From Paenibacillus dokdonensis (GTDB lineage: Bacteria > Bacillota > Bacilli > Paenibacillales > Paenibacillaceae): a stretch of 64,000 nt of DNA. This document shows, one piece after another, positions 1 through 64,000 of the stretch. The stretch's first letter is position 1; each line of letters begins with the position of its first letter. Position numbers and translations under genes: made by a program. Location: the NCBI RefSeq assembly GCF_004916975.1, contig NZ_STGQ01000001.1, positions 2,907,674 to 2,971,673 of the forward strand, given 5' to 3'. The notes below the pieces were generated by a model, which worked only from the letters and a program-made list of their open reading frames with translations, made no database searches and was not told where the DNA came from.

Positions 1-1
1 A

Positions 2-97
2 TATCAGCGTGCACTTGCCGTTTCTCTTAAAGTCATCAAGCCATATCATATCAGAAGACATTTCTTAGTAAGGAGGCTTAAAGCGGCGTATACCTAA
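2..97 (+). CDS. 3' end of a truncated upstream gene, product unknown
   Basis: An open frame enters from the left edge and ends with TAA at 95-97, giving 31 residues. The tail is basic (it ends in a stretch around HIRRHFLVRRLKAAYT). The neighbouring glycosyltransferase genes run in the same direction, so this may be the end of another enzyme of that locus, but nothing in these residues proves it. Chance openness over 32 codons is possible. Confidence 0.35.
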   Translation, partial: YQRALAVSLKVIKPYHIRRHFLVRRLKAAYT

Positions 98-188
98 CCG
101 AACATATACACAGCTGATGTATTCTTTAAAAGCAACAGAAGTCAAATCAAAAGAAAGATTCCCTATTTTGAAATAAAGGAGTGATTAT

Positions 189-959
189 ATGCCTAACTAC
201 AGTATTTTTCAAAATGACCCTAACAATTTGCGTATGCTTATTTACGGTCGGGATGCCACTAACACCAGCCACGTTGTCGCCACAGATACGGCCGGCAACC
301 TCACTACCATCATTCTTGGAGGTACGATCACCAGTGTACTGGGCACAACCATCACCGCAGGTACTCTGACTTCCGCTGGTACGGTCACCGACATCTTAAA
401 CGGTACGATCACCAGCGTGCTCGGCGCCACCATCACGGCCGGTACCTTGTCTTCCGCTGGTACGGTCACCGACATCTTAAACGGTACGATCACTAGCGTG
501 CTCGGGGCTACTATTACTGCGGGTACTCTGACTTCCGCTGGTACGGTCACCGACATCTTAAACGGTACGATCACCAGCGTGCTCGGCGCCACCATCACGG
601 CCGGTACCTTGAGCAGTATTACCTCTATATCACAAAAGAGCTTTGTCGAGCAGCCTGACATCGGTATCACAACAGCCGATGCTTTGACACCGCTCCCTGC
701 TGTTACAACAAGCGTCCTTGGCGTGTATTCCTTCTTCGTGCACAATAGCGGTGCCAATCCGGTAAATACTCAAATCGAAATCAGTGCCGATGGTACAAAT
801 TATTATGTGGATACAACCGGAGATAATCCGCTAGCAGCGGGTTCCGTGGATGTCCTGGTACCTGCACGCTTCCTTAAATACACCCGCGTGTCATATCAAT
901 CAGCTTCAACAGGTCTGCCATCCACGATCAATGTTATCCTCAATGCCCAAGGAACTTAA
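189..959 (+). CDS. Thr/Ser-rich tandem-repeat surface-type protein with DUF6385-like C-terminal domain
   Basis: 256 residues; the ATG at 189 follows a clear AAAGGAGTG site. Residues 1-44 form a short head. Residues 45-143 hold three complete and one partial copy of a 27-residue repeat of the form GTITSVLGxTITAGTLxS followed by AGTVTDILN. Residues 144-256 form a beta-rich C-terminal domain that I associate with DUF6385 from memory. There is no signal peptide, TM segment or sorting motif, so export would have to be non-classical, for example deposition on a spore coat by the mother cell. The repeats are dense in Thr and Ser, and three GT2 genes follow directly, so O-glycosylation is a reasonable inference. 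Function not established. Confidence 0.85.
   Translation: MPNYSIFQNDPNNLRMLIYGRDATNTSHVVATDTAGNLTTIILGGTITSVLGTTITAGTLTSAGTVTDILNGTITSVLGATITAGTLSSAGTVTDILNGTITSVLGATITAGTLTSAGTVTDILNGTITSVLGATITAGTLSSITSISQKSFVEQPDIGITTADALTPLPAVTTSVLGVYSFFVHNSGANPVNTQIEISADGTNYYVDTTGDNPLAAGSVDVLVPARFLKYTRVSYQSASTGLPSTINVILNAQGT
321..620 (+). repeat. 81-bp tandem coding repeats (3.6 copies)
   Basis: Units start at 321, 402, 483 and 564, each 81 bp (27 codons). The last copy degenerates after about 50 bp. The 3' half of the unit is nearly invariant. Copies 1 and 3 share one variant in the middle and copies 2 and 4 share another. The first 48 bp of copies 2 and 4 are identical, so the array looks like a 162-bp higher-order duplication. 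Confidence 0.9.
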
Positions 960-988
960 AGCTTCTTCTACTAATACAATATAAAAAG

Positions 989-1063
989 GGATGATGCATC
1001 ATCCTGTGAAGGTCGGTCGAGGAGTATACGGGTCACCGTATACTCCTCCTTCAGGAAGGAGGA
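989..1063 (+). promoter_or_regulatory. Palindrome plus two mutually exclusive hairpins before a glycosyltransferase start
   Basis: Between the repeat-protein stop (959) and the GTG at 1073 there are three elements. One is a perfect 16-bp palindrome at 989-1004. Hairpin A pairs 1019-1031 with 1036-1048 (13 bp, GTCA loop). Hairpin B pairs 1044-1051 with 1056-1063 (8 bp, CAGG loop) and would bury the AAGGAGG ribosome site. A and B share 1044-1048 and cannot both form. This could set the expression of the glycosyltransferases relative to the structural protein. Hairpin A lacks a T tract, so it is not a typical terminator. Confidence 0.6.
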
Positions 1064-1072
1064 AGATAAATA

Positions 1073-3112
1073 GTGTCCACAATTGGAATCCATCTGATCG
1101 TTAAGGATGAATCTGAAATCATTCATAATTGTCTGAATTCCGTTAAGCTTGCGGATGAAATCATCGTGATTGATACGGGCTCGCAAGACGATACCATCCA
1201 TATTGCTAAACAATATGGAGCCGATGTTATTTCAGTAAAATGGCAACATGATTTCTCAATGGCCAGAAATGAAGCTTTGCGTTATGCGACTACAGACTGG
1301 ATATTGGTCATCGATGCAGATGAAGAGCTCCTCACAAGTATGGACGAGATCCGGCTGCTGATCGAAGAAAGCCATGTCGAAGCCTATGACATCACCATCA
1401 TTAATCTGTTAAGCCATTCGGAGGAGGATATGCTATATCATCGTTCTCTCCGCCTGTTCCGAAACCGCCAGGAATATCATTTCGCAGGAAAGATCCACGA
1501 AGAAATCGAACCTTCCATTCTACTCTTCTCAGGTAGAGATAAAATCAAAGATTCCGGCATCGAAATGAAGCATACGGGATACTTATCCCAAAACATATGT
1601 AACAAAAACAAGCTGGAACGGAATTACCATATACTTATGAATGCTTTGGAGGATGAACCAGAACACCCATACTATCTCTATCATCTGGGAATTACACACT
1701 GTCAGGGGGGCAACATCCCGGAAGCCAAAAAATACATGCTTCAATCTAAGCAGCTTGCGCCTTCCACCGCTTATTTTCGGCCAACTTTGATTAAAGATCT
1801 GGTTAAAATCATGCTGGATTCAAATGAAGCGCAGCAAGCTGGACTGATATGCCTTCAGGAAACAGAGCGTTATCCGGACTATGCAGATATTCATTATCTT
1901 CATGGTCAATGTTTGGAGATGCAAGGTTTATGGGAAAGAGCATTCGAAGCTTACCGTAAAGCAGCCGGGTGTACTTCCAGCTCCTATGTAACGGAAGCAG
2001 GCATAAATAGCTACAAACCCTTAAGTAAAATGGGGGGAATCTCTCTGAAGCTTCAACAACCTGAAGAGGCAGCGCGACTTTTTTATGAAGCAATCCAGCT
2101 CCAACTTTCGTATTCCCCGGCAGCTCAAGGTTTGGCAACTTCCTTTCACAGACTGCATACTTCCGATGAAGAGATTAGTAAACTCCTCCTAAAAACAATT
2201 CAGCCCCGCAACAAGCAGCAGTGGAGCCTTTTGCTCCATTCACTCGACAGTATTGGAGCGGATGAGGAAATCATCCGGCTATGCCCTGCCCAGTGGATCA
2301 CCGAGGATGAGATTAGTACCCTCTATGGATCATCCTTGATTCGTTCGAACAATTTAAAGGAAGCCCATTCCTTCCTTTACCATGCAGCCAGTGTGAACTC
2401 TGCATCGAATTCTAAACGCGAAATGCTGCATCTGATTACACAATGGCAGCTTCTTGGTTCCCTAGAACCTCACATCTTGGCATTCATCCATGAACATGAG
2501 CGTGAGCCTATTGAGCGTATCGATCGTCTTCTCTTTAAGTCCTTAGAGGCAGACTCTCAACACGAAGCTGTAGAACAGAAAGAAGAAGCACAGCTGATCC
2601 ACACTCTGATTCAAAAATCCATTTCCATTGGCTTAACGGATCTAGCACGCAGATTGTCTGTTCTGGAAAATACGGGACCCCTCACCTTAGCCAAAGCATT
2701 ATACAAGGTAGGTTATATGCTTGATTCAGCGGATTTGTTTATTTCCCTGCTCGAAGTTCAAGCACTCGACGATGAAGGGGCACATATGCTGGCCGAAATT
2801 CTATATGACAAGGGCCATTACACGGAAGCGGTACGATTATTCGAAAATATTACGCTGAATGATCCATCACTCGATCAAGCTTCCGTTGGCGCCGCCGTAT
2901 GTTATTTGCATCTGGCAGCAGATCATCTGGAGCAGGCGCATGCATCTTTACCTGGTGCCGCAACTCTTTTGCAAGAAGCCCATCAACTTCGGTCTGCCAT
3001 ACGTCAACTGGAAAGATCCGGATGGCATACGTCTTGGGACGACAGACAAAGGAGATGCATCGATGAGCAGAACCGCAACCGGAATCTCCCTCTGCATGAT
3101 CGTCCGGAATGA
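1073..3112 (+). CDS. GT2 family glycosyltransferase with TPR region (1)
   Basis: 679 residues. The GTG start at 1073 sits 9 nt after AGGAAGGAGGA; no upstream ATG is better placed. Residues 5-230 are a GT2 (GT-A fold) domain: IVKDESE near the start, VIDTGSQDDT at 32-41 and the DAD metal/nucleotide-sugar motif at 81-83. The rest is helical with TPR-like repeats, the arrangement of SunS-like protein glycosyltransferases. It likely transfers sugar from a nucleotide donor to a protein acceptor in the cytosol. It is the first of three related enzymes in the operon; its 3' end overlaps the next gene by 50 bp. Acceptor unknown; the repeat protein immediately upstream is the obvious candidate. Confidence 0.9.
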   Translation: MSTIGIHLIVKDESEIIHNCLNSVKLADEIIVIDTGSQDDTIHIAKQYGADVISVKWQHDFSMARNEALRYATTDWILVIDADEELLTSMDEIRLLIEESHVEAYDITIINLLSHSEEDMLYHRSLRLFRNRQEYHFAGKIHEEIEPSILLFSGRDKIKDSGIEMKHTGYLSQNICNKNKLERNYHILMNALEDEPEHPYYLYHLGITHCQGGNIPEAKKYMLQSKQLAPSTAYFRPTLIKDLVKIMLDSNEAQQAGLICLQETERYPDYADIHYLHGQCLEMQGLWERAFEAYRKAAGCTSSSYVTEAGINSYKPLSKMGGISLKLQQPEEAARLFYEAIQLQLSYSPAAQGLATSFHRLHTSDEEISKLLLKTIQPRNKQQWSLLLHSLDSIGADEEIIRLCPAQWITEDEISTLYGSSLIRSNNLKEAHSFLYHAASVNSASNSKREMLHLITQWQLLGSLEPHILAFIHEHEREPIERIDRLLFKSLEADSQHEAVEQKEEAQLIHTLIQKSISIGLTDLARRLSVLENTGPLTLAKALYKVGYMLDSADLFISLLEVQALDDEGAHMLAEILYDKGHYTEAVRLFENITLNDPSLDQASVGAAVCYLHLAADHLEQAHASLPGAATLLQEAHQLRSAIRQLERSGWHTSWDDRQRRCIDEQNRNRNLPLHDRPE

Positions 3113-4673
3113 AGCTTCGAGCCTTGCCCGTTGCCTGAAAAGCGTTAACAAGGCCGTCGACCAGATCATCGTTGTCGATACAGGCTCCGCGGACGATACG
3201 GTTCAAATAGCACGCCAGTTCGGAGCACAAGTTCTTCAAATCCCGTGGGAAGGCGATTTTGCCAAAGCCCGGAATGCAGGCATCGAGCTTGCTCGCAGGC
3301 CGTGGATTCTTTTTATGGACGCGGATGAAGAGCTTGACGCGAATGATATTGCGGAGCTGCATCTATGCGCCAAACATATGGAATTCGAAGGTTTTTTCTT
3401 GCAAGTGCAAAATCACATCAGCGATCATATCCACTCTGCCACCATTACCGTCAATCCCCTGCTTCGCATGTTTCGCCGGCGCCCGGAACATCGTTTCCGC
3501 GGAAGAATCCATGAACAAATAGCCGCTTCTATCACCGAGCATCGGCCCGCTGCAAAGCTTCACATCACCAATATCAAAATCCATCATTATGGATACAGCA
3601 GCAGTATAGTCGCCGCCAAAGATAAGATCCGCAGAAATATGGAACTGCTCCAGCAGGCATTGCAGACCGAACCCGAGGATCCGTTTCATCATTACAACAT
3701 GGCCGTGGAATACATGCGTATGAACGAGCATGATTCGGCGCTGCATCATATTAGGCAGGCCAAACAATCCGCTGCGACTGATATCAGCTACTACCATTTG
3801 CTGTTCAAATACGAAGCACGTTGTCTGTTCGCTCTGGGTCATGCAGAGGAAGCCGTGTCTGTATGCAGCTATGGTCTTATTCATTATCCAGATTATACAG
3901 ACCTCCATCATCTGAAGGGCGTTGTTTATCTCTCTTCGGGGCAGTTAATCGAGGCAGAAAGAGCTTTCCTGAAAGCAGTCGGATTCGGTCCAGCTCCCGT
4001 GCATTATCACACGGAAACCGGTGCTGGAACTTACCTGTCCACTCTCGGACTAGGCCAAATGTATGAGGATGCCGGAGATGATGCGCAGGCAATTCGCTGG
4101 TATGCCGAAACGATCAAGCATGAACCGGGTATGCGCCTGCCCTTGAATAAAATCATCATGTTGATGAAAACAAATCTTCAGGAGCATCTCATCCCTTCTC
4201 TTGTGAATGATCATTTCAAGATTAACACCCCTGAAAAGATGAACGTCATGATCAAGCTGCTCATGGCAAACCGTTGTTATCATGCGGCGTATATGCTGCT
4301 TAAGAATTCTCAGATAAAAAGCGCTTCTCCCGAGAACGAACAATGGCTGCTCATATGCAAACAGCTGTCAGAAGGAACTCAACTTCAGCAGCCCGGAACG
4401 TTTACGGAGTCTGGTGCGTTGAATCCAATGAAGCAAATCGAGTACAACTATTATTCCGGAAATACGGAGCACGCGCTGAAATCAGTCGAAGCTCTGCTAG
4501 CTCCCCTTCATGCCTCCCCTGCTGCTCCCCTTGCAGATCCAAAACGATCTTTCAGCCGCTTGCTGACCGCTTTTACGGAAACTCGACTGCTCCAGGTTCT
4601 GAATAATCAGCCCCATCGGTCCGTCATTCGCCGTGCTATCCGTATGCTGCCTATGTATGAAGAATACGAATAA
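3063..4673 (+). CDS. GT2 family glycosyltransferase with TPR region (2)
   Basis: 536 residues from the ATG at 3063, chosen because AAAGGAGA lies 7 nt upstream and because the conserved GT2 start (ISLCMIVRNE) follows at once. The frame is open further upstream, but that part is a shadow of the preceding gene. GT-A motifs are VVDTGSADDT (residues 37-46) and DAD at 86-88. The C-terminal two thirds contain TPR-like helices. It overlaps the preceding gene by 50 bp, which suggests translational coupling, and is followed after 14 bp by the third paralogue. The three paralogues probably arose by duplication and may act on different acceptors or add successive sugars. Confidence 0.9.
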   Translation: MSRTATGISLCMIVRNEASSLARCLKSVNKAVDQIIVVDTGSADDTVQIARQFGAQVLQIPWEGDFAKARNAGIELARRPWILFMDADEELDANDIAELHLCAKHMEFEGFFLQVQNHISDHIHSATITVNPLLRMFRRRPEHRFRGRIHEQIAASITEHRPAAKLHITNIKIHHYGYSSSIVAAKDKIRRNMELLQQALQTEPEDPFHHYNMAVEYMRMNEHDSALHHIRQAKQSAATDISYYHLLFKYEARCLFALGHAEEAVSVCSYGLIHYPDYTDLHHLKGVVYLSSGQLIEAERAFLKAVGFGPAPVHYHTETGAGTYLSTLGLGQMYEDAGDDAQAIRWYAETIKHEPGMRLPLNKIIMLMKTNLQEHLIPSLVNDHFKINTPEKMNVMIKLLMANRCYHAAYMLLKNSQIKSASPENEQWLLICKQLSEGTQLQQPGTFTESGALNPMKQIEYNYYSGNTEHALKSVEALLAPLHASPAAPLADPKRSFSRLLTAFTETRLLQVLNNQPHRSVIRRAIRMLPMYEEYE

Positions 4674-4687
4674 AGGAGCCGCACATC

Positions 4688-6625
4688 ATGCCGCCCCAAG
4701 ATATATCCCTTTGTATGATCGTTAAAAATGAAGAGAAGCATCTGGACCGATGCCTGCGTTCCGTACAGGAATGGGTCTCCGAAATCATTATTGGTGACAC
4801 GGGTTCAACAGATCAAACCCAGTCCATCGCCATGAGATATGGAGCCCGTATTATTGAATTGGAGTGGAATAACGATTTTGCTGAGGCCAGAAACCGTGTA
4901 CTGGATATGGCCACATGTTCCTGGATCTTGGTTCTGGATGCGGATGAAGAAGCCGATAATTGGAATGCGGATATGTTGTCTGGAATGCTGACGAGTGACG
5001 ACCGCATTGCAGGCTTTTATATTCCACTGATTAGCTATTACGATACAATATCCGAAGAAGCCTATTTTACAGATTCCGTGTGCCGGCTATTCCGGAACCA
5101 TCCTAATCTTCGTTTCCGCGGTGCCATTCATGAAAATGCTGCGGAGAGCGTTCTAGAGCTTACCCAGCATCCGATTCCGTATGCTCCATTACAAATCAAG
5201 CACTACGGCTACCTACAATCTGAAATTGATCAAAAAAATAAACACTTGCGCAATCTCGAGCTTATTCTGGCCTCCCTACAGCAAGATCCGTTGAATGTAC
5301 AATTACGGTATGCGCTGGGAACGGAGTATTTTCAGGAAGGCCAATACGAAGAATCACTTAAGCATTTAATACCCGTATATGAACAAAACCCGGAATCCGG
5401 ATTTATTTCCGATGTATATTTAAAAACTGCATATGCCCTGTATATGACAGAACACCATGAATTAGCTGAAGTCATAACTGACCAAGGGATAACAAACCAT
5501 CCGGATTTTACGGATATGCTTGAACTCAAGGGCATACTGCTCTCACAGAAAGAAGCCTACGGCGAGGCATATGACTGGATGCTAAGAGCCTCTATCCAAG
5601 GTAAAGCCAAACCGATGTATTCCTCCACAGCCGGAAGCGGCACATACCGCACTTCATGGCTCTCCGGCAGGCTTTCAGAGAAATTACTGCACCCAGAACG
5701 GGCACTTTTTCATTATCAGCATGCTTTATTGCTTCATCCGGATTATTTGCCGGCCTGGGCAGATGCTCTACATTGCTCCCTCTTATCAGGTAACACGTTT
5801 CCGATGCTGGACTGGATCATTCCCCGTAATACCTCTATTTTGCAGGAACAGCTGGATCTCCTTATCCCAGCGGCTTTAAATGCTGGCAGAGAGGATTGGC
5901 TGGAATTCATCATGCAAACACGAGCGCTCACTGAGCAACGGCAGCTATGGATTACACTCATGCTTCGATATGCATCCGAGCCTGGCTGCTGCTTATACAC
6001 GGAATTGCTGGACTCCTCCTCCTGCTGGCCCGAAGACCCCTTCTGGCTATCATATCTATGGTCTGCTGCCTGGAAAGCACAGGACTCCGATGCTGCAGGT
6101 CATGTAGACGAACAACTGCGGTTGATCCATTCGCCGCTTACATTGATACATGCTTATCTCACGGGCCGAAATCATGAACCCCCTTCCGAAAAAGACCTAG
6201 TCTCTGCGCTTCAGCTCCTTCTCCAGTGTCGAGCTTACCCGCAGGTTTATCAGCTGCTCAAGGCTTTTTATGAATATTCATCGTCTCTTTCGCTGCCCGC
6301 TTCCGTCATTGCAGGTCTGCTGTCTGCGCCGGTTCATGTACTCCATGCTTGGTGCTTGCAGTGGGGACAATCGTTTTCGATTGATAAACAGCGAATCCCT
6401 GCTCTAGAGGAAATTCTGCTCTACGCAACTATTGCCCAGCGATGTTCGTCCTCCGCCTGTCTGGACGCCGCAGCGATTCACCTCGGCAGCTATCCCCATA
6501 ACACTTACGCGCTGGTCGCCAGAGCAGCCTGTCTAACAGAGAAATCAACACTCCGATATTCCATTCCTGTCAAATCTGGTATTCGCTTACCGCTGCTGCT
6601 TCGAGCTGCTACGATGCGGCCGTAA
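4688..6625 (+). CDS. GT2 family glycosyltransferase with TPR region (3)
   Basis: 645 residues; the ATG at 4688 follows AAAGGAGCC. The N-terminal GT2 domain carries ISLCMIVKNEEKH, GDTGSTDQT and DAD at 84-86. Residues from about 190 onward are TPR-like, and the last 200 residues are less typical and rich in Leu, Ser and Cys. Same operon and same family as the two genes before it. A 24-bp gap holding AAAGGAGG leads to the next gene. Cytosolic enzyme by absence of membrane segments; acceptor unknown. Confidence 0.9.
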   Translation: MPPQDISLCMIVKNEEKHLDRCLRSVQEWVSEIIIGDTGSTDQTQSIAMRYGARIIELEWNNDFAEARNRVLDMATCSWILVLDADEEADNWNADMLSGMLTSDDRIAGFYIPLISYYDTISEEAYFTDSVCRLFRNHPNLRFRGAIHENAAESVLELTQHPIPYAPLQIKHYGYLQSEIDQKNKHLRNLELILASLQQDPLNVQLRYALGTEYFQEGQYEESLKHLIPVYEQNPESGFISDVYLKTAYALYMTEHHELAEVITDQGITNHPDFTDMLELKGILLSQKEAYGEAYDWMLRASIQGKAKPMYSSTAGSGTYRTSWLSGRLSEKLLHPERALFHYQHALLLHPDYLPAWADALHCSLLSGNTFPMLDWIIPRNTSILQEQLDLLIPAALNAGREDWLEFIMQTRALTEQRQLWITLMLRYASEPGCCLYTELLDSSSCWPEDPFWLSYLWSAAWKAQDSDAAGHVDEQLRLIHSPLTLIHAYLTGRNHEPPSEKDLVSALQLLLQCRAYPQVYQLLKAFYEYSSSLSLPASVIAGLLSAPVHVLHAWCLQWGQSFSIDKQRIPALEEILLYATIAQRCSSSACLDAAAIHLGSYPHNTYALVARAACLTEKSTLRYSIPVKSGIRLPLLLRAATMRP

Positions 6626-6649
6626 CCATCCTTAAAGGAGGATCACCTG

Positions 6650-7708
6650 ATGCCGGAACCATTAACGATGCCGCCCATACTATATCTCCCTTGTTTTGAT
6701 TACCAGGTACACCGCCAGCGGCCGCAGCAGCTGCTCTACCATTTGAGCCTGCTTAGATTTAACGTTATATATTGTAATGTCACGCAAGACCGCGAACATC
6801 CCTTTGTCGTTCTAAACGATCATTTCGCGGTGTGTCAGGATGTCGAGGCACTGAACCTCCGTCAGCCTTATGTCATGTGGCTCACGCATGGCCCCTATGT
6901 CGATAGCCTTCCAAGCTTTAATACAAGTATGGTCATCTCCGATTTGGCTGACACAACAGAGGAGGAGTTTGCTCCTTTTGCCGCATGGGAGGACCGTAAA
7001 ATTCAGGCTGCGGACATCGTGCTCTGCGCTTCGCAAATCATATACGAATCCACCGTCCCAAAACATCCGCAGATACATCTGGTCCGCAATGCAGCGGATT
7101 ACACGCATTTCGCCCAAGCAGTACAGAAAACACCATTAACGATTCAGGATGAAAAGGATCTTAAGATATGTCGCACGACGGAGCCCGTGATTGGCTTTTG
7201 GGGCGCTGTCGCATCTTGGCTGGACTACTCATTAATCCGGATGCTGGCCGTGGAACGCCCTCATTATACCTTTGTTTTCATCGGTCAGATTACATGTAGA
7301 GGACCTGATTCACTTTCTGACCTTCCTAATGTTCATTGGCTTGGTAACAGGGAGTATGAAAGCCTTCCCTTGTATGCAAGTCATTTTGATGCAGCCATTA
7401 TTCCGTTTGAGGTCCGCAAGGTAACGAGTGCAGCCAATCCAGTCAAAATGTATGAGTACATGGCTGCGGGACTGCCCGTGATCAGTACTGATTTGCCAGA
7501 AGTCAGCATGCAGAAGCATGTCCGAATTGGCCGTTCTCCTGCCCAGTTTCTCAGGCATCTGGATGAAGCGCTTCTTAAAGATCGTACCCCTGAATGGATT
7601 CAAGCACGACAGGACATCGCACAAACGGAAAGCTGGAGCCATCGCGCCGAGTTCATCAAGGAACGCATTATCGAAAAGTATCTGCTGAAATACGGAAGCT
7701 CCGGTTAA
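6650..7708 (+). CDS. GT4-like glycosyltransferase (TuaH-like)
   Basis: 352 residues, ATG at 6650 preceded by AAAGGAGGATC. The N-terminus (LYLPCFDYQVHRQRPQQL) and the later block ANPVKMYEYMAAGLPVI, with the acidic residue and GLP loop of GT-B retaining enzymes, place it near TuaH-type family 1/4 glycosyltransferases. It is the last gene of the plus-strand operon. Its stop codon lies inside the shared hairpin at 7694-7736. It probably adds a sugar to the same glycan as its neighbours; donor and acceptor cannot be told. Confidence 0.85.
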   Translation: MPEPLTMPPILYLPCFDYQVHRQRPQQLLYHLSLLRFNVIYCNVTQDREHPFVVLNDHFAVCQDVEALNLRQPYVMWLTHGPYVDSLPSFNTSMVISDLADTTEEEFAPFAAWEDRKIQAADIVLCASQIIYESTVPKHPQIHLVRNAADYTHFAQAVQKTPLTIQDEKDLKICRTTEPVIGFWGAVASWLDYSLIRMLAVERPHYTFVFIGQITCRGPDSLSDLPNVHWLGNREYESLPLYASHFDAAIIPFEVRKVTSAANPVKMYEYMAAGLPVISTDLPEVSMQKHVRIGRSPAQFLRHLDEALLKDRTPEWIQARQDIAQTESWSHRAEFIKERIIEKYLLKYGSSG

Positions 7709-7736
7709 AAGGTATTTACCTTCAACCGGAGCTTCC
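7694..7736. terminator. Hairpin between convergent glycosyltransferase operons
   Basis: A 13-bp perfect stem (7694-7706 with 7724-7736) encloses a second short stem AAGGTA/TACCTT. The stop codon of the plus-strand gene is within it, and the minus-strand methyltransferase ends 9 bp further on. T tracts are weak on both sides, so it is a probable bidirectional terminator rather than a certain one. Confidence 0.65.
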
Positions 7737-7744
7737 TCACGTTT

Positions 7745-8512
7745 CTAGACTACTTTGCCATGTGTCAACAGCAGATAGCCTGGAAACAGCCGCTTTTCTT
7801 CTATTTCAAGGCTGCTGTACCAGTCCCTCAACCATGCTTTGACACTGCCACCATCCGGAATAAAGTCAATGAAATCTAAACTCTCCAAAAATCCGATTTC
7901 CCGCTCTTCAGCCAGCTGTATTCCAGCTTTGCTGAATGAGCCCTTTAGCGACTCAACAGGCATTTCCACACCATACGGCCATGAGCCTGCTTGCTCCGCA
8001 AATGCTTTACCCATACGGTAAGGCAAACAGCCGCTGTATGGGACAAGAACAACGATATGGCCTCCTGGCTTGGTAATACGGGCCATTTCCAGCAGGATGT
8101 TCACCTTTTCTTCATTCGAAAAATGCTCCAATACTCCGGCACTCCAGCATACATCATAGGCCTTATCGCCAAGCGGCATGGACCGGATATCGGATTGTAT
8201 AAATTCAGCATTTCTATTTTTAAGCCTAAATGCCAGCTTAGACTGTTCCAGAGCCTGCTGCGCGTAATCGACCAGCGTAACCTCCGCACCTTCGATGGCC
8301 AATCGGAGTGATATTTTACCTGTACCAGATCCGGCCTCAATTATTCTTTTTCCATCAAACGGTCCGGTTGTCTCGAGCAGCGCATTCATCACCAGCTCAC
8401 TTAAAGGATCCCAGCGGTAGGACACCCCTTTACTCCACAGCTTTTCCCAAATATGCTTCTGACCTTCCTCATGGTCTCTTCCGATCGTTTCTGAATTCCT
8501 TTTCACGTCCAT
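7745..8512 (-). CDS. Class I SAM-dependent methyltransferase
   Basis: 255 residues from the ATG at 8512; GGAGG lies 12 nt upstream and the start falls 7 nt after the upstream gene's stop. Motif I (IIEAGSGTGKISLRLA) and the motif II/III regions (VTLVDYA, CWSAGVLEHF) define a Rossmann-fold methyltransferase of the Methyltransf_11/25 type. It is the last gene in the minus-strand glycan operon, so methylation of a sugar or of a lipid/protein carrier is the likely role, as seen when glycan chains are capped. Substrate unknown. Confidence 0.85.
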   Translation of the reverse strand: MDVKRNSETIGRDHEEGQKHIWEKLWSKGVSYRWDPLSELVMNALLETTGPFDGKRIIEAGSGTGKISLRLAIEGAEVTLVDYAQQALEQSKLAFRLKNRNAEFIQSDIRSMPLGDKAYDVCWSAGVLEHFSNEEKVNILLEMARITKPGGHIVVLVPYSGCLPYRMGKAFAEQAGSWPYGVEMPVESLKGSFSKAGIQLAEEREIGFLESLDFIDFIPDGGSVKAWLRDWYSSLEIEEKRLFPGYLLLTHGKVV

Positions 8513-8519
8513 GAGCGCC

Positions 8520-9650
8520 TCAAACCTCCAGTCCCAGATAGGAGCGCAATATTTCTCTCCACTTCTCTCTCCAAATGCGGATATCAAAAGCCCGGGTGAC
8601 AGCCCTCGCATTGGCTCCAACATAATGACGCAACTCGGAATTCTCCACTAAGACTGCTATGGACTGATACAGCTCTTCTTCGGTAGGGGACACACAAAAG
8701 CCGTTATATCCATCAATGATGAGATCATTTAGTCCGCCAACATTCCCTGCTACAACCGGCAGACCGCAGCTCATGGCTTCAAGACAAGAATAAGAGGTCC
8801 CTTCGGAAAAAATGGTGGGTATCACCGCAATATCTGCTTTCTGATAAGCTTCATTCATCTCTTGAAAGGTATAACTTCGGTGAGTGATCCGCTCCTGGTA
8901 AGGACTGCTGTCCGTCCACTGACGGAACGCTTTCGTTATCAAATTGTTCTCAACGACCTCACCGGCAAATTCAATATGGACCTGAGGGTATTTTTGCAGC
9001 AACCGGTCTGCTACCAGCATCATCGGGACGATCCCTCGCTCCAGACTGATACGCCGCGGATAGACGATGTGGACTGGGTCTCCATGCTCCTCAAGCCCCC
9101 TCCACTTCGCCCCAGGCGTAAACCATGCGGTATCCACTGCATTGGGCAGCAGCATAATTTGGTCCGGATCAGGATACTGGCAAACCGCACGGCAAAAGGT
9201 CAGAAAGTGGGAATCTACCGATACGATTTTTTTCAAATATCCGAGAGCTTGCTGAATATTTCGACCGACCTCTGCTTTGTGTTCAGCCGATGCTGCATGA
9301 TAGTCCCAATTGATTCCATGGCATATCCCTAAACTGCCTGATTTATATTCTATAGCCTCCCAAATAAAACTGGAGTATATGAGCGGGCCCTTCGCCTCCG
9401 CAGTCATCCGGTTAAACACCTCAATGCTGTCGCCTTGACTGCAGTTATAGCCATGCACACGGACCGGTCCGATTTCCTTCACAAAATCACCGCAATAAGA
9501 GAGCTGATGTATGACAGGCTTTCGTCCCAGGTCTGCGATAATCCCGCATATTTCATGCAAATAACGCTCCAATCCGCCGCCGTATATACGATTGATGTTG
9601 CCGTTATATGCATCAACAAAGCTATGGGTTAATATGCTGACTTCATTCAT
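8520..9650 (-). CDS. GT4 family glycosyltransferase
   Basis: 376 residues from the ATG at 9650, which overlaps the upstream stop as ATGA. A start 6 codons earlier is possible but has no ribosome site. GT-B fold: the N-terminal acceptor half has the opening GGGLERYLHEI, and the C-terminal half contains YPRRISLERG and the retaining-GT EX7E region FSEGTSYSCLEAMSCGLPVV. Translationally coupled to the GT2 gene before it, so both probably act in the same glycan assembly. Cytosolic or membrane-peripheral. Confidence 0.9.
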   Translation of the reverse strand: MNEVSILTHSFVDAYNGNINRIYGGGLERYLHEICGIIADLGRKPVIHQLSYCGDFVKEIGPVRVHGYNCSQGDSIEVFNRMTAEAKGPLIYSSFIWEAIEYKSGSLGICHGINWDYHAASAEHKAEVGRNIQQALGYLKKIVSVDSHFLTFCRAVCQYPDPDQIMLLPNAVDTAWFTPGAKWRGLEEHGDPVHIVYPRRISLERGIVPMMLVADRLLQKYPQVHIEFAGEVVENNLITKAFRQWTDSSPYQERITHRSYTFQEMNEAYQKADIAVIPTIFSEGTSYSCLEAMSCGLPVVAGNVGGLNDLIIDGYNGFCVSPTEEELYQSIAVLVENSELRHYVGANARAVTRAFDIRIWREKWREILRSYLGLEV

Positions 9651-10387
9651 AGGTCTTCCTCTCTCCACTCCACAAGCGTCGGATGCTCATCCAGAATTGA
9701 CTTGTATTGCTGTAAATCTCCCCAAATCCCATCCGGATCACGCTGCATATAGCGTTCGTATTTCTCCTCAAGCTGCTCGCGGCTGATGGCCCATCCATAA
9801 TGTTTAACGCGCAGTTCCGCCAGAAATCCGGGGAGTGCGGCATAGCTGAGAGGAAGCCGCGGGACATGATGATCCATTTTCGGATAAAAATAATAATAGC
9901 CGGGAATGTACCTGACAAGTGTACGGGTGTGCCTGCGGTGTATTTGCCAGTGCTCATCTTCACGGAAATGGGTTGTACCTCCCCAAAAGTCAAATAGGCG
10001 AAAACCCACCCAGTCAAACTGATCCTGATCCATTAGATCCCTCATATAAGCTTTTGCTTTGTCCTCATATATTTCATCCGCATCTACGGATAATATCCAG
10101 TCCGGATCCGTTGAGCATGCGAGCTCCCAGAGCTGTTTGCGAAGAAGCCATTCCCTGTCAAAATGTGATTTTTGCAGCGTTAGCAGATGAGCAACCTTGG
10201 GAAATTCCCGGCATATTTTAACGGTTTGATCCGTGCTGGCATCATCCACGATGACGATGTCATCCACAAAGCTGCTCAGATCCTTCAGGACCTGCTCTAG
10301 CATTCTTCCCTCTTCATTACGTACCTGCATGATCGCAGTGAGCTTATTGTCTTTGGTTTTGCGCAGCTTCTTAAGATCCAGATCCAT
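9647..10387 (-). CDS. GT2 family glycosyltransferase, short form
   Basis: 246 residues, ATG at 10387 with AAGGAGAG upstream. The GT-A domain spans nearly the whole protein: AIMQVRNEEG, IVIVDDASTDQT and DAD at 102-104. Unlike the plus-strand enzymes it has no TPR tail. It overlaps the preceding gene by 17 bp and the following one by 4 bp, showing a compact operon. An aromatic-rich segment (PGYYYFYPKMDHH) may help acceptor binding, but this is a guess. Confidence 0.9.
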   Translation of the reverse strand: MDLDLKKLRKTKDNKLTAIMQVRNEEGRMLEQVLKDLSSFVDDIVIVDDASTDQTVKICREFPKVAHLLTLQKSHFDREWLLRKQLWELACSTDPDWILSVDADEIYEDKAKAYMRDLMDQDQFDWVGFRLFDFWGGTTHFREDEHWQIHRRHTRTLVRYIPGYYYFYPKMDHHVPRLPLSYAALPGFLAELRVKHYGWAISREQLEEKYERYMQRDPDGIWGDLQQYKSILDEHPTLVEWREEDL

Positions 10388-11555
10388 GATTCACTCTCTC
10401 CTTCAGCCGGTGATATGCCTGCTCCAGCAAATCCGTTTCAGCGAAGGACATTAAAATGTTCCAATCCTGAATCGATGCTCGCAGCAGCTCCGTTACCGCC
10501 TCATGTTTCCGGCCGCGCGTCCATAACAAAATGGCTCTGACTTGCTCTCTGGAAATTCCATTTTTATATAGAAGTTGATGTCGGTCCATCACATTCAACG
10601 CTTTCTCCCACATCCATTGCTCCAAATACATATCTGCGAGAAAATGAGCGGCCTCCTCCGAATCATCCCTTTCAACAGCTTCCTCTGCTCTTCGGTAATC
10701 TTCATTCACGCGATAAAGCTCAGCTTTTAAGAGCTCCAGACGTTCTTCTGCAGCCCATCGCTTCATCCTCGCCAGCGTTTCTTTCTCATGCGGCAGTACC
10801 GCCGTAATCGCATACGTATATACCGCCCGCTCTATCTCCCCTTGCTGCACTTCAATGGCTGAAAAGAAACGATAATGTGAATGCAGCGTTCCATGATGTT
10901 CTCTGAGGAGCATCATTTCAAAGGATTCCTGAAGTGCTTGGGCTGCTCCCGTATCCTCAAGAAAATACCAATAAGATGCCAGCAGGTAGCTGATTGTCTC
11001 ATGCGGCCCCATCTGACGATGCAGCCGGGAATACACTTGTATTCTTTGCTCCCACTGCCTTCTCATTAATCCGTCCAATGAATTTCCCTGCGCCACATGT
11101 TCTACAAATAAATGAAGCAGAGCATGATTCTCTTCCGTCTCCTCATGTTCTCCATCCCACCAGTACAGATTTCTTCTCTGCAAGGATTGCTCCAGATATG
11201 TCTTTTCAGAAAGAGTTATCACCAGATCCGACGCCTCTGCTAACAAGCCGCTGTACTTATTCCAGGTTTGTTGGTCTTCTTCTACCGGACAAACGTCCAT
11301 AATAAAAAGCACCTTGCTGAATCCGCCGCCAAGTGCCTGTTGAATCCAGAAAGGTGAACATACGACAGCAATATATTCGCTGCTCCCATTTACTTCCCAC
11401 ATGTCCATATTCATGAAGGTATAATCACACTCTACACTTTCATGTTCCGGGTTATTGCCTATAAAAATATATTTTTCACCTTCAGGCAGATGGTCTAGTA
11501 TCTCTTTATATGCAAAGCTCTCCCAAGGCAAATTACCCAAAATCGCGTATTTCAT
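10371..11555 (-). CDS. Glycan-locus protein with Rossmann-like N-terminus and helical repeats
   Basis: 394 residues; the ATG at 11555 is preceded by GGGAGTG. The first ~110 residues (YAILGNLPWESF, IAVVCSPFWIQQAL, VLFIMDVCPVEEDQ) look like half of a GT-B or Rossmann fold, resembling the N-terminal half of TuaH-type proteins. The remaining ~280 residues are helical and TPR-like. I do not recognise a catalytic motif. It leads the minus-strand operon, so it may be an accessory subunit or a degenerate glycosyltransferase that organises the others. Confidence 0.8.
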   Translation of the reverse strand: MKYAILGNLPWESFAYKEILDHLPEGEKYIFIGNNPEHESVECDYTFMNMDMWEVNGSSEYIAVVCSPFWIQQALGGGFSKVLFIMDVCPVEEDQQTWNKYSGLLAEASDLVITLSEKTYLEQSLQRRNLYWWDGEHEETEENHALLHLFVEHVAQGNSLDGLMRRQWEQRIQVYSRLHRQMGPHETISYLLASYWYFLEDTGAAQALQESFEMMLLREHHGTLHSHYRFFSAIEVQQGEIERAVYTYAITAVLPHEKETLARMKRWAAEERLELLKAELYRVNEDYRRAEEAVERDDSEEAAHFLADMYLEQWMWEKALNVMDRHQLLYKNGISREQVRAILLWTRGRKHEAVTELLRASIQDWNILMSFAETDLLEQAYHRLKERVNHGSGS

Positions 11556-11738
11556 AGGGTCACTCCCGACACCCGTATTTTCCGTGCTACATCATATGCT
11601 GCACCAAGGATCAAAGTGATTCGAAAAAGAATGCCCCTTTCTTGTTTCAGCCCTCAAAGCTTCTTGTTTCATTTCATATATTGATCTAAAAAGCATATTT
11701 TGAAGAATTCGATAATTCAGCGTAAAGGAGGGATCCAC

Positions 11739-12530
11739 ATGCCGGTGCTTACAACGGAGATTATCGCCAATGTGACACAAACATCAAGTCGCAGCTATTC
11801 TCAGTACTCGTTGATTCTGGTGAATAACTGCGGATTTACTGCAAATATATACCTTGAAGGCTTTAGTGTTGCCGGAACCAAAGAGATATTCGCCCAGGAA
11901 ACGATAACCTTGCCCCCGAACGGAGTCGTAATTCGTGATTACCCCGCCTTTTTTGATTTTGCTCAATTCATTTATTACATCTCCATGAACAATGTAGCGG
12001 TGCAGATGTTTGCTGTTAACGAAGACAATGCTTATATAAAAATACCTATATCGCCAACAGACTCACGCCGCATTACTTCAGACTTTAGAAATAACATTAC
12101 GCTCACAGCCAATGAACAAGCGGTAATCAGTTATCAAAGGGTTCCGGTTTTCATGCTTCCTGAACAGTTTGGCGCGGCAGTCTATGCACAAGGCGTTGAG
12201 ATCATCTCCTCATTGCCCGTCCGTTATAAGCTGATCCAGGGAGGAACAGTGGATGGCAGATTTCAATACTTCCCAACACCAACAACATCTATACCCGCGG
12301 ACAGTACAGCCCTACAAGTCAATTTCACTTGCACCACCGTCACAGGCGGGCAGGTAGTCTATGAAGGCCAAACCTATGGAGCATCAGAAGCTTACTTCAA
12401 TGCCCTGATTCCTTTTGATGATAACAGGCTGGCCAATCTGCCTGAGCAGCAGACATTGACCCTAGTGGTAAGCGCCATGGATGGACCTGATCAAATTTAC
12501 GTGACCTTCCGTATGTATGAGGAGTGGTAA
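11739..12530 (+). CDS. Leaderless beta-rich protein, possible surface protein
   Basis: 263 residues from the ATG at 11739, chosen because AAAGGAGG sits 6 nt upstream; the frame is open 13 codons earlier without a ribosome site. The protein is rich in beta-forming residues, Thr, Asn and Tyr, with no signal peptide, TM segment or Cys pattern. Its first half (LVNNCGFTANIYLEGFSVAG, then LPPNGVVIRDYP) resembles in style the C-terminal domain of the repeat protein at 189-959. It diverges from the minus-strand glycan operon with about 180 bp between, so it may be a second structural acceptor. Function unknown. Confidence 0.8.
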   Translation: MPVLTTEIIANVTQTSSRSYSQYSLILVNNCGFTANIYLEGFSVAGTKEIFAQETITLPPNGVVIRDYPAFFDFAQFIYYISMNNVAVQMFAVNEDNAYIKIPISPTDSRRITSDFRNNITLTANEQAVISYQRVPVFMLPEQFGAAVYAQGVEIISSLPVRYKLIQGGTVDGRFQYFPTPTTSIPADSTALQVNFTCTTVTGGQVVYEGQTYGASEAYFNALIPFDDNRLANLPEQQTLTLVVSAMDGPDQIYVTFRMYEEW

Positions 12531-12546
12531 TTACAAGAAAAAAAAA

Positions 12547-12566
12547 GACCTCCCAAGAGGGAAGTC
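12547..12566 (-). terminator. Rho-independent terminator of gltD
   Basis: Stem GACTTCCC/GGGAGGTC (one G-U pair), loop TCTT on the minus strand, followed by a run of nine T. It lies 20 bp beyond the gltD stop. Confidence 0.85.
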
Positions 12567-12586
12567 CTTCACTTATATAGCTTTCT

Positions 12587-14074
12587 TTACACGAGAACCG
12601 TGGAACCCATCAAGTATTTATCTACTTCGCGAGCAGCCTGACGTCCTTCATTAATGGCCCATACCACTAGACTTTGACCGCGGCGCATATCTCCAGCTGC
12701 AAATACTTTATCCACACTCGTCTGATACTTACCGTACGGTGCCTTCACATTGGAACGACGGTCCGTCTCCAACCCAAGCTGATTGACAATCGTTTGTTCC
12801 GGTCCGTCAAATCCGATGGCGATCAGAGCCATTTGTGCATCAAATACTTTTTCCGTACCTGGAATCGGCTGATAGATCTTACGTCCCGTCTCATCAACGA
12901 TCCGTCTAATTTGAACCGTATGAAGCTCCTTTAAATTACCTTCCTCATCACCAACAAATTTGGTCGTCATGATGGAAAATTCACGTGGATCATTACCATA
13001 TAACGCTTTAGCTTCTTCCTGAGCATAATCGAGCGTATAAACATTCGGGAACTGCGGCCATGGATTGTTGATCGGATCACGCTCAAGCGGAGCCATATCA
13101 TGTGTACCGAATTGAGTGATGCTGCTACATCCATGACGGAGAGCCGTAGCCACACAGTCGGAACCGGTGTCACCACCGCCAATGACAATCACATCTTTAC
13201 CTTCTGCGGAAATATATTGTCCATCAGACAATCCGGAGTCCAGCAGACTCTTGATGGTTCCGTTCAGATAATTCATAGCGTAATGGACACCTTTCAATTG
13301 ACTGCCCTCAATATCGAATTCACGAGGTTTCGTGGCACCGCCGCATAAAACGACCGCATCATAATCGTCAACGAGTTGCTCTGAAGAGATATCTTTGCCA
13401 ATTTCCGTGTTGGTAATAAAACGAATTCCTTCCGCAGCAAGCAGATCCACACGGCGCTGTACCACGGCTTTATCCAGCTTCATGGAAGGGATACCGTACA
13501 TCAGTAGTCCTCCAATCCGGTCAGAACGCTCATAAACGGTGACGCTATGGCCTGCCTTGTTCAACTGGGCTGCGGTTGCAAGACCGGCAGGTCCAGAACC
13601 CACGACGGCAACACGTTTACCTGTACGTTTTTCAGGCGGATTCGGAACCACCCATCCCTCTTCAAAACCTTTATCGATGATAGCCTGTTCAATCGTCTTG
13701 ATGGTTACCGGTTGGCCGATCAGACCCACTGTACAGGAGCCTTCGCAAGGAGCCGGGCAAATGCGGCCTGTAAACTCCGGAAAGTTATTGGTTTTGTGTA
13801 GACGTTCAAGAGCTTCTTTCCATAGGCCGCGGTATATCAAGTTATTCCATTCCGGTATCAGATTGTTTACAGGACAACCGGAGGTTCCCCCTGCCATGTC
13901 AATCCCTGTGTGACAATAAGGAGTACCACAATCCATACAGCGTGCACCCTGCGTTCGCAGTTCTTCCTCAGACAAATGCTTGTGGAATTCTTCCCAGTCT
14001 TTTATACGTTCAGCCGGTTCGCGGTCAGCCGGCAGCTGGCGGCTGTATTCCATAAAACCTGTTGGTGTAGACAT
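12587..14074 (-). CDS. gltD: Glutamate synthase (NADPH) small subunit
   Basis: 495 residues from the ATG at 14074, chosen because STPTGFMEY matches the usual start of the family; the frame is open 14 codons upstream. The N-terminal Fe-S region has CMDCGTPYCHTG, CPVNNLIPEWN and CPAPCEGSC. Two dinucleotide folds follow: VVGSGPAGLATAAQ (FAD) and VIGGGDTGSDC (NADPH). It passes electrons from NADPH to the large subunit for glutamate formation from glutamine and 2-oxoglutarate. The large subunit is not in this window, so the pair is split or the partner lies elsewhere. Monocistronic by its own terminator. Confidence 0.95.
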   Translation of the reverse strand: MSTPTGFMEYSRQLPADREPAERIKDWEEFHKHLSEEELRTQGARCMDCGTPYCHTGIDMAGGTSGCPVNNLIPEWNNLIYRGLWKEALERLHKTNNFPEFTGRICPAPCEGSCTVGLIGQPVTIKTIEQAIIDKGFEEGWVVPNPPEKRTGKRVAVVGSGPAGLATAAQLNKAGHSVTVYERSDRIGGLLMYGIPSMKLDKAVVQRRVDLLAAEGIRFITNTEIGKDISSEQLVDDYDAVVLCGGATKPREFDIEGSQLKGVHYAMNYLNGTIKSLLDSGLSDGQYISAEGKDVIVIGGGDTGSDCVATALRHGCSSITQFGTHDMAPLERDPINNPWPQFPNVYTLDYAQEEAKALYGNDPREFSIMTTKFVGDEEGNLKELHTVQIRRIVDETGRKIYQPIPGTEKVFDAQMALIAIGFDGPEQTIVNQLGLETDRRSNVKAPYGKYQTSVDKVFAAGDMRRGQSLVVWAINEGRQAAREVDKYLMGSTVLV

Positions 14075-14242
14075 GACGTGTTCCCCCATCCGTTCTTTTC
14101 CTGTTGATTCTATCAAATAACGACACCATGATATTTCAATTATAGTATCATCTTAATCTTTGAATATTAAATGGATTTTCCGAATAATTATTTGTATTAT
14201 TTGACACGCTGCTTACATACGGATGAAAACTATTCATATAAC

Positions 14243-14728
14243 CTACACTCGAATATACGTGCAAAAACGGTAATCATACGGGTTTTTTTCGTCCCGGATT
14301 CCTTGTACTTCCTGAACACATTTCCATTCAGACTCGTTGATTTCAGGAAAAAATGTATCCCCTTCAAATATTTCATCGATCTTCGTTACCACAAGACAGT
14401 CAGCGTTGGGAAGCAGTGCGCGGTAGATTTCCGAGCCACCAATAACCATTAATTCTTCTTCATTCCCAAGCCCGAGTGCTTCATCTATCGTATGAATAAT
14501 CTGGGCGCCTGGTGCTGTATATTCAGGATCTCGCGTCAGAATGATATTCGTCCGGCCTGGAAGCGGTTTTCCGCCAAAGGACTCCCAGGTTTTCCGTCCC
14601 ATCAGAACCTTTTTACCCATGGTTTGTTCTTTAAAAAAAGCCATATCCCTTGGCAGTCTCCAGGGAAGCCCGTTGTTACGCCCGATGACTCTGTTTTCGC
14701 CCATGGCCCAAATAAACGTCATGCTCAT
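14243..14728 (-). CDS. dfrA: Dihydrofolate reductase
   Basis: 161 residues, the usual length; the ATG at 14728 has AAGGAG 9-10 nt upstream. Landmarks are the N-terminal WAMGENRVIG, the substrate loop GLPWRLPRDMAFFK with the catalytic acid as Asp, GRKTWESFG, the NADPH phosphate-binding LTRD and VIGGSEIYRALL. It reduces dihydrofolate to tetrahydrofolate with NADPH. It lies 43 bp after thyA on the same strand, the classic thyA-dfrA pair, since thymidylate synthesis makes the dihydrofolate it recycles. Confidence 0.97.
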   Translation of the reverse strand: MSMTFIWAMGENRVIGRNNGLPWRLPRDMAFFKEQTMGKKVLMGRKTWESFGGKPLPGRTNIILTRDPEYTAPGAQIIHTIDEALGLGNEEELMVIGGSEIYRALLPNADCLVVTKIDEIFEGDTFFPEINESEWKCVQEVQGIRDEKNPYDYRFCTYIRV

Positions 14729-14771
14729 GCACGCCAGCTCCTTCTAATCGAAATGGTCAATGATTTGCCTA

Positions 14772-15566
14772 TTAAATAGCTACCGGCGCTTTTATGCCCG
14801 GATGATGCTTATAATCAACAAATTCAAAATCTTCAAACTTATATTCAAAAATAGAATCCGGCTTACGCTTAATCAGCAATTCCGGAAGCTCATACGGTTC
14901 ACGATCAAGCTGAGTCTTGACCTGCTCCAGATGATTTGAATAAATATGCACGTCGCCGCCTGACCAAACAAACTCGCCGGGCGTAAGTCCGCATTGCTGC
15001 GCCACCATATGCGTCAGAAGGGCGTAACAGGCAATGTTAAACGGAAGGCCGAGGAATGTATCTACCGAGCGCATGGTCAGCATACAGGACAGTTTCCCGT
15101 CCGCTACATAGAACTGGAACACAAAATGGCAAGGCGGAAGTTTCATCTGCTCAATTTCCGCTACATTCCATGCGCTGACAATATGTCTGCGTGAATCAGG
15201 GTTTTTCTTGATGGATTCAATGACATTGGCAATTTGATCAATATGCGTGCCGTCCGGTGCTTCCCAGTTGCGCCACTGCGATCCGTACACCGGTCCTAAA
15301 TCCCCATTTTCATCGGCCCATTCATCCCAGATCGACACACCATTTTCCTTCAAATAACGAACATTGGTCTCACCGCTCAGAAACCATAGCAGCTCATGCA
15401 CCACAGATTTAATATGAATCCGTTTGGTCGTCAAAAGAGGAAAGCCCTTGGAGAGATCAAATCTCAGCTGTCTGCCAAACACCGATATCGTCCCTGTTCC
15501 AGTCCGATCTTCTTTTGGTGTTCCATTTTCCATAATGTCTTCCATTAACTCCAGGTAATTTCGCAA
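14772..15566 (-). CDS. thyA: Thymidylate synthase
   Basis: 264 residues from a TTG at 15566. The non-ATG start is supported by AGGGTGG upstream and by the alignment-like N-terminus [14 protein letters not shown], which matches the E. coli ThyA type in sequence and total length. The catalytic Cys is in [18 protein letters not shown] and the folate/dUMP region [13 protein letters not shown] are intact. It converts dUMP to dTMP using methylene-tetrahydrofolate. First gene of a thyA-dfrA operon. Confidence 0.97.
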
Positions 15567-15688
15567 GTTTCGTCCACCCTTTCGTTCTCCGTATCTATCT
15601 ATCTCAAAAAATCCTTGTTACTAGTTTACCATGCTCCCAACTCCTGAGAAATAGCTAAATAAAACCTTCCTTCTGGATGGAACAAAAA

Positions 15689-15720
15689 AACAAGAGCCCT
15701 GCTTACGCAAGGCTCTTGTT
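15689..15720 (-). terminator. Rho-independent terminator of the pdh operon
   Basis: A 10-bp stem AACAAGAGCC/GGCTCTTGTT with 12-nt loop, followed on the minus strand by seven T. It sits 27 bp after the pdhD stop. Confidence 0.9.
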
Positions 15721-15746
15721 CAGATACTGCATTTATTCAAACCTAA

Positions 15747-17168
15747 TTATTTGCGTGGTGCAATAACATGGATTGGGTTGCCAAGAGCAAGCTCGGCAGT
15801 TTCCATTACGATCTCACCAAGTGTTGGATGCGCATGAATCGTCAGGGCGATATCCTCAAGGGTCGCACCCATCTCGATAGCCAGACCCAGCTCAGCAATC
15901 AGGTTGGAAGCTTCGATACCTGCAATGTGGCATCCAAGAACCAGCTGAGTTTCTTCGTCAAAGATCATTTTGACAAAACCGTCAGGATTGTTCAGGGACA
16001 GCGCACGACCGTTACCCGCAAATGGGAACTTCGCAGCTTTCGCTTTGTAACCTTTTTCTTTAGCTTCTTTTTCCGTGTAACCTACGCTAGCGCACTCAGG
16101 ATCTACGAATGCAACGGCAGGAACGACTTTGTAGTCCACAACAGACGGCTCTCCGGAGATTGCCTCTGCTGCCACTTTACCTTCGTAAGAAGCTTTGTGA
16201 GCCAGTGCAGGACCAGCAACGATGTCACCGATAGCAAAGATGTTTGGTTTATTCGTACGACCTTGATGGTCAACTTTCACGAGACCACGGTCAGTCATTT
16301 CGATACCAACCAAATCCAGACCCAGGTCTCCGTCCGTATTAGGACGACGTCCAACGGTTACGAGCAGGTAGTCTGCTGTAACTTCTTTGGTTTCGCCGCC
16401 AACAGAATATTTAACGGTTACGTCTTTATCTGTTTGCTCAGCACTTTCTGCTTTTGCATTCGTGATAATTTCAACGCCAGTCTTCGTCATGTTCTTCACA
16501 ACGAGCTTGGTCATGTCCGGATCGAATCCGTTCAGAATCGTATCCAAGCCTTCAAGAATGGTCACTTTCGTACCAAATTTGGAGAACATTTGACCCAGTT
16601 CCGCACCGATATAGCCACCGCCAATAACAACAAGGCTCTTCGGAATCTCAGGCAGGCTCAAAGCCTCTGTGGACGACATGATGCGTCCGCCAAAAGGAAA
16701 TGCCTTAAGCTCGATTGGACGGGAACCCGTTGCAATGATGCAATGCTTGAAGCGGTAACGTGGAGATTCATGCTCATTGAAGCAGCGTGCTTCATTTTCA
16801 CTGATGAACATGCATTCGCCGTTGAAAACTTCGACCTTATTGCCTTTCAAGAGACCAGCAACGCCGCCGGTCAGCTTTTTGACAACACTGTTTTTGAATT
16901 CTTGGGTTTTCGTGAAATCCACTTTTACATTCTCAGCAGTCACGCCGAAAGCTTCGCCATGCTTTGCAGACTCATATTGGTGAGCCGCAGCGATCAGCGC
17001 TTTGGAAGGAATACAGCCGCGGTTCAAACACACGCCGCCAACTTCGGATTTGTCCACGATGATGACTTTTTGACCCAGCTGTGCAGCACGAATTGCTGCA
17101 ACATAACCGCCGGGGCCAGCACCTATAACTAATGTATCGATATCGAGAGAAGCGTCGCCTACTACCAT
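15747..17168 (-). CDS. pdhD: Dihydrolipoyl dehydrogenase (E3 of pyruvate dehydrogenase)
   Basis: 473 residues. The start at 17168 has GGAGGTG upstream, overlapping the end of pdhC. The sequence [20 protein letters not shown] is typical of Bacillus PdhD. The FAD site is GAGPGG, the redox disulfide is in [14 protein letters not shown], the NAD site is [13 protein letters not shown], and the C-terminal dimer-interface motif is HAHPTLGE with the catalytic His. It reoxidises dihydrolipoamide on E2 with NAD. Last gene of pdhABCD. Confidence 0.97.
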
Positions 17169-17171
17169 ATC

Positions 17172-18497
17172 TTACACCTCCATAACCAGCAGCTCAGGAT
17201 TGTTGAGCAGTGATTTAATGTAATTCATAAAGTGTTGTGCAGTTGCGCCATCGATGATGCGATGGTCAAAGCTCAGGGACAATGCCATTACAGGAGCGGC
17301 AACAATTTCACCGTTCTTCACGACAGGTTTTTCAGAGATACGTCCGGTACCGAGGATTGCAACTTCAGGGAAGTTGATGATCGGAGTAAAGAACATACCG
17401 CCGGCAGAACCGATGTTAGTAATGGAAATCGTGCTGCCCTTCATTTCGTTAGGAGTCAGCTTGCCATCACGGCCGCGTGCTGCCAGATCACGAATGCTGT
17501 CAGCGATCATCCAGATGCTCTTACGATCGGCATCCTTGATAACCGGAACGATCAGACCGTTGTCTGTATCTGTTGCGATACCGATATTGTAGTACTTCTT
17601 GTACACAATTTCGTTGTTCTCTTCGTCGATCATCGCGTTCAAAGCAGGGAATTGGCGGGAAGCCGCAACCAGAGCTTTCACGATGAAAGGCAGATAAGTG
17701 ACCTTCGTGCCTTTTTTCTCAGCGATTGGTTTCATGCGCGTACGGAATGCAACCAGCTCAGTAACATCCACTTCATCCATGATGGTAACATGAGGTGCAG
17801 TGTAAGCCGATTTAACCATCGCATTGGAGATCGCTTTACGAATACCCTTAAACGGTACGCGTTCTTCTTCTGCACGTGGATCCACGGCTGCAGAAGACGC
17901 TGCGGACGATGCCGCTGGAGCAGCTTTCTCTTCGCTTTGCGTAGCCGGAGCCGAAGTCTGGCCTCCACCATTTTTGAAGGATTCAACATCTTCTTTTGTG
18001 ATTTTGCCGTTATTTCCGGAACCATTCACTTGAGTGATGTCGATGCCTTGTTCGCGGGCAAATTTGCGTACGCTAGGCGTAGCAAGTACTTCTTTGTTTG
18101 GAGCGGCTGGAGCCGAAGCATTCTTCTCTCCGCCTTCTTTGGCTTCTTCAGGGCTGCTTTGTGCAGGGGAAGAAGTGGTATCCGCACTGCCTTTAGCTGC
18201 ATCCGCTTCCTGGGAACCATGGTCGCCAGCTGGAGCTTCCTGTTCAGGAACTTCGCCTTCTGCATCAATAATAGCAACGATTTCGCCGACGCGGCATACC
18301 TGTCCGTCCTTTGTCAGAACTTCCTGCACTGTACCGTTAACTGGGCAAGGAACCTCTACAACCGCCTTGTCGTTTTGTACTTCCATGATGATGTCATCGT
18401 CTGTTACTTTATCGCCTGGTTTGATGTGCATTTTAATAATTTCGCCTTCATGCAAACCTTCTCCCAGTTCAGGGAACCGATATTCAAATTTTGCCAC
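17172..18497 (-). CDS. pdhC: Dihydrolipoamide acetyltransferase (E2)
   Basis: 441 residues from a GTG at 18497 with AGGAGGTAG upstream. Domain order: one lipoyl domain (residues 1-78, lipoyl Lys at 44 in QNDKAVVEV), an Ala/Glu/Ser-rich linker (about 80-130), the peripheral subunit-binding domain (about 135-170, LATPSVRKFAREQGID), a second linker, and the catalytic domain with the DHRIIDG active-site motif near the C-terminus. It forms the core of the pyruvate dehydrogenase complex and makes acetyl-CoA. Confidence 0.97.
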   Translation of the reverse strand: MAKFEYRFPELGEGLHEGEIIKMHIKPGDKVTDDDIIMEVQNDKAVVEVPCPVNGTVQEVLTKDGQVCRVGEIVAIIDAEGEVPEQEAPAGDHGSQEADAAKGSADTTSSPAQSSPEEAKEGGEKNASAPAAPNKEVLATPSVRKFAREQGIDITQVNGSGNNGKITKEDVESFKNGGGQTSAPATQSEEKAAPAASSAASSAAVDPRAEEERVPFKGIRKAISNAMVKSAYTAPHVTIMDEVDVTELVAFRTRMKPIAEKKGTKVTYLPFIVKALVAASRQFPALNAMIDEENNEIVYKKYYNIGIATDTDNGLIVPVIKDADRKSIWMIADSIRDLAARGRDGKLTPNEMKGSTISITNIGSAGGMFFTPIINFPEVAILGTGRISEKPVVKNGEIVAAPVMALSLSFDHRIIDGATAQHFMNYIKSLLNNPELLVMEV

Positions 18498-18529
18498 CTT
18501 TACTACCTCCTATCAAATGACTGCTTTTC

Positions 18530-19510
18530 TTAGAATTCCATGACTTTGTTGACTGCAGCAATTACCCGAGCCGGTGTAGGAAGCCATGTATCTTCGATTT
18601 GTGCAAAAGGATATACGGTGTCGGGACCCGCTACGCGGAGGACAGGCGCTTCCAGATGCAAAATGGCCTTCTCGTTGATTTGTGCAATCACTTCTGCGGC
18701 AACGCCGGAAGTTTTTTGCGCTTCCTGAACCACGATTGCACGGTTCGTTTTCTTAACGGATGCCACGATTGTATCAATATCCAAAGGATTCAACGTACGC
18801 AGATCAATCACTTCGGCTTTAATGCCGCTGGTCTTCTCGAGCTCTTCAGCCGCTTTTGTTGCCGTATGAACCATCATGCCATAAGTAATAATGGTTACAT
18901 CAGAACCTTCACGCACCACGTTAGCTTTACCAAGCTCAACGACATAATCCTCTTCAGGAACTTCAGCGCGGAAAGCATGGTACAAATTCAAATGCTCCAT
19001 AAAGAAGACAGGATCGTTGTCGCGAATCGCGGCAATCAGAAGGCCTTTGGCATCATAAGGATTCGAAGGCACTACCACTTTAATACCCGGAGTTTGGATA
19101 GCCAAACCTTCAAGGGAATCTGTGTGCAGCTCAGCTGCTTTTACGCCGCCGCCGAAAGGTGTACGGAACACGATTGGAGCGTTATAGCGACCGCCGGAAC
19201 GGTAACGCATACGCGCTGCCTGAACGAACATTTGGTCCAGAGCTTCATAAATAAATCCGACGAACTGGATTTCAGCCACAGGACGGAAGCCTTGAATACC
19301 AAGACCTACTGCCATCCCGCCAATCGCGGACTCAGCAAGCGGTGTATCAAAGATACGTTCCTCGCCAAATTCCTTTTGCAGGCCTTCCGTTGCACGGAAC
19401 ACACCGCCGACATTACCTACGTCTTCACCAAACACAATGACGTTAGGATCACGTTTCATTTCCACGCGCATCGCATCGCGGATTGCTTCTTTCATATTCA
19501 TTTGTGCCAT
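18530..19510 (-). CDS. pdhB: Pyruvate dehydrogenase E1 beta subunit
   Basis: 326 residues, the family length; ATG at 19510 with AAGGAGG upstream. It begins [11 protein letters not shown] and contains FGEDVG near the cofactor site, [17 protein letters not shown] and the C-terminal [15 protein letters not shown]. Together with PdhA it binds thiamine diphosphate and decarboxylates pyruvate. Second gene of the operon. Confidence 0.97.
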
Positions 19511-19573
19511 TGCTTCTTTTCCTCCTTAAACATTCACTGTTCACGTTGCTTGAGCATTACTTTTTCAATCGAT

Positions 19574-20641
19574 TTATTGGAAATCAGCTTTTTGTTCTTC
19601 CAAATGTTTCGGGGTTTGCTCGAACATGCTGTCGATCAAGCCAGGAACCGTCATTTTAGCAGTCTGTTCTGCTTTTTTGATCTCTTCGTTCACTTTCGCT
19701 TTGGCTTCATCTTTTACGCGGGCAGTGTCTTCATCAGACCACAGGCCTTTTTTCTCCAGATATTTAGCCATGCGAGTAATCGGATCCTTTTCGTTCCATT
19801 CGCCTTCTTCATCCTTCGTACGGTACTTGGTAGCATCGTCAGACAAGGAGTGAGGACGGAAACGGTAAGTCACAGCTTCGATCAAAGTAGCGCCTTCGCC
19901 TTTACGGGCAAGCTCTGCAGCTTCCTGAACAGCACTAATGACAGCAAGCACGTCCATACCGTCGATTTTTACACCGCGGATACCGGCTGCTACTGCTTTG
20001 TGGGCAATAGACAATGCTGCTGTTTGTTTTGCGAAAGGAGTCGTGATGGCATAACCGTTATTTTGTACAAAGAAAATGACTGGCAGTTTGAAGCGTCCAG
20101 CGTAGTTCAGACCTTCATAGAAGTCACCTTCCGAAGAACCGCCGTCACCTGTATAAGTGATAGCAACTTGCTTTTGTTTTTTCAGTTTGAAGCCCATAGC
20201 AATACCCATCGCATGCAGGATTTGCGCACCGATGATAATTTGCGGCATCAGAACATTGACGCCTTCAGGAATTTCCCCACCATGCTGGTGTCCACGGGAA
20301 TACAGGAATGCTTGGTACAGTGGCAATCCATGCCATACGATTTGCGGCATATCACGGTAGCCCGGACATACAAAATCTTCTTTTTCAAGAGCGTATTCAC
20401 TGCCGACCATCGTTGCTTCTTGTCCAGATACCGGAGCATAGAAACCAAGACGTCCTTGACGGCCCAGGTTCACGGCACGATCATCCCAAGTACGGGTAAA
20501 TACCATGCGGTACATAATTTCTTTTAACTGATCATCAGTAAGGTTAGGCATTTTATCTTTGTTAATGATTTCACCTTCGGGAGAGAGCACGGAAAGAGCT
20601 TCGACTTCCTCGGTATACACTTCATAAGGCACCTTGCTCAT
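19574..20641 (-). CDS. pdhA: Pyruvate dehydrogenase E1 alpha subunit
   Basis: 355 residues from the ATG at 20641; GAGGTG lies about 6 nt upstream, while a GTG three codons earlier overlaps that site. The thiamine diphosphate motif is GDGGSSEGDFYEGLN ending in NN, and the regulatory-loop region YRFRPHSLSDD is intact. It is the first gene of pdhABCD and has a good sigma-A promoter upstream. It supplies the E1 heterotetramer that channels pyruvate to acetyl-CoA. Confidence 0.97.
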   Translation of the reverse strand: MSKVPYEVYTEEVEALSVLSPEGEIINKDKMPNLTDDQLKEIMYRMVFTRTWDDRAVNLGRQGRLGFYAPVSGQEATMVGSEYALEKEDFVCPGYRDMPQIVWHGLPLYQAFLYSRGHQHGGEIPEGVNVLMPQIIIGAQILHAMGIAMGFKLKKQKQVAITYTGDGGSSEGDFYEGLNYAGRFKLPVIFFVQNNGYAITTPFAKQTAALSIAHKAVAAGIRGVKIDGMDVLAVISAVQEAAELARKGEGATLIEAVTYRFRPHSLSDDATKYRTKDEEGEWNEKDPITRMAKYLEKKGLWSDEDTARVKDEAKAKVNEEIKKAEQTAKMTVPGLIDSMFEQTPKHLEEQKADFQ

Positions 20642-20694
20642 TATCTTCACCTCAACAAAAAAATTTGAATATCAAGTGCTGCTGTTATAGAATT

Positions 20695-20724
20695 ATTATA
20701 CACCTGTTTTATTCGATTCGTCAA
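20695..20724 (-). promoter_or_regulatory. Sigma-A promoter of pdhABCD
   Basis: Minus strand: -35 TTGACG (20724-20719), 18-bp spacer, -10 TATAAT (20700-20695). It lies about 55 bp upstream of the pdhA start. Confidence 0.8.
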
Positions 20725-20807
20725 AGACATTGCGGATAAAATTTCAGAATAACTGAGTTTTGTATATATAACAGTGTGATGATTATCATATAACAGTTCT
20801 GAAAAGT

Positions 20808-20837
20808 TTGACAGGATCGTGAACTTTACCACATGAT
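20808..20837 (+). promoter_or_regulatory. Probable promoter of the esterase gene
   Basis: -35 TTGACA (20808-20813), 18-bp spacer, -10 CATGAT (20832-20837), about 60 bp before the ATG at 20901. Perfect -35, weak -10. Confidence 0.5.
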
Positions 20838-20900
20838 GGGTTATCTGAATGAAATAGCTTTTTCAGCCTAAAAAATCAACTGTGAGAAGGATGAATATTC

Positions 20901-21632
20901 ATGACAGATTCGAAGTATCTAAAGCGCACTATTAATAAAGAACAAATGGACAGTCGCTTTCTGAACGAAACGCGCAACCTTCGGGTATACCTGCCGCCAG
21001 GCTACAATGAAATTTTGAGCTATCCAGTCGTTTACTGCCAGGACGGAGAAGAATTTTTTAATTTTGGCCGAATTGCGACTACAGCCAATCATTTGATCCT
21101 GGATGGCGATGCAGAGCCTTTTATAATAGTAGGTGTTGAAGTCGACACCTCGATCCGCACGGAAGAATATGCTCCTTTTGGAAGCCGCTTTGAAGCCTAC
21201 ACCCGCTGCTTTGCAGAAGAGATTATTCCCTTCATTGAAGCGAAATATCCTGTACGCAAGGAAGCTTCCGAACGTGTTCTGGCCGGTGACTCATTGGGCG
21301 GCAGCGTATCGCTCCATCTGGCCATTCGTTATCCGGAGCTCTTTGAGCGTATTATCAGCTTGTCCGGTGCGTACTATCCCGCTTCCCAGGACATTTACGA
21401 AGCTCAGGACGATTTGTCCAGGCTCGATGTCTTTATGATTGTCGGTCTGCAGGAAACGGCTTTTGAAACGGATCATGGCGTTCATAACTTTGTCGAATTA
21501 AATCGTCAAACCCGGGAATTACTGCTGGATCGCGGTGCAAAAGTTCAATATGCCGAAAAAGACGGCAAGCATATTTGGGGCTTCTGGCAAAAAGAGCTGC
21601 CTGATGCGCTTATGTATTTTTTACACGCCTAG
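20901..21632 (+). CDS. Alpha/beta hydrolase, putative esterase (YjcH / esterase D-like)
   Basis: 243 residues; ATG at 20901 after AAGGATG. The nucleophile elbow is GDSLGGS (Ser about residue 130), the oxyanion region is VVYCQDGEEFF, and the catalytic His is in KDGKHIWGFW. It belongs to the putative esterase family that includes enterochelin esterases and B. subtilis YjcH. Cytosolic, no signal peptide. Nothing nearby (no siderophore genes) supports an iron role, so the substrate is open. Confidence 0.9.
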   Translation: MTDSKYLKRTINKEQMDSRFLNETRNLRVYLPPGYNEILSYPVVYCQDGEEFFNFGRIATTANHLILDGDAEPFIIVGVEVDTSIRTEEYAPFGSRFEAYTRCFAEEIIPFIEAKYPVRKEASERVLAGDSLGGSVSLHLAIRYPELFERIISLSGAYYPASQDIYEAQDDLSRLDVFMIVGLQETAFETDHGVHNFVELNRQTRELLLDRGAKVQYAEKDGKHIWGFWQKELPDALMYFLHA

Positions 21633-21650
21633 TCCCGAATTAAACATAAT

Positions 21651-21713
21651 AAAGGTGAGCCCAATGACAAGCATGTATGCCCTTCAGCAGAAGAATGTCG
21701 ATGGTTCACCTTT
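21651..21713 (+). terminator. Possible long-loop terminator of the esterase gene
   Basis: Stem AAAGGTGAGCC (21651-21661) pairs with GGTTCACCTTT (21703-21713, one G-U) and a T-rich run follows. The 41-nt loop is unusually long for an intrinsic terminator. Confidence 0.45.
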
Positions 21714-21758
21714 TTTGTTTGATCAAATGATTGCGTTTTAATTGTTTTTCCGAAAAAA

Positions 21759-21773
21759 GGCACCATTCGTGCC
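21759..21773 (-). terminator. Terminator of the phosphatase operon
   Basis: Stem GGCAC/GTGCC with a 5-nt loop, followed on the minus strand by six T. Located 42 bp after the phosphatase stop. Confidence 0.75.
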
Positions 21774-21814
21774 CATTTTCATCAAAGGAGAATACTCCCC
21801 CCAATTTATTACTA

Positions 21815-22279
21815 TTATAGCTTTTCTGTTTTAATCTTGTCCAAAAGCTTTTGGCAGCCTGCATCCATCAATTCGTATACCTGCTCGAAGTTTCCGGTAT
21901 AGTACGGATCAGGCACTTCCTTGAGCTCATGCCCGGGCAGCAAATCCATAAATCTGATCAGACTCTCCTCTTTTGCACCAGGAAGAGATTTAACATTACT
22001 CCAGTTGCTATTATCCATGCATACGATGTATTCGAATTGCTCAAAATCAGCGCTAGCGAACTGTCGAGCAATCATGCCCTCATAGCTGATTTGATGCTGG
22101 TCAAGCAAATCACGCGTACCTTGATGAGGCGTATGTCCAATATGCCAGTCACCTGTACCGGCGGAATCCACCTGAATGCTTCTTTCCAATCCTGCCTCTT
22201 TAACCTTATACCTCATTATGGCTTCTGCCATAGGTGAACGACAAATATTCCCCAGACAAACAAATAGTACAGATACCAT
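21815..22279 (-). CDS. yfkJ: Low-molecular-weight protein tyrosine phosphatase (YfkJ-like)
   Basis: 154 residues; ATG at 22279 preceded by AAGGAGG. The phosphate loop CLGNICRS puts the nucleophile at Cys8 and the binding Arg at 14, and the general acid is in VPDPYYTGNFEQVYEL. The sequence is close to B. subtilis YfkJ as I remember it. It dephosphorylates phosphotyrosine proteins in the cytosol. It is 25 bp downstream of the TRIC-family gene and likely co-transcribed with it. Confidence 0.93.
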   Translation of the reverse strand: MVSVLFVCLGNICRSPMAEAIMRYKVKEAGLERSIQVDSAGTGDWHIGHTPHQGTRDLLDQHQISYEGMIARQFASADFEQFEYIVCMDNSNWSNVKSLPGAKEESLIRFMDLLPGHELKEVPDPYYTGNFEQVYELMDAGCQKLLDKIKTEKL

Positions 22280-22304
22280 GTTGAATGTATGCCTCCTTCT
22301 CCAA

Positions 22305-22973
22305 TTATGCTGTCTTCCGGTTGTGTTTGCCTTTGTGGTTGCCCTTTACGGATAGACCGGTTGAAGAAGACATGTGCAGCATGCGCCGCGGAAGCTTCCA
22401 TTTATAGAAGACGGAAAACATACGGAGCATAACAATGACAGCAAATAAAAGAACCGCCTGCCATGTCGTATGAATCCAGTTCAAACCGATCACCACACCG
22501 GCGATCATAGCCCATACCGCGTAGATTTCATCCCGAAGCACGAGCGGCTTGCGACCAGCCAAAAGATCTCGGATAATCCCTCCGCCAACCCCTGTCATTA
22601 CTGCAGCCACCGCCACAGCCGACAACGGATGATGCATATTGGCTGCGTACAGAGCTCCCTGGATTGCGAAAGCGGACAGCCCAATTGCATCAAACCAAGC
22701 TTCCGTTCGCTTCCAATGCTTGATCCAGCCTAGAGGAAGCAGAAATGCAATGATGACTGACAAAATCGCCAGTTTAATCAGCAGTCCTTGGCTCCAAAGC
22801 GTCGTTACGGGAACACCGATCAATACATTACGAATGACCCCGCCTCCAAAAGCCGTGACAAGTCCCAGCACCAGTATGCCCAGGATGTCGTATTCTTCCT
22901 CCATGGCGACAAAGGCACCTGACATCGCAAAAGCAATTGTCCCGATGATGCTGAAAATTTCAAAAGCATGCAT
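22305..22973 (-). CDS. TRIC-type cation channel family membrane protein (UPF0126)
   Basis: 222 residues from the ATG at 22973; a TTG two codons earlier is an alternative and the ribosome site is weak either way. About seven hydrophobic segments arranged as two repeats, each with a glycine-rich motif: TAFGGGVIRNVLIG and TGVGGGIIRDLLAG. These are the signature of the bacterial TRIC/UPF0126 family of K+-permeable channels. The tail is basic. First gene of a two-gene unit with the phosphatase. Confidence 0.88.
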   Translation of the reverse strand: MHAFEIFSIIGTIAFAMSGAFVAMEEEYDILGILVLGLVTAFGGGVIRNVLIGVPVTTLWSQGLLIKLAILSVIIAFLLPLGWIKHWKRTEAWFDAIGLSAFAIQGALYAANMHHPLSAVAVAAVMTGVGGGIIRDLLAGRKPLVLRDEIYAVWAMIAGVVIGLNWIHTTWQAVLLFAVIVMLRMFSVFYKWKLPRRMLHMSSSTGLSVKGNHKGKHNRKTA

Positions 22974-23038
22974 GTCCAATTTCTCTCTAACCTCTCCCCT
23001 ATCATATGTCTTTCCTATTGTAGTCGCGGCTGGCTAAA

Positions 23039-23067
23039 TTGTGCAACTATGTTTTCTCATTTATACT
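23039..23067 (+). promoter_or_regulatory. Probable promoter of thiN
   Basis: -35 TTGTGC (23039-23044), 17-bp spacer, -10 TATACT (23062-23067), 46 bp before the ATG. Confidence 0.5.
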
Positions 23068-23113
23068 GGAGTAACGATCTAATAGGAACGAATTGGATTT
23101 AGGGGGAATCAAA

Positions 23114-23755
23114 ATGAACCAGAAACGCGTCATTATTTTTTCAGGGGGAGAGCTGCACCCTCAATATATACAGGAGATCCAGCCTGGTGATTATATCATT
23201 GGTGCTGACAAGGGAGCACTATATCTCATCCGTCACGATATCAAGCCTGATCTGGCTGTTGGAGACTTTGATTCAATATCACCACAGGAATTGAAGCATG
23301 TCAGAGCGGAATCCGGAAGAATCGTCGAATGTGACCCGGTTGATAAAAACTTAACGGATACGGAGCTAGCCTTTGAAATGGCCATTCGGGAGCAGCCTGA
23401 TTTCATCATGCTCGTGGGAGGCACAGGAACGAGGATGGATCATACCCTTGCCAATGTCCAGATGTTGAACCGTGCGCTCCAGCATCATATTGAGTGTGCC
23501 ATCATGGATCAAAACAATTACATTACATTAACTGGCTCTAAAATAGAGGTACGGGATCTCGGTTACAAATACGTTTCTCTGCTCCCGATGACTCCAGAGG
23601 TAACCGGTATTACGCTCGAAGGATTCCAGTATCCACTCGAAAATGCCACATTAAAAATCGGGGAGTCCCTCGGAATCAGCAATGTGCTGCAGGAATCGGT
23701 TGGCCGGGTGAGCATTACGAGTGGACTTTTACTCGTCATTCAAAGCAATGACTAG
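23114..23755 (+). CDS. thiN: Thiamine pyrophosphokinase
   Basis: 213 residues from the ATG at 23114, preceded by AGGGGGA; the frame is open 7 codons upstream without a ribosome site. Family motifs are GADKGA, AVGDFDS, DKNLTDTELA and GGTGTRMDHTLAN. It transfers pyrophosphate from ATP to thiamine, making the cofactor used, for example, by PdhAB encoded nearby. No TPP riboswitch is seen upstream. Stand-alone transcription unit. Confidence 0.93.
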   Translation: MNQKRVIIFSGGELHPQYIQEIQPGDYIIGADKGALYLIRHDIKPDLAVGDFDSISPQELKHVRAESGRIVECDPVDKNLTDTELAFEMAIREQPDFIMLVGGTGTRMDHTLANVQMLNRALQHHIECAIMDQNNYITLTGSKIEVRDLGYKYVSLLPMTPEVTGITLEGFQYPLENATLKIGESLGISNVLQESVGRVSITSGLLLVIQSND

Positions 23756-24053
23756 AGTATCTTCCGGATGAAAACCATACGGAATTAACATTTCAAATTA
23801 GGTATCAATACGATTTTGTTACTAAATGATTGTCTCTAAAAAACCCTTGTCTATCAAGGGTTTTTCTTGTTTTTACAGCTTGCTGCATATCTAGTTCTTA
23901 ATTTTTTGTAACTTTTAATGGTTTTTTAATAAAAGGGAAAAAACCCTAGCACTGCAAGGGTTTGATAGGTGCTATCCATAATTTAGGGAGTTACAAAACT
24001 GTTATACTCGGAAACGAGCCTGAAAGAAAACGAAATTTGGAGGTCATACAAAC
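23756..24053. other. Intergenic region with two hairpins upstream of the NlpC/P60 gene
   Basis: About 300 bp without a gene. It holds the thiN terminator (23839-23865). A second stem AAACCCT/AGGGTTT lies at 23941-23963, and a small CTCG-GAAA-CGAG hairpin at 24007-24018. A -10-like TATACT at 24003-24008 has no convincing -35. Cell-wall hydrolases of this type are often under c-di-AMP riboswitches, but the conserved ydaO core was not found here. Confidence 0.5.
23839..23865 (+). terminator. Rho-independent terminator of thiN
   Basis: Perfect 11-bp stem AAAAACCCTTG/CAAGGGTTTTT with a 5-nt loop and further T residues. Confidence 0.85.
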
Positions 24054-24578
24054 ATGAATCAAAAACAACTAATCCAAAAACTAGTAGCCGTAGGGTTATG
24101 TGCATCGATAGGTTTTACTGCGATGATGGCAACCGGAGCAACAGTGACGGAAGCATCCTCATCTAAATCCGTATCCGCATCATCCGCTACTTCTTCTAAA
24201 GGAACGTCTGTTGTGAATTATGGTAAAAAATTTATGGGTACACCTTATAAATTCGGAGCATCTACCAGTACAACAAAAGTATTCGATTGCTCCTCATTCA
24301 TGAAATATATCTTTGGTAAATACGGTGTTAAACTTCCACGTACGTCCGTAGCACAATCCAAAGTCGGCGTCGCTGTCTCGAAATCCAACCTTAAACCAGG
24401 CGATCTCGTGTTTTTCTCCAGCGGTAGCAGAGCAAACGGTAAAAACGTAACTCATGTCGCAGTGTATGCAGGCAACGGTAAAATCCTGCACACTTACGGT
24501 TCCCCTGGCGTAACAATCTCTAATCTGAACTCAGGTAACTGGAAGAGAACTTACTTGAAAGCACGCCGGGTACTTTAG
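24054..24578 (+). CDS. Secreted NlpC/P60 peptidoglycan endopeptidase
   Basis: 174 residues; ATG at 24054 with TTTGGAGG upstream. A Sec signal peptide occupies residues 1-35 with likely cleavage after TVTEA. A Ser-rich linker (35-52) leads to an NlpC/P60 domain (55-174) with catalytic Cys79 in FDCSSF and His134 in THVAVYAG. It cleaves gamma-D-Glu-diaminopimelate type bonds in stem peptides. There is no SH3 or LysM domain, so wall targeting must come from the catalytic domain itself. Monocistronic. Confidence 0.93.
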   Translation: MNQKQLIQKLVAVGLCASIGFTAMMATGATVTEASSSKSVSASSATSSKGTSVVNYGKKFMGTPYKFGASTSTTKVFDCSSFMKYIFGKYGVKLPRTSVAQSKVGVAVSKSNLKPGDLVFFSSGSRANGKNVTHVAVYAGNGKILHTYGSPGVTISNLNSGNWKRTYLKARRVL

Positions 24579-24623
24579 TAAAGCCGTATGATTTAGTAAA
24601 TTAAATACTTTAATGAATAGTGG

Positions 24624-24656
24624 GAAGGCGATAAGTTTAGGGACTTATTCGCCTTC
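24624..24656 (+). terminator. Terminator of the NlpC/P60 gene, overlapping the convergent gene end
   Basis: Stem GAAGGCGATAAGT with ACTTATTCGCCTTC (one bulge), followed by TTTTATT. Its right arm overlaps the last codons of the minus-strand regulator. Confidence 0.75.
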
Positions 24657-25340
24657 TTTTATTATATAACCCACTCCGCGTACGGATTGAATCAGTTTTT
24701 TACTGAAACCTTTATCCATTTTTGTACGAAGATGCCGGATGTATACATCCACCACATTGGTCCCCATGAGAAAATCATAATCCCAGACTTTCTTCAAAAT
24801 CTCCTCGCGTGTACATACCCGGTTCGCATGCCTCGCCAAATATAACAATAAATCAAATTCTTTGACCGTCAATGATATCTCTTTATCATCTCTGCTTGCC
24901 TTCCGGCTTCCCGGATCAATAACTAAATCACCAATGATAACTTTTTGATTGTTTCGCTCATTTTCAATATGAAAAATCCCAAGCAAATTCCGAATTCTTG
25001 CCAGCAGCTCACTGCCCTGGATTGATTTCGGCACGACATCATTCGCCCCGGCCCTAAGTCCCTCAATGACAGCTTCCGTATTATGATTTTCTTCGAAAAG
25101 GATGATTGGAAAAGGCCTGTCCCCTTGCTCTCTAAGCAGTGCTTTTATAAATTTATGTAATGAACCTGCTGTATGTTCCGAACGTTTCAGCAGCAGCATG
25201 TCGATGCTATGCTCATTAATGTCTCTTATGGCTTTGTGCTCATTTGGAACGACGGTTATTTCAAATCCATCCTGAAGAAGGATATCCATTAAACCCGCAT
25301 CTTTCAAAAAGTTTCCAATTACTAAAAGCTTTTCTTGCAT
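24645..25340 (-). CDS. Atypical OmpR-family response regulator lacking the phospho-acceptor
   Basis: 231 residues from the ATG at 25340 (GGGTGA upstream; the frame is open 25 codons further without a better site). Residues 1-115 fit a receiver fold but lack key residues: the acidic pair is replaced (LLVIGNF), the phosphorylated Asp position is Lys52 in DMLLLKR, and the Thr/Ser position is Glu. Only the Lys at about 105 (VVPKS) remains. Residues 130-231 are a good winged-helix DNA-binding domain (SLTVKEFDLLLYLARH, RGVGYII). No histidine kinase is adjacent. It probably acts without phosphorylation; targets unknown. Confidence 0.88.
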   Translation of the reverse strand: MQEKLLVIGNFLKDAGLMDILLQDGFEITVVPNEHKAIRDINEHSIDMLLLKRSEHTAGSLHKFIKALLREQGDRPFPIILFEENHNTEAVIEGLRAGANDVVPKSIQGSELLARIRNLLGIFHIENERNNQKVIIGDLVIDPGSRKASRDDKEISLTVKEFDLLLYLARHANRVCTREEILKKVWDYDFLMGTNVVDVYIRHLRTKMDKGFSKKLIQSVRGVGYIIKEGE

Positions 25341-25410
25341 GGTTTCACCCGATTTCACGTTAAAGTCCATTGGCAGATACTTCACCATAGGGTTTCCGGC
25401 CGTGAAAAAA

Positions 25411-25430
25411 ACCATTCCTTTTGGAATGGT
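25411..25430. terminator. Terminator of the ThiF-family gene
   Basis: Stem ACCATTCC/GGAATGGT, loop TTTT, flanked by A6 and T5 so it can work in both directions. It follows the minus-strand ThiF gene by 37 bp. Confidence 0.85.
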
Positions 25431-25466
25431 TTTTATAATTCAGATGATATATCCAGGTATTCATAT

Positions 25467-26498
25467 TCATCCAAAATAACGGTGATATATGGTTCTGGCT
25501 TCAGCTATATCCTTCGTTCCATGGATCAATGCTCTACCGTCAGCAAAAATAACAATGCGCCGTTCTCCCGCCGTGAAAGATACCAGGAACGGATTGCTCT
25601 CTACCATGCTTTCTTCCAGCTTCGAAAGCCGGTCTGCAGTCTCCTGCAGATTTAGGGATTGCTTCTTGCCCGGACGAATCTGTACAGTATCACGTCCGCA
25701 TAATACATCTGTCTTTTCCAAATTAGATGCAGATAAGTAGGGATAAGTTCGATGCGTTCCGCAAGAAAGGCAGTCTTCTTTTTTCGCATGCTTGACTCCC
25801 ATGGACATCGACTCATTCCGCCACAGATCAAAAGTCAGCAGCTTATCACGTAGAGCCTCATGATGCCCACTAAGCAGCTTCATCGCTTCTGTCGTTTGAT
25901 GGGCAGTTACAACCTGCACAGCTTGTGGGATAATACCTGCGGTATCACATGTATCTCCGCCCAGAGGAACGGCACCAAGCAGACAGTTCAAACATGGCGT
26001 ATGACCTGGCAATATCGTATAGGTTATGCCGTAGCTTCCGACACATCCGCCATAAATCCACGGAATATTATGCTTTAGAGATATATCGTTAATAAGCAGA
26101 CGGGTATCAAAGTTATCCGTTCCATCCATGATCAGATCCACACCGTTGACAAGAGTATCCAGTTCTTCAATCTTCACATCCATTACATGGCTGTCGATTT
26201 GAATGGAGGAATTGATCGCTTGCAGTCTTTGTTTGGCTGCGATTGCCTTGGGAAGTCTTAGGACAGCATCCTCCTCGGAAAAAAGCTGCTGACGCTGGAG
26301 ATTACTCCACTCCACATAATCGCGGTCTGCTATCGTTATATGTCCCACACCGGCTCTGGCGAGCGTCTCGGCAATCGAGGTGCCTAAAGCACCGGCACCG
26401 ATAATCAATACATGGCTTTTCCCCAGCATAAGCTGGCCTTCTAATCCAAACGGTGTAAATCGTTCTTGCCTGGAGTAACGGTCATCTCCGGTGTTCAT
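25467..26498 (-). CDS. ThiF/MoeB family E1-like adenylyltransferase
   Basis: 343 residues from the ATG at 26498, chosen for the AAGGAG site; the frame is open 22 codons upstream. RYSRQERFTPFG and the nucleotide site IIGAGALGTSIAETLARAG are followed by DRDYVEWSNLQRQ and DGTDNFDTR. Zinc Cys pairs are CLNC and CLSC, and the likely catalytic Cys is in GGDTCDTAGI. Such proteins adenylate the C-terminal Gly of ThiS or MoaD for sulfur transfer into thiamine or molybdopterin. No thi or moa partner lies in the window, so the pathway cannot be fixed. Confidence 0.9.
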   Translation of the reverse strand: MNTGDDRYSRQERFTPFGLEGQLMLGKSHVLIIGAGALGTSIAETLARAGVGHITIADRDYVEWSNLQRQQLFSEEDAVLRLPKAIAAKQRLQAINSSIQIDSHVMDVKIEELDTLVNGVDLIMDGTDNFDTRLLINDISLKHNIPWIYGGCVGSYGITYTILPGHTPCLNCLLGAVPLGGDTCDTAGIIPQAVQVVTAHQTTEAMKLLSGHHEALRDKLLTFDLWRNESMSMGVKHAKKEDCLSCGTHRTYPYLSASNLEKTDVLCGRDTVQIRPGKKQSLNLQETADRLSKLEESMVESNPFLVSFTAGERRIVIFADGRALIHGTKDIAEARTIYHRYFG

Positions 26499-26521
26499 GA
26501 GTACATCTCCTTCGATAAAAA

Positions 26522-26547
26522 GCCGCATTCCACTGAGGGAATACGGC
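26522..26547 (-). terminator. Terminator of the ABC-F gene
   Basis: Stem GCCGTATTCC/GGAATGCGGC (one G-U), followed by five T on the minus strand; between the ABC-F stop and the ThiF start. Confidence 0.8.
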
Positions 26548-26573
26548 AGCTTCCTAATTGGCATTACGATCGA

Positions 26574-28127
26574 TCAAGCGTTCTGATGTGACCATTCTTC
26601 CACGTTCCATGTTTTTGTAACCCAGTCCTCGTAAAAATCAGGCTCATGGGATACGAGCAGAACGGTTCCTTTAAATTCCTGCAAGGCCCGTTTCAGTTCA
26701 GCTTTGGCGATGACATCCAAATGGTTTGTCGGTTCGTCAAACAGAATCCAGTTGGTTTCGCGCATCATCAGCTTGCACAGTCTGACTTTGGCTTGTTCGC
26801 CACCGCTTAACATATTGAGCGGACGAGTAATATGCTCGTTTTTCAATCCGCATCGTGCCAAATGAGCCCGTACTTCATGTTGATTCAGAGAAGAAAACTC
26901 ATTCCAGACATCATCGATCGGTGTAATGTTACCAGGACGAACCTCTTGCTCGAAATAAGCCGGCTCCAGAAAATCTCCAAGATATGTCTTGCCGCTGATT
27001 GGAGCGATTTTACCCATAATAGTCTTTAGTAACGTGGACTTACCAACGCCGTTGCAACCAACGATTGCAATCTTTTCCCCTCGTTCAATCGTCATGCTCA
27101 TTTTTGGCAGCAATGCATGCGAGTATCCGATCTCAAAGTCAATTCCTTCAAATACGGTCTTGCCGCTTGCACGGTATTCCTTGAAATTAAATATCGGCTT
27201 AGCTGCTTCTTCAGGTTTATCAATACGTTCAATACGGTTTAACTGCTTCTCACGGCTTTTCGCACGTCCGGATGTAGAAGCACGGGCTTTGTTTCGCTGA
27301 ATGAAATCTTCCTGCTTTTTGATGAATTCCTGCTGTTTCTCATATGCATCAATATGCTGGTTCTTTGAAATATCAGCCATCTCCAGAAACTTATCGTAGT
27401 TGGCAGCATATCTTGTCAGCTTGGCGAATTCCAAGTGATAAATAACATCTACGACCTGATTCATGAATTCCGTATCATGCGAGATGAGCATGAAAGCATA
27501 TGGATATGACTTCAGATATTGGGTAAGCCAATCAATATGCTCTACATCCAAATAGTTCGTTGGTTCATCCAGAAGAAGGACCGTCGGCTTTTCAAGCAGG
27601 AGCTTGGCCAGGAGAACTTTAGTGCGTTGACCGCCGCTAAGCGATGTTACGTCACGATCCAGACCAATCGCGGATAAACCAAGCCCATTGGCCATCTCCT
27701 CGACCTTAACGTCGATCAGGTAGAAATCTCCTATTTCAAGCTGTTCCTGGATTTCACCCATCTGTTCAAGCAGCAGTTCCAGCTCTTCAGGAGTGGCATC
27801 CCCCATTTTATTGGTGATTTCCATCATTTCCTGTTCCTGCTCAAGCAGCGGAAGGAAAGCATCCTTCAATACATCGCGGACGGTTTTTCCCGGTGTCAGC
27901 TTGGAATGCTGATCCAGGTAACCGTAACGGATCCTTGGAGTCCATTCTACCTTACCCTCATCTTTAAGCAGCTGTCCTGTTAAGATGTTCATCAACGTAG
28001 ACTTACCGACCCCATTCGCACCGACCAGACCAACACGCTCACCAGCCAGTAGGCGGAAGGAAACATCTTTAAACAATGTGCGCCCCCCAAAATTATGGGA
28101 GACATTCTCAACTGTCAATAAACTCAT
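26574..28127 (-). CDS. ABC-F family ribosome-associated ATPase (YkpA/YbiT-like)
   Basis: 517 residues from the ATG at 28127 (SLLTVENVSHNFGG), with AGGAGT 13 nt upstream. Two ABC domains: Walker A GANGVGKST and GCNGVGKST, signatures LSGGQ and LSGGE, Walker B LLLDEPTNYLD and LFDEPTNHLD. They are joined by a charged linker around 240-320, the P-site tRNA interaction motif region of ABC-F factors. No TM domain, so it is a translation factor rather than a transporter. The sequence is near the YkpA/YbiT branch; it is not clearly an antibiotic-resistance type. Confidence 0.92.
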   Translation of the reverse strand: MSLLTVENVSHNFGGRTLFKDVSFRLLAGERVGLVGANGVGKSTLMNILTGQLLKDEGKVEWTPRIRYGYLDQHSKLTPGKTVRDVLKDAFLPLLEQEQEMMEITNKMGDATPEELELLLEQMGEIQEQLEIGDFYLIDVKVEEMANGLGLSAIGLDRDVTSLSGGQRTKVLLAKLLLEKPTVLLLDEPTNYLDVEHIDWLTQYLKSYPYAFMLISHDTEFMNQVVDVIYHLEFAKLTRYAANYDKFLEMADISKNQHIDAYEKQQEFIKKQEDFIQRNKARASTSGRAKSREKQLNRIERIDKPEEAAKPIFNFKEYRASGKTVFEGIDFEIGYSHALLPKMSMTIERGEKIAIVGCNGVGKSTLLKTIMGKIAPISGKTYLGDFLEPAYFEQEVRPGNITPIDDVWNEFSSLNQHEVRAHLARCGLKNEHITRPLNMLSGGEQAKVRLCKLMMRETNWILFDEPTNHLDVIAKAELKRALQEFKGTVLLVSHEPDFYEDWVTKTWNVEEWSHQNA

Positions 28128-28358
28128 AAATACATTCTGACTCCTGTCTATGATAAAAATATCTTTTAGTGAAAATGATTGAAAACGGGCATTCAAGATA
28201 TCATTTTATCATAAGTAGGAATTTTCCGAAAACATGAACATGACTATTTTTCAAAAGATACATATCTGTATAAACCGTCGAGGATGCCGTACACTAATTT
28301 CGCCATCAATATTCAGCGAGTCGATGTCCTTCATCAGGAGATACATCAGTCTAAGATT

Positions 28359-29351
28359 TTATGGAAAGACATCTTGGTGACAGCCTCTTTCATAATACCC
28401 TTCGGCGGCAGCGTCCTTCGCAGAAGTAAATGTCTCTTCGATGCGCAGTCCACTCCGGCAGTCTCCCCGTTCGAAATAGCGAATACCTGTTATAGGATCT
28501 GTACCCGCAAAAATATCTGGCTTTTTCACTATTCTGCCGCCGCCCAAGGCATAATTGTTGATGTAGTCTTTTCCGACAGGGATGCCTTGGACAAATGCAA
28601 TGAGGCCAATATCATGAATAGAGTTATTCCACTCCTCACGCGGGATCAAAGGAAGTGTAAAATCATAGGAGACACCATTCTTAACAGCATTTTCGTTATG
28701 GCGATTAATAACGTTGGCCAAGTCGTTTTCAATAGTCTGGACAATGGTTGTCTGTTTTACCTGCTCAAATAATTCAGATTGGACTAGTAAGGGCACACCC
28801 GTCGTTGATTTCAGTTCTCTCTGTAAACCATGAACCCAGCTATCAGCCTCATGATCATAGACATCCACAACATTATCTAATGTGAAACGGATAAGGTTTC
28901 CATACTCGTCACTATAAGCATAGGGCTTTTTAGGACTCCAAACATGCTTGATGAGCGTCTCATGATCCTTACCTGTAAACTCACCATCCGAGTAAACATA
29001 ATAACCGTCATAGTCGATAACAGCGATGGCAGGAATGTAATAATCAAGTAGCTGCTGTGCCTGTACATCATCTTCAATTCCCAGATCCGCATACAGGCTC
29101 CTATAGAAAATGCCCAAAGCCAATTCTTTGTCAGCGCGGAAATATTTCGATGATCCATAGCCCGCTTCCCACTCCTGCTTCTCATTCATATTCAGTACGC
29201 TTGCTCCATCTTGAACAGCCGTACGGAGCGCAGTCACATATTTCATCTCCAGAAACTGCGCCGTTTGCTGATCCTTAATTTGAAAACCACTGAGTAAAAA
29301 TACCGGCACAAAGATGATGACGAACACGATTGAAAAATCAGTAATCTTCAT
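28359..29351 (-). CDS. Pilus-locus single-TM protein (last gene)
   Basis: 330 residues from the ATG at 29351, 14 nt inside the preceding gene, with GGAGG upstream. An N-terminal TM segment (residues 6-23, FSIVFVIIFVPVFLLSG) is followed by a long extracellular region with no motif I know, rich in Asp, Tyr and aromatic residues. It ends the ten-gene operon. Its size and topology suit an accessory or minor subunit exposed outside. Function unknown. Confidence 0.82.
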   Translation of the reverse strand: MKITDFSIVFVIIFVPVFLLSGFQIKDQQTAQFLEMKYVTALRTAVQDGASVLNMNEKQEWEAGYGSSKYFRADKELALGIFYRSLYADLGIEDDVQAQQLLDYYIPAIAVIDYDGYYVYSDGEFTGKDHETLIKHVWSPKKPYAYSDEYGNLIRFTLDNVVDVYDHEADSWVHGLQRELKSTTGVPLLVQSELFEQVKQTTIVQTIENDLANVINRHNENAVKNGVSYDFTLPLIPREEWNNSIHDIGLIAFVQGIPVGKDYINNYALGGGRIVKKPDIFAGTDPITGIRYFERGDCRSGLRIEETFTSAKDAAAEGYYERGCHQDVFP

Positions 29352-29892
29352 TGAGAACCATGCCTCCATACGGATATGCAAGCACAGCCGCTTCCCCTGA
29401 AATAGAACCAGATACAAAATCCATCATGATCGTTCCTGCCGTGCGGTTGATATTCTTAACAGTGACCTTGAAGAAATCACCAACGTTCATTTTATATTTC
29501 CGAGCATCATCATCCTTCTCCATAGTAGAATTCGGAAAAATAGCAGACATTATATCAGCCGTATAGTAACCTGCGTAGGATACATCAATATCATGTTGAA
29601 ATGTGTCCGGATTCGATGCATCTATGTAAACGGGTGTGTATTTCTTATGTAAATGCTCCATTTGAATATCAAAATCATTGCCTGTCCTATGAATCTCATT
29701 CAAGAAATCCTGATACATGACCGGTGTAAGATATCCCTTATTCCTGACTGCATCGACAAACTGGGTAACTGCGTTGTAGACCATGATCCGGGATAAATCA
29801 TCATGTCTCTGATATGTTTCAGCAGCCGGATAAACGAACATTAGCGCAACGGCGAGAAGTACTGCTACGAATTTCGAAACCGAACTGCTCAT
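29338..29892 (-). CDS. Pilus-locus single-TM protein, 184 aa
   Basis: 184 residues; the ATG at 29892 overlaps the previous stop (ATGA). Signal-anchor at residues 5-23 (SKFVAVLLAVALMFVYPA), then an extracellular domain. The last 60 residues (VGDFFKVTVKNINRTAGTIM) look beta-rich. No known family. Its place among other pilin-like proteins suggests a minor pilin or assembly partner. Confidence 0.82.
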   Translation of the reverse strand: MSSSVSKFVAVLLAVALMFVYPAAETYQRHDDLSRIMVYNAVTQFVDAVRNKGYLTPVMYQDFLNEIHRTGNDFDIQMEHLHKKYTPVYIDASNPDTFQHDIDVSYAGYYTADIMSAIFPNSTMEKDDDARKYKMNVGDFFKVTVKNINRTAGTIMMDFVSGSISGEAAVLAYPYGGMVLNEDY

Positions 29893-30287
29893 GAGGATCC
29901 CTCTATCGTAGGAAGCTTGTAGAACTGCAATTCCGTCAAATTTCCGTGGATATCCCGTATATATACTGTGCGATACTTAGCATCAGCTTGAAAAATGGAC
30001 TGCTTAATAAGCGCAACAGGATCATTTTGGGTGACGGTTACGCCATCTGCTTGGATACGGACTTCGGAATCAACCACGATCAGGAGCGCCTGGGAACCGC
30101 TGTAGATATCAGGCTCGCTCAGCTTAAGGGTTGAATGAACACTCCGCTTTTGACCTCCAACTACGGAGGCTGCTTCATGCAGTGTCATCCTAATCTGACT
30201 GGTAAGGCCCAAAGTAAAGAAGCAGGCACCCAGAAACAGGGCTATACTTATGCTAAGTATTATCATGTCTCGCATATTTTCGTTCAT
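29889..30287 (-). CDS. Pilus-locus single-TM protein, 132 aa
   Basis: 132 residues; ATG at 30287 with GGAAGAGGGG upstream. A hydrophobic N-terminal helix (residues 8-30, MIILSISIALFLGACFFTLG) follows a short charged head, as in type IV pilin-like proteins. The remainder is an extracellular domain of about 100 residues. No prepilin peptidase Gly-Phe/Glu motif is obvious. It overlaps the next gene by 4 bp. Confidence 0.82.
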   Translation of the reverse strand: MNENMRDMIILSISIALFLGACFFTLGLTSQIRMTLHEAASVVGGQKRSVHSTLKLSEPDIYSGSQALLIVVDSEVRIQADGVTVTQNDPVALIKQSIFQADAKYRTVYIRDIHGNLTELQFYKLPTIEGSS

Positions 30288-30311
30288 GGTGCCCCTCTTC
30301 CTCCCTAGATG

Positions 30312-30794
30312 CTATTGTACAAAAATAAGTCCACGTACAACGTTGGATTTGTCTCTTACGATGCTGGCTTTAAACTTACCGCTTGGGTTTACGTATTCAT
30401 TGCTGGATTCAAGCGTTGTATTTCTTAAATCCCCTGTTTTATTCTTATTATCATCGACTGAACCAAATCTGTCGTCCGTTACAACATCGTCAATGAACAA
30501 AGTGTTTCCGTACCATTGTCCTCCTTTGTTCTTACCAGTTTTGACGAGTATGCCGAATTGATCCTTGTCATAAAATTTGCGTAAAGCATTTGTCACTTGT
30601 GATCCGCTGATGCTTGTGCCGTCATATACCGTAAATGAAGCCTGAGAGAGCTCGGTTTGAATATCCGAAAAGTTATTTTGCGCTGTCTTGGTAGCCTCCT
30701 GTGCCGAAATAAAGAGAATTACAACTATAGTAATCAATGCGATGGTCAGAAATATGCCAGCGGCCACCTTCAATGCGCTAGAAGCGTTATTCAT
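30312..30794 (-). CDS. Pilin-like single-TM protein, 160 aa
   Basis: 160 residues; ATG at 30794 with AAGGAGT. The N-terminal hydrophobic helix (residues 9-30, KVAAGIFLTIALITIVVILF) is followed by AQEATKTAQNN, a helix continuing out of the membrane as in pilins. A domain with ISGSQVTNALRKF follows, which I remember from small structural proteins found beside Tad-like genes in Firmicutes. It is the best candidate for a structural subunit of the machine encoded upstream. Confidence 0.82.
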   Translation of the reverse strand: MNNASSALKVAAGIFLTIALITIVVILFISAQEATKTAQNNFSDIQTELSQASFTVYDGTSISGSQVTNALRKFYDKDQFGILVKTGKNKGGQWYGNTLFIDDVVTDDRFGSVDDNKNKTGDLRNTTLESSNEYVNPSGKFKASIVRDKSNVVRGLIFVQ

Positions 30795-30808
30795 TAGACA
30801 GCAACTCC

Positions 30809-32881
30809 TTATATTTTTTGAATTTGTTCATAGTACACATTCATCTGCATGAAGCTTATGACAATAAGCGGTACAACCAGATACATAAAAATAAGCGCAT
30901 ACATGGGTGCAAAGCCAAACATTTTTCCCAAACCTGCCTTCGTATCAATCATTTTCTCGTATTCCTGTTTGCGCTGTTCGAAGTAAAACGACATCTCATT
31001 CTCAAGATCGTCAAATGCCTGGGCAATTGGGATCTTCTCAACACAGAGAAGCAGCTTGTCCACAATTCTTTGGAATTCTATCAACCGAACCTCTTCCTTC
31101 AGTTGAGTTAGCGCCATTTCCGCACCATGATCATAATGCAGCACACATCGCTGGATTGGTATTTTAAAAATATTCGCAAATCGGTTCATCCACTCCAGTA
31201 TTTCTTCGACCGATATCCTGTCCATCTCCCGGAGCATGGAAATCACCGTCTGGAACTGGTAGACCTCATGTCTCATATCCATATAACGTATTTTCCGCTG
31301 AAAATAGAGCAGCCATAGCGGAAATTGATATCCGGCCCATCCTATCAAAAGAGCAGTCAGAATCTCCCACCACTTTAGATATTCCTGATTGTAAGCCTTC
31401 AATTTGGATAGGATTCGATTCGTTGAATTGACAAGCGTATCCTTACTGGAGTTGATATTTTGCTTTCCATTGACCCTACTGGCGATTTCGTCATAACTAG
31501 CAGAAGATGACATACCAACCTCCTTCATCACCCTCAGATCCTGATCACTAAGTTGATGACCTGCATCTCTTTGATCGCTGGAGACTTGTCCGAAAAAGGT
31601 GTTCCCGCCTACAGGAGCATGTAAGATGTGGCTTTTGGCTGTTTGATGCAAAACCATCATGATCGTCATGGTCACCACAAAGGACAAAATAAAAAACATA
31701 ATTCTGCGGATATAGAACCATTCATATCTCAAATGTGTACTGCTCTCCTTAAGCAACCGTATCATTTGGGCATATGCCGGAGTCGCCGGCTTAGGTGCCA
31801 TAAAGGAAGCTGTGAGCCTTATAACTGAAAAGGAAGAAAAAAACTGCTCCCATGTTTTTTTCTTATCACTCCAGCGATATGTTGTCTCATTGTCCTGTTG
31901 TAACCGCTGAAGCAAAACAAAGGACAATATAATGACGATAAAAATTACAATTTTCGTGATATAACCCAACTTGCTTGTATAAAACTCATCCATAGCCGGA
32001 AAACTGCTGCGGGCCCACCGCTCAATCGGCTTCGTAAAAAATACGGGAGCAAGCGCTATGACATTCAAACCCTTCAAAAGATAATCCAGCTTATCCCGGC
32101 GTAAAATCTCCAAATGAATTTCCTTGGTCAGACCGCTTAGCCCCTGCAAATAGATCGAGCCCTGCTCTTTGACCTTGTCACCAAACTCCATAATCATAAA
32201 AGAAATACCCGCAAAGGCCTTCAGAAAGCGATTAGGTGCCGTCTCATAGAATTTCTCAAGCTCTTCGGATGGATCTTTCGCATTTAAAGCCTCGTATATT
32301 TTGCGTGTATGGACCGACGCCTCATAACCTGCAGATTCTGCCGCTTCATATATTGCTTCATCGATCATTTCATGCTGCTGATATCTATGCCTTACTTCAG
32401 AGAACAAGTCGATCATCTGCATCAACAGCTTTTTCTCCATGCGGTTAACGTACATATCGATTAGCAGACTGTTAATGATCACTGCTGTAAGCAGGACCAG
32501 CAGAAGGAAGCTTACGCTAGGATTAAGCATGAAAAGAATCAGTGCAGATGATGCTAAAATGCCTAAAACAACCAAAGTGATCTTAGTTGTTTCACGTCTC
32601 AATCTGAATTCATCGTATGCGTGAACACCCGATATTCTTTTTCTGACTCTTTGTATGTAAGCAGACAGCCCAGGAATTTTAGACATGATCATGTAAGATT
32701 TTTGTAAAAAATGATTCCAGCGCTCCATCAAACTGATATTTTTGAACAGCGACTTTCCATGGAAATACGTTTGAGCAGTATGCTTTTGTCTACTCTTGGA
32801 CCAAGACAGAAAAGCAAAAGATATTCCAAAAAGAATCAGTGATGACATCAGGACAACGAGCAGGATCGCTTTAATATTCAT
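30809..32881 (-). CDS. Fused TadB/TadC-like platform membrane protein
   Basis: 690 residues; the ATG at 32881 lies 11 nt inside the preceding ATPase gene. There are two T2SSF/GspF-like halves. In the first, cytoplasmic helices (LLMQMIDLFSEVRHRYQQ) lie between TM pairs near 90-145 and 310-335. In the second, QFQTVISMLREMDRISVEE precedes a C-terminal TM segment (YALIFMYLVVPLIVISF). Canonical Tad systems use two separate proteins, TadB and TadC; here both appear joined in one chain. It would be the inner-membrane platform that couples the ATPase to pilin extraction. Confidence 0.85.
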   Translation of the reverse strand: MNIKAILLVVLMSSLILFGISFAFLSWSKSRQKHTAQTYFHGKSLFKNISLMERWNHFLQKSYMIMSKIPGLSAYIQRVRKRISGVHAYDEFRLRRETTKITLVVLGILASSALILFMLNPSVSFLLLVLLTAVIINSLLIDMYVNRMEKKLLMQMIDLFSEVRHRYQQHEMIDEAIYEAAESAGYEASVHTRKIYEALNAKDPSEELEKFYETAPNRFLKAFAGISFMIMEFGDKVKEQGSIYLQGLSGLTKEIHLEILRRDKLDYLLKGLNVIALAPVFFTKPIERWARSSFPAMDEFYTSKLGYITKIVIFIVIILSFVLLQRLQQDNETTYRWSDKKKTWEQFFSSFSVIRLTASFMAPKPATPAYAQMIRLLKESSTHLRYEWFYIRRIMFFILSFVVTMTIMMVLHQTAKSHILHAPVGGNTFFGQVSSDQRDAGHQLSDQDLRVMKEVGMSSSASYDEIASRVNGKQNINSSKDTLVNSTNRILSKLKAYNQEYLKWWEILTALLIGWAGYQFPLWLLYFQRKIRYMDMRHEVYQFQTVISMLREMDRISVEEILEWMNRFANIFKIPIQRCVLHYDHGAEMALTQLKEEVRLIEFQRIVDKLLLCVEKIPIAQAFDDLENEMSFYFEQRKQEYEKMIDTKAGLGKMFGFAPMYALIFMYLVVPLIVISFMQMNVYYEQIQKI

Positions 32882-34778
32882 ATGGACTGCCCCAATGATG
32901 ATTCAAAAACTCACGGAATTTATTCGCGTCCTCGATCCCCATCTGTTCTGCCATTTCAACGGCATTCCCGCCGGAAATCGGTTCAGCTGCGACATATTTC
33001 CCGTCCCGATACTCCACAATATTACGGGAGGTATATCGCTGCGCTTTCTGCCTTGCCTCGTATTGAAGCTCCAGGAGTTCGCCCAGCAATTGCTCGATAG
33101 TGCCCTCTCCATGCATCTTCCTCTCCAAAAAAGGATTGTTCTCTACAGGAATGCACTCTGTAATCCTTTCAATGTACCGTCTGCCATCCCCATCCCTTTT
33201 CATATGGATATCAAAGTTAATAACCTGTATTACCTGTTCCTCAGCGATATGCTCATTGTGGAACACACCGGTCTTCAGCAGTGAATTCCGCAGCGAATAT
33301 ACGAGGTCACGAAATGTCTTGGCATGGTGAGTGAATATAGTGAACAAGCTGGCTACCTGAGACATTTGAATCATCCATGCAGCGACCTCATCACTCGCAA
33401 CTTCACCCAGGATATTGACCGTTCCGTCCGTTTTCTTTTGCAAATCCAATCCCTCTTGGCCCGATATCCGTTCTGTTTCTCGAAAAGACAGAATGTTTCT
33501 CCGGCTGTAAATTTTACGCAAATGGAGCTCAAAGGCCATTTCCTGAACACGTAGAGTAAATGTGGGGTCGATATGCTCTACCATTGCCATGAGCAGCGTT
33601 GTTTTACCCGAACCCTGTGCACCGGTTATGGCCGTAATTCGGCTTCCTTTCATCAGGTAGCTAAGCAGTTCAATCGGAAGCTCGGCGTTCTCCCCGGTCA
33701 CCAGCTGCTGTAGGGAGGCATTCGGAATATCAAACTTGCGTACAAAAAAAGCCCAGGATTCAGCAAACGGCGGTCGGACAACAACGACACGTGAGCCGTC
33801 CTTCATTTCATTGACCTTATAACCATTGGATTCAGACAGCTGCCCAGGATGGTTGTACTTATAAATGTTTTGACAGACTCGCTTAAGCTCCAGCTCCGAA
33901 CCGAAAGATAGAAAAGCCATGTGTACCGATTTCCCTTTATAAAAAACCCAAACGCTCTCGGATGCGGAAAAAGGCTTGTGATATTCATCCTCGTACAATA
34001 ACGGCAGCGAGTATTTATGATTTCCATATGTATCCGGTATTCCATCATCTGTTAGAATGCCATTAACACCTCCGCTGATTCCATCGATGCGCTGGTCCCG
34101 CAGATCGTCTACCACTGAAAAACCCTTATATTGCTGATAAATCCGCTGCACGACAATATCCAATTTCTCGATAAAGGTTAAGCTTCCATAGCCTAACTCC
34201 GTTATGAAAATTTGCTCAATATCCTCAGCCGTAACCGCGTATACGGGTTGTTCCCCATATCCGTCTATGATGCGCGGATCTGCTAATCCATAATTTTCAA
34301 ATAGCTGCGACAATGCTTCCTGTCCATGTTGCTTCTGGTATAAGTAAAAAATAATTTCAAACTGATCCTGCGTTGTTAAGCGTCCAATATCTTCAAATGG
34401 AATGACATCATTAATATGCTCCTCCGTTAAACCAAAACTCCTGACGAGCAGATCCGCTATGAACTGTTTGACGTACTGCTTCTCATGCAGGTCACCTGAG
34501 ATACACTCCTTTAATGCCTTGCGAAGCTCACTCCGCTTATTCAGCCTCCGCTTGTACTCCTCCTCATGAAGTCCCAGATCGGTTAGTTGGCTGTGTGTCA
34601 GTTCATGCAGCGTTTCCTTCACGAACTCTGTCATTATCTCTACCGAATATTGTCCGGCTGCGATATTTGCGCTCAAGGCAGGGCGACGATAATCCAACCA
34701 TTTCACATAGACGAGCAAACCTGTAAAAAGAACAATTACCGCGATCAGCAGAATGTTCATGTTCATTCCGGAGATCAT
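32871..34778 (-). CDS. TadA/CpaF-like secretion ATPase with N-terminal membrane anchor
   Basis: 635 residues; the ATG at 34778 directly follows the upstream stop, with AAAGGGGG before it. The C-terminal half is a type II/IV secretion ATPase: Walker A GAQGSGKT at 386-393, a Walker B-like ILGEVASDE and a His-box-like THHAKT. Residues 8-26 form a hydrophobic helix, unusual since TadA proteins are normally peripheral and cytosolic. It powers assembly with the platform protein, to which it is translationally coupled (11-bp overlap). Confidence 0.88.
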   Translation of the reverse strand: MISGMNMNILLIAVIVLFTGLLVYVKWLDYRRPALSANIAAGQYSVEIMTEFVKETLHELTHSQLTDLGLHEEEYKRRLNKRSELRKALKECISGDLHEKQYVKQFIADLLVRSFGLTEEHINDVIPFEDIGRLTTQDQFEIIFYLYQKQHGQEALSQLFENYGLADPRIIDGYGEQPVYAVTAEDIEQIFITELGYGSLTFIEKLDIVVQRIYQQYKGFSVVDDLRDQRIDGISGGVNGILTDDGIPDTYGNHKYSLPLLYEDEYHKPFSASESVWVFYKGKSVHMAFLSFGSELELKRVCQNIYKYNHPGQLSESNGYKVNEMKDGSRVVVVRPPFAESWAFFVRKFDIPNASLQQLVTGENAELPIELLSYLMKGSRITAITGAQGSGKTTLLMAMVEHIDPTFTLRVQEMAFELHLRKIYSRRNILSFRETERISGQEGLDLQKKTDGTVNILGEVASDEVAAWMIQMSQVASLFTIFTHHAKTFRDLVYSLRNSLLKTGVFHNEHIAEEQVIQVINFDIHMKRDGDGRRYIERITECIPVENNPFLERKMHGEGTIEQLLGELLELQYEARQKAQRYTSRNIVEYRDGKYVAAEPISGGNAVEMAEQMGIEDANKFREFLNHHWGSPYEY

Positions 34779-35624
34779 TTATGCCCCCCTTTCCACCAGC
34801 TTCAGTGCGGTGGTCATATCCAGCTGAGTTAATATGTCCTTGTTCAATGATCGGATACTCTCCAGGAATGCTGCCGAAGGCTGCCGGTTGTTCAGATTAC
34901 GGCTGCGCTGCAAAAACGGCAGGACACTTCGCATATTCCATGCATCCAAGAAATCCGTTGTGTATGGAATCCCATGAATCGCTCCTTTGTAGCCAAACCT
35001 CCTTTTCACGTTATTCAGCGTACAATGGGAGTACTTATCATACCGGCCCAGCACCAAAATGTACGGTTTTTCATTTATCACCGGTGGACGGCCACCGTCC
35101 TTAAAGAACAAATCCAAACCCTCAATACACTGATTCAGACTAACTACGATTAGATCGGCTGTTTCCAGCAGCGCTTGGTCACCGCTTCCATCCTTCGGAA
35201 TACCGCATCCTGCGTCTGCCAAAACAAGATCATAACTCTGGTTTGCAACAGCACATATGGACTGCAGGAGCTCCTTCCGGTACCCGGGCATCGTTCCTTC
35301 CGATTTTGCATTTCCTTGGACCAAGTCCAGTCTTTCAGGAAGCATTGGCAGTGTGTAATCCCTTATATTGTCACGGGTTAATCTGCGGTTCAGGCAAAGT
35401 CTCTCGAGCGCGTCCATGCCATGATCCTGAAAGGAAATCAATGAATGATCCAATGTGTAAGCCCCCGTTTGAAAAGCTCCTTCCACCCTCTCCTTCGCCT
35501 TGCCTCCATGTGCTAACAGCAGCTTCAAGCGATATTCCATCCCTATACTTATGGCAGCCGCAGATGCATGTGCGGAATTTCCGCTGCCTCCTTGAAGGGG
35601 ACTCCAAAAGACGATCTTGCTCAT
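34779..35624 (-). CDS. MinD/TadZ-like protein with degenerate P-loop
   Basis: 281 residues from the ATG at 35624, overlapping the previous stop as ATGA, with GGAGAAAAG upstream. The ParA/MinD fold is visible: the N-terminal strand KIVFWSPL, then QGGSGNSA (11-18) where the deviant Walker A would be, and YDLVLADAGCG. Both signature Lys positions are lost (Gln and Asn), so ATP hydrolysis is doubtful. TadZ proteins with atypical Walker A sites position Tad machines at the cell pole, a plausible role here. Confidence 0.82.
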   Translation of the reverse strand: MSKIVFWSPLQGGSGNSAHASAAAISIGMEYRLKLLLAHGGKAKERVEGAFQTGAYTLDHSLISFQDHGMDALERLCLNRRLTRDNIRDYTLPMLPERLDLVQGNAKSEGTMPGYRKELLQSICAVANQSYDLVLADAGCGIPKDGSGDQALLETADLIVVSLNQCIEGLDLFFKDGGRPPVINEKPYILVLGRYDKYSHCTLNNVKRRFGYKGAIHGIPYTTDFLDAWNMRSVLPFLQRSRNLNNRQPSAAFLESIRSLNKDILTQLDMTTALKLVERGA

Positions 35625-36337
35625 GCTTTTCTCCTCTCCGCAACCCGCAGTGCGCGATTGATCTTTTTTTGATCCCATTCGGTAATCATTTGAACCAGTT
35701 GGCACAGATTTCTTTTAAATCCCCTGGTCAGCGGCTTCATCTGGACTCTTTTTGTGTGCTCATTCCGCAGCTTTAGTGACAAATCAAGCTCATTCCATGG
35801 GATAACAATCGGCTCCTCTTTCCAACATACCGGCAGGTGATTAAAATATCCGTCGAGGTAGGAGGTAGCATACCACTCATCCACTGCTCGGACGATCAGT
35901 TTAAACATTTCTGGCTCCGTACCTTCAGCAAAGTTGCGTTTAACAGCTTCATGCAGCCACATGCTTCCCTTTTCCAGCGTCCAGATCTCATAATCAGTAA
36001 CCCAAACTAACGCAGAAGCCTCTCTCCATACTCTCGGTGTACAAAAATCCGGATGCTCCAGATCATAGATAACATAGTCATAGTTATCCAAGCTGCTGCT
36101 CGTGATCTGTAAATGAGCGTCAAGGCTGACCACATCATCAAATCCGCATGCAACATCAAATCCTGCAAATTCCGTAATTGACAGCTGCTCATCAAGCTGC
36201 CCGATATAAAATGGATATTTTCTTTTTTCCGTCGCATCCACCAACAGCACACTGTAATTGCTGGAGACCAGCATTTTGCATAAATACATCAAGATCTCGC
36301 TCTTGTCACATAAGCCGGCAAAAATCCATGTGTTCAA
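35621..36337 (-). CDS. Second MinD-like protein without a P-loop
   Basis: 238 residues from a TTG at 36337 (AAAGGAG about 14 nt and GGGG just upstream). The arrangement of strands (TWIFAGL, YSVLLVDAT, YDYVIYDLEHPDF, ALVWVTDYE) is that of a ParA/MinD fold, but no Walker A is present at all. The C-terminal third is basic. It precedes and overlaps the other MinD-like gene, suggesting the two proteins pair. Non-ATG start is moderately sure; function unknown. Confidence 0.75.
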   Translation of the reverse strand: MNTWIFAGLCDKSEILMYLCKMLVSSNYSVLLVDATEKRKYPFYIGQLDEQLSITEFAGFDVACGFDDVVSLDAHLQITSSSLDNYDYVIYDLEHPDFCTPRVWREASALVWVTDYEIWTLEKGSMWLHEAVKRNFAEGTEPEMFKLIVRAVDEWYATSYLDGYFNHLPVCWKEEPIVIPWNELDLSLKLRNEHTKRVQMKPLTRGFKRNLCQLVQMITEWDQKKINRALRVAERRKA

Positions 36338-36392
36338 ACCCCATCCTGCTCCTTTCCACTTTTACTTTGGATCGATTATGTTTGTATCCTGA

Positions 36393-37523
36393 TCATGGCT
36401 GAGTAGAGGGAAGCTCTGTCTCGGTCTGATTTTCGTTCATACTTTGTTCAAGCAGCTTATTGTCCTGAGCCTCCCCCCAGGAAAAAGTATCCTTATCAGA
36501 AGTAGCAGGTACCGGATTGGCCGTTTTAATTTTATCTTCTGTTTCATTACCACGAGTTGTTGAATCGTCTTCTGGTTTTAAATCTTCAAAAGTAAATCCT
36601 GAACTAGTGGACTCCGAGCGATGTCCCGAGCTTGTCCCTCCGCTTTGATACGTTGGAGCAAACTCTGAATCCGCAAAGCTCTGGCTTGCTTTTCGGGAGT
36701 CTGATGCTGCCGTCAAGTCTTTTTCAAGGGAAACACGTACAGCTTCAGACAGCTTTTGTTCCGCTTTCTTTACAATATTCGGATCACTGTCAATCAGCTT
36801 CAGTACCTCTTTATTAACAGGATACGTCGGTATAGCTTTATCCTGCATTTCCGGTTCAACATAAGTAACAGCGTACAGCTTGGCATCGTGCAGATAAGCG
36901 TCAACCATAGCGCTGGATAATGACAGAATTTCCTGCTCCGTCATCGTAATCCACATCGCCGGACTGATCAGCTTGTCGATTTTCTTCTTGGATAAAACGA
37001 TGTAGTCCTGTCCTGTAGGAAACTGGACACGCACATCTACTACGTCATGCTCACGCAAATTGGAAGGCAATGCTATCGCCTGTAATTCCCTGTTCCTGAG
37101 ATCAGCCAGCAAAGGCTCCTGTTCATAAATCATTGCAATCGTTAATGCAGTACCTTTTTTCAAATCAATCTTGGCGATCTTTATTCCACTCACGTCACTG
37201 CTTTGAACTAGATTGACCGGAGCCGCTCCCTGGGGCAGCTTAACCTGCACAAGATCCTTTGCTGAAATGACTTCACCCGCATTAATATCTCTAGCGAGTC
37301 CCCAACTGGATGCCATCTTTTTTTCCTCATCCAACTGCGCCTGCTCCAGCCTCGTAATCTGCTGCTCAAAATCCTGCTTGATTCTGTTTTCCCTGGCATG
37401 ATGCTGCACACTGCTGAACACGGCATAGCCTGCAAATATAACACCCATTACAGCGGCACCCGCCAGTCCGGCATAGAGCATTTGTTTTGTTCGCTGTCTC
37501 AGCTTGGACATGTACCTTTTCAT
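36393..37523 (-). CDS. CpaB/RcpC-like SAF-domain protein
   Basis: 376 residues; ATG at 37523, with a second ATG four codons on (37511) that has better spacing from GAGAGGAG. One TM helix (residues about 14-36) is followed by a coiled-coil stretch (DFEQQITRLEQAQLDEEKK). The SAF domain then begins at GLARDINAGEVISAKDLVQV, as in CpaB. The last 110 residues are Ser/Thr/Glu/Asp-rich and look disordered. In Tad systems CpaB links the platform to the outer structures; this monoderm version would sit on the outer face of the membrane. Confidence 0.85.
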   Translation of the reverse strand: MKRYMSKLRQRTKQMLYAGLAGAAVMGVIFAGYAVFSSVQHHARENRIKQDFEQQITRLEQAQLDEEKKMASSWGLARDINAGEVISAKDLVQVKLPQGAAPVNLVQSSDVSGIKIAKIDLKKGTALTIAMIYEQEPLLADLRNRELQAIALPSNLREHDVVDVRVQFPTGQDYIVLSKKKIDKLISPAMWITMTEQEILSLSSAMVDAYLHDAKLYAVTYVEPEMQDKAIPTYPVNKEVLKLIDSDPNIVKKAEQKLSEAVRVSLEKDLTAASDSRKASQSFADSEFAPTYQSGGTSSGHRSESTSSGFTFEDLKPEDDSTTRGNETEDKIKTANPVPATSDKDTFSWGEAQDNKLLEQSMNENQTETELPSTQP

Positions 37524-37541
37524 TCTCCTCTCTCACACGAA

Positions 37542-39023
37542 TCAGCTGAGTCCGAACCTGAATCTCCTTCTTCGCTCGACCCCTGTCAATACGCCTTGAA
37601 AAATACGGTTTAGCGCACGATCCATTTCCTCACTTTGATCAAAAGGGTCCATATGCAGCGGAAGTGAAAATACCTGAGATGTGTTTAGCTGCCTGCGCAG
37701 CCTTTGGACAGCATCCGTTGGGGCAAGCGGCAGAAAATACATCCACTTCTGCTGTGGATATCTCGACAGACTGTGGACCATATCCATCACATCCTGCTGA
37801 CGCCATTCCGCACCTGATGCAACAATTACGGAAATATCTGCCCTAAGGAACTCTTCCAAACGCTCTCGCTCGCGGTAAGTTCCCAAATCGATCACAACAT
37901 AGTTGTAGCTCCCTGATAACAAGGTGATGACATCAGCTCTTGCCGTCTGCCTCCAGTAGTCCACTCCCTGCACTTCAAACTTGCGGCTGCCCCCGCCCGG
38001 CACATGATCCCCATTCACAATATGCTGAATTCTCCGAAAAGCCGGAGATCTTACATTCATTTCAACAAGCGCGACCTTGCTGTGGCTCTGCGCCAGAAAA
38101 TGACTAATCGCAATGGCCGTGTGCGTTGTACCTGTACCTCCGCTCGCTCCCATCACTGCGATCACCTGTGTACTGGTTCTTCCGGCGATATCTCTTCCGC
38201 GTCTCACTTCCGGTACAGTCTTCTGTCGTACTGCTGAAGCCAATTCCTTGCGAACTTCATTTGCCGACGCATAGCGGTTCTCTGGAGCTAGCTGCAGAAG
38301 CTTGCGTATCACCGGAATCAGCCTGCGCGGCAGATCGGGACGAATGTACTTCTCAACCCTATCCGACCACTCACTATAAGCTCCCGCGGTGGACAGATAA
38401 AGCAGCAGAGCTCCCAGGCCATACAGATCAGACCTTGCATCGCTTTGTCCGGAACCATATTGCTCGGGAGCCGCAAATCCGATCGTCCCCAACTTAACCG
38501 TGTCCTGCGTCTGCTCCTGCTTGTAATTTCGGGCAATCCCAAAATCAATAAGTCTTAGCTCCAGCTGTTCCGTAAGCATAATATTTGACGGCTTCAAATC
38601 TCTGAAAATAATAACCGGATCATGTGTATGTAAGTAACCGAGCACCTCCAGCAGCTGGTCCGCCAGTTGAAGGATGGAATCTACAGGAATCTTGCCTCTA
38701 TAACCGCTAAAATATTTTTCAAGCGTAATTCCCTGGATGTAATCCATTACCAGATACGAATATCCATCATTGTCAGGAGAAAAAAAATCCACAATCCTTG
38801 GAAGTCTGGCATGACTAAGAGAAATGAGAAGCTTTGCTTCATCCCTTATGCTGCTGTAATGTTTCGGATCGACCACACTTTCCTTAACAGCCCACAACTT
38901 GCCAGGCAGCTTCAGATCCTCTGCAAGATACACATGGCTCATGCCGCCTTCTCCAATCTTCCGGACAATCTCATATCTCCCCCCAATCGTCAGTCCGATA
39001 AGCAGTTTGGAAGGATGATCCAT
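37542..39023 (-). CDS. Ser/Thr protein kinase fused to a MinD/TadZ-like domain
   Basis: 493 residues from the ATG at 39023 (AAAGTGAGG upstream; the open frame extends earlier through the leader hairpin). Residues 15-265 form a eukaryotic-like kinase: Gly loop GEGGMSHVY, Lys47 in WAVKES, FRDLKPSN (140-146, His of HRD replaced by Phe), DFG at 160-162, GTIGFAAPE. Residues 285-493 are a ParA/MinD fold starting VIAVMGASGGTGTT, with Ser and Thr in place of the two signature Lys. There is no TM and no PASTA repeat. First gene of the pilus-like operon, so it may control assembly or placement of the machine by phosphorylation. Confidence 0.88.
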   Translation of the reverse strand: MDHPSKLLIGLTIGGRYEIVRKIGEGGMSHVYLAEDLKLPGKLWAVKESVVDPKHYSSIRDEAKLLISLSHARLPRIVDFFSPDNDGYSYLVMDYIQGITLEKYFSGYRGKIPVDSILQLADQLLEVLGYLHTHDPVIIFRDLKPSNIMLTEQLELRLIDFGIARNYKQEQTQDTVKLGTIGFAAPEQYGSGQSDARSDLYGLGALLLYLSTAGAYSEWSDRVEKYIRPDLPRRLIPVIRKLLQLAPENRYASANEVRKELASAVRQKTVPEVRRGRDIAGRTSTQVIAVMGASGGTGTTHTAIAISHFLAQSHSKVALVEMNVRSPAFRRIQHIVNGDHVPGGGSRKFEVQGVDYWRQTARADVITLLSGSYNYVVIDLGTYRERERLEEFLRADISVIVASGAEWRQQDVMDMVHSLSRYPQQKWMYFLPLAPTDAVQRLRRQLNTSQVFSLPLHMDPFDQSEEMDRALNRIFQGVLTGVERRRRFRFGLS

Positions 39024-39046
39024 TCTCGTCGCCTCACTTTCAAGAC

Positions 39047-39117
39047 AAAAAAAAGGAAAGCACTCCTGGAGATGACTGTTACGGTTATCCGTAAAGCCAA
39101 ACACCGGGATGCTTTCC
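39047..39117 (-). promoter_or_regulatory. Structured leader with terminator hairpin before the kinase gene
   Basis: In the minus-strand leader, GGAAAGCATCC pairs with GGA(G)TGCTTTCC (arms 39117-39107 and 39066-39055, one bulged G), followed by eight T. Inside is a second hairpin TTACGG-ATAA-CCGTAA. It lies between the promoter and the start codon, so it should act as an attenuator or riboswitch expression platform. I could not match it to a known riboswitch class. Confidence 0.65.
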
Positions 39118-39147
39118 CTTTATTTATCATCTGGTTAATTTGGTATC

Positions 39148-39177
39148 ATTATAGAGCAATGGTAATATCTGTGTAAA
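39148..39177 (-). promoter_or_regulatory. Sigma-A promoter of the pilus-like operon
   Basis: Minus strand -35 TTTACA (39177-39172), 18-bp spacer, -10 TATAAT (39153-39148). The leader to the kinase ATG would be about 118 nt. Confidence 0.7.
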
Positions 39178-39229
39178 GCACTTTTTTAATAGCATATCTC
39201 TAAATCGCTCAAAAAATAATTTCACTACA

Positions 39230-40285
39230 TTAATATTTAATCATATACAAAGTGATTTCGTCACGATTATGAAAGAGTTGTTTTGCCCGTTGGATCTGCA
39301 TATTGGCATCTTCAAATGATGAAATAACATCATCAATGAGCGCCATTGGCTTTTTATGCATCAGCTTTACCGTAACGACCGCCGTGCCACCTGGTCTTAG
39401 ACTCGGCAGAAGCTCCGTTACCAGCTTAACCATCTGTTTTGGACTCCAGCTCATATCACAAACTAGCAAATCGAATTCACTGTCACGGAAACGCACTTCG
39501 GAAGCATTTTTCTTGAAAATTCTTAATGCAGGATGGTCTTGCAGCGACTCATGCATAAAGGCAGGATCAACTGCAGTTACGCGCAGTCCTCGTTCCAGCA
39601 AAAACGAAGTCCAGCCTCCAGGCGCCGCGCCAATATCAATGCCCGTATCAAAGGTAGCAAAATCAATCCCAAAGCTTTGTTCTGCCTCCAGAAGCTTGAA
39701 CTTGGCACGTGATATTTGACCGTCCTCGCGCTGAAACCGGATGGCGCCACCGCTCCAGTCAGACAGATTATTCACGGGTTCCGACACGCCAATATAAAAC
39801 ATGTCTTCCGCTGCAAACACAGAAATGACCCACTCCGCATCGCGCACGACAAATTCAGCGTTCAATTCGGCGAGCTTCTCCTGCAGCTTATCACGGAGCT
39901 GTCCTGCACTTTCTTCCAGTACGCTGTCATCGGCTTTACGTACTTGCAGTGACAGTTTTGTGCCATGCAGCTTGTCTTGACGGTTCAAATATTGAACCAT
40001 ATGCGTATATGCCTCTTCAGTACCTGCATTCAGCTCCAGCTGAACCGGCTGGATATGGCGCAGGAAAATCGGAGGATTGGTGACGATCATGTCCACAGCT
40101 CTGTCCGCATCCTCAAAGAAGGTGGCCAGGAAAACCTCACCTGATATCATGGTTTTACTTTTGAGCTTGCCGAACTTCCGGCGCAGCTCCTCCTGTGCAT
40201 AAGGTGCAAAGCCATGGTTGGCCGTGCATATGAACCGGGATGTTTCAATATTCATCTCTTCATTCATTAACTGTTTATCATCCAA
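39230..40285 (-). CDS. RlmM/FtsJ-like RNA 2'-O-methyltransferase
   Basis: 351 residues from a TTG at 40285, with GGAGGG 9 nt upstream; an ATG six codons on lacks a site. The N-terminal ~170 residues resemble the substrate-binding half of RlmM. The C-terminal Rossmann domain has DIGAAPGGWTSFLLE. The 2'-O-methyltransferase tetrad K-D-K-E is present: SRAKFKLLE, LLVCDMSW, VTVKLMHK and NRDEITLY. It probably methylates an rRNA or tRNA ribose. Last gene of a run that begins with the receiver-like gene, 6 bp after the ABC ATPase. Confidence 0.88.
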   Translation of the reverse strand: MDDKQLMNEEMNIETSRFICTANHGFAPYAQEELRRKFGKLKSKTMISGEVFLATFFEDADRAVDMIVTNPPIFLRHIQPVQLELNAGTEEAYTHMVQYLNRQDKLHGTKLSLQVRKADDSVLEESAGQLRDKLQEKLAELNAEFVVRDAEWVISVFAAEDMFYIGVSEPVNNLSDWSGGAIRFQREDGQISRAKFKLLEAEQSFGIDFATFDTGIDIGAAPGGWTSFLLERGLRVTAVDPAFMHESLQDHPALRIFKKNASEVRFRDSEFDLLVCDMSWSPKQMVKLVTELLPSLRPGGTAVVTVKLMHKKPMALIDDVISSFEDANMQIQRAKQLFHNRDEITLYMIKY

Positions 40286-40291
40286 AACGGA

Positions 40292-41065
40292 TTACCCTCC
40301 AGAAACCACTTTAATCCAAGGCCGGCCGCCGTCCCATTCGATCCGGGCCGGAATATCGTAGGTTTGTTTTATCATTTCATTGTTCAAAATTTCTTGTTTC
40401 GGACCGGCACCCGCTATTTTACCATCGCGGATCAGGGCCGTATGTGTAAACAACGGCATAATCTCTTCCACATGGTGAGTCACATAGACTACGGTGATGT
40501 CCCGCTCCCCAAGCCGCTCAACCTCAGCAAGCATCTTTTCGCGCTCATACAAATCAAGTCCCGCACAGGGCTCGTCCAAAATCAGCAGCTTAGGCTCACT
40601 CATCAGGCTTCGTGCAAGCATCACCTTTTTTCGTTCACCTTGTGACAGCGTACCCAGCGGATGATATGAGAGCTTACCCAGATTCATTTCATCCAGAAGC
40701 TTCAGGGCTCTTTCCTTAATCTCGCCTGGAATCTCCTGGTAAAAGCGCAAAAACGCATATGCACCTGTGGCAACGACCTCCCACACCGGATCACTCAGAT
40801 TCAGCTTTTCCAGTAGATTGGGGCTGATATAGCCAATCTCCTTACGGACTTCACGGACATCGCATTCCCCATATATATTTCCCAGCACCTCGATACGGCC
40901 CTCACTTGGAAAAAGATATCCTGTGAGCATTTCCAGAATCGTCGTTTTGCCGGAACCATTCCGTCCTAAGATAACCCAATTTTCTCCCTTTTTGATTTCC
41001 AGGGATACATGATCCAAAATCTGATTCTCTTCTCTTCTCAAAGACACATCCCGCATCGAAATCAT
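40292..41065 (-). CDS. ABC transporter ATP-binding protein (YlmA-like)
   Basis: 257 residues; the ATG at 41065 overlaps the upstream stop (ATGA). Walker A GRNGSGKTT, signature LSQGE and Walker B LLILDEPCAGLD. It resembles stand-alone ATPases such as B. subtilis YlmA. No permease gene is adjacent, so its membrane partner, if any, is elsewhere. Its tight coupling to a thioredoxin and an RNA methyltransferase is conserved-looking but unexplained. Confidence 0.9.
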   Translation of the reverse strand: MISMRDVSLRREENQILDHVSLEIKKGENWVILGRNGSGKTTILEMLTGYLFPSEGRIEVLGNIYGECDVREVRKEIGYISPNLLEKLNLSDPVWEVVATGAYAFLRFYQEIPGEIKERALKLLDEMNLGKLSYHPLGTLSQGERKKVMLARSLMSEPKLLILDEPCAGLDLYEREKMLAEVERLGERDITVVYVTHHVEEIMPLFTHTALIRDGKIAGAGPKQEILNNEMIKQTYDIPARIEWDGGRPWIKVVSGG

Positions 41066-41382
41066 GAAAGCACTCCCCTTATTTGAGCTAACAAGTCCTC
41101 TACCGATCCCATGGAATATACAATTTCAGGTTTACTGACGCGTTTGGGGTCTGCGATAAGCAGGGCCGGAACACTCGAGATCCTGTACTGCTCCACCACC
41201 TTAGGCAGCATATTCACATCCGCTTCTGCAAGGATGCCTTCCGGAAGCAGGTGCTCCGTAACTTCAAGCATTCTACGTGCCACCTTGCAGGTTCCACAAA
41301 AAGGAGTGTGCAGGAAGACAGCCAAAGGCTTGCCCTTGCTCCACAACTCTTCAAGCAGCTTCTTTTCGTCCAATTCCCTCAT
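41062..41382 (-). CDS. Thioredoxin-like protein with CGTC active site
   Basis: 106 residues; the ATG at 41382 overlaps the upstream stop. The thioredoxin fold has Cys29 and Cys32 in PFCGTCKVARRM, and the cis-Pro is in SSVPALLIAD. The active-site pair reads CGTC rather than the CGPC of housekeeping thioredoxins, closer to isomerase-like or YtpP-type proteins. Cytosolic. It is co-translated with the receiver-like gene before and the ABC ATPase after it. Confidence 0.9.
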   Translation of the reverse strand: MRELDEKKLLEELWSKGKPLAVFLHTPFCGTCKVARRMLEVTEHLLPEGILAEADVNMLPKVVEQYRISSVPALLIADPKRVSKPEIVYSMGSVEDLLAQIRGVLS

Positions 41383-41720
41383 TCCCGCACCCCCTCAGCA
41401 ATACGATCCAGCACCTCCGGAGGCATCGGACCGTTATGCAGCTTCACATGTTCAGGTACGGACTGATAGAGAAGCTCGTACATTTCTCTCTTCCCCCACA
41501 TGCTGGATGTATGCAGATATATTTCCCGCGGGAACAGCTGCCTGGCAATCATTCCCCGTACAACCTCTTTGCCGGTAGGCTCACCGGGGCCAAGATCGAA
41601 ATCCAGTGACAGAATATCCACCTTACATTCTTCCAGCATCAAAAGACATTCCTGTGCATTTCTGGCTAAAGCAAATCCTTGCGGACAACGCCGGTAATCA
41701 TCCAGATACAAATGAATCAC
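41379..41720 (-). CDS. Receiver-like protein of the cyclic-phosphate-processing (cREC) type
   Basis: 113 residues from a GTG at 41720, with AAAGGGGGAG upstream. IHLYLDDYRRCPQGF at the N-terminus and DILSLDFDLG in the middle match, from memory, the cREC family, receiver-like domains predicted to process cyclic phosphates. The acidic pair and a central Asp are retained, but there is no output domain. It heads a four-gene coupled set (receiver, thioredoxin, ABC ATPase, methyltransferase). Biochemical role not established. Confidence 0.8.
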   Translation of the reverse strand: MIHLYLDDYRRCPQGFALARNAQECLLMLEECKVDILSLDFDLGPGEPTGKEVVRGMIARQLFPREIYLHTSSMWGKREMYELLYQSVPEHVKLHNGPMPPEVLDRIAEGVRE

Positions 41721-41774
41721 AGCCGCTCCCCCTTTCTCCGATTCTTCCCATTAGCTCGAATAAGCTCTATTTCT

Positions 41775-42632
41775 TCATTCCTCTTCTAAATTGCGGTATA
41801 AGTACTCAATCTCATCCTGATGCGTTCCATCCGTACCAGGCTCCGTCTCCAAAATAAGCGGCATGCGTTCAAACTCTGGAAATGAGATCAGTTCGACAAT
41901 TGCCTCTGTCCCGATATAACCTTCACCGATCCGGGCATGACGGTCTTTCCCGGAACCGGACGGATATCTTGAATCATTCAAATGTAAGGCTGCAAGCTCT
42001 TCCCAGTATCCAAGCTCACGTCCACGCTCCATCAAACGATCGGTTTGCCCGGGAATCCATGTGGCCGAAGCATAAGCATGGCAGGTATCCAGACAAAAGG
42101 CAATTTTTTTCGGCTCGTTCGCCAAATTGCGGACATTAACCAGCTCTTCGAGCGTAATTCCCATCGATCCTGGTTGACCTGCTTGATTTTCAAGCAGTAT
42201 TTTCGCATTGCCCTGCCAATCAGCCAACGTTTCATTTAAACATTGTATTATATTTTTATAGCCTTGTAACGGGTCATTGCTTTTCAGATGGCCAAAATGT
42301 ACGACAATTCCCACAGATCCGCAGGCCTCGGCAATGATCAGATCATTTTTCAAGGAAGCCACTGTCACTTGATACAGTTCATTCCCCCGTGTATCTCCAG
42401 CCGCAATATTCACTGGATAAGGTGTATGAGCTATGCTTGGCATCCCTTTTTCCCGGCAAAAACGAAAGCAATCCGCCGCAGCGATGGCATCTAGATCCTT
42501 CCATGCCAGACTGCGCGGATTTTTAGGAAAGTATTGAAATGCTCTGGCTCCCATTTCCCATGCCCGCTTGGCTGCTCTCCCAAAGCCTCCGCGGGTGCTG
42601 ACATGACAACCGATCAATCGTTTATTGTTCAT
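41775..42632 (-). CDS. nfo: Endonuclease IV (AP endonuclease)
   Basis: 285 residues, the usual length. The ATG at 42632 lies 11 nt inside the preceding glycosylase gene. TIM-barrel AP2Ec family with metal ligands in VVHFGHL, ILLENQAGQ, FCLDTCHAY, LHLNDSRYPSGSGKDRHA with IGEGYIG, and ILETEPG. It incises DNA 5' to abasic sites. Overlap with the Fpg-like gene makes a base-excision repair pair: base removal followed by AP-site cleavage. Confidence 0.95.
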   Translation of the reverse strand: MNNKRLIGCHVSTRGGFGRAAKRAWEMGARAFQYFPKNPRSLAWKDLDAIAAADCFRFCREKGMPSIAHTPYPVNIAAGDTRGNELYQVTVASLKNDLIIAEACGSVGIVVHFGHLKSNDPLQGYKNIIQCLNETLADWQGNAKILLENQAGQPGSMGITLEELVNVRNLANEPKKIAFCLDTCHAYASATWIPGQTDRLMERGRELGYWEELAALHLNDSRYPSGSGKDRHARIGEGYIGTEAIVELISFPEFERMPLILETEPGTDGTHQDEIEYLYRNLEEE

Positions 42633-43437
42633 GCTGGCAGGACGGACAAAAGAATGCTTTGCGTCCTGTCAATTCAATTCTGTTCACAACCCCGCCGCAG
42701 CGAACGCAGCCTTCCCCTTCACGGTCGTAAACTTTGCACATGTCATCATATCCACCGGTCCGAGTATCTCCCTCCATAAAGGGAGCCTCCATGTAACCTC
42801 CATGCTCCAGCGCATCAGGTAAAACCTTCAGCATCGCGTCATATAATCTGCCTACCGCCTCTTCTGAAAGATCCTGTATCTTGACGGAAGGAAGCAATCC
42901 GGCTTCAAAAGCGATCTCATCCGCATAGCAGTTGCCAATGCCCGCGATAACATGCTGATTTACCAGCAGGCTTTTCATCGCACCGCGTCGCCCTTTCAGC
43001 AGCTCCACAAAACGCTCCTTGCTCATTCTCCGGTCAAACAATTCTGGCCCAAGCGGCTTTAGGATTTCTTCTACTTCCTTGGCGGACAGCAGATGGAGAT
43101 ATCCAAGACGAAGACCGATAAAGTATAATGTATTCTGTCCAAAAGTAATTTCCACTTGAGTATTCCGGCTCGGACGGCCTTCCTCTGTTCCATAGTACAA
43201 CATCCCGCCCAGCATGAGATGCAGCAGGAGTCTGCGACCGTTATTCATATGAAAAACAAGATATTTTCCACGTCTCTCCACAAAAATAGCACGCAGTCCA
43301 GTCAGCTCATTAATGAACTGGTCTGCTGGTACATTGATTGACTTATCTCGGTTGACAACCACATGTGTGATCGGCTGGTTTATAATATACTCCGAAAGTA
43401 GTCTTCGGTAATTTTCCATTTCCGGCAATTCCGGCAT
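42622..43437 (-). CDS. Fpg/Nei family DNA glycosylase-AP lyase (MutM paralogue)
   Basis: 271 residues; ATG at 43437. The catalytic N-terminal Pro-Glu is present (PELPEMENYRRLL), along with the conserved Lys in ERRGKYLVF, the helix-two-turn-helix (VIAGIGNCYADEI) and the C-terminal zinc finger CVRC...CPSC. The start reads PELPEMENY rather than the PELPEVETVR of housekeeping MutM, so this is probably a second family member with its own lesion range. It excises oxidised bases and nicks DNA by beta-elimination. Operon with nfo. Confidence 0.9.
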   Translation of the reverse strand: MPELPEMENYRRLLSEYIINQPITHVVVNRDKSINVPADQFINELTGLRAIFVERRGKYLVFHMNNGRRLLLHLMLGGMLYYGTEEGRPSRNTQVEITFGQNTLYFIGLRLGYLHLLSAKEVEEILKPLGPELFDRRMSKERFVELLKGRRGAMKSLLVNQHVIAGIGNCYADEIAFEAGLLPSVKIQDLSEEAVGRLYDAMLKVLPDALEHGGYMEAPFMEGDTRTGGYDDMCKVYDREGEGCVRCGGVVNRIELTGRKAFFCPSCQHEQ

Positions 43438-43483
43438 TTGTTCATCAATCCTTTCGTATATAGCAATGATGGCTTCAATATAT

Positions 43484-44296
43484 TTAAATGTTCTCTGAAG
43501 ACGGACATACGATTGCTATTAATTCGTACAAGTCTTTACAAATAATATCCGCTTCTAGTCCAGCATTCTGGATTTGTTCGGCCAAATTCTCCTCTGTCGT
43601 GAGTCCGATCAAGACGAGGATCGTCTGACAACCGGCAGCAGCTCCGGCTGCAATATCTGTGCGCATATTATCGCCTACAACCGTTGCTTCCGCAGGCGAT
43701 ATGCCTAATCGATCCGTAGCAAAAGTCATCAGATGGCCGGCAGGCTTACCGATTACCACTGGCTCAACGCCGGATGCAGCCTGAATCGATGCAGCCAAAG
43801 CGCCCGCTCCCGGTACCAAACCATGATCCGACGGAAGAAGCAGGTCCGGGTTCGTTAGCACGTACACAGCCCCTTCACGGATCCAGCGGACCGCATTGGC
43901 CAGCGTCTCGTATGTAAATGAACGGTCAATCCCCTGCACAACGAATTGCGGATTCTCGTCAACGATATGTAATCCCGCATCCACCAGCGCGAGACGAAGT
44001 CCTTCTTCTCCTAGCATAGCCACAGCAGCTCCTGGAGATTCTTCAGCAATATATTTCGCCGCTGCAAGTGAAGATGTACATACCTCTTCCGGCAAAGCTT
44101 GAATCCCCATTTCATTCAAATGTGTAGCAACGCCTTCAGCTGTTCTGGATGAATTGTTCGTCACGAACATATAAGGAATATTGTGTTTCTTTAATGCTTG
44201 TATCAGTGTATCCGCTCCGGGAATACGATTTTTCCCATGATAGAGAGTACCGTCAAGATCAATCAATAGTCCTTTTGTTTTTTTGTATTGTGTCAT
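43484..44296 (-). CDS. HAD-IIA family phosphatase (NagD-like)
   Basis: 270 residues; ATG at 44296 with AAAGAGG upstream. HAD motif I is DLDGTLYHG, motif II VTNNSS, motif III Lys in VVIGKPAGHLM, motif IV VVGDNMRTDI. The large C2 cap between motifs II and III marks subclass IIA, such as NagD, AraL and YutF, which remove phosphate from small metabolites. Cytosolic housekeeping enzyme. It may head the same transcript as the glycosylase gene 47 bp downstream. Confidence 0.92.
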   Translation of the reverse strand: MTQYKKTKGLLIDLDGTLYHGKNRIPGADTLIQALKKHNIPYMFVTNNSSRTAEGVATHLNEMGIQALPEEVCTSSLAAAKYIAEESPGAAVAMLGEEGLRLALVDAGLHIVDENPQFVVQGIDRSFTYETLANAVRWIREGAVYVLTNPDLLLPSDHGLVPGAGALAASIQAASGVEPVVIGKPAGHLMTFATDRLGISPAEATVVGDNMRTDIAAGAAAGCQTILVLIGLTTEENLAEQIQNAGLEADIICKDLYELIAIVCPSSENI

Positions 44297-44694
44297 CGCT
44301 GTGCCTCTTTCCGATTCCTCAGACAGATAGACAATATACCTGTATTCAGAGTATGTTACGGACTATTTTCTGTTCAGCATTTCCCGACCTATGCTCAGTA
44401 TTTCCTATATAGAAACAGAAAACAATCCGGATTCAATTGATTACGCAAGTTCTATTCTAAGAAAAATGAAGAAAAGCCGCAACTCATTGAAGCAACTCTT
44501 TCTATTTCTACGACGCTTTAGACTCTTTTTCACCGCAGTTCGTCAAAGATATCCGCTTCCTAAGCCTCAAAAAGTCTGGAGCTGATACCTTGTGTCATTT
44601 CCTGCGCTTTCCCGGAAAATAATCAATTGCCAGACGATTTCCTTCAGCCGCTGAAGCCCCTATGGAATCCATGTTTATAGCTTACTCCAATATA
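44297..44694. other. Intergenic region, at most one very small ORF
   Basis: About 400 bp between the HAD gene start and the rnz terminator. A 25-codon minus-strand ORF at 44672-44595 has GGAGT 12 nt upstream of ATG, but no recognisable product. A 64-residue plus-strand frame at 44391-44585 has no ribosome site. The promoter of the HAD gene should lie at the left end, but no convincing -35/-10 pair was found. Confidence 0.4.
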
Positions 44695-44695
44695 G

Positions 44696-44721
44696 AAAAA
44701 AGCTCCATAGGGAGCTTTTTT
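44696..44721. terminator. Terminator of rnz
   Basis: Stem AGCTCC/GGAGCT extended by A5 and T6 runs, loop ATAG; symmetric, so active in either direction. Located 35 bp beyond the rnz stop. Confidence 0.85.
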
Positions 44722-44756
44722 CAACTCGATGAATTCCCGTTCTCTACCCTAATCAC

Positions 44757-45686
44757 TTAAGCATGTCTCTGAACGGGAAACATTACTAGCTCTTCAGCAA
44801 GCTTTGTATTTGGAAAAACGGTTTTAGCTTCCTCGAGCAGTGGCTGAAGATGCTCAAGATCTTTATATCGCGAGCTGAAATGGGTAAGGATCAGTTCTTT
44901 GGCTCCTGCCTTCAGAGCAGCTTCCGCCGCCTGAATCGACGTACAATGATGATAATTATGAGCCGATTCTTTTAGATCATGCATAAATGTGGCTTCATGG
45001 ACCAATAGATCCGCATCTCTGGCAAGCGTCAAAACATTATCACAAGGCCGTGTATCACCCAGAATGGTTACGATTCTTCCCTTTTTGGGCGTACCCAAAA
45101 CGTCTTCGGGCTTCAATAGCTGGCCATTTCCCAGATCGATGCTTTCTCCTCTTTTCAGCTGGCCATATGCAGGTCCGGGTTTAAGCCCGTACTCGGCAAG
45201 CCGCTTGAGATCAAGGCTACCAGCCTTGTCTTTCTCAGCAATGCGGTAGCCATAACTATCCACTCGGTGATCCAGCAGCAGCGATTCAACCATAATCTCC
45301 TGATCCTCATACACCAATCCGCCAGTATGTTCAATGACTTCAAGTTCGTATTCGATTCTTGACTGACTCAGAGTCAAACTGACTTCAACAAACTGTTTTA
45401 ATTCAGGAGGACCGTAAACCGTTAGTTTGGTTGTACCACCTTGATAAGCACGGCTGGACAAAAGTCCGGGTAATCCAAAAATATGATCCCCATGCAAATG
45501 TGTGATAAATACCTTTTCCAGTTTGCTGAGCTTTAATGAAGATCGCAGAATCTGATGCTGCGTCGCTTCCCCACAGTCGAATAACCAAAACGTTCGCCGC
45601 TCCTCAAACATTCGCAGAGCCATCGACGTCACATTCCGCTGAAGTGAGGGTACTCCCGCATTGGTCCCCAAAAATTCAAGTTCCAT
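44757..45686 (-). CDS. rnz: Ribonuclease Z (tRNA 3' processing endonuclease)
   Basis: 309 residues from the ATG at 45686 (GAAAGGTTG upstream; the frame is open 11 codons further). The metallo-beta-lactamase fold has MELEFLGTNAGVPS, ITHLHGDHIFGLPG, the substrate-arm region and GDTRPC, plus the late ligands HEATFMHD and ILTHFSSRY. It removes the 3' trailer from tRNA precursors lacking encoded CCA. Housekeeping, alone on its transcript downstream of metH. Confidence 0.95.
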   Translation of the reverse strand: MELEFLGTNAGVPSLQRNVTSMALRMFEERRTFWLFDCGEATQHQILRSSLKLSKLEKVFITHLHGDHIFGLPGLLSSRAYQGGTTKLTVYGPPELKQFVEVSLTLSQSRIEYELEVIEHTGGLVYEDQEIMVESLLLDHRVDSYGYRIAEKDKAGSLDLKRLAEYGLKPGPAYGQLKRGESIDLGNGQLLKPEDVLGTPKKGRIVTILGDTRPCDNVLTLARDADLLVHEATFMHDLKESAHNYHHCTSIQAAEAALKAGAKELILTHFSSRYKDLEHLQPLLEEAKTVFPNTKLAEELVMFPVQRHA

Positions 45687-45800
45687 AACTAGCAACCTTC
45701 TTTCTATGTATATCAGCAAGAAGAACCGGCTGCTCCGTCATTAGCAAGCAGCACCGTTCCCATTTAACCTATAAATGATTCGATACAATACTCCAATGTA

Positions 45801-48800
45801 TCATTTCACCTTATCCACATTAAAGTACCTAGCTTCCGGATGCGCGAACACCATGGCCGAGACTGATGCTTCCGGCTCCATCATGAAGCCTTCCGTGAGC
45901 AGAACGCCGATGTCCTCAGGATGCATCAGATTAAACAGCGGCTCTTGGTCCTCAAGATCCGGACAAGCAGGATAACCGAATGAAACGCGGATCCCTTGAT
46001 AGCGTGCTCCATGACGCTGCTTCATCGTCATATCCGCCGGATCCGGAATGCCCCAACTATCCCGCATGATGTGATGCACACGCTCAGCTAGTGCTTCGGC
46101 TGTTTCGAGTGCAACCGATTGAAGCGCATGTGAACGGAGATAATCCCCTTTGTCTTTCCATTCGGAAGACAGCTTGGAGATCCCCTCACCTGCTGTCACA
46201 ACCAAAAACCCAACGTAATCCATCTGTCCGCTGTCGACAGACCTTAAGAAGTCCGCCAAACAAAGAAATGGAGGTACATTCTGACGCGGGAAGCTGAAGG
46301 TGTGAAGCACTTTGGATGTATCCTCAGGATCATAGATCACAACATCATTCCCCCGGGATTGTGCCGGGAAGAATCGGTACATCGCATGTGCCTGAATGAT
46401 TCCTTCCGTGGCAGCCTGATCCAGTAGGTTATCAACCGTGGCTTTGAGGTCTACTGCCTTCTTATTGCCTTCGGCAAGAAGCTGCTCAACCTGTCCCTTA
46501 AGACCGAGGTGATGCCCCAGAAGCATCTGCATATTCATATAAGGAATGATATGTGTAATCGGGTAATTCCGGATGATATGACGCTCCATATCCGGTGGGC
46601 TAAATACGGGCACATCCGTCGATACGCTGGACTTCGCTGCCCTTGTCGGCTCCGGCATCGCTCTTGGTTTTTCCACTTCCGCGGCCAGTGCCTCAAGCTC
46701 AGCCTGCATTTCCGTCTGCATCATCTCACGCTGCACAGGATCCATCAATTTATTGGCAATATCAAGTCCATCCATAGCGTCCTTCGCATATACAACCATG
46801 CCTTGGTATTCCGGTCGGATACGGGTCTTCGTAAATTTACGAGTTAACGCGGCTCCACCTACCATAATGGGTACGTCTACACCGGCGTTTTTCAAATCCT
46901 GCGCAGTAACGACCATCTGCTGGGCAGACTTAACCAGAAGTCCGGACAAGCCGATCATGTCGGCCTTCTCTTTGCGGTAAGCCTCAATAATAGTTTCCGG
47001 TGGTACTTTTATACCCAGATTGACGATCTGATAACCATTATTGGAAAGGATGATCTCCACCAGATTTTTCCCGATATCATGCACATCACCTTTAACGGTT
47101 GCCAAAAGCATTTTGCCTTTAACTGAAGATTCATTTTTTTCCATGAACTGTTCCAGATACGACACGGAAGCCTTCATGACCTCTGCGCTCTGAAGTACTT
47201 CGGCCACAATCAGCTCGTTGTTGTTAAACAGGCGCCCAACCTCGGACATCCCGGCCATCAACGGACCATTGATAATTTCCAAAGCTCCGTATTTTTGCAG
47301 CGCAGCTTCCAAGTCGGGAAGCAGCCCTTCTTTAGTACCCTCCACCACATAAGATGCCAAACGTTCCTCCAAGGTCAGGTTAGATAGCTTTTCCTTCTTC
47401 TCCACCTTTTTGTTCCGAAACGCGGCTACAAAAGCAGCAAGCGTCTCATCATTTGTTTCATAAATCAATGCCTCTGCAAGCTTGCGGTCTCCCTCCGAAA
47501 TCGAGGCATAACGCTCCAGCTTTTCCGTATTGACGATCGCGTAATCGAGACCTGCTTTCGTACATTCATACAAGAATACAGAGTTCAACACCTCTCGTCC
47601 CGCTTCAGGCAAACCGAAGGATACGTTGCTGATACCGAGAATAGTCTGACATTCAGGCAAAGCTTCTTTAATGAGTCGAATCCCTTCAATGGTTTCCTTT
47701 GCAGAACCGATATACTGTTCATCCCCGGTACCCACCGGAAAAACCAGTGTATCAAAAATCAGATCTTCCGCTTGCAATTTGTATTTGTTCACGAGAAGGT
47801 CATGGGAGCGCAAAGCTACTTTCAGCTTATCGTCCCGATGAATCGCTTGTCCGGTCTCATCAATGGTGCCGACAACGACAGCTGCTCCATATTTATGGAT
47901 TAACGGGGTCACCCGCTCGAATTTTTCTTCACCATCTTCAAGATTAATGGAGTTAATGATCGATTTCCCTTGCGAATATTGCAATGCAAGATCAATAACG
48001 TCTGCGTCTGTAGTATCGATCATGAGCGGCACTTTGACCTTTTTAGCGACCAGCTCCAGGAACAGCTTCATGTCTTCCGTTTCATCACGGTCAGGATCTT
48101 GTACGCAAACATCGATGACATGTGCGCCATTCTTCACCTGTGCACGGGCTATTTCCGAGGCTTCTTCATATTTGCCTTCAACAATAAGGCGTTTGAATTT
48201 CCGCGAACCAAGTACATTGGTCCGTTCACCCACCATATAAGGCCGGTTATCGGATTCGATATAGACCGGATCAATTCCTGAAATCGCGGGAGAATGGTTG
48301 CCTTCCATTGGTCGCGGGCTATATTGGCTCATGGTATCAGACAAGGCGCGGATATGATCCGGGGTCGTACCACAGCATCCCCCGGCAATATTCAACCAGC
48401 CCTGCTTCGCAAAGTCTTCCATTTTACGCGCAAGAGACTCCGGAGATTCATGATAATTCCCGTTTTCATCCGGGAGTCCGGCATTCGGATAACAGCTGAC
48501 TGCCGTTTTTGCCATGGCTGACAAGGAGCGGATATGATCCCGCATAAATTCGGGTCCCGTGGCGCAGTTCAAACCAACCGATACCGGACTCAAATGCTCA
48601 AGCGAAATATAAAAAGCTTCAATATTTTGTCCGGCGAGTGTTGTACCCATCGGTTCAATCGTACCGGATATCATGACTGGCAAGGTGACACCGCTGTTAT
48701 CAAAAGCCCGGCGGATCCCGATGCTTCCCGCTTTTACGTTCAGTGTATCCTGGCTCGTCTCCAATAGCAGTGCATCAACGCGGCCTTCAATTAAAGCAAG

Positions 48801-49244
48801 AGCCTGCTCCTCATAACTGGTTATCAGTTCTTCAAATGTTACGCCTCCGGTTACGGAAAGTGTCTTTGTTGTTGGCCCCATCGCTCCGATAACATATCTT
48901 GGCTTGTCCGGTGTGCTGAATTTATCAGCGGCCCGGCGGGCAATTTCGGCAGACTTCAGGTTAATTTCTCTAGATTTTTCAGGTATATCGTATTCCGCAA
49001 GTACAACGGAAGTTGCACCGAAGGTATTAGTTTCAATCAAATCGGCTCCCGCTTCCAGATACTGTTCATGAATCTCTTCAATGACATCCGGACGTGTTAG
49101 AACCAGCATTTCATTACAGCCTTCGAGTTCTTCTCCTCCAAAATCCTCGGGACCGAGCTCAACCTGCTGTATCATGGTTCCCATGGCACCATCAAGTATT
49201 AATATTCGTTCTTTCATTATTTCCTGCAAGCCCGGTCTGTCCAT
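45801..49244 (-). CDS. metH: Cobalamin-dependent methionine synthase
   Basis: 1147 residues from the ATG at 49244 (GGGGGGAAA upstream). Domain order: homocysteine-binding (about 1-325) with zinc Cys in GLNCATGPEF and GGCCGTTPDH; pterin-binding (about 350-610, VGERTNVLGSRKF); cap and B12 domain (about 640-870) with GDVHDIGKN, whose His ligates cobalt; AdoMet reactivation domain (about 900-1147). It moves the methyl group of methyl-tetrahydrofolate to homocysteine via cobalamin. No S-box or cobalamin riboswitch was seen in the 150 bp upstream. Confidence 0.97.
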   Translation of the reverse strand: MDRPGLQEIMKERILILDGAMGTMIQQVELGPEDFGGEELEGCNEMLVLTRPDVIEEIHEQYLEAGADLIETNTFGATSVVLAEYDIPEKSREINLKSAEIARRAADKFSTPDKPRYVIGAMGPTTKTLSVTGGVTFEELITSYEEQALALIEGRVDALLLETSQDTLNVKAGSIGIRRAFDNSGVTLPVMISGTIEPMGTTLAGQNIEAFYISLEHLSPVSVGLNCATGPEFMRDHIRSLSAMAKTAVSCYPNAGLPDENGNYHESPESLARKMEDFAKQGWLNIAGGCCGTTPDHIRALSDTMSQYSPRPMEGNHSPAISGIDPVYIESDNRPYMVGERTNVLGSRKFKRLIVEGKYEEASEIARAQVKNGAHVIDVCVQDPDRDETEDMKLFLELVAKKVKVPLMIDTTDADVIDLALQYSQGKSIINSINLEDGEEKFERVTPLIHKYGAAVVVGTIDETGQAIHRDDKLKVALRSHDLLVNKYKLQAEDLIFDTLVFPVGTGDEQYIGSAKETIEGIRLIKEALPECQTILGISNVSFGLPEAGREVLNSVFLYECTKAGLDYAIVNTEKLERYASISEGDRKLAEALIYETNDETLAAFVAAFRNKKVEKKEKLSNLTLEERLASYVVEGTKEGLLPDLEAALQKYGALEIINGPLMAGMSEVGRLFNNNELIVAEVLQSAEVMKASVSYLEQFMEKNESSVKGKMLLATVKGDVHDIGKNLVEIILSNNGYQIVNLGIKVPPETIIEAYRKEKADMIGLSGLLVKSAQQMVVTAQDLKNAGVDVPIMVGGAALTRKFTKTRIRPEYQGMVVYAKDAMDGLDIANKLMDPVQREMMQTEMQAELEALAAEVEKPRAMPEPTRAAKSSVSTDVPVFSPPDMERHIIRNYPITHIIPYMNMQMLLGHHLGLKGQVEQLLAEGNKKAVDLKATVDNLLDQAATEGIIQAHAMYRFFPAQSRGNDVVIYDPEDTSKVLHTFSFPRQNVPPFLCLADFLRSVDSGQMDYVGFLVVTAGEGISKLSSEWKDKGDYLRSHALQSVALETAEALAERVHHIMRDSWGIPDPADMTMKQRHGARYQGIRVSFGYPACPDLEDQEPLFNLMHPEDIGVLLTEGFMMEPEASVSAMVFAHPEARYFNVDKVK

Positions 49245-49349
49245 GTAATTTCCCCCCTGCAAAACGTTAGCTCTTAGTTTAACAGAATCCTTTATATTAG
49301 AAAAGTGTCAGAAACGCAGTCATCCCCCATGTTAAGAAGGAAGATGCCA

Positions 49350-49378
49350 TCGACAAAGAAAGACTGCTTCGTTATAAT
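49350..49378 (+). promoter_or_regulatory. Sigma-A promoter of mtnD
   Basis: -35 TCGACA (49350-49355), 17-bp spacer, -10 TATAAT (49373-49378); 35 bp before the ATG. Confidence 0.75.
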
Positions 49379-49413
49379 ATGAATTAAACCAAGTGGAAAA
49401 GAGGGGTAAGCTA

Positions 49414-49956
49414 ATGGCTGAAATCGTGATCCGCAATACGAACGAAAGAATCTCTGGTGACGATAATGTTCGTGAATTCTTAAACAATCAAAATGTACTA
49501 TATGAAAAATGGGATGCCTCCAAGCTTCCTATCGAGCTTCAAACTAACTTTCAATTAAATGATGAGCAAAAAAATGAAATTTTGAGCACATATGATGAAG
49601 AAATCCGCGACCTGACTGCACGCCGTGGTTATCAAATTTGGGATGTTATTACTTTGTCTGATTCGACTCCAAACCTTGAGGATTTGCTTAACAAATTCGA
49701 AGAGGTTCACACCCATACGGAAGATGAAATCCGAGCAATTGTTGGTGGTAAAGGAATTTTTGTCATTAAGGGCAGTGATGATCTTGGATACTTTAATGTG
49801 GAGCTCGAGGCTGGTGACGTTATTTCTGTACCCGAGAACACCAACCACTTCTTTACATTGATGGATAACCGTAAAATTATTGCCGTCCGTCTCTTCATTG
49901 AAAAGAATGGCTGGGTTGCTTATCCTGTTGAGGATCCTAGCTTCCAAAAAGCGTAA
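49414..49956 (+). CDS. mtnD: Acireductone dioxygenase
   Basis: 180 residues from the ATG at 49414 (AAGAGGGG upstream). Cupin fold with metal ligands His99, His101 and Glu105 in EEVHTHTEDEIR and His145 in ENTNHFF. It oxidises acireductone to the 2-oxo acid precursor of methionine in the methionine salvage pathway (the products depend on the bound metal). Other salvage genes are absent here, but it diverges from metH, tying recycling and synthesis of methionine together in location. Confidence 0.93.
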   Translation: MAEIVIRNTNERISGDDNVREFLNNQNVLYEKWDASKLPIELQTNFQLNDEQKNEILSTYDEEIRDLTARRGYQIWDVITLSDSTPNLEDLLNKFEEVHTHTEDEIRAIVGGKGIFVIKGSDDLGYFNVELEAGDVISVPENTNHFFTLMDNRKIIAVRLFIEKNGWVAYPVEDPSFQKA

Positions 49957-49999
49957 TTAATTAATCGTATGAATTGTTAATTTCATTTATTTCATAAGA

Positions 50000-50038
50000 A
50001 AAAGAACCTGCACTTTGTGAACAAAGCCAGGTTCTTTT
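50000..50038. terminator. Strong bidirectional terminator between mtnD and a lipoprotein gene
   Basis: Outer stem AAAAGAACCTG/CAGGTTCTTTT with an inner stem CTTTGT/ACAAAG, flanked by A and T runs. It serves both convergent genes. Confidence 0.9.
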
Positions 50039-50064
50039 ATTTTTGTCCATATCAAAAACTTTAA

Positions 50065-50478
50065 TCACTTGCTAACAGTCAGCTTTTTGGTAGGCATCGT
50101 ATGCTGTGGGCCATAGGTTACATGAGAAGTAATGCTGTAGGTTCCATCACTATCAAATGTCTTCTCAAGTACATATTTTCCCGCACCTGCATTTTCAGCC
50201 GGCACCTTTTCATGGTTGCTGCTGTCTCCCTCTTTCGTAATTTCAATCATCACTTCATCCGCTTTATCGACCTTTTTATCCTTTTGTGCCACATTTACTT
50301 CAATGGATACCTTTTGCCCTACCTTTACCTGTTCCGGTGTCCAGCTTAAATCTACAGTCAGCGGCTCCATCATGCCTTCATCCATATTCATCCCATCATG
50401 TTCACTCTTGCTGCCGCAACCTGCCAACGCCAGAATAACAAGTAAAATAACTCCCGTTAACCATATTCTGTTCTTCAT
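50065..50478 (-). CDS. Lipoprotein with YtkA-like domain
   Basis: 137 residues from the ATG at 50478; AAGGAG is 8 nt upstream. Type II signal peptide with lipobox LAGC, so Cys22 or so becomes lipidated and the protein is anchored outside the membrane. After it comes a Met/His-rich stretch (HDGMNMDEGMM) that could bind copper, then a YtkA-like immunoglobulin-type beta domain (LTVDLSWTPEQVKVGQKV). Such proteins are found near copper or cytochrome assembly genes, none of which lie here. Role inferred only. Confidence 0.85.
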   Translation of the reverse strand: MKNRIWLTGVILLVILALAGCGSKSEHDGMNMDEGMMEPLTVDLSWTPEQVKVGQKVSIEVNVAQKDKKVDKADEVMIEITKEGDSSNHEKVPAENAGAGKYVLEKTFDSDGTYSITSHVTYGPQHTMPTKKLTVSK

Positions 50479-50644
50479 ATCTGTCACTCCTTAAATCAAT
50501 TTACTTCGTTATGTACGCTTAGGTATACCGCGCCTTAATTATTATACATACTTTTAACTCTTTCAAAACGCAAGCCTGTTCACAATTTGGTGACAAATAT
50601 CTCTCATAAAACACGTCATTGACACAAGCATCTTTTTTATACCA

Positions 50645-50695
50645 AAAAAGTCTGTTTCGGCGCAGTAAATCATGCATCACCAAAGCAGACTTTTT
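50645..50695 (-). terminator. Possible long-loop terminator of the HAD gene
   Basis: AAAAAGTCTG (50645-50654) and CAGACTTTTT (50686-50695) are perfect inverted arms with a 31-nt loop and T run on the minus strand, 22 bp past the stop. Confidence 0.6.
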
Positions 50696-50717
50696 GATTA
50701 AAGCTTACAGCACAGCA

Positions 50718-51509
50718 TTATAAAGTTTCCAAAATACCATGAAGCTCTGACAAATGCTTAATCACATGATCTGGCTGAATATTAGAGTGGTAGGGCTTCC
50801 CGTTACGGTTGATCCAAACCGTGTTTAATCCAGCGGCAAGTCCGCCCTTCATATCCGTGGAGAGCTTGTCGCCTACCATCACGGCTTCCTCAGGCTTGAT
50901 GTTTAAACGGGAAAGGGCATGTTCAAAAATGCTTGTATCCGGTTTGCCTTTGCCAAAGCTTCCCGAAATAACGATTTCATCAAAATAGGGAGCCAGTGCA
51001 GGTACGCCATCCAGCTTTTCCTGCTGCAGTCCAGGACATCCATTCGTCAGAAGCAGGAGTTTATAACGTCCTTTTAACTCATCAAGCACCTGAAAGGTTT
51101 CTTCATACACATGCGGACGAGCACGTCTTTCTGCTCCAAACTGTTCTGCCAGCTGCAGAGCCAATTGCTCATCCTCCACACCCATTGCACGAAGTGCGCG
51201 CTGCCATGCTTCTTTTTGATAACCAGGGACGATCTGCTCCATCCGGCGGAATTCAGGTTGTTCACCCGCTGTAAATTTACCCCATAGTGCTTCAAAAGGA
51301 TTGATTCCGATCATGGCAGTAAAAGCGTAAGTATCGTAAGTTTCGTACAAAGCTCTGGCCTCTTTGCGGACAGCCTCTTCTAACGCTCGCGAATCAATCC
51401 CCGTTTTCGCAGCAGCCGTGTCGCAGGTCGCCCGAAAAGATTCCTCCACGCTCCGCTCATCCCAGAGCAGCGTATCGTCCAAATCAAAAAATACAGCGGT
51501 TGCTCCCAT
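50718..51509 (-). CDS. HAD superfamily hydrolase (YjjG/pyrimidine 5'-nucleotidase-like)
   Basis: 263 residues from the ATG at 51509, the second of two close ATGs (51518 is too near GGGAGAGGG). HAD motif I is FFDLDDTLLWDE, motif II LLLTNGCPG, motif III Lys in FGKGKPD, motif IV MVGDKLSTDM. The cap is the alpha-helical C1 type. Proteins of this shape remove phosphate from nucleotides or small sugars. Substrate not determined; single gene unit with the membrane protein upstream. Confidence 0.88.
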   Translation of the reverse strand: MGATAVFFDLDDTLLWDERSVEESFRATCDTAAAKTGIDSRALEEAVRKEARALYETYDTYAFTAMIGINPFEALWGKFTAGEQPEFRRMEQIVPGYQKEAWQRALRAMGVEDEQLALQLAEQFGAERRARPHVYEETFQVLDELKGRYKLLLLTNGCPGLQQEKLDGVPALAPYFDEIVISGSFGKGKPDTSIFEHALSRLNIKPEEAVMVGDKLSTDMKGGLAAGLNTVWINRNGKPYHSNIQPDHVIKHLSELHGILETL

Positions 51510-51539
51510 CTTATCCATCCCTCTCCCGTGTTTTATCTA

Positions 51540-52082
51540 TTATTTTTCAAATGGAATTTCAAAAGTATTAGCGAAACGCTCCAAACGTTCACCCATGGCT
51601 GCGGTATCATAACGATTGATCAATCGGGTGAAAACCCAGTTGCCGCCTTTACTTACTTTTCCTTTCTTGCCCTTTGCACCTTTAAGTTCAATAACCACCG
51701 AACCGGAACCAACTTTAATGCTAGCGATTTGGTCAGCCGTGAGACGGCGATCTCTGTTGAATTTAATCGTAGAAATTGAATTTTTATCCACCTTGAGAAA
51801 CGGTCTCCGCAGAAAAATAACCACCGCAAGTAAAATATACAGTCCGACCACAATCCAAGTTAATGAAGTGCTCATCGCCTGCTGCTGACTAGCCATACCC
51901 AGAAGCACATATATAGCGGCCAGTGCAACTAATGTTACGGGAAGAACGAAATTCCGGCCTCTGAAAATATCCGCTGTTGCAGATCCTTTCGAAGCATAGA
52001 TTGAAGGTTTTCCATCCTTCTTGCGCTGCTTGTTTAATTGAGATGTGTTTTTCTGAACCATTCTTTCCCAGGAACGGGACAT
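51540..52082 (-). CDS. Two-TM membrane protein of unknown function
   Basis: 180 residues; ATG at 52082 with AAGGGGG. A basic N-terminal stretch (1-40) precedes two TM helices (about 46-64 and 73-91). A C-terminal domain of about 85 residues follows (STIKFNRDRRLTADQIASIK), which looks like a small PH-like or bacterial beta domain. I do not recognise the family. It is near SOS genes but has no LexA box of its own. Confidence 0.8.
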   Translation of the reverse strand: MSRSWERMVQKNTSQLNKQRKKDGKPSIYASKGSATADIFRGRNFVLPVTLVALAAIYVLLGMASQQQAMSTSLTWIVVGLYILLAVVIFLRRPFLKVDKNSISTIKFNRDRRLTADQIASIKVGSGSVVIELKGAKGKKGKVSKGGNWVFTRLINRYDTAAMGERLERFANTFEIPFEK

Positions 52083-52115
52083 AGTTGTTCCCCCTTAACC
52101 ATCTTGTCATGTATT

Positions 52116-52310
52116 TTACTTGCGCTTACCGTCCTGCTGGTCCTCGACCCATTCGATGGATTCCAATTGGGACTTAAAATTGCGGCGGACGTTCTGGAGG
52201 TATTGTTCGCGCAGTTTAGCACGCTCCTCTGTTTCTTCCTTTGTCAGACCCGTTTCCTTCTGCTTACGGGCAAGCTCGTTAATCCGCTCAACTAAGCTGT
52301 CGATATCCAT
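52116..52310 (-). CDS. ynzC: DUF896 (UPF0291) small protein, YnzC-like
   Basis: 64 residues; ATG at 52310 with AGGAGTAG. It begins IDSLVERINELARKQKETGL and continues TEERAKLREQYLQ, the helical hairpin of the DUF896 family. In B. subtilis ynzC lies next to yneA in the SOS region, and the same neighbourhood is kept here, although a terminator separates it from yneA. Molecular role unknown; possibly ribosome or cell-division linked. Confidence 0.92.
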   Translation of the reverse strand: MDIDSLVERINELARKQKETGLTKEETEERAKLREQYLQNVRRNFKSQLESIEWVEDQQDGKRK

Positions 52311-52358
52311 ACACTACTCCTCCATTATTCAATTCATACCTAACTTTGCCATGAGAAA

Positions 52359-52394
52359 AAGAGCTTGTCAAGGTATGAACCTTTCCAAGCTCTT
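52359..52394 (-). terminator. Terminator of yneA
   Basis: AAGAGCTTG/CAAGCTCTT outer stem with inner AAGGT/ACCTT, then five T on the minus strand; directly after the yneA stop and before ynzC. Confidence 0.85.
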
Positions 52395-52409
52395 CTGGTA
52401 TAAAAACTA

Positions 52410-52790
52410 TTAATATAAAGGAAGAGATAGGACATCTCCGGCTTCAATTCCACTGGACTTTAAATGGTTCGTTTCCTTAATAACACGAATAAAAGCGCGT
52501 GTATCCATGTCCTTCGGTTTGTATTCCACAGCGATTCCCCAAAGTGTATCTCCCTGGGAAACAACCACCTGCTCCAGCGGTATCTCATCTTGAGAAGAAC
52601 CAGCAAATACTCTTACCATGCCTGTACAACCAGCGATAATAATTACAGCCGCCAACAAAAGCTTGAAAAGCAGACGGCGTGTGAACATGGCTTGTAATGC
52701 TTGATAACGTTCCGTAGTCTTCAAACCGCTGCTTGCAGTTTCAATAAAGTCATTATTATAAATACTCTGATATGTAGTGTGTCTTAACAT
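52410..52790 (-). CDS. yneA: SOS cell-division inhibitor YneA, LysM protein
   Basis: 126 residues from the ATG at 52790 (TTGGAGG upstream; the frame is open 18 codons further). After a 40-residue cytoplasmic head comes one TM helix (about 42-60, LLAAVIIIAGCTG), then an external LysM domain (VVVSQGDTLWGIAVEY to VLSLPLY). In B. subtilis, YneA delays septation while DNA is repaired. It is divergent from lexA and carries a LexA box inside its promoter, so SOS induction is expected. Confidence 0.92.
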   Translation of the reverse strand: MLRHTTYQSIYNNDFIETASSGLKTTERYQALQAMFTRRLLFKLLLAAVIIIAGCTGMVRVFAGSSQDEIPLEQVVVSQGDTLWGIAVEYKPKDMDTRAFIRVIKETNHLKSSGIEAGDVLSLPLY

Positions 52791-52828
52791 AATAGGATTC
52801 CTCCAAACATTTGTTCTTGTATGAAACC

Positions 52829-52857
52829 AATATAACACGAACACATGTTTTGTTCAA
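52829..52857 (-). promoter_or_regulatory. yneA promoter with LexA box in the spacer
   Basis: Minus strand -35 TTGAAC (52857-52852), 17-bp spacer, -10 TATATT (52834-52829). The box CGAACACATGTTTT (52838-52851) covers the spacer. Repression by LexA is expected from the position. Confidence 0.85.
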
Positions 52858-52866
52858 TACTTTTTT

Positions 52867-52895
52867 CGAACGATTGTTCCCAGAACTATTGTTCC
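52867..52895. promoter_or_regulatory. Two further LexA boxes in the lexA-yneA intergenic region
   Basis: CGAACGATTGTTCC at 52867-52880 and AGAACTATTGTTCC at 52882-52895, 15 bp apart start to start. Both fit the GAAC-N4-GTTC core of Gram-positive SOS boxes. A weaker site, GAACTTGTGTTT, lies near 53023. Confidence 0.8.
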
Positions 52896-53032
52896 TATTT
52901 ATTTAAATATTACTTATATCCAAATTGCTGCCTTGAAACTGTAGTATTTAGATAGAAATCCTTTCACTGATTAATATTTTAGATATGGAGAAATGGTATC
53001 GAATTTGAAATTCCTGATTTTAGAACTTGTGT

Positions 53033-53061
53033 TTGTACGAACGGTAGTTCTATGTTATAAT
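53033..53061 (+). promoter_or_regulatory. lexA promoter with LexA box (autoregulation)
   Basis: -35 TTGTAC (53033-53038), 17-bp spacer, -10 TATAAT (53056-53061). The box CGAACGGTAGTTCT (53038-53051) overlaps the -35 end and spacer. Confidence 0.88.
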
Positions 53062-53094
53062 TTTACCAAACGTTACTAATGGGGTTGATGGGGA

Positions 53095-53721
53095 ATGTCG
53101 AAGATATCTAGCCGGCAGCAAGCGATATTGGAATTTATCAGAAATGAAGTCCGGGCCAAGGGTTATCCGCCTTCCGTTCGTGAGATCGGTGAAGCCGTAG
53201 GACTGGCTTCGAGCTCAACTGTTCATGGTCATCTGGACAGACTTGAGAAGAAGGGCTTAATCCGTAGAGACCCTACGAAACCTCGCGCCATTGAGATTCT
53301 GGGTCAGGAAGAGTCCGAGAGCAGTAACCTGTTCACACATACGATTGCAAGAGTTCCTGTAGTTGGTAAGGTTACAGCCGGTGTGCCTATTACCGCAACA
53401 GAGAATATTGAGGATTATTTCCCTCTTCCCCAGCATTTTGTAGGGGATGAGAAAGTATTCATGCTTTCAGTAATGGGAGATAGTATGATCGAGGCAGGCA
53501 TCCATAATGGGGACTATGTCATTGTACGTCAGCAGCAGACCGCTGATAACGGAGACATTGTCGTTGCGATGACCGACGAGGATGAAGCTACAGTCAAGAC
53601 TTTCTATAAAGAGAAGGATCACATTCGTCTACAGCCAGAGAATCCGTCCTATACGCCGCTAAGGCTGAATCATGTGACGATCCTTGGCAAGGTTGTCGGG
53701 TTGTTCCGGGATATTCATTAA
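53095..53721 (+). CDS. lexA: LexA SOS repressor
   Basis: 208 residues; ATG at 53095 after a GATGGGG site. Winged-helix N-terminus ([35 protein letters not shown]). The self-cleavage bond is Ala95-Gly96 (KVTAGVPI), and the latent protease pair is Ser130 (MGDSMIEAG) and Lys168 (EATVKTFYK). It represses SOS genes and is cut when RecA filaments form. Boxes at 53038, 52838, 52867/52882 and 54891 are its likely local targets. Confidence 0.97.
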
Positions 53722-53750
53722 TGAAGTAATTTATGCTGTTCATATGTACA

Positions 53751-53781
53751 AGCCCTTGTTCTTGCGAAGAGAACAAGGGCT
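53751..53781. terminator. Terminator of lexA
   Basis: AGCCCTTGTTCT/AGAACAAGGGCT, 12-bp perfect stem with 7-nt loop and five T; 30 bp after the lexA stop and just before the end of the convergent hydrolase gene. Confidence 0.92.
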
Positions 53782-53792
53782 TTTTATTACTC

Positions 53793-54839
53793 TCAAATTA
53801 GCTGCCCTTGCTGCCACAAACTTGCTAGATGTCCAAGCAGGCTTTGGGTCTGATGCACTCCCGGATCTGCGTTCATCATCAAGACCGCTCCTGTGCCTGT
53901 CTTCGGATAAGTAATCAGCATACACTGAAATCCTGCTCCCCAGCCAAGAGATGAAACTTCGAGTTCACCATCAGGGGATTCAAGGAATACACCAAGACCC
54001 GACCACTTGAAACAGCCTTGGGGTTTGATCATTTCGCCAGCAGTTTCCGCAGAGATGCCAAGCCTGCTATTTCCCTGAAGTGAAGAAAGGAGTTCCACAA
54101 CTAACAAGGCCAGATCCGCAGATGTTGACCACAATCCGGCTGCTGCCGGATATGGGTATATGGGATGAGATTCCTTCAGACGTACTCCATGCTTGTTATG
54201 TCCAACCGCTGAACCCATCCGGATCCCCGATTGGGATGTAACGATGATACTGTTGTTCATATGTAACGGCTCAAATATCTTTTCTCGAAGAAGCTTATCA
54301 AAGGACTCCCCTGTCACATCCTCGATCATCAGCTGGATAATACAAAAACCCGTATCCGAGTAAATAAATTGACTGCCCGGCTCTGCCATCAATTCAATCG
54401 GCTGTTGGCAGTAGTAAGTCATACCTCGAAGCAGCTTAGCCATGTCAGGAGAACCGTATTCGCTGATATATTGACCAAAGCCTCCTTGGGGGTCAGCGAA
54501 CCCCGCCTGATGACAGAGGAGTCTGCGAAGAGTAACCGTTCGTGAATTAAAACTTGGATGTTCAGGGATATCCCATGAAATCAAGAACTTGCTCACATCT
54601 TCATCCAGACTCAAAAGCCCCTCCTCAACCAACTGAAGTGCGAGTATACTCGCAGCAAATTTACTGATGGAGCAAGCGTTAAACAGCGTATTAGATTGAA
54701 TAGGATCCCCGCTTCCCGCTTCCACCTCTCCCCAACATTCATGACGGCTCAGTTTCCCTTCACTGATAAAAGCCATGCTTAGTCCGGGTACATTGCTCTC
54801 CCTCATCCGTTCGGCGATATTCCATATATCCTTTTTCAA
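53793..54839 (-). CDS. Beta-lactamase family serine hydrolase under a LexA-box promoter
   Basis: 348 residues from a TTG at 54839, preferred because GGAGG lies 9 nt upstream; a GTG eight codons earlier overlaps that site. Class C / penicillin-binding-type fold: S-x-x-K as SISK in FNACSISKFAASIL, Tyr in QFIYSDTGFC (Tyr-x-Asp rather than Tyr-x-Asn), and an SLGWGAG motif near the end. There is no signal peptide, so it is cytosolic, closer to esterases and peptidases of this family than to resistance enzymes. The promoter at 54886-54914 holds a LexA box. Confidence 0.9.
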   Translation of the reverse strand: MKKDIWNIAERMRESNVPGLSMAFISEGKLSRHECWGEVEAGSGDPIQSNTLFNACSISKFAASILALQLVEEGLLSLDEDVSKFLISWDIPEHPSFNSRTVTLRRLLCHQAGFADPQGGFGQYISEYGSPDMAKLLRGMTYYCQQPIELMAEPGSQFIYSDTGFCIIQLMIEDVTGESFDKLLREKIFEPLHMNNSIIVTSQSGIRMGSAVGHNKHGVRLKESHPIYPYPAAAGLWSTSADLALLVVELLSSLQGNSRLGISAETAGEMIKPQGCFKWSGLGVFLESPDGELEVSSLGWGAGFQCMLITYPKTGTGAVLMMNADPGVHQTQSLLGHLASLWQQGQLI

Positions 54840-54885
54840 AACGAAATGCCTCCATTCTATCACGCTCGACGTACCTCATAAATCA

Positions 54886-54914
54886 ATTATAGAACATTTG
54901 TTCCTATATATCAA
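54886..54914 (-). promoter_or_regulatory. Promoter with LexA box before the serine hydrolase gene
   Basis: Minus strand -35 TTGATA (54914-54909), 17-bp spacer, -10 TATAAT (54891-54886). The spacer contains GGAACAAATGTTCT (54904-54891), a GAAC-N4-GTTC SOS box in the same geometry as in the yneA and lexA promoters. About 47 bp upstream of the start codon. Confidence 0.85.
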
Positions 54915-54960
54915 TAAGTGTCTTATTATCAATTCAACTGTTGTTATATATGCAAAAAAA

Positions 54961-54988
54961 AGCCCTGCCACATTGAAATGACAGAGCT
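54961..54988 (-). terminator. Terminator of the two-component/sugar-importer operon
   Basis: AGCTCTGTCA pairs with TGGCAGGGCT (G-U pairs included) and eight T follow on the minus strand; 38 bp after the response-regulator stop. Confidence 0.8.
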
Positions 54989-55026
54989 CTAATGATCAAA
55001 TACACATCCGATTTGTCTTGTTGTTT

Positions 55027-56220
55027 CTAATGACATGCTCGGCTCATGTTGGATTCCGATGCCATACGCTGCCGGTATTCTGTCGGTGTGACATTCATGC
55101 GCTTACGAAATACCTGTGTGAAATGCTTTACATCCTGGTAACCGATCTTTTCTGCGATATCAACCAGCTTAAGCTGGGTATGATCCAGGAGATGGATTGC
55201 TTTTTCCATTCGAAGTCCTGTTACATATTCCTTAAATCCGCTGCCCGTTTTTTGTTTGAATACCTGACTGAAATAGGCCGGATTCAAAAACACGACAGAA
55301 GCCACCTTTTCAAGGGTCACATCGGTATTATAATTCGCCCGGATATACTGTACAGCAACTTCCATCGCCCGGTTACCACCGGGTGCGTAGTAATCGAATT
55401 CCAGTGTGCCTGAATCGCGTCCCATTTTCTGTATAATCGCAGGGATACTATTAAAATCACTGATCACATCCGACAGCTGAATTTGAAATGGAACCTTCAC
55501 ATATTTTTTCAGATGCATCCGCAGCTCATCCGTTAAAATTTTTATCCCATATCCCTCATCAACGGTGATCAGACCAAGCAGACTTTTGCCGTCCAAACTG
55601 GTGACGAACCCTTCACCATATCTTTCGATCAGCTCGTTGAGCACATTTTCTACAATGTAATGCTCCAGATGAACCGCATTGTCACTTTCCATTTTGATTA
55701 GAGCCAATTGAAACTGCGGATGCCGCTCCACGAAAGGGGCAATATCCATATTCCCGATGTCCAGCCCCATTGCCCATCGCTGAAATACAGCTTCCCGCAA
55801 AAATTTAAGATTACTTCGAAGCATCTTGGCCTCTTGTTCCAGTTCAGCTTCCCGTTCTACTTCCTCAACAAGCTGCGCAATCATGGAAACCAGTAAATCC
55901 TTGCCAATAGGCTTTAGCAAATAATCCTTGGCTCCGAGCCTCACCGCTTCCTTAGCATAAGCAAATTCCGAATAGGCGGAGATAATGACCCATTTGATAT
56001 GTGGATGGCTGCTTCTTGACAGCTTCATGAATTCAAGTCCAGTCATGCCCGGCATCAAAATATCTGTCAGCACAACATCGATATGACCGCTTCTCAGAAT
56101 CATGACCGCTTCATCCGGATTTGCTGCCAATTGTACATCATGCTCAGGAAAAGCTTTGCGGATCGTCCGTTTGATCCCTTCCCGGATTACATTCTCATCA
56201 TCCACGATCAATATGTTCAT
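55027..56220 (-). CDS. YesN-type response regulator with AraC DNA-binding domain
   Basis: 397 residues from the ATG at 56220 (AAAGGGGGAG upstream), overlapping the kinase end by 23 bp. The receiver domain (1-120) has the acidic pair in ILIVDDE and phospho-acceptor Asp53 in VVLTDILMPG, plus Ser and Lys (IISAYSEF, DYLLKPI). A middle region of about 150 residues is followed by two AraC-type helix-turn-helix motifs (TLEKVASVVFLNPAYFSQVF, IAEKIGYQDVKHFTQVFRK). It likely activates the sugar importer operon it belongs to. Confidence 0.93.
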   Translation of the reverse strand: MNILIVDDENVIREGIKRTIRKAFPEHDVQLAANPDEAVMILRSGHIDVVLTDILMPGMTGLEFMKLSRSSHPHIKWVIISAYSEFAYAKEAVRLGAKDYLLKPIGKDLLVSMIAQLVEEVEREAELEQEAKMLRSNLKFLREAVFQRWAMGLDIGNMDIAPFVERHPQFQLALIKMESDNAVHLEHYIVENVLNELIERYGEGFVTSLDGKSLLGLITVDEGYGIKILTDELRMHLKKYVKVPFQIQLSDVISDFNSIPAIIQKMGRDSGTLEFDYYAPGGNRAMEVAVQYIRANYNTDVTLEKVASVVFLNPAYFSQVFKQKTGSGFKEYVTGLRMEKAIHLLDHTQLKLVDIAEKIGYQDVKHFTQVFRKRMNVTPTEYRQRMASESNMSRACH

Positions 56221-58012
56221 CTTCGTTCTCCCCCTTTGATGGTATAGGAATGGTGATTTCAACCATCGTACCTTGTTTACGTGTACTTTCGATCTGCAGG
56301 CCGTAGGCTTCACCGAACATCATAACGAGGCGGTCATGGACATTCCGGAGCCCGATACCGCGTCTTGGTCCGGACTTTTCCTCGTTTGATATTCCTGATT
56401 GTCTGTGCGTGAGCGTCTCTCTCACTCTCTCCAGTGTCTGCTCATCCATGCCAGCGCCGTTATCTTCGATCCTGATATGCAGCTTGTTTTCATGTGCTTC
56501 CGTAGTCACTCTCAGATATCCGAGGCTGCCCTGCGGCTCCAGGCCGTATTTAACAGCATTTTCAATAATCGGCTGAATGGTCATTTTAGGTAGTACAACA
56601 TCCATCCAAGCTTCATCCGCTTCAATCTCCGTCCGGAGTCTTCCACCGAGCCTCATCTCAATGATCGTGAGATAATGACGGATTTGCTCCAGCTCACGCC
56701 TTAATGTCGTCCTTGATGCTTCCTCCCAATTGCTGCTGTATCTGAACATTTGCGATAACGAAAGCACAACCCTGCTCAGCTGCTCATTTTCTTGCTCATC
56801 CAGCATCCAATAGATCATATCCAGCGTGTTATACAGAAAATGCGGATTCACCTGGGATTGCAGCGCCTGCAGCTGTGCATTCTTTTCACTGACCGTCGAA
56901 ATCTTGATCGTCTCGATCAGTTCATCCATCCGGTGCACCATTCGGTTAAAGGACGATACAAGACTATTAATCTCATCAAAAGAATTCACGTTGACCGAAC
57001 CGCTGAAATTCCCCATCTCTACCTTCTTCATCTCCCGGATCAGCAGCTTTAGCGGTGAAGCAATATTGCGTGAAACGATGGATGCGAGCACCGTAGACAA
57101 AATGATGAGCAGCAACACTACGATAATCAGATATTTCGTCGTCTGATAGACTTCCGCCCTTATATCTTTTTTAGGCGTTAGACCATAGATGGTCCATCCA
57201 GCTAAAGAGGTGTTGGCAGCTACGATTAACTGGTTCGAGGTGCTGTCGACTACAATATTTTCGTCCTCCGTAGGTTTTGGCAGCTGATCAAGCTGCGGTT
57301 GCTTCGCTCCTTTTTGTCCGGAAGATGCAATAACCTTTTGATCCTCGCCCAGGATGTAGACCCTTGTCCCCGGACTGATGCTCACGTTAGAGAGCGCTTC
57401 CATGATCGGATACGGGTTGGTTTCGATGACGAGAATTCCGATCTCCTTGTGGTTGGTCAAATCATATAGTTTCCGTCCAAAGACGAACACCTTATCCTGC
57501 TGCTGCATCGTATTAATGGGTGATCCGGGGTATAATCCCAGCCACACCATGTTGCCGGAAGACTCCCCCAGCTTTTTATACCAGTCGGTCTGGGCATAGT
57601 TATTGTCAATAACACCTGCAAACTGCCTTTCGTAACTGTACACCTTGCCATCCTTCGATAAAATATGAATGCCTACCACTTCGCTCCGCGAGTAGTAGGC
57701 TGCTCCAATAATATTGGTGATGGTTCGTTCATTAATGACCCCAACCGCAGGATTAGCAGCCGTTTCCTGCAGCAAACGTGTCAGTTCATAATTACTGTTG
57801 AGTGATTTGGATAGGCTGTTGTAACCTTGAAGCATCAGGTTGAACAGTCCCGCGGTTTGAGAAATATTTTTCTCAGCAATATCACTGACTTTGGAATGAA
57901 TGATGGCGAGTGTACGATTATAGTACAAAACACTCATGAGGATCAAAATACCGGTCATACATCCTAGAAATAGCAGGAACAAGCGGTTGTGTATGGATCG
58001 GAAGCGTCTCAC
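56198..58012 (-). CDS. YesM-type sensor histidine kinase
   Basis: 604 residues from a GTG at 58012, 12 nt after AAAGGAG; an ATG eleven codons upstream overlaps that site. A TM helix (about 10-32), an extracellular sensor domain of about 250 residues, a second TM, a HAMP region (IASPLKLLIREMKKVEMGNF), the His_kinase domain with QSQVNPHFLYNTLDM, and an HATPase (IIENAVKYGLEP, IEDNGAGMD, RRGIGLRNVHDRL). It senses an external carbohydrate signal and phosphorylates the regulator encoded next. Confidence 0.93.
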   Translation of the reverse strand: MRRFRSIHNRLFLLFLGCMTGILILMSVLYYNRTLAIIHSKVSDIAEKNISQTAGLFNLMLQGYNSLSKSLNSNYELTRLLQETAANPAVGVINERTITNIIGAAYYSRSEVVGIHILSKDGKVYSYERQFAGVIDNNYAQTDWYKKLGESSGNMVWLGLYPGSPINTMQQQDKVFVFGRKLYDLTNHKEIGILVIETNPYPIMEALSNVSISPGTRVYILGEDQKVIASSGQKGAKQPQLDQLPKPTEDENIVVDSTSNQLIVAANTSLAGWTIYGLTPKKDIRAEVYQTTKYLIIVVLLLIILSTVLASIVSRNIASPLKLLIREMKKVEMGNFSGSVNVNSFDEINSLVSSFNRMVHRMDELIETIKISTVSEKNAQLQALQSQVNPHFLYNTLDMIYWMLDEQENEQLSRVVLSLSQMFRYSSNWEEASRTTLRRELEQIRHYLTIIEMRLGGRLRTEIEADEAWMDVVLPKMTIQPIIENAVKYGLEPQGSLGYLRVTTEAHENKLHIRIEDNGAGMDEQTLERVRETLTHRQSGISNEEKSGPRRGIGLRNVHDRLVMMFGEAYGLQIESTRKQGTMVEITIPIPSKGENEDEHIDRG

Positions 58013-58101
58013 AAACGATACGTTCTCCTTTCGGCAAATCGACATTTCGTGTCAATTTTAGCATACTCTCCGCTTGTCTCGTACTATCTTTTTTTGAAAG
58101 T

Positions 58102-58980
58102 CTAGCCTTTCACTGCTCCAGCCACCATGCCCTGCGTAATCTTATCCGCGAGCAGGAAATAAATAATGATGACCGGAAGTGCTCCGAGCACAAGATAAGC
58201 ACCAATCGCACCATAATTAACGGAGTATTGGCTGACAAAGCTGTTTACTCCAAAAGGTAGGGTCTTGAGCTTTTCTGAAGAGATAAATGTCGCTGCCAGA
58301 ATGTATTCATTCCAGATGTTAATGAAAGTCAGAATACATACCGTCATCACGGGTGGAACGGACACAGGCAGGATAATGCTCCAGAAAATCCGTCCGACGT
58401 TCGCACCGTCCATGACTGCCGACTCTTCAATCTCATGCGGAATGGACTTCATAAACCCGCTTAAGATAAATACTGCGATTGGCATCGCAAACGCGACATA
58501 AGGCAGGATCAGCGACAAATGCGTATTCAGCACATGGATGTTCTTAAAAATAATCATCAGCGGCAGCAGCGTGGCCTGCATTGGAATCATCATACCGACG
58601 AGAAACAGCAGCATGACCACTTGACCATACTTCCAGCGGAAGCGGCTGATCGCAAACGCACATAAGGAGCTTAGCAAAATAACCGTAGCCATCGTCACTG
58701 AAGTAACGAACAGACTGTTTAAGAGATACCGAACGTAATTCCCTTCGAGGGCGGCGCTGTAATTACTCCACTGGAAGGAATGCGGCAGGGCAAAAAAGCT
58801 GCCTGATAAAATTTCTTCATTGGTTTTCAGTGAATATAGAACCAGCCACAGCAGTGGATAAACCTGGGTCACGACGAGCAGTGACAAGAACAGAATCACG
58901 ATTGTCTTCGCAATAGAAAACCGTCCGCGTCTGGTTGTTGCCGTCTGCTGATTAAGCGATACGACAGAGCTTGTATTCAT
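58102..58980 (-). CDS. Carbohydrate ABC transporter permease (MalG type)
   Basis: 292 residues; ATG at 58980 with AAAGGAGGA. Six TM helices and the EAA loop ESAVMDGANVGRIFWSIILP that contacts the ATPase, as in MalG/UgpE CUT1 permeases. It pairs with the MalF-type permease 15 bp upstream. No ATPase gene is in the cluster, so a shared MsmX-like ATPase encoded elsewhere probably drives it, as in B. subtilis. Confidence 0.93.
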   Translation of the reverse strand: MNTSSVVSLNQQTATTRRGRFSIAKTIVILFLSLLVVTQVYPLLWLVLYSLKTNEEILSGSFFALPHSFQWSNYSAALEGNYVRYLLNSLFVTSVTMATVILLSSLCAFAISRFRWKYGQVVMLLFLVGMMIPMQATLLPLMIIFKNIHVLNTHLSLILPYVAFAMPIAVFILSGFMKSIPHEIEESAVMDGANVGRIFWSIILPVSVPPVMTVCILTFINIWNEYILAATFISSEKLKTLPFGVNSFVSQYSVNYGAIGAYLVLGALPVIIIYFLLADKITQGMVAGAVKG

Positions 58981-58995
58981 GGCGATTTTCCTCCT

Positions 58996-59886
58996 TTACG
59001 AGAATCGTTTCTCCAGTTTGTTAAATATCAGGTTAATCAGGAACGTAGCTGCTAGGCAGAGTATGACCAGGAAGGCCGCAATCGAACTGCCGTACCCATA
59101 TTTCATGGACAGGAACGACATGTTGTACATATGCGTCGATATCACATCCGTGGCATGAGCCGGACCTCCGCCTGTCATAACCATGACCATGTCGAAAGCT
59201 TGAAGCGATCCGATAAACGCAAGCACGATCGATATTTTAAAAATTGGAATGATATTCGGAAACGTGATATATCGGTCCGCAGTAAAACCTTCGGCACCAT
59301 CGATTCTTGCTGCCTCGTAAATTTCCTCCGGTACATTCAGAATTCCCGTGTACTGTATCAGCGTGTGGTAACCCAGATACTGCCACAATGCCACAAAGTA
59401 CAGTGAATACATGGCAACCGAAGGTTCAGTCAACCATGAGTGGGTCCAGGATTCCAACCCGATCGTAGTAAGCACCTGATTCAGCATGCCGCCCATGGAC
59501 GCAGGATTGTAAATGGTTTTCCACAGCTGTCCAACGACAACAACCGATAGAATAACCGGTAGAAAATAGCTTGAAACCAGAAAGTTTGGCCGGCGTACAT
59601 ATCTTTTCAGTAAAATCGCCACGAGCAGCGCTACTGGAATCTCCGCCATGGAAAAGACCGCAAACATCAGCGTCCTGCGTACAGAAGGCCAAAAAACAGG
59701 ATCATGAAAAAACAGATTTCTAAAATTCTCTAGTCCGATAAACTTGGACTCTCCTATGCCGTTCCAATCCAGCAAACCGCTGTACATGGATACGATAATC
59801 GGCACAAATACGATTCCTACATAAATGATTAAGCAAGGCAGTACAAACGCGGCAATCGTCAGGCGGGAGACCTTCAGCACGTTCAC
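58996..59886 (-). CDS. Carbohydrate ABC transporter permease (MalF type)
   Basis: 296 residues from a GTG at 59886 with AAGGAGGGGG upstream. Six TM helices; the EAA loop is YEAARIDGAEGFTADRYITF. CUT1 family, forming the channel with the MalG-type protein that follows. Substrate probably an oligosaccharide; no glycosidase is nearby to identify it. Confidence 0.93.
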   Translation of the reverse strand: MNVLKVSRLTIAAFVLPCLIIYVGIVFVPIIVSMYSGLLDWNGIGESKFIGLENFRNLFFHDPVFWPSVRRTLMFAVFSMAEIPVALLVAILLKRYVRRPNFLVSSYFLPVILSVVVVGQLWKTIYNPASMGGMLNQVLTTIGLESWTHSWLTEPSVAMYSLYFVALWQYLGYHTLIQYTGILNVPEEIYEAARIDGAEGFTADRYITFPNIIPIFKISIVLAFIGSLQAFDMVMVMTGGGPAHATDVISTHMYNMSFLSMKYGYGSSIAAFLVILCLAATFLINLIFNKLEKRFS

Positions 59887-59926
59887 AACTAACCCCCTCC
59901 TTCTCTGGCTGGTTCATCATGGAATT

Positions 59927-59966
59927 GAAGGGAACGTCATGCTGTTATTCCGCACGCGTTCCCTTC
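59927..59966 (-). promoter_or_regulatory. Hairpin between binding-protein and permease genes
   Basis: GAAGGGAACG/CGTTCCCTTC, 10-bp stem with a 20-nt loop, in the 93-bp gap after the binding-protein stop. Such hairpins stabilise the upstream mRNA or partly stop transcription, so that the binding protein exceeds the permeases. Confidence 0.6.
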
Positions 59967-59979
59967 TCCACGGTCATGC

Positions 59980-61332
59980 TTATTTGTTGTTTGCCTCGAA
60001 TGCGGCTTGATGTTCCTTCGCAACTTCAGCTGCATCCTTTTTCTGTGCGAAAAGATTCTGGATGCTGGTCAAGTGGACTTGTGCTGTGCCCGGGTTCATC
60101 GTGTTATCGAATGCCAGGTCTCCACCCTTCACGTCTTTGAAAAGTCCCAGAACATCCATGGCCATATCAGAATATCCGGCTGCTTTAAAGTCGCCGTCTA
60201 CTTTCTGTCCGATACCGACTGCTCCTTTGGCTTCAAACGCTTCCTTCGGGAAGTTAATCATGAACCAGTTCAGGAATGCTTTAGTTTCATCCAGGTGCTT
60301 GCTGTCTGCCGAAATCGCAAATGCGGATCCAGGTGCGAGCATAAATTCATCCGGATTCCCCTTGCCATTAATGGTAGGGAATTTGAATACGCCAACCTTA
60401 CCGTTTACAGAAGAAGTTTCAATTCCGCCTGTTGCCCAAGTTCCCATGTAGTACATCGCTGCTTTACCTGTCTTGAACAGGTTCTCGCCAGCATTGTAGT
60501 CAAAGGAAGTTGCCCCGTCTTGGAAGGCTCCGGCTTGAACCAGGTTTTCGAATGCATCTACAGCTTCTTTGAAGGCAGGATCATCAAACGTTTTCTTTTT
60601 ATCCACAACATCCTTCAAGAATCCAGGACCGTTGTTTGTGCGGAGCAGCATGTTCATGAACAGGAACGAACCGGTCCAGCTGTCCTTCTCACCGATTGCC
60701 ATCGGTTGAATCTTTTGGGATTTCAAAGTTTTCACGACTTCCAGCATTTCCTCGAACGTCGTTGGAACTTTCACGCCAGCTTTATCAAACAGCTCTTTGT
60801 TGTAGTACACTACGCCTATGTTATTGCCGTCAGGCAGAGCGTATGTATTACCGTCAAAGCTGTACCAGTCTAAAAGTCCATCCTGGAATGTGTCTTTCAA
60901 TCCGTTTTGGTCGAGCATATCATTTAGCGGTGCAAGGAGCTTCGCATCAACGAAAGGCTGCATTTGAGCGGCCGGGTTCACCACTGTAATATCCGGAACT
61001 TCTTTAGAAGCTGCTTGCGTCTTGAGCTTCAGCTTTTGCTGGTCCGTGTTCAGTGAATCCAGCTCGATTTTGATATTCGGATGATCCGTTTCGTACTGCT
61101 TCACCAGCTTGTTCATCAGCTTGTTCTTCGGATCGGTTGGATCCGGGTAGATATTTTGGAAGGTAATCGTAACGTTCTTTTCCTTCACCGTTTCCGTGGT
61201 ATTACTGGATGTTCCCGAAGCATTGGAAGAAGTGCTTCCTTCATCGGTCTTGCTGCCACCGCCGCATGCTGTAAGGCTGAGCGCCAGTGTGCCCGTCATC
61301 ACCAGGCTTAACAATTTCGACATCTTCGCCAT
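59980..61332 (-). CDS. Sugar-binding lipoprotein of a CUT1 ABC importer
   Basis: 450 residues; ATG at 61332 with AAAAGGGG. Type II signal peptide with lipobox SLTACGGG, then an SBP_bac_1 fold: VTITFQNIYPDP, PDITVVNPAAQMQPFVDAK, GVVYYNKELFDKAGVKVP and GKAAMYYMGTWATG. It delivers an oligosaccharide to the two permeases. First gene of a likely five-gene operon (binding protein, two permeases, kinase, regulator). Confidence 0.94.
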   Translation of the reverse strand: MAKMSKLLSLVMTGTLALSLTACGGGSKTDEGSTSSNASGTSSNTTETVKEKNVTITFQNIYPDPTDPKNKLMNKLVKQYETDHPNIKIELDSLNTDQQKLKLKTQAASKEVPDITVVNPAAQMQPFVDAKLLAPLNDMLDQNGLKDTFQDGLLDWYSFDGNTYALPDGNNIGVVYYNKELFDKAGVKVPTTFEEMLEVVKTLKSQKIQPMAIGEKDSWTGSFLFMNMLLRTNNGPGFLKDVVDKKKTFDDPAFKEAVDAFENLVQAGAFQDGATSFDYNAGENLFKTGKAAMYYMGTWATGGIETSSVNGKVGVFKFPTINGKGNPDEFMLAPGSAFAISADSKHLDETKAFLNWFMINFPKEAFEAKGAVGIGQKVDGDFKAAGYSDMAMDVLGLFKDVKGGDLAFDNTMNPGTAQVHLTSIQNLFAQKKDAAEVAKEHQAAFEANNK

Positions 61333-61452
61333 CGTTTAATCCCCTTTTTATTTGGTATGAACTCATTATGCAGGGAAATGCCGATAATAGGGAGGTGTGA
61401 AATTCAGGTTTTAGGTTTGATTTCTATAGATTCCACAGCATGTCATAAAAAA

Positions 61453-61472
61453 ATCCCCCTAATAAGGGAGAT
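61453..61472 (-). terminator. Terminator of the 56-residue membrane-protein gene
   Basis: ATCTCCCT/AGGGGGAT stem (one G-U), TATT loop, seven T on the minus strand. Confidence 0.75.
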
Positions 61473-61530
61473 CAATTCGCTGTTATATGTAATTTTAAAT
61501 AAGTTAGCTGAATTTTTGATTGAAAATTTT

Positions 61531-61701
61531 TCAGCCTACAAACTGTATAGCGAACAGCAAAATCAACAGTATAATGGCCCCGCCGACAATATACCCAAAA
61601 AGACGGCTGCCCTTCGACCTTTTTTCCGATTTTCTAATGTGGTTTTCCAATTCAGCAATACGCTTTTCTAATTCCTGAATCTGCCCACCGTTATCCTCCA
61701 T
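61531..61701 (-). CDS. Small coiled-coil plus TM protein, 56 aa
   Basis: ATG at 61701 with GGAGG 9 nt upstream, stop TGA at 61533-61531. Residues 1-28 form a short amphipathic coiled coil (IQELEKRIAELENHIRKSE), then a basic stretch (KRSKGSR) and one TM helix (residues 36-54, YIVGGAIILLILLFAIQF). The layout suggests a tail-anchored membrane protein with the coil in the cytoplasm. Own terminator downstream. Family not recognised. Confidence 0.75.
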   Translation of the reverse strand: MEDNGGQIQELEKRIAELENHIRKSEKRSKGSRLFGYIVGGAIILLILLFAIQFVG

Positions 61702-61892
61702 GGTTTAGTTCCTCCACATTTTGAATTTCTAATGGATAAGAAGTTTTTTATTTAAACGTTATTAAGTCAATAATAACATAATTTATGGATTTTCTCGGAC
61801 CGATCTTTTTGCAAAGTCATGTTTACAAGCAGATGATTTGGTTTAATAACTATTTGACTTTCCAGAATTGCACAAGTTAGGAGAAATACAGT

Positions 61893-62081
61893 ATGACAAA
61901 CCATAGCTTTCAGAAAGCCTTTGAAAATCAGTCAGATACCACTGTTCATCTGGTTAGCGGTGAATTTTATCAGGGGATCTGCCAAGAAAATGACTCCGGT
62001 ACATTTAAGCTGGTAACCAGCGAAAATCAAACGATCACCATTCCCTACTGGACGGTAAAGCGAGCGGTTACGCAAAAATAA
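61893..62081 (+). CDS. Small hypothetical protein, 62 aa
   Basis: ATG at 61893 with TTAGGAGAA. The core (VHLVSGEFYQGICQEND then TFKLVTSENQTITIPYWTVKRAV) has the strand pattern of a small beta barrel, loosely like Sm/Hfq-type or KOW-like folds, but I do not recognise a family. A terminator follows closely. Likely a real gene by its ribosome site and terminator. Confidence 0.7.
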   Translation: MTNHSFQKAFENQSDTTVHLVSGEFYQGICQENDSGTFKLVTSENQTITIPYWTVKRAVTQK

Positions 62082-62086
62082 CAGAT

Positions 62087-62121
62087 CTGGCCACTAAGAT
62101 TGTGTGCCGGTTCTTTTTTTT
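62087..62121 (+). terminator. Terminator of the 62-residue protein gene
   Basis: CTGGCCAC with GTG(T)GCCGG (one bulge, one G-U), followed by a long T run at 62111-62121. Confidence 0.75.
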
Positions 62122-62187
62122 CATGCTCTAAAACATAACTGCCCCTACCGACATAAAGCCGGCAGAGGCTAGTTTCAATAAATTATC

Positions 62188-62304
62188 TTAGAAAATAAAT
62201 GCTTTGGAGATGATTACCAGCAAAATGAACAGTACCAGGATTGCTCCGATACCTCCACCACCAAAACCGTATCCTGCGCCTACTCCTCCAACTACTTCAC
62301 TCAT
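62188..62304 (-). CDS. YjcZ-family sporulation small protein, 38 aa
   Basis: ATG at 62304, AAGGAGGG upstream, stop at 62190-62188. A Gly-rich N-terminus (GGVGAGYGFGGGGIG) runs into a hydrophobic helix (AILVLFILLVIIS), the signature of the YjcZ family of tiny proteins in spore-forming bacilli. Probably membrane-inserted. It supports assignment of the organism to spore formers. Confidence 0.88.
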   Translation of the reverse strand: MSEVVGGVGAGYGFGGGGIGAILVLFILLVIISKAFIF

Positions 62305-62479
62305 GTTTGCACCCTCCTTTGTTTTGAAACACATCATATCTTATGGAAATTCCGGAAGAAGGTAAGGGCGGATTGGTAATAAAAAAAACAATAAATCCGA
62401 ACAACTCATGATTTTATAGATACCTTTTCCCAATTCTGGTAAACTAAAACACGGATTAATCAAATGGAGGGATTGGGTT

Positions 62480-62782
62480 TTGATCAAAATATTGAGTACC
62501 CTTGGATGGATATCGATCATCGGCGGCATCATCATCGGTTTTATCATTGGTATACAAGTTAATTGGTTAGCAGCCTTCACATGTTGGGTCGGTGGGGCCA
62601 TATCTGGAGTATTATTTATAGCGTTCAGTATGATGCTGGAATATCTGGAAGAGAACAATTATTATCTAAGGGAACTTTTAAACCGGACTCAAGGACAACA
62701 AGAACCCCCGCGTAAACCATTAGGTAATTCTAAGGCTTCGCTTAAATCACTGACTGGATTCAAAATGAATTCCCATGAATAG
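62480..62782 (+). CDS. Two-TM small membrane protein, 100 aa
   Basis: TTG start at 62480, 8 nt after GGAGGG. Two hydrophobic helices (about 8-26 and 30-53) are followed by a charged, soluble tail. The stop TAG at 62780-62782 is followed by 56 more open codons in the same frame (see next entry). Family not recognised. Confidence 0.7.
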   Translation: MIKILSTLGWISIIGGIIIGFIIGIQVNWLAAFTCWVGGAISGVLFIAFSMMLEYLEENNYYLRELLNRTQGQQEPPRKPLGNSKASLKSLTGFKMNSHE

Positions 62783-62953
62783 CAGCATTCATTTCATATT
62801 GTTGCAAATACCGAAAAATCCAGCGAATACGATGAATTGCAACTTGAGGAACCGCTTCCCGGGTTAGGTTTGCTTATCATTGGAATGGTGATCATCTTTC
62901 CTTTTTACGCTGCAATCATTAACTTCATTTCTACATTAACACTGAAACATTAA
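62783..62953 (+). pseudogene. In-frame extension after a TAG stop, possible remnant
   Basis: The frame of the preceding gene stays open for 56 codons past its TAG and ends at TAA 62951-62953. It encodes an acidic stretch (SSEYDELQLEEPLPG) and a good TM helix (LGLLIIGMVIIFPFYAAIINF). No ribosome site or ATG start lies at its head. It may be the broken 3' part of a longer three-TM gene, or chance. Confidence 0.35.
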
Positions 62954-63072
62954 TCCCATGAATAGGTAATACATTCTTTGGCTCATTATAGAACGTATAA
63001 TAATAAATTTCGCCAAGCATATCGTTATTAGCTACTTTGGATCGTTGGTGTATACTTCAGGAGGAATTTAGC

Positions 63073-63390
63073 ATGCGTAAACGATGGCTAATGATTGTTC
63101 CAACGGTTTTAACACTTTTATTAATTTCAAGTATTACGTCTGCAGATCATTCTATTAAAACTCTCTTTCACGAGTCTGAAATTCCATTGGATGTATCCCC
63201 TCAAGTAGTCAATGGAAAAATCATGGCTCCAGTAAAAGCAATTGCTGAGGCACTTGGATTTGATGCGAAATGGGACTCTAAAAAAAGTGAAGTGATTATC
63301 ACAGAAAAAGTACCTCTCTCAATACTTGTGGCTACCTTACCTGAAGCAGATGCTTCCCTCTATGCCTCTGAATCAAAAGGATACTACTAA
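63073..63390 (+). pseudogene. 5' part of a stalk-domain protein, frameshifted
   Basis: ATG at 63073 with AGGAGG. Sec signal peptide (residues 1-24, RKRWLMIVPTVLTLLLISS), then a copper-amine-oxidase-N-type stalk domain (VVNGKIMAPVKAIAEALGFD, KSEVIITEK). Stops after 105 residues. The frame used by the next ORF is open from 63372, 18 nt before this stop, through an AAAA run at 63375-63378, so a one-base indel there is the likely cause. Confidence 0.65.
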
Positions 63391-63401
63391 GAATTAATAA
63401 T

Positions 63402-63818
63402 GTGATGAGAAAATTCCTGGATTGGAAAAGCGCAAGTAATCGTGATCTCAAACTTTTTTATTCAGACATTAATCAAGATGGTGCCAAAGAAATCATTATT
63501 ATTCTTACAACTGGCTCAGGAACAGGAGTTTCCGAAAGAGAAGTTCATGTATTTAACGTGGACCGCTCTAATATTAATAAATTCATATATGAAAGCTATG
63601 TAGATGATCCAATCGTTATAGCCATGAAGAATGTGAAAACTAAATTAACATCGTCGGAAGCAGAAATCACTATAGGTAAAAAAAGAACACTTGTTAATAT
63701 AGAAAAATACGGAATTGAACCTGGAGGCGGAAGTGCAGGGATTATAGTCATTACGTATAAATTCAAGGATAACTTGTACCAAGCCAAAAAGATCGATTTT
63801 AAAACCTATATCCAATGA
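63402..63818 (+). pseudogene. 3' part of the frameshifted stalk-domain protein
   Basis: GTG at 63402 is the first start in frame but has no ribosome site; the open frame really begins at 63372, inside the previous ORF. The domain (DLKLFYSDINQDGAKEIIII, TGSGTGVSEREVHVFNV) resembles the FG-GAP/VCBS-like C-terminal part that follows stalk domains in Paenibacillus secreted proteins. It is best read as one gene with the preceding ORF, about 250 residues in total. Confidence 0.6.
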
Positions 63819-63898
63819 AGTTAATTCTTAACTAAAGTGGGTGTCAGATATGCACAAATACGGAACTTGAAAGAACACATAGAGTTGCGAAACAGGCT

Positions 63899-64000
63899 TT
63901 ATTTCCGGATATAACCGAATAGAAAAACCAACAAGACGATAGGAATATATATCGCTTTTAATACTCCTGAAACTTCTAGAGGGAAACTTAATATTAAAAA
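63899..64000 (-). CDS. C-terminal end of a membrane protein, cut by the window edge
   Basis: A minus-strand frame is open from the right edge to TAA at 63901-63899, giving 33 residues dominated by one hydrophobic helix (VLKAIYIPIVLLVFLFGYI) and a basic end. Likely the last TM of a membrane protein. Too short to name. Confidence 0.5.
   Translation of the reverse strand, partial: FLILSFPLEVSGVLKAIYIPIVLLVFLFGYIRK

Follow-up and report, generated by a model that had tools for sequence, protein, structure and literature searches.

Organization and conservation of the locus

The window analyzed here, a 64,000-nucleotide stretch of the Paenibacillus dokdonensis genome (C1:2907674-2971673), contains an operon of ten minus-strand genes (Table 1). 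An earlier note on this DNA had described ten overlapping or nearly touching genes, and all of these ORFs were found where it placed them. The starts of K, SAF, M2, and S4 were chosen by profile alignment, which makes these genes shorter than their ORFs. The one argument for the sigma-A-like promoter is its placement upstream of K, because the total number of promoter matches in the region was not above that in shuffled sequences. Scans of the window for Rfam families (at the gathering threshold) and tRNAs were empty.

Table 1. Coordinates of the operon, its genes, and the candidate promoter within the window
Feature	Position (strand)	Start by profile alignment	Description
Ten-gene operon	28359-39104 (-)		Genes packed, overlapping or almost touching
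K	37542..39104 (-)	39023 (conserved)	PknB-like Ser/Thr kinase + ParA/CpaE(TadZ)-like ATPase domain
SAF	36393..37523 (-)	37511	CpaB/RcpC-like, one TM then SAF domain
M1	35621..36337 (-)		MinD-like, deviant P-loop
M2	34779..35705 (-)	35624 (conserved)	Second MinD-like protein, weakly supported
ATP	32871..34778 (-)		CpaF/TadA-type assembly ATPase, N-terminal TM, ~250 aa N-terminal extension
PLAT	30809..32881 (-)		Fused platform, two TadB-like halves
S1	30312..30794 (-)		Leaderless pilin-like protein, probable major subunit
S2	29889..30287 (-)		S1-related minor pilin-like protein
S3	29338..29892 (-)		Single-TM protein, possibly TadE/DUF4320-like (weak)
S4	28359..29417 (-)	29369 (conserved)	Large single-TM protein, possible tip
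Sigma-A-like promoter upstream of K	39148..39177 (-)		TTTACA-18-TATAAT, 11/12 consensus positions

The core genes that were found lay in the same order and on one strand in all 80 fetched loci, which places the operon far beyond chance, and all eight core genes were detected in 64 of these loci. The conserved order was carried by Paenibacillus, Fontibacillus, Tumebacillus, and Clostridia; the conservation across Paenibacillaceae that the earlier note proposed was thus found, and it reaches further. In a sample of 398 genomes from the phylum, seven matched, but two of the matches (G119 and G138) were weak ones, to ORFs that fit TadB/TadC profiles. The remaining five are real and all belong to the family of the window's genome; as no more than two candidates were scored in each genome, five is a lower bound. 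Searches of Pfam and NCBIfam gave no meaningful family match for M1, M2, PLAT, or S1-S4.

A Tad-type motor with a fused platform

The best PDB match of the ATP profile was CpaF (8rkd, E 1.6e-10). The protein also matched the TadA family TIGR03819 (E 3.4e-10, 39.7 bits, below the cut-off) and T2SSE (E 6.9e-5, below the gathering score), and across 32 rows its Walker A residues did not vary, nor did the GE in the Walker B region. The operon therefore has the TadA/CpaF-type assembly ATPase of Tad systems. A ComGA-type ATPase, as in the Com pilus, was rejected for ATP (E 3.3e-4; its 19.7 bits fell short of both the cut-off, 300, and the score of the TadA model).

PLAT is one fused protein of 690 aa in place of separate TadB and TadC, and its homologues have 7-8 TM segments by hydropathy. 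Against the genome's own TadC and TadB as single sequences, it gave at most 2.0%; similarity became visible with family profiles. In these hhalign comparisons, the N half scored 92.1% against a mixed TadB/C profile (E 6.3e-7; reversed control 6.7%) and 70.0% against TadB alone. The C half (residues 495-690) scored 42.8% against TadB/C (reversed control 9.7%) and 71.7% against TadB alone (E 3.5e-5, a comparison made without a reversed control); with the first profile set it had reached 3.5%, under its reversed control of 10.3%. Neither half exceeded 2.0% against TadC alone, no internal repeat was detectable by direct comparison of the halves (0.2%), and T2SSF was absent among the 25 families listed of the 47 matched by 32 PLAT members in Pfam. 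These matches support the assignment of ATP and PLAT, judged by sequence, to a Tad-clade motor in a monoderm, and the TadA-like ATPase and fused platform protein of the earlier note both stand.

With the Tad (type IVc) pilus, the operon shares the CpaF/TadA-type ATPase, a CpaB-like SAF protein, ParA-family ATPases, and a TadB-like platform sequence. It differs in the fusion of the platform into one protein, the N-terminal TM of the ATPase, the fused kinase, two additional MinD-like genes, the associated DUF5704/SLH partner, and a locus that has pilin-like proteins with no class III leader and lacks both Flp pilin and TadV. Because the platform is fused and both the leader and a peptidase at the locus are missing, we reject membership in the canonical, well-described Tad system and retain Tad ancestry.

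Small proteins and the question of leader cleavage

S1-S4 each have a single TM segment. S1 begins at this segment, and its AlphaFold model (pLDDT 88.7) has a 54-residue N-terminal helix (residues 2-55) followed by a beta domain, a predicted layout that resembles a type IV pilin. No significant fold or sequence match to S1 was found in the PDB, and neither Foldseek nor VIA-align listed a pilin. Pfam searches over 66 members returned nothing coherent (DUF4153 in 12, DUF515 in 7), and the S1 profile gave 2.0% against the genome's own Flp, a weak comparison with a single sequence. Iterated profile search joined S1 and S2, and up to six S1-family genes stood in tandem in clostridial loci. For S3, DUF4320 was matched by 5 of 60 members (best E 0.003) and an unrelated family by 8 of 60; hhalign against the genome's own TadE family gave 0.3% with the family profile and at most 2.0% with a single sequence. 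S4 was modeled (pLDDT 81.1) with a long N-terminal helix (residues 2-58) and an alpha/beta ectodomain, and it had no pilin match, significant fold (Foldseek/VIA-align), or sequence match in the PDB. In the structural comparison, dCACHE sensor domains took the two top rows for S4, with Z scores of 3.7 and 3.5, a resemblance too weak to be used. The operon thus encodes an ATPase, a platform, and pilin-like subunits together, the last identified by predicted layout only.

Type IV filament assembly is generally taken to include the removal of a leader by a prepilin peptidase. This step is also counted in the ancestral type IV filament system in PMC6668835. In accordance with the earlier note, no prepilin peptidase was found in the window and no secretin domain was matched in the ten proteins (Pfam); the genome's two PF01478 matches (C1:263555 and C1:794055) lie >2 Mb from the operon.

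One explanation is that the operon encodes a Tad pilus after all, a fast-evolving subtype whose S1-S4 are cut by a distant or shared peptidase. The ATPase and CpaB-like protein are of Tad type, and a PF01478 peptidase occurs elsewhere in nearly all carriers, namely in 47 of 48 in Paenibacillus and in 15 of 16 outside the genus (Tumebacillus and 15 of the 17 clostridial loci, L070 and L076 being left out); moreover, MSH loci that lack a peptidase are described in PMC6668835 as possibly borrowing one. Against this explanation, the class III prepilin motif occurred in none of the 169 S1-family ORFs but was detected in all six canonical controls, and in the P. dokdonensis genome a canonical Tad locus, which includes TadV and a Flp pilin that bears a leader, stands apart from the operon. 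Furthermore, the complete species genome G006 retains the whole operon with S1-S4 but holds no recognizable peptidase to borrow (searched to E 10, PF01478 gave nothing better than E 0.29, 14.1 bits); it also gave no TadC match, and its sole T2SSE match was the operon's own. We consider this explanation improbable. Peptidase independence is supported by a single complete genome, G006; of the 16 carriers examined outside the genus, the one with no peptidase is G532, a MAG whose completeness is not stated. In the literature searched on peptidase-independent, uncleaved, or leaderless pilins, no description of such a machine was found.

A possible control module

K matched Pkinase (Pfam, E 1.5e-35), with the catalytic residues K47, R141-D142, and D160-F161-G162 fully or almost fully conserved in 18 rows, and its ATPase half matched AAA_31 (4.6e-4) and TIGR03815 (4e-5), both below the cut-off. 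In hhalign comparisons, the C-terminal half of K proved to be a homologue of the TshM-type proteins found in T7SSh-type loci (98.9%, E 1.8e-17) and scored 50.5%, over 51 columns only, against the genome's own TadZ. TshM has been described as possibly kinase-like (PMC11217815), but here it matches K in the ATPase half; the kinase half is missing from TshM-type proteins (hhalign 0.1%). The SAF protein, which supplies the CpaB/RcpC feature of Tad systems, matched the SAF domain above the cut-off (E 8e-7) and CpaB TIGR03177 below it (E 1.9e-7). The M1 profile matched the MinD-type protein 4v02 (E 2.2e-4); the MinD-like label of M2 is weakly supported, because its profile gave weak matches only (best ATPase E 0.03). 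The earlier note's kinase-MinD fusion was therefore recovered as a Pkinase domain with a ParA/CpaE-type ATPase half, and its SAF-domain CpaB-like protein and its idea of a separate control module agree with the matches and with the extra kinase and MinD-like genes. Of its two MinD-like proteins, M1 stood and M2 had weak support.

The kinase raises the alternative of a membrane signaling or envelope-stress complex, with S1-S4 as bitopic proteins, S4 as a Cache-like sensor, and the kinase as the output. The retained catalytic residues and the dCACHE rows for S4 speak for this alternative, but the Z scores are well below a level that is meaningful alone. In addition, none of the 17 clostridial loci yielded a K, and TshM-type proteins lack the kinase half, while ATP and PLAT stay. 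Such a complex seems highly improbable.

Association with DUF5704 proteins and type VII secretion

Among Paenibacillus species, secreted DUF5704 proteins were present in all 48 that have PLAT and in 2 of the 52 that lack it (Fisher 2.6e-26, uncorrected for phylogeny); of the two genomes with DUF5704 but no PLAT, one (G489) has a truncated S4 beside the DUF5704 pair. DUF5704 genes lay <=12 kb from 22 of 55 PLAT loci, where ~0.5% would be expected per locus. The pair consists of an SLH or Cu-amine-oxidase-N protein and a DUF5704 protein of ~1100 aa, and the P. dokdonensis copy is located at G000:C1:583664-588352, 2.35 Mb from the operon. In one MAG contig, S2-S4 appear to have been replaced together with the SLH-DUF5704 pair, possibly through chimeric assembly; L008 and L174 are this one contig (100% over 12,376 bases), so the cassette replacement is a single case, and it was absent from all 20 further main-locus regions. 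No paper on the DUF5704 family was found in the literature searched. Co-occurrence and linkage suggest that the machine acts with the secreted DUF5704 pair. This pair and the T7SS interleaving described below lay beyond what the earlier note could show.

Relatives of the operon beside T7SSg/T7SSh have been named 'Tad pilus' genes (Garrett et al. 2024, PMC11217815), and in the passages of that paper that deal with them, the genes are left unanalyzed and their link with the T7SS is treated as possibly coincidental. The earlier note had proposed a monoderm variant not yet characterized: the monoderm motor, the fused platform, and a locus lacking a peptidase agree with that view, but because these relatives are in print, the class is not wholly unseen. 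T7SSh comprises a membrane ATPase, EspG-like and ubiquitin-like proteins, TshM with a C-terminal TM, and WXG100 (PMC11217815). In all four loci checked (G018, G458, G485, and G508), genes of the operon and of a type VII secretion system were interleaved: the genes fit this T7SSh order, with the EspG-like and ubiquitin-like proteins assigned by position and size, operon homologues follow directly, and toxin-like genes are adjacent. Unlike the 'Tad pilus' loci of PMC11217815, the locus described here lacks T7SS genes; no ORF of the window matched the L066 EssC or the L066/L100 WXG100-type proteins (phmmer, E <= 0.01).

These neighbors bear on a further reading, which we regard as unlikely but well short of implausible: a protein exporter with a short pseudopilus, similar to the T2SS, that would never form a long fiber but would move Sec-exported DUF5704/SLH proteins, or substrates of the T7SS, across the wall and S-layer. 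By eye, Sec-type N-termini are present on both the DUF5704 protein and its SLH/Cu-amine-oxidase partner, and both come after S4 in accessory loci, and the T7SSh interleaving with adjacent toxin-like genes points the same way; on the other hand, up to six S1-family genes occur in Clostridia, and the 15 clostridial genomes tested gave no DUF5704.

Proposed working and implications

We slightly favor a model in which the Tad-derived motor builds a type IV-filament-like structure, a pilus or a short pseudopilus, from unprocessed pilins. The membrane-anchored ATP would drive the fused, two-lobed PLAT, which would pull S1 from the membrane into a helical fiber. S1 would be a pilin that polymerizes without leader processing, so that its native N-terminus would replace the processed one; S2-S4 would be minor subunits, with S4 the likeliest tip. 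K, M1, M2, and SAF may place and switch the machine, with K adding control by phosphorylation. The likeliest role would be cell-surface contact or adhesion through the S-layer and, for operons interleaved with T7SSh genes, contact in aid of toxin delivery. Because the pilin-like operon travels with a large secreted surface protein, it may encode an overlooked contact fiber.

Partial parallels to this filament model have been described. The Kil/Tad system of Myxococcus (PMC12075869) is, by analogy, a Tad-type machine whose tip has been connected with contact-dependent killing; it belongs to a diderm, unlike the Paenibacillus operon, and is likened here by description. The pilus-like clusters of Ca. 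Nanohaloarchaeota (PMC9563170), also compared by description only, share a TadA-type protein and, as that paper presents them, a cluster lacking a prepilin peptidase, but they are archaeal, come from MAGs, contain kaiC, and have no annotated pilins. In Paenibacillus NAIST15-1, deletion of two 'pili' loci, either of which might correspond to the present operon, is reported to have had no effect on motility (PMC5072692).

Tentatively, the operon could represent a lineage of type IV filaments in monoderm spore-formers whose pilins are assembled without leader peptide or prepilin peptidase by a motor with a membrane-anchored ATPase, and which works with a secreted, S-layer-associated DUF5704 protein; in one lineage it would share one operon with a T7SS, as a contact weapon combining filament and T7SS. 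The link between DUF5704 and the PLAT operon is new here, and through this linkage to a machine the DUF5704 family gains a partner. The published but unexplained neighborhood of Tad genes and T7SSh (PMC11217815) is likewise offered a testable reason. If the filament model is true, leader cleavage would not be essential for type IV filament assembly, and these bacteria would provide a natural test case.

Operon composition and the probable Tad-derived motor

The ten compact minus-strand ORFs described in the earlier note are real. In domain searches, the product of the first gene (K) joined a PknB-like kinase to an ATPase half of ParA/CpaE type, and the second gene encoded a SAF/CpaB-like protein (SAF), with no curated family found for M1, M2, the fused platform protein (PLAT), or the single-transmembrane (TM) proteins S1–S4. 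The proposed TadA-like nature of the ATPase held up: its nearest domain models were TadA/CpaF, and CpaF was the top solved relative (E = 1.6e-10) of a profile built from 32 ATPase rows with a mean column identity of 59%. The CpaF alignment begins at profile position 274; read directly, the ATPase sequence opens with a TM segment followed by a long extra domain.

PLAT had no match in the PDB by sequence, and T2SSF was absent among the Pfam families listed for it. Against TadB/TadC family profiles, its N-terminal half matched at 79.6% with a first profile set and 92.1% with a wider set, compared with 11.7% and 6.7% for reversed controls and ≤0.2% for column-shuffled controls. The C-terminal half matched at 3.5% with the first set, under its own reversed control of 10.3%; with the wider set, it matched at 42.8% to TadB/C (reversed control, 9.7%) and at 71.7% to TadB alone, a figure without a reversed control. 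Judged against these controls, the profile matches suggest that PLAT is a fusion of two TadB-like units, an assignment well supported for the N-terminal half and moderately supported for the C-terminal half.

Conservation and distribution of the operon

A scan for relatives of the ATPase with one genome per species identified at least 423 coding relatives, of which the best 80 loci were kept. Genes were counted in these by tblastn with the window proteins, after the own-genome loci L001 and L002 were subtracted. The ATPase, PLAT, and M2 were present in all 80, followed by SAF and S3 (77 each), S4 (75), M1 (74), S1 (68), and K (60); the fast-evolving S2 was detected in 29. Conserved gene order, which the earlier note had named as a sign of support, was borne out, as the core genes found were in the same order and on one strand in all of these best 80 loci. 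All eight core genes were detected in 64 of them, and some loci stop at contig ends. Seventeen loci were on clostridial MAG or uncultured-genome contigs, in which up to six tandem S1-family genes occurred and K was not found.

PLAT was carried by 48 of 100 Paenibacillus species. The main copy in this genus often shared its setting between two neighbours (the gene upstream of K had relatives at 50 loci; the downstream ABC-F-like gene had them at 45, a few via weak paralogue matches), and further copies occupied other genomic places. The locus and genome sets partly overlap, with 9 of 20 genome-derived regions identical to loci among the best 80.

Pilin-like proteins and the prepilin peptidase

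The predicted S1 structure, built on 66 aligned homologues (mean pLDDT 88.7), consisted of a single helix (residues 2–55) followed by one short helix and by four longer strands. A long N-terminal helix followed by beta strands is the layout of type IV pilins, which the S1 model resembles. The resemblance is a predicted one; no pilin came up for S1 with Foldseek, with VIA-align, or when its profile was searched against the PDB. The S4 model likewise opens with a long helix (residues 2–58), and S2 grouped with S1 in iterated profile searches. In a simple test for the class III motif (G/A, E at +5, and a hydrophobic stretch), none of 169 S1-family and none of 75 S4 proteins was positive; the motif occurred in 2 of 76 S3 proteins and in 1 of the 210 members of the S2 set, which has 162 members in common with the S1 set, and these three hits look incidental by eye. 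As a positive control, the test recovered all 6 of the canonical pilin-type proteins taken from the window genome.

Peptidase_A24 (PF01478) was found in 98 of 100 Paenibacillus species. Of the two exceptions, G023 is 72% complete and does not carry PLAT; G006 is a single contig with a completeness of 100 and carries the complete operon, including S1–S4. In G006, the best PF01478 match was no better than E = 0.29, TadC had no match, and T2SSE had no match beyond the ATPase of this operon. In this one complete genome, therefore, no type IV filament motor other than the operon's is recognisable, and neither is a prepilin peptidase; a very divergent peptidase is possible. The peptidase was present in the other 47 Paenibacillus carriers and in 15 of 16 clostridial/Tumebacillus carriers tested.

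Association with DUF5704 and S-layer-homology proteins

In accessory loci, S4 was followed by a Cu-amine-oxidase-N or S-layer-homology (SLH) protein and a DUF5704 protein of ~1100 aa; the pair was Pfam-tested in L044 and L064, and DUF5704 was identified by profile in further loci. One locus at the main position (L058) also had SLH-type and DUF5704 genes after S4. DUF5704 occurred in 50 of 100 Paenibacillus species, comprising 48/48 with PLAT and 2/52 without (Fisher p = 2.6e-26, species' kinship ignored). In one DUF5704-only genome (G489), a truncated S4 lies beside the SLH-type/DUF5704 gene pair, suggestive of a decayed operon; in the other (G478), the gene is on a 6.6 kb contig. DUF5704 was within 12 kb of PLAT in 22 of 55 copies (~0.5% expected by position), and by strand it lay on the S4 side in 21 of the 22 (exception, G468:C47). 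In the window genome, the pair (SLH, 411 aa; DUF5704, 1141 aa and bearing a Big_2 domain) is unlinked to the operon, and there were no DUF5704 relatives within the window. DUF5704 was found in Tumebacillus and not found in 15 clostridial genomes.

In a close relative of the window locus (L008 = L174, same MAG contig), K to S1 were 67–84% identical to the window proteins, and the two loci were sisters in ATPase plus PLAT (support 0.96). Its S2, S3, and S4 were only 27, 43, and 42% identical and clustered with other loci (support 0.96–0.99); an SLH protein and DUF5704 follow S4, and the far flank, by eye, resembles the window's neighbourhood again. S2–S4 and the SLH–DUF5704 pair therefore look to have been replaced as one block, in a single MAG case for which a chimeric assembly is possible. 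S3 and S4 were in step with PLAT in all 20 of the further main-locus regions compared.

Association with type VII secretion

In 4 of 4 loci examined past the operon (G018, G458, G485, and G508), EssC came first, followed in the same order by a protein of 232–257 aa, a small one, a K-like protein bearing a C-terminal TM, a WXG100-like protein (PF06013 E = 4.5e-4 in L100, below the cut-off), and SAF onward. On the far side in G458, S4 was followed by SLH-type, DUF5704, WXG100-like, and ~700 aa proteins. In G018, a nuclease-domain protein (PF13930, 743 aa) lay between S4 and the SLH–DUF5704 pair, with WXG100 and ~720 aa proteins beyond the pair. "LXG-like", as used for far-side genes, is a label by eye. 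In the genus, the type VII secretion system (T7SS)-linked PLAT subtype (bits 584–596) had DUF5704 within 12 kb in 10 of 10 copies. In a second arrangement (L066 and L067), S4 was followed by an EssC-type gene and by WXG100. No T7SS genes of these arrangements were found at the window locus.

The gene order in the four genomes fits the T7SSh layout in the accessible portion of PMC11217815, which reports Tad genes neighbouring T7SSg and T7SSh and leaves coincidence possible. As far as that portion describes it, its TshM, called possibly kinase-like, corresponds to our K-like protein, for which the match to K lay in the ATPase half (98.9%, E = 1.8e-17), against 0.1% for the kinase half.

Coordinates of individual features (G, genome; C, contig; L, fetched locus; G000, window genome)
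Feature	Location	Observation
TshM-type protein	L100:11781-13235	Matches ParA/TadZ-like ATPase half of K
TshM-type protein	L102:12924-14345	Matches ParA/TadZ-like ATPase half of K
TshM-type protein	L194:12372-13823	Matches ParA/TadZ-like ATPase half of K
Divergent operon copy (L101)	G039:C1:218000-234000	More divergent, other family of the order; six single-TM genes, three S1-like, plus S3 between PLAT and S4; four small unassigned ORFs beyond S4
Gene after operon, clostridial MAG	L060:20343-21218	Presumably resembles sporulation protease SpoIVB
Tandem proteins, accessory locus	L079:16389-19622	Three near-alike, secreted-looking, ahead of DUF5704 gene
Truncated S4 region (L173)	G489:C1:1378001-1396000	Then SLH-type, DUF5704, and WXG100 (PF06013 E = 5.1e-9) genes; also a 700 aa protein without Pfam match; genome without PLAT match
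Split canonical tadA (L096, L097)	G000:C1:234989-257409	Looks like a skin-type insertion
T2SSE match of split tadA	234989-235657	ORF of 601 aa at this first junction, recombinase-like by eye
Continuation of T2SSE match	257221-257409	~21.5 kb between the parts
Type IVa pilus-like cluster (L139)	G000:C1:777500-797000	Two T2SSE ATPases, PF01478 peptidase, pilin-type proteins with classic leaders

Novelty and proposed role

In the text available from Denise et al. 2019 (PMC6668835), the ancestral system includes a prepilin peptidase, MSH loci without one may borrow from other systems, and Paenibacillus is unmentioned; the available part of PMC9563170 mentions archaeal clusters without a peptidase. 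The literature on leaderless or peptidase-independent pilins, as far as its text was accessible, yielded no description of such a machine, and nothing describing such a system was found in that on DUF5704. The class itself has already appeared in print under "Tad pilus genes".

The most likely role is that of a Tad-derived motor with an S1 fibre or short pseudopilus making contact through the S-layer. The motor would assemble S1, S2–S4 and the DUF5704/SLH pair would form the working end, and the kinase/MinD module would provide control. Computation backs the motor and the pilin layout; the polymerisation of S1, the absence of processing, and the contact role are inferred. The system may possibly hold a general lesson on pilin processing.
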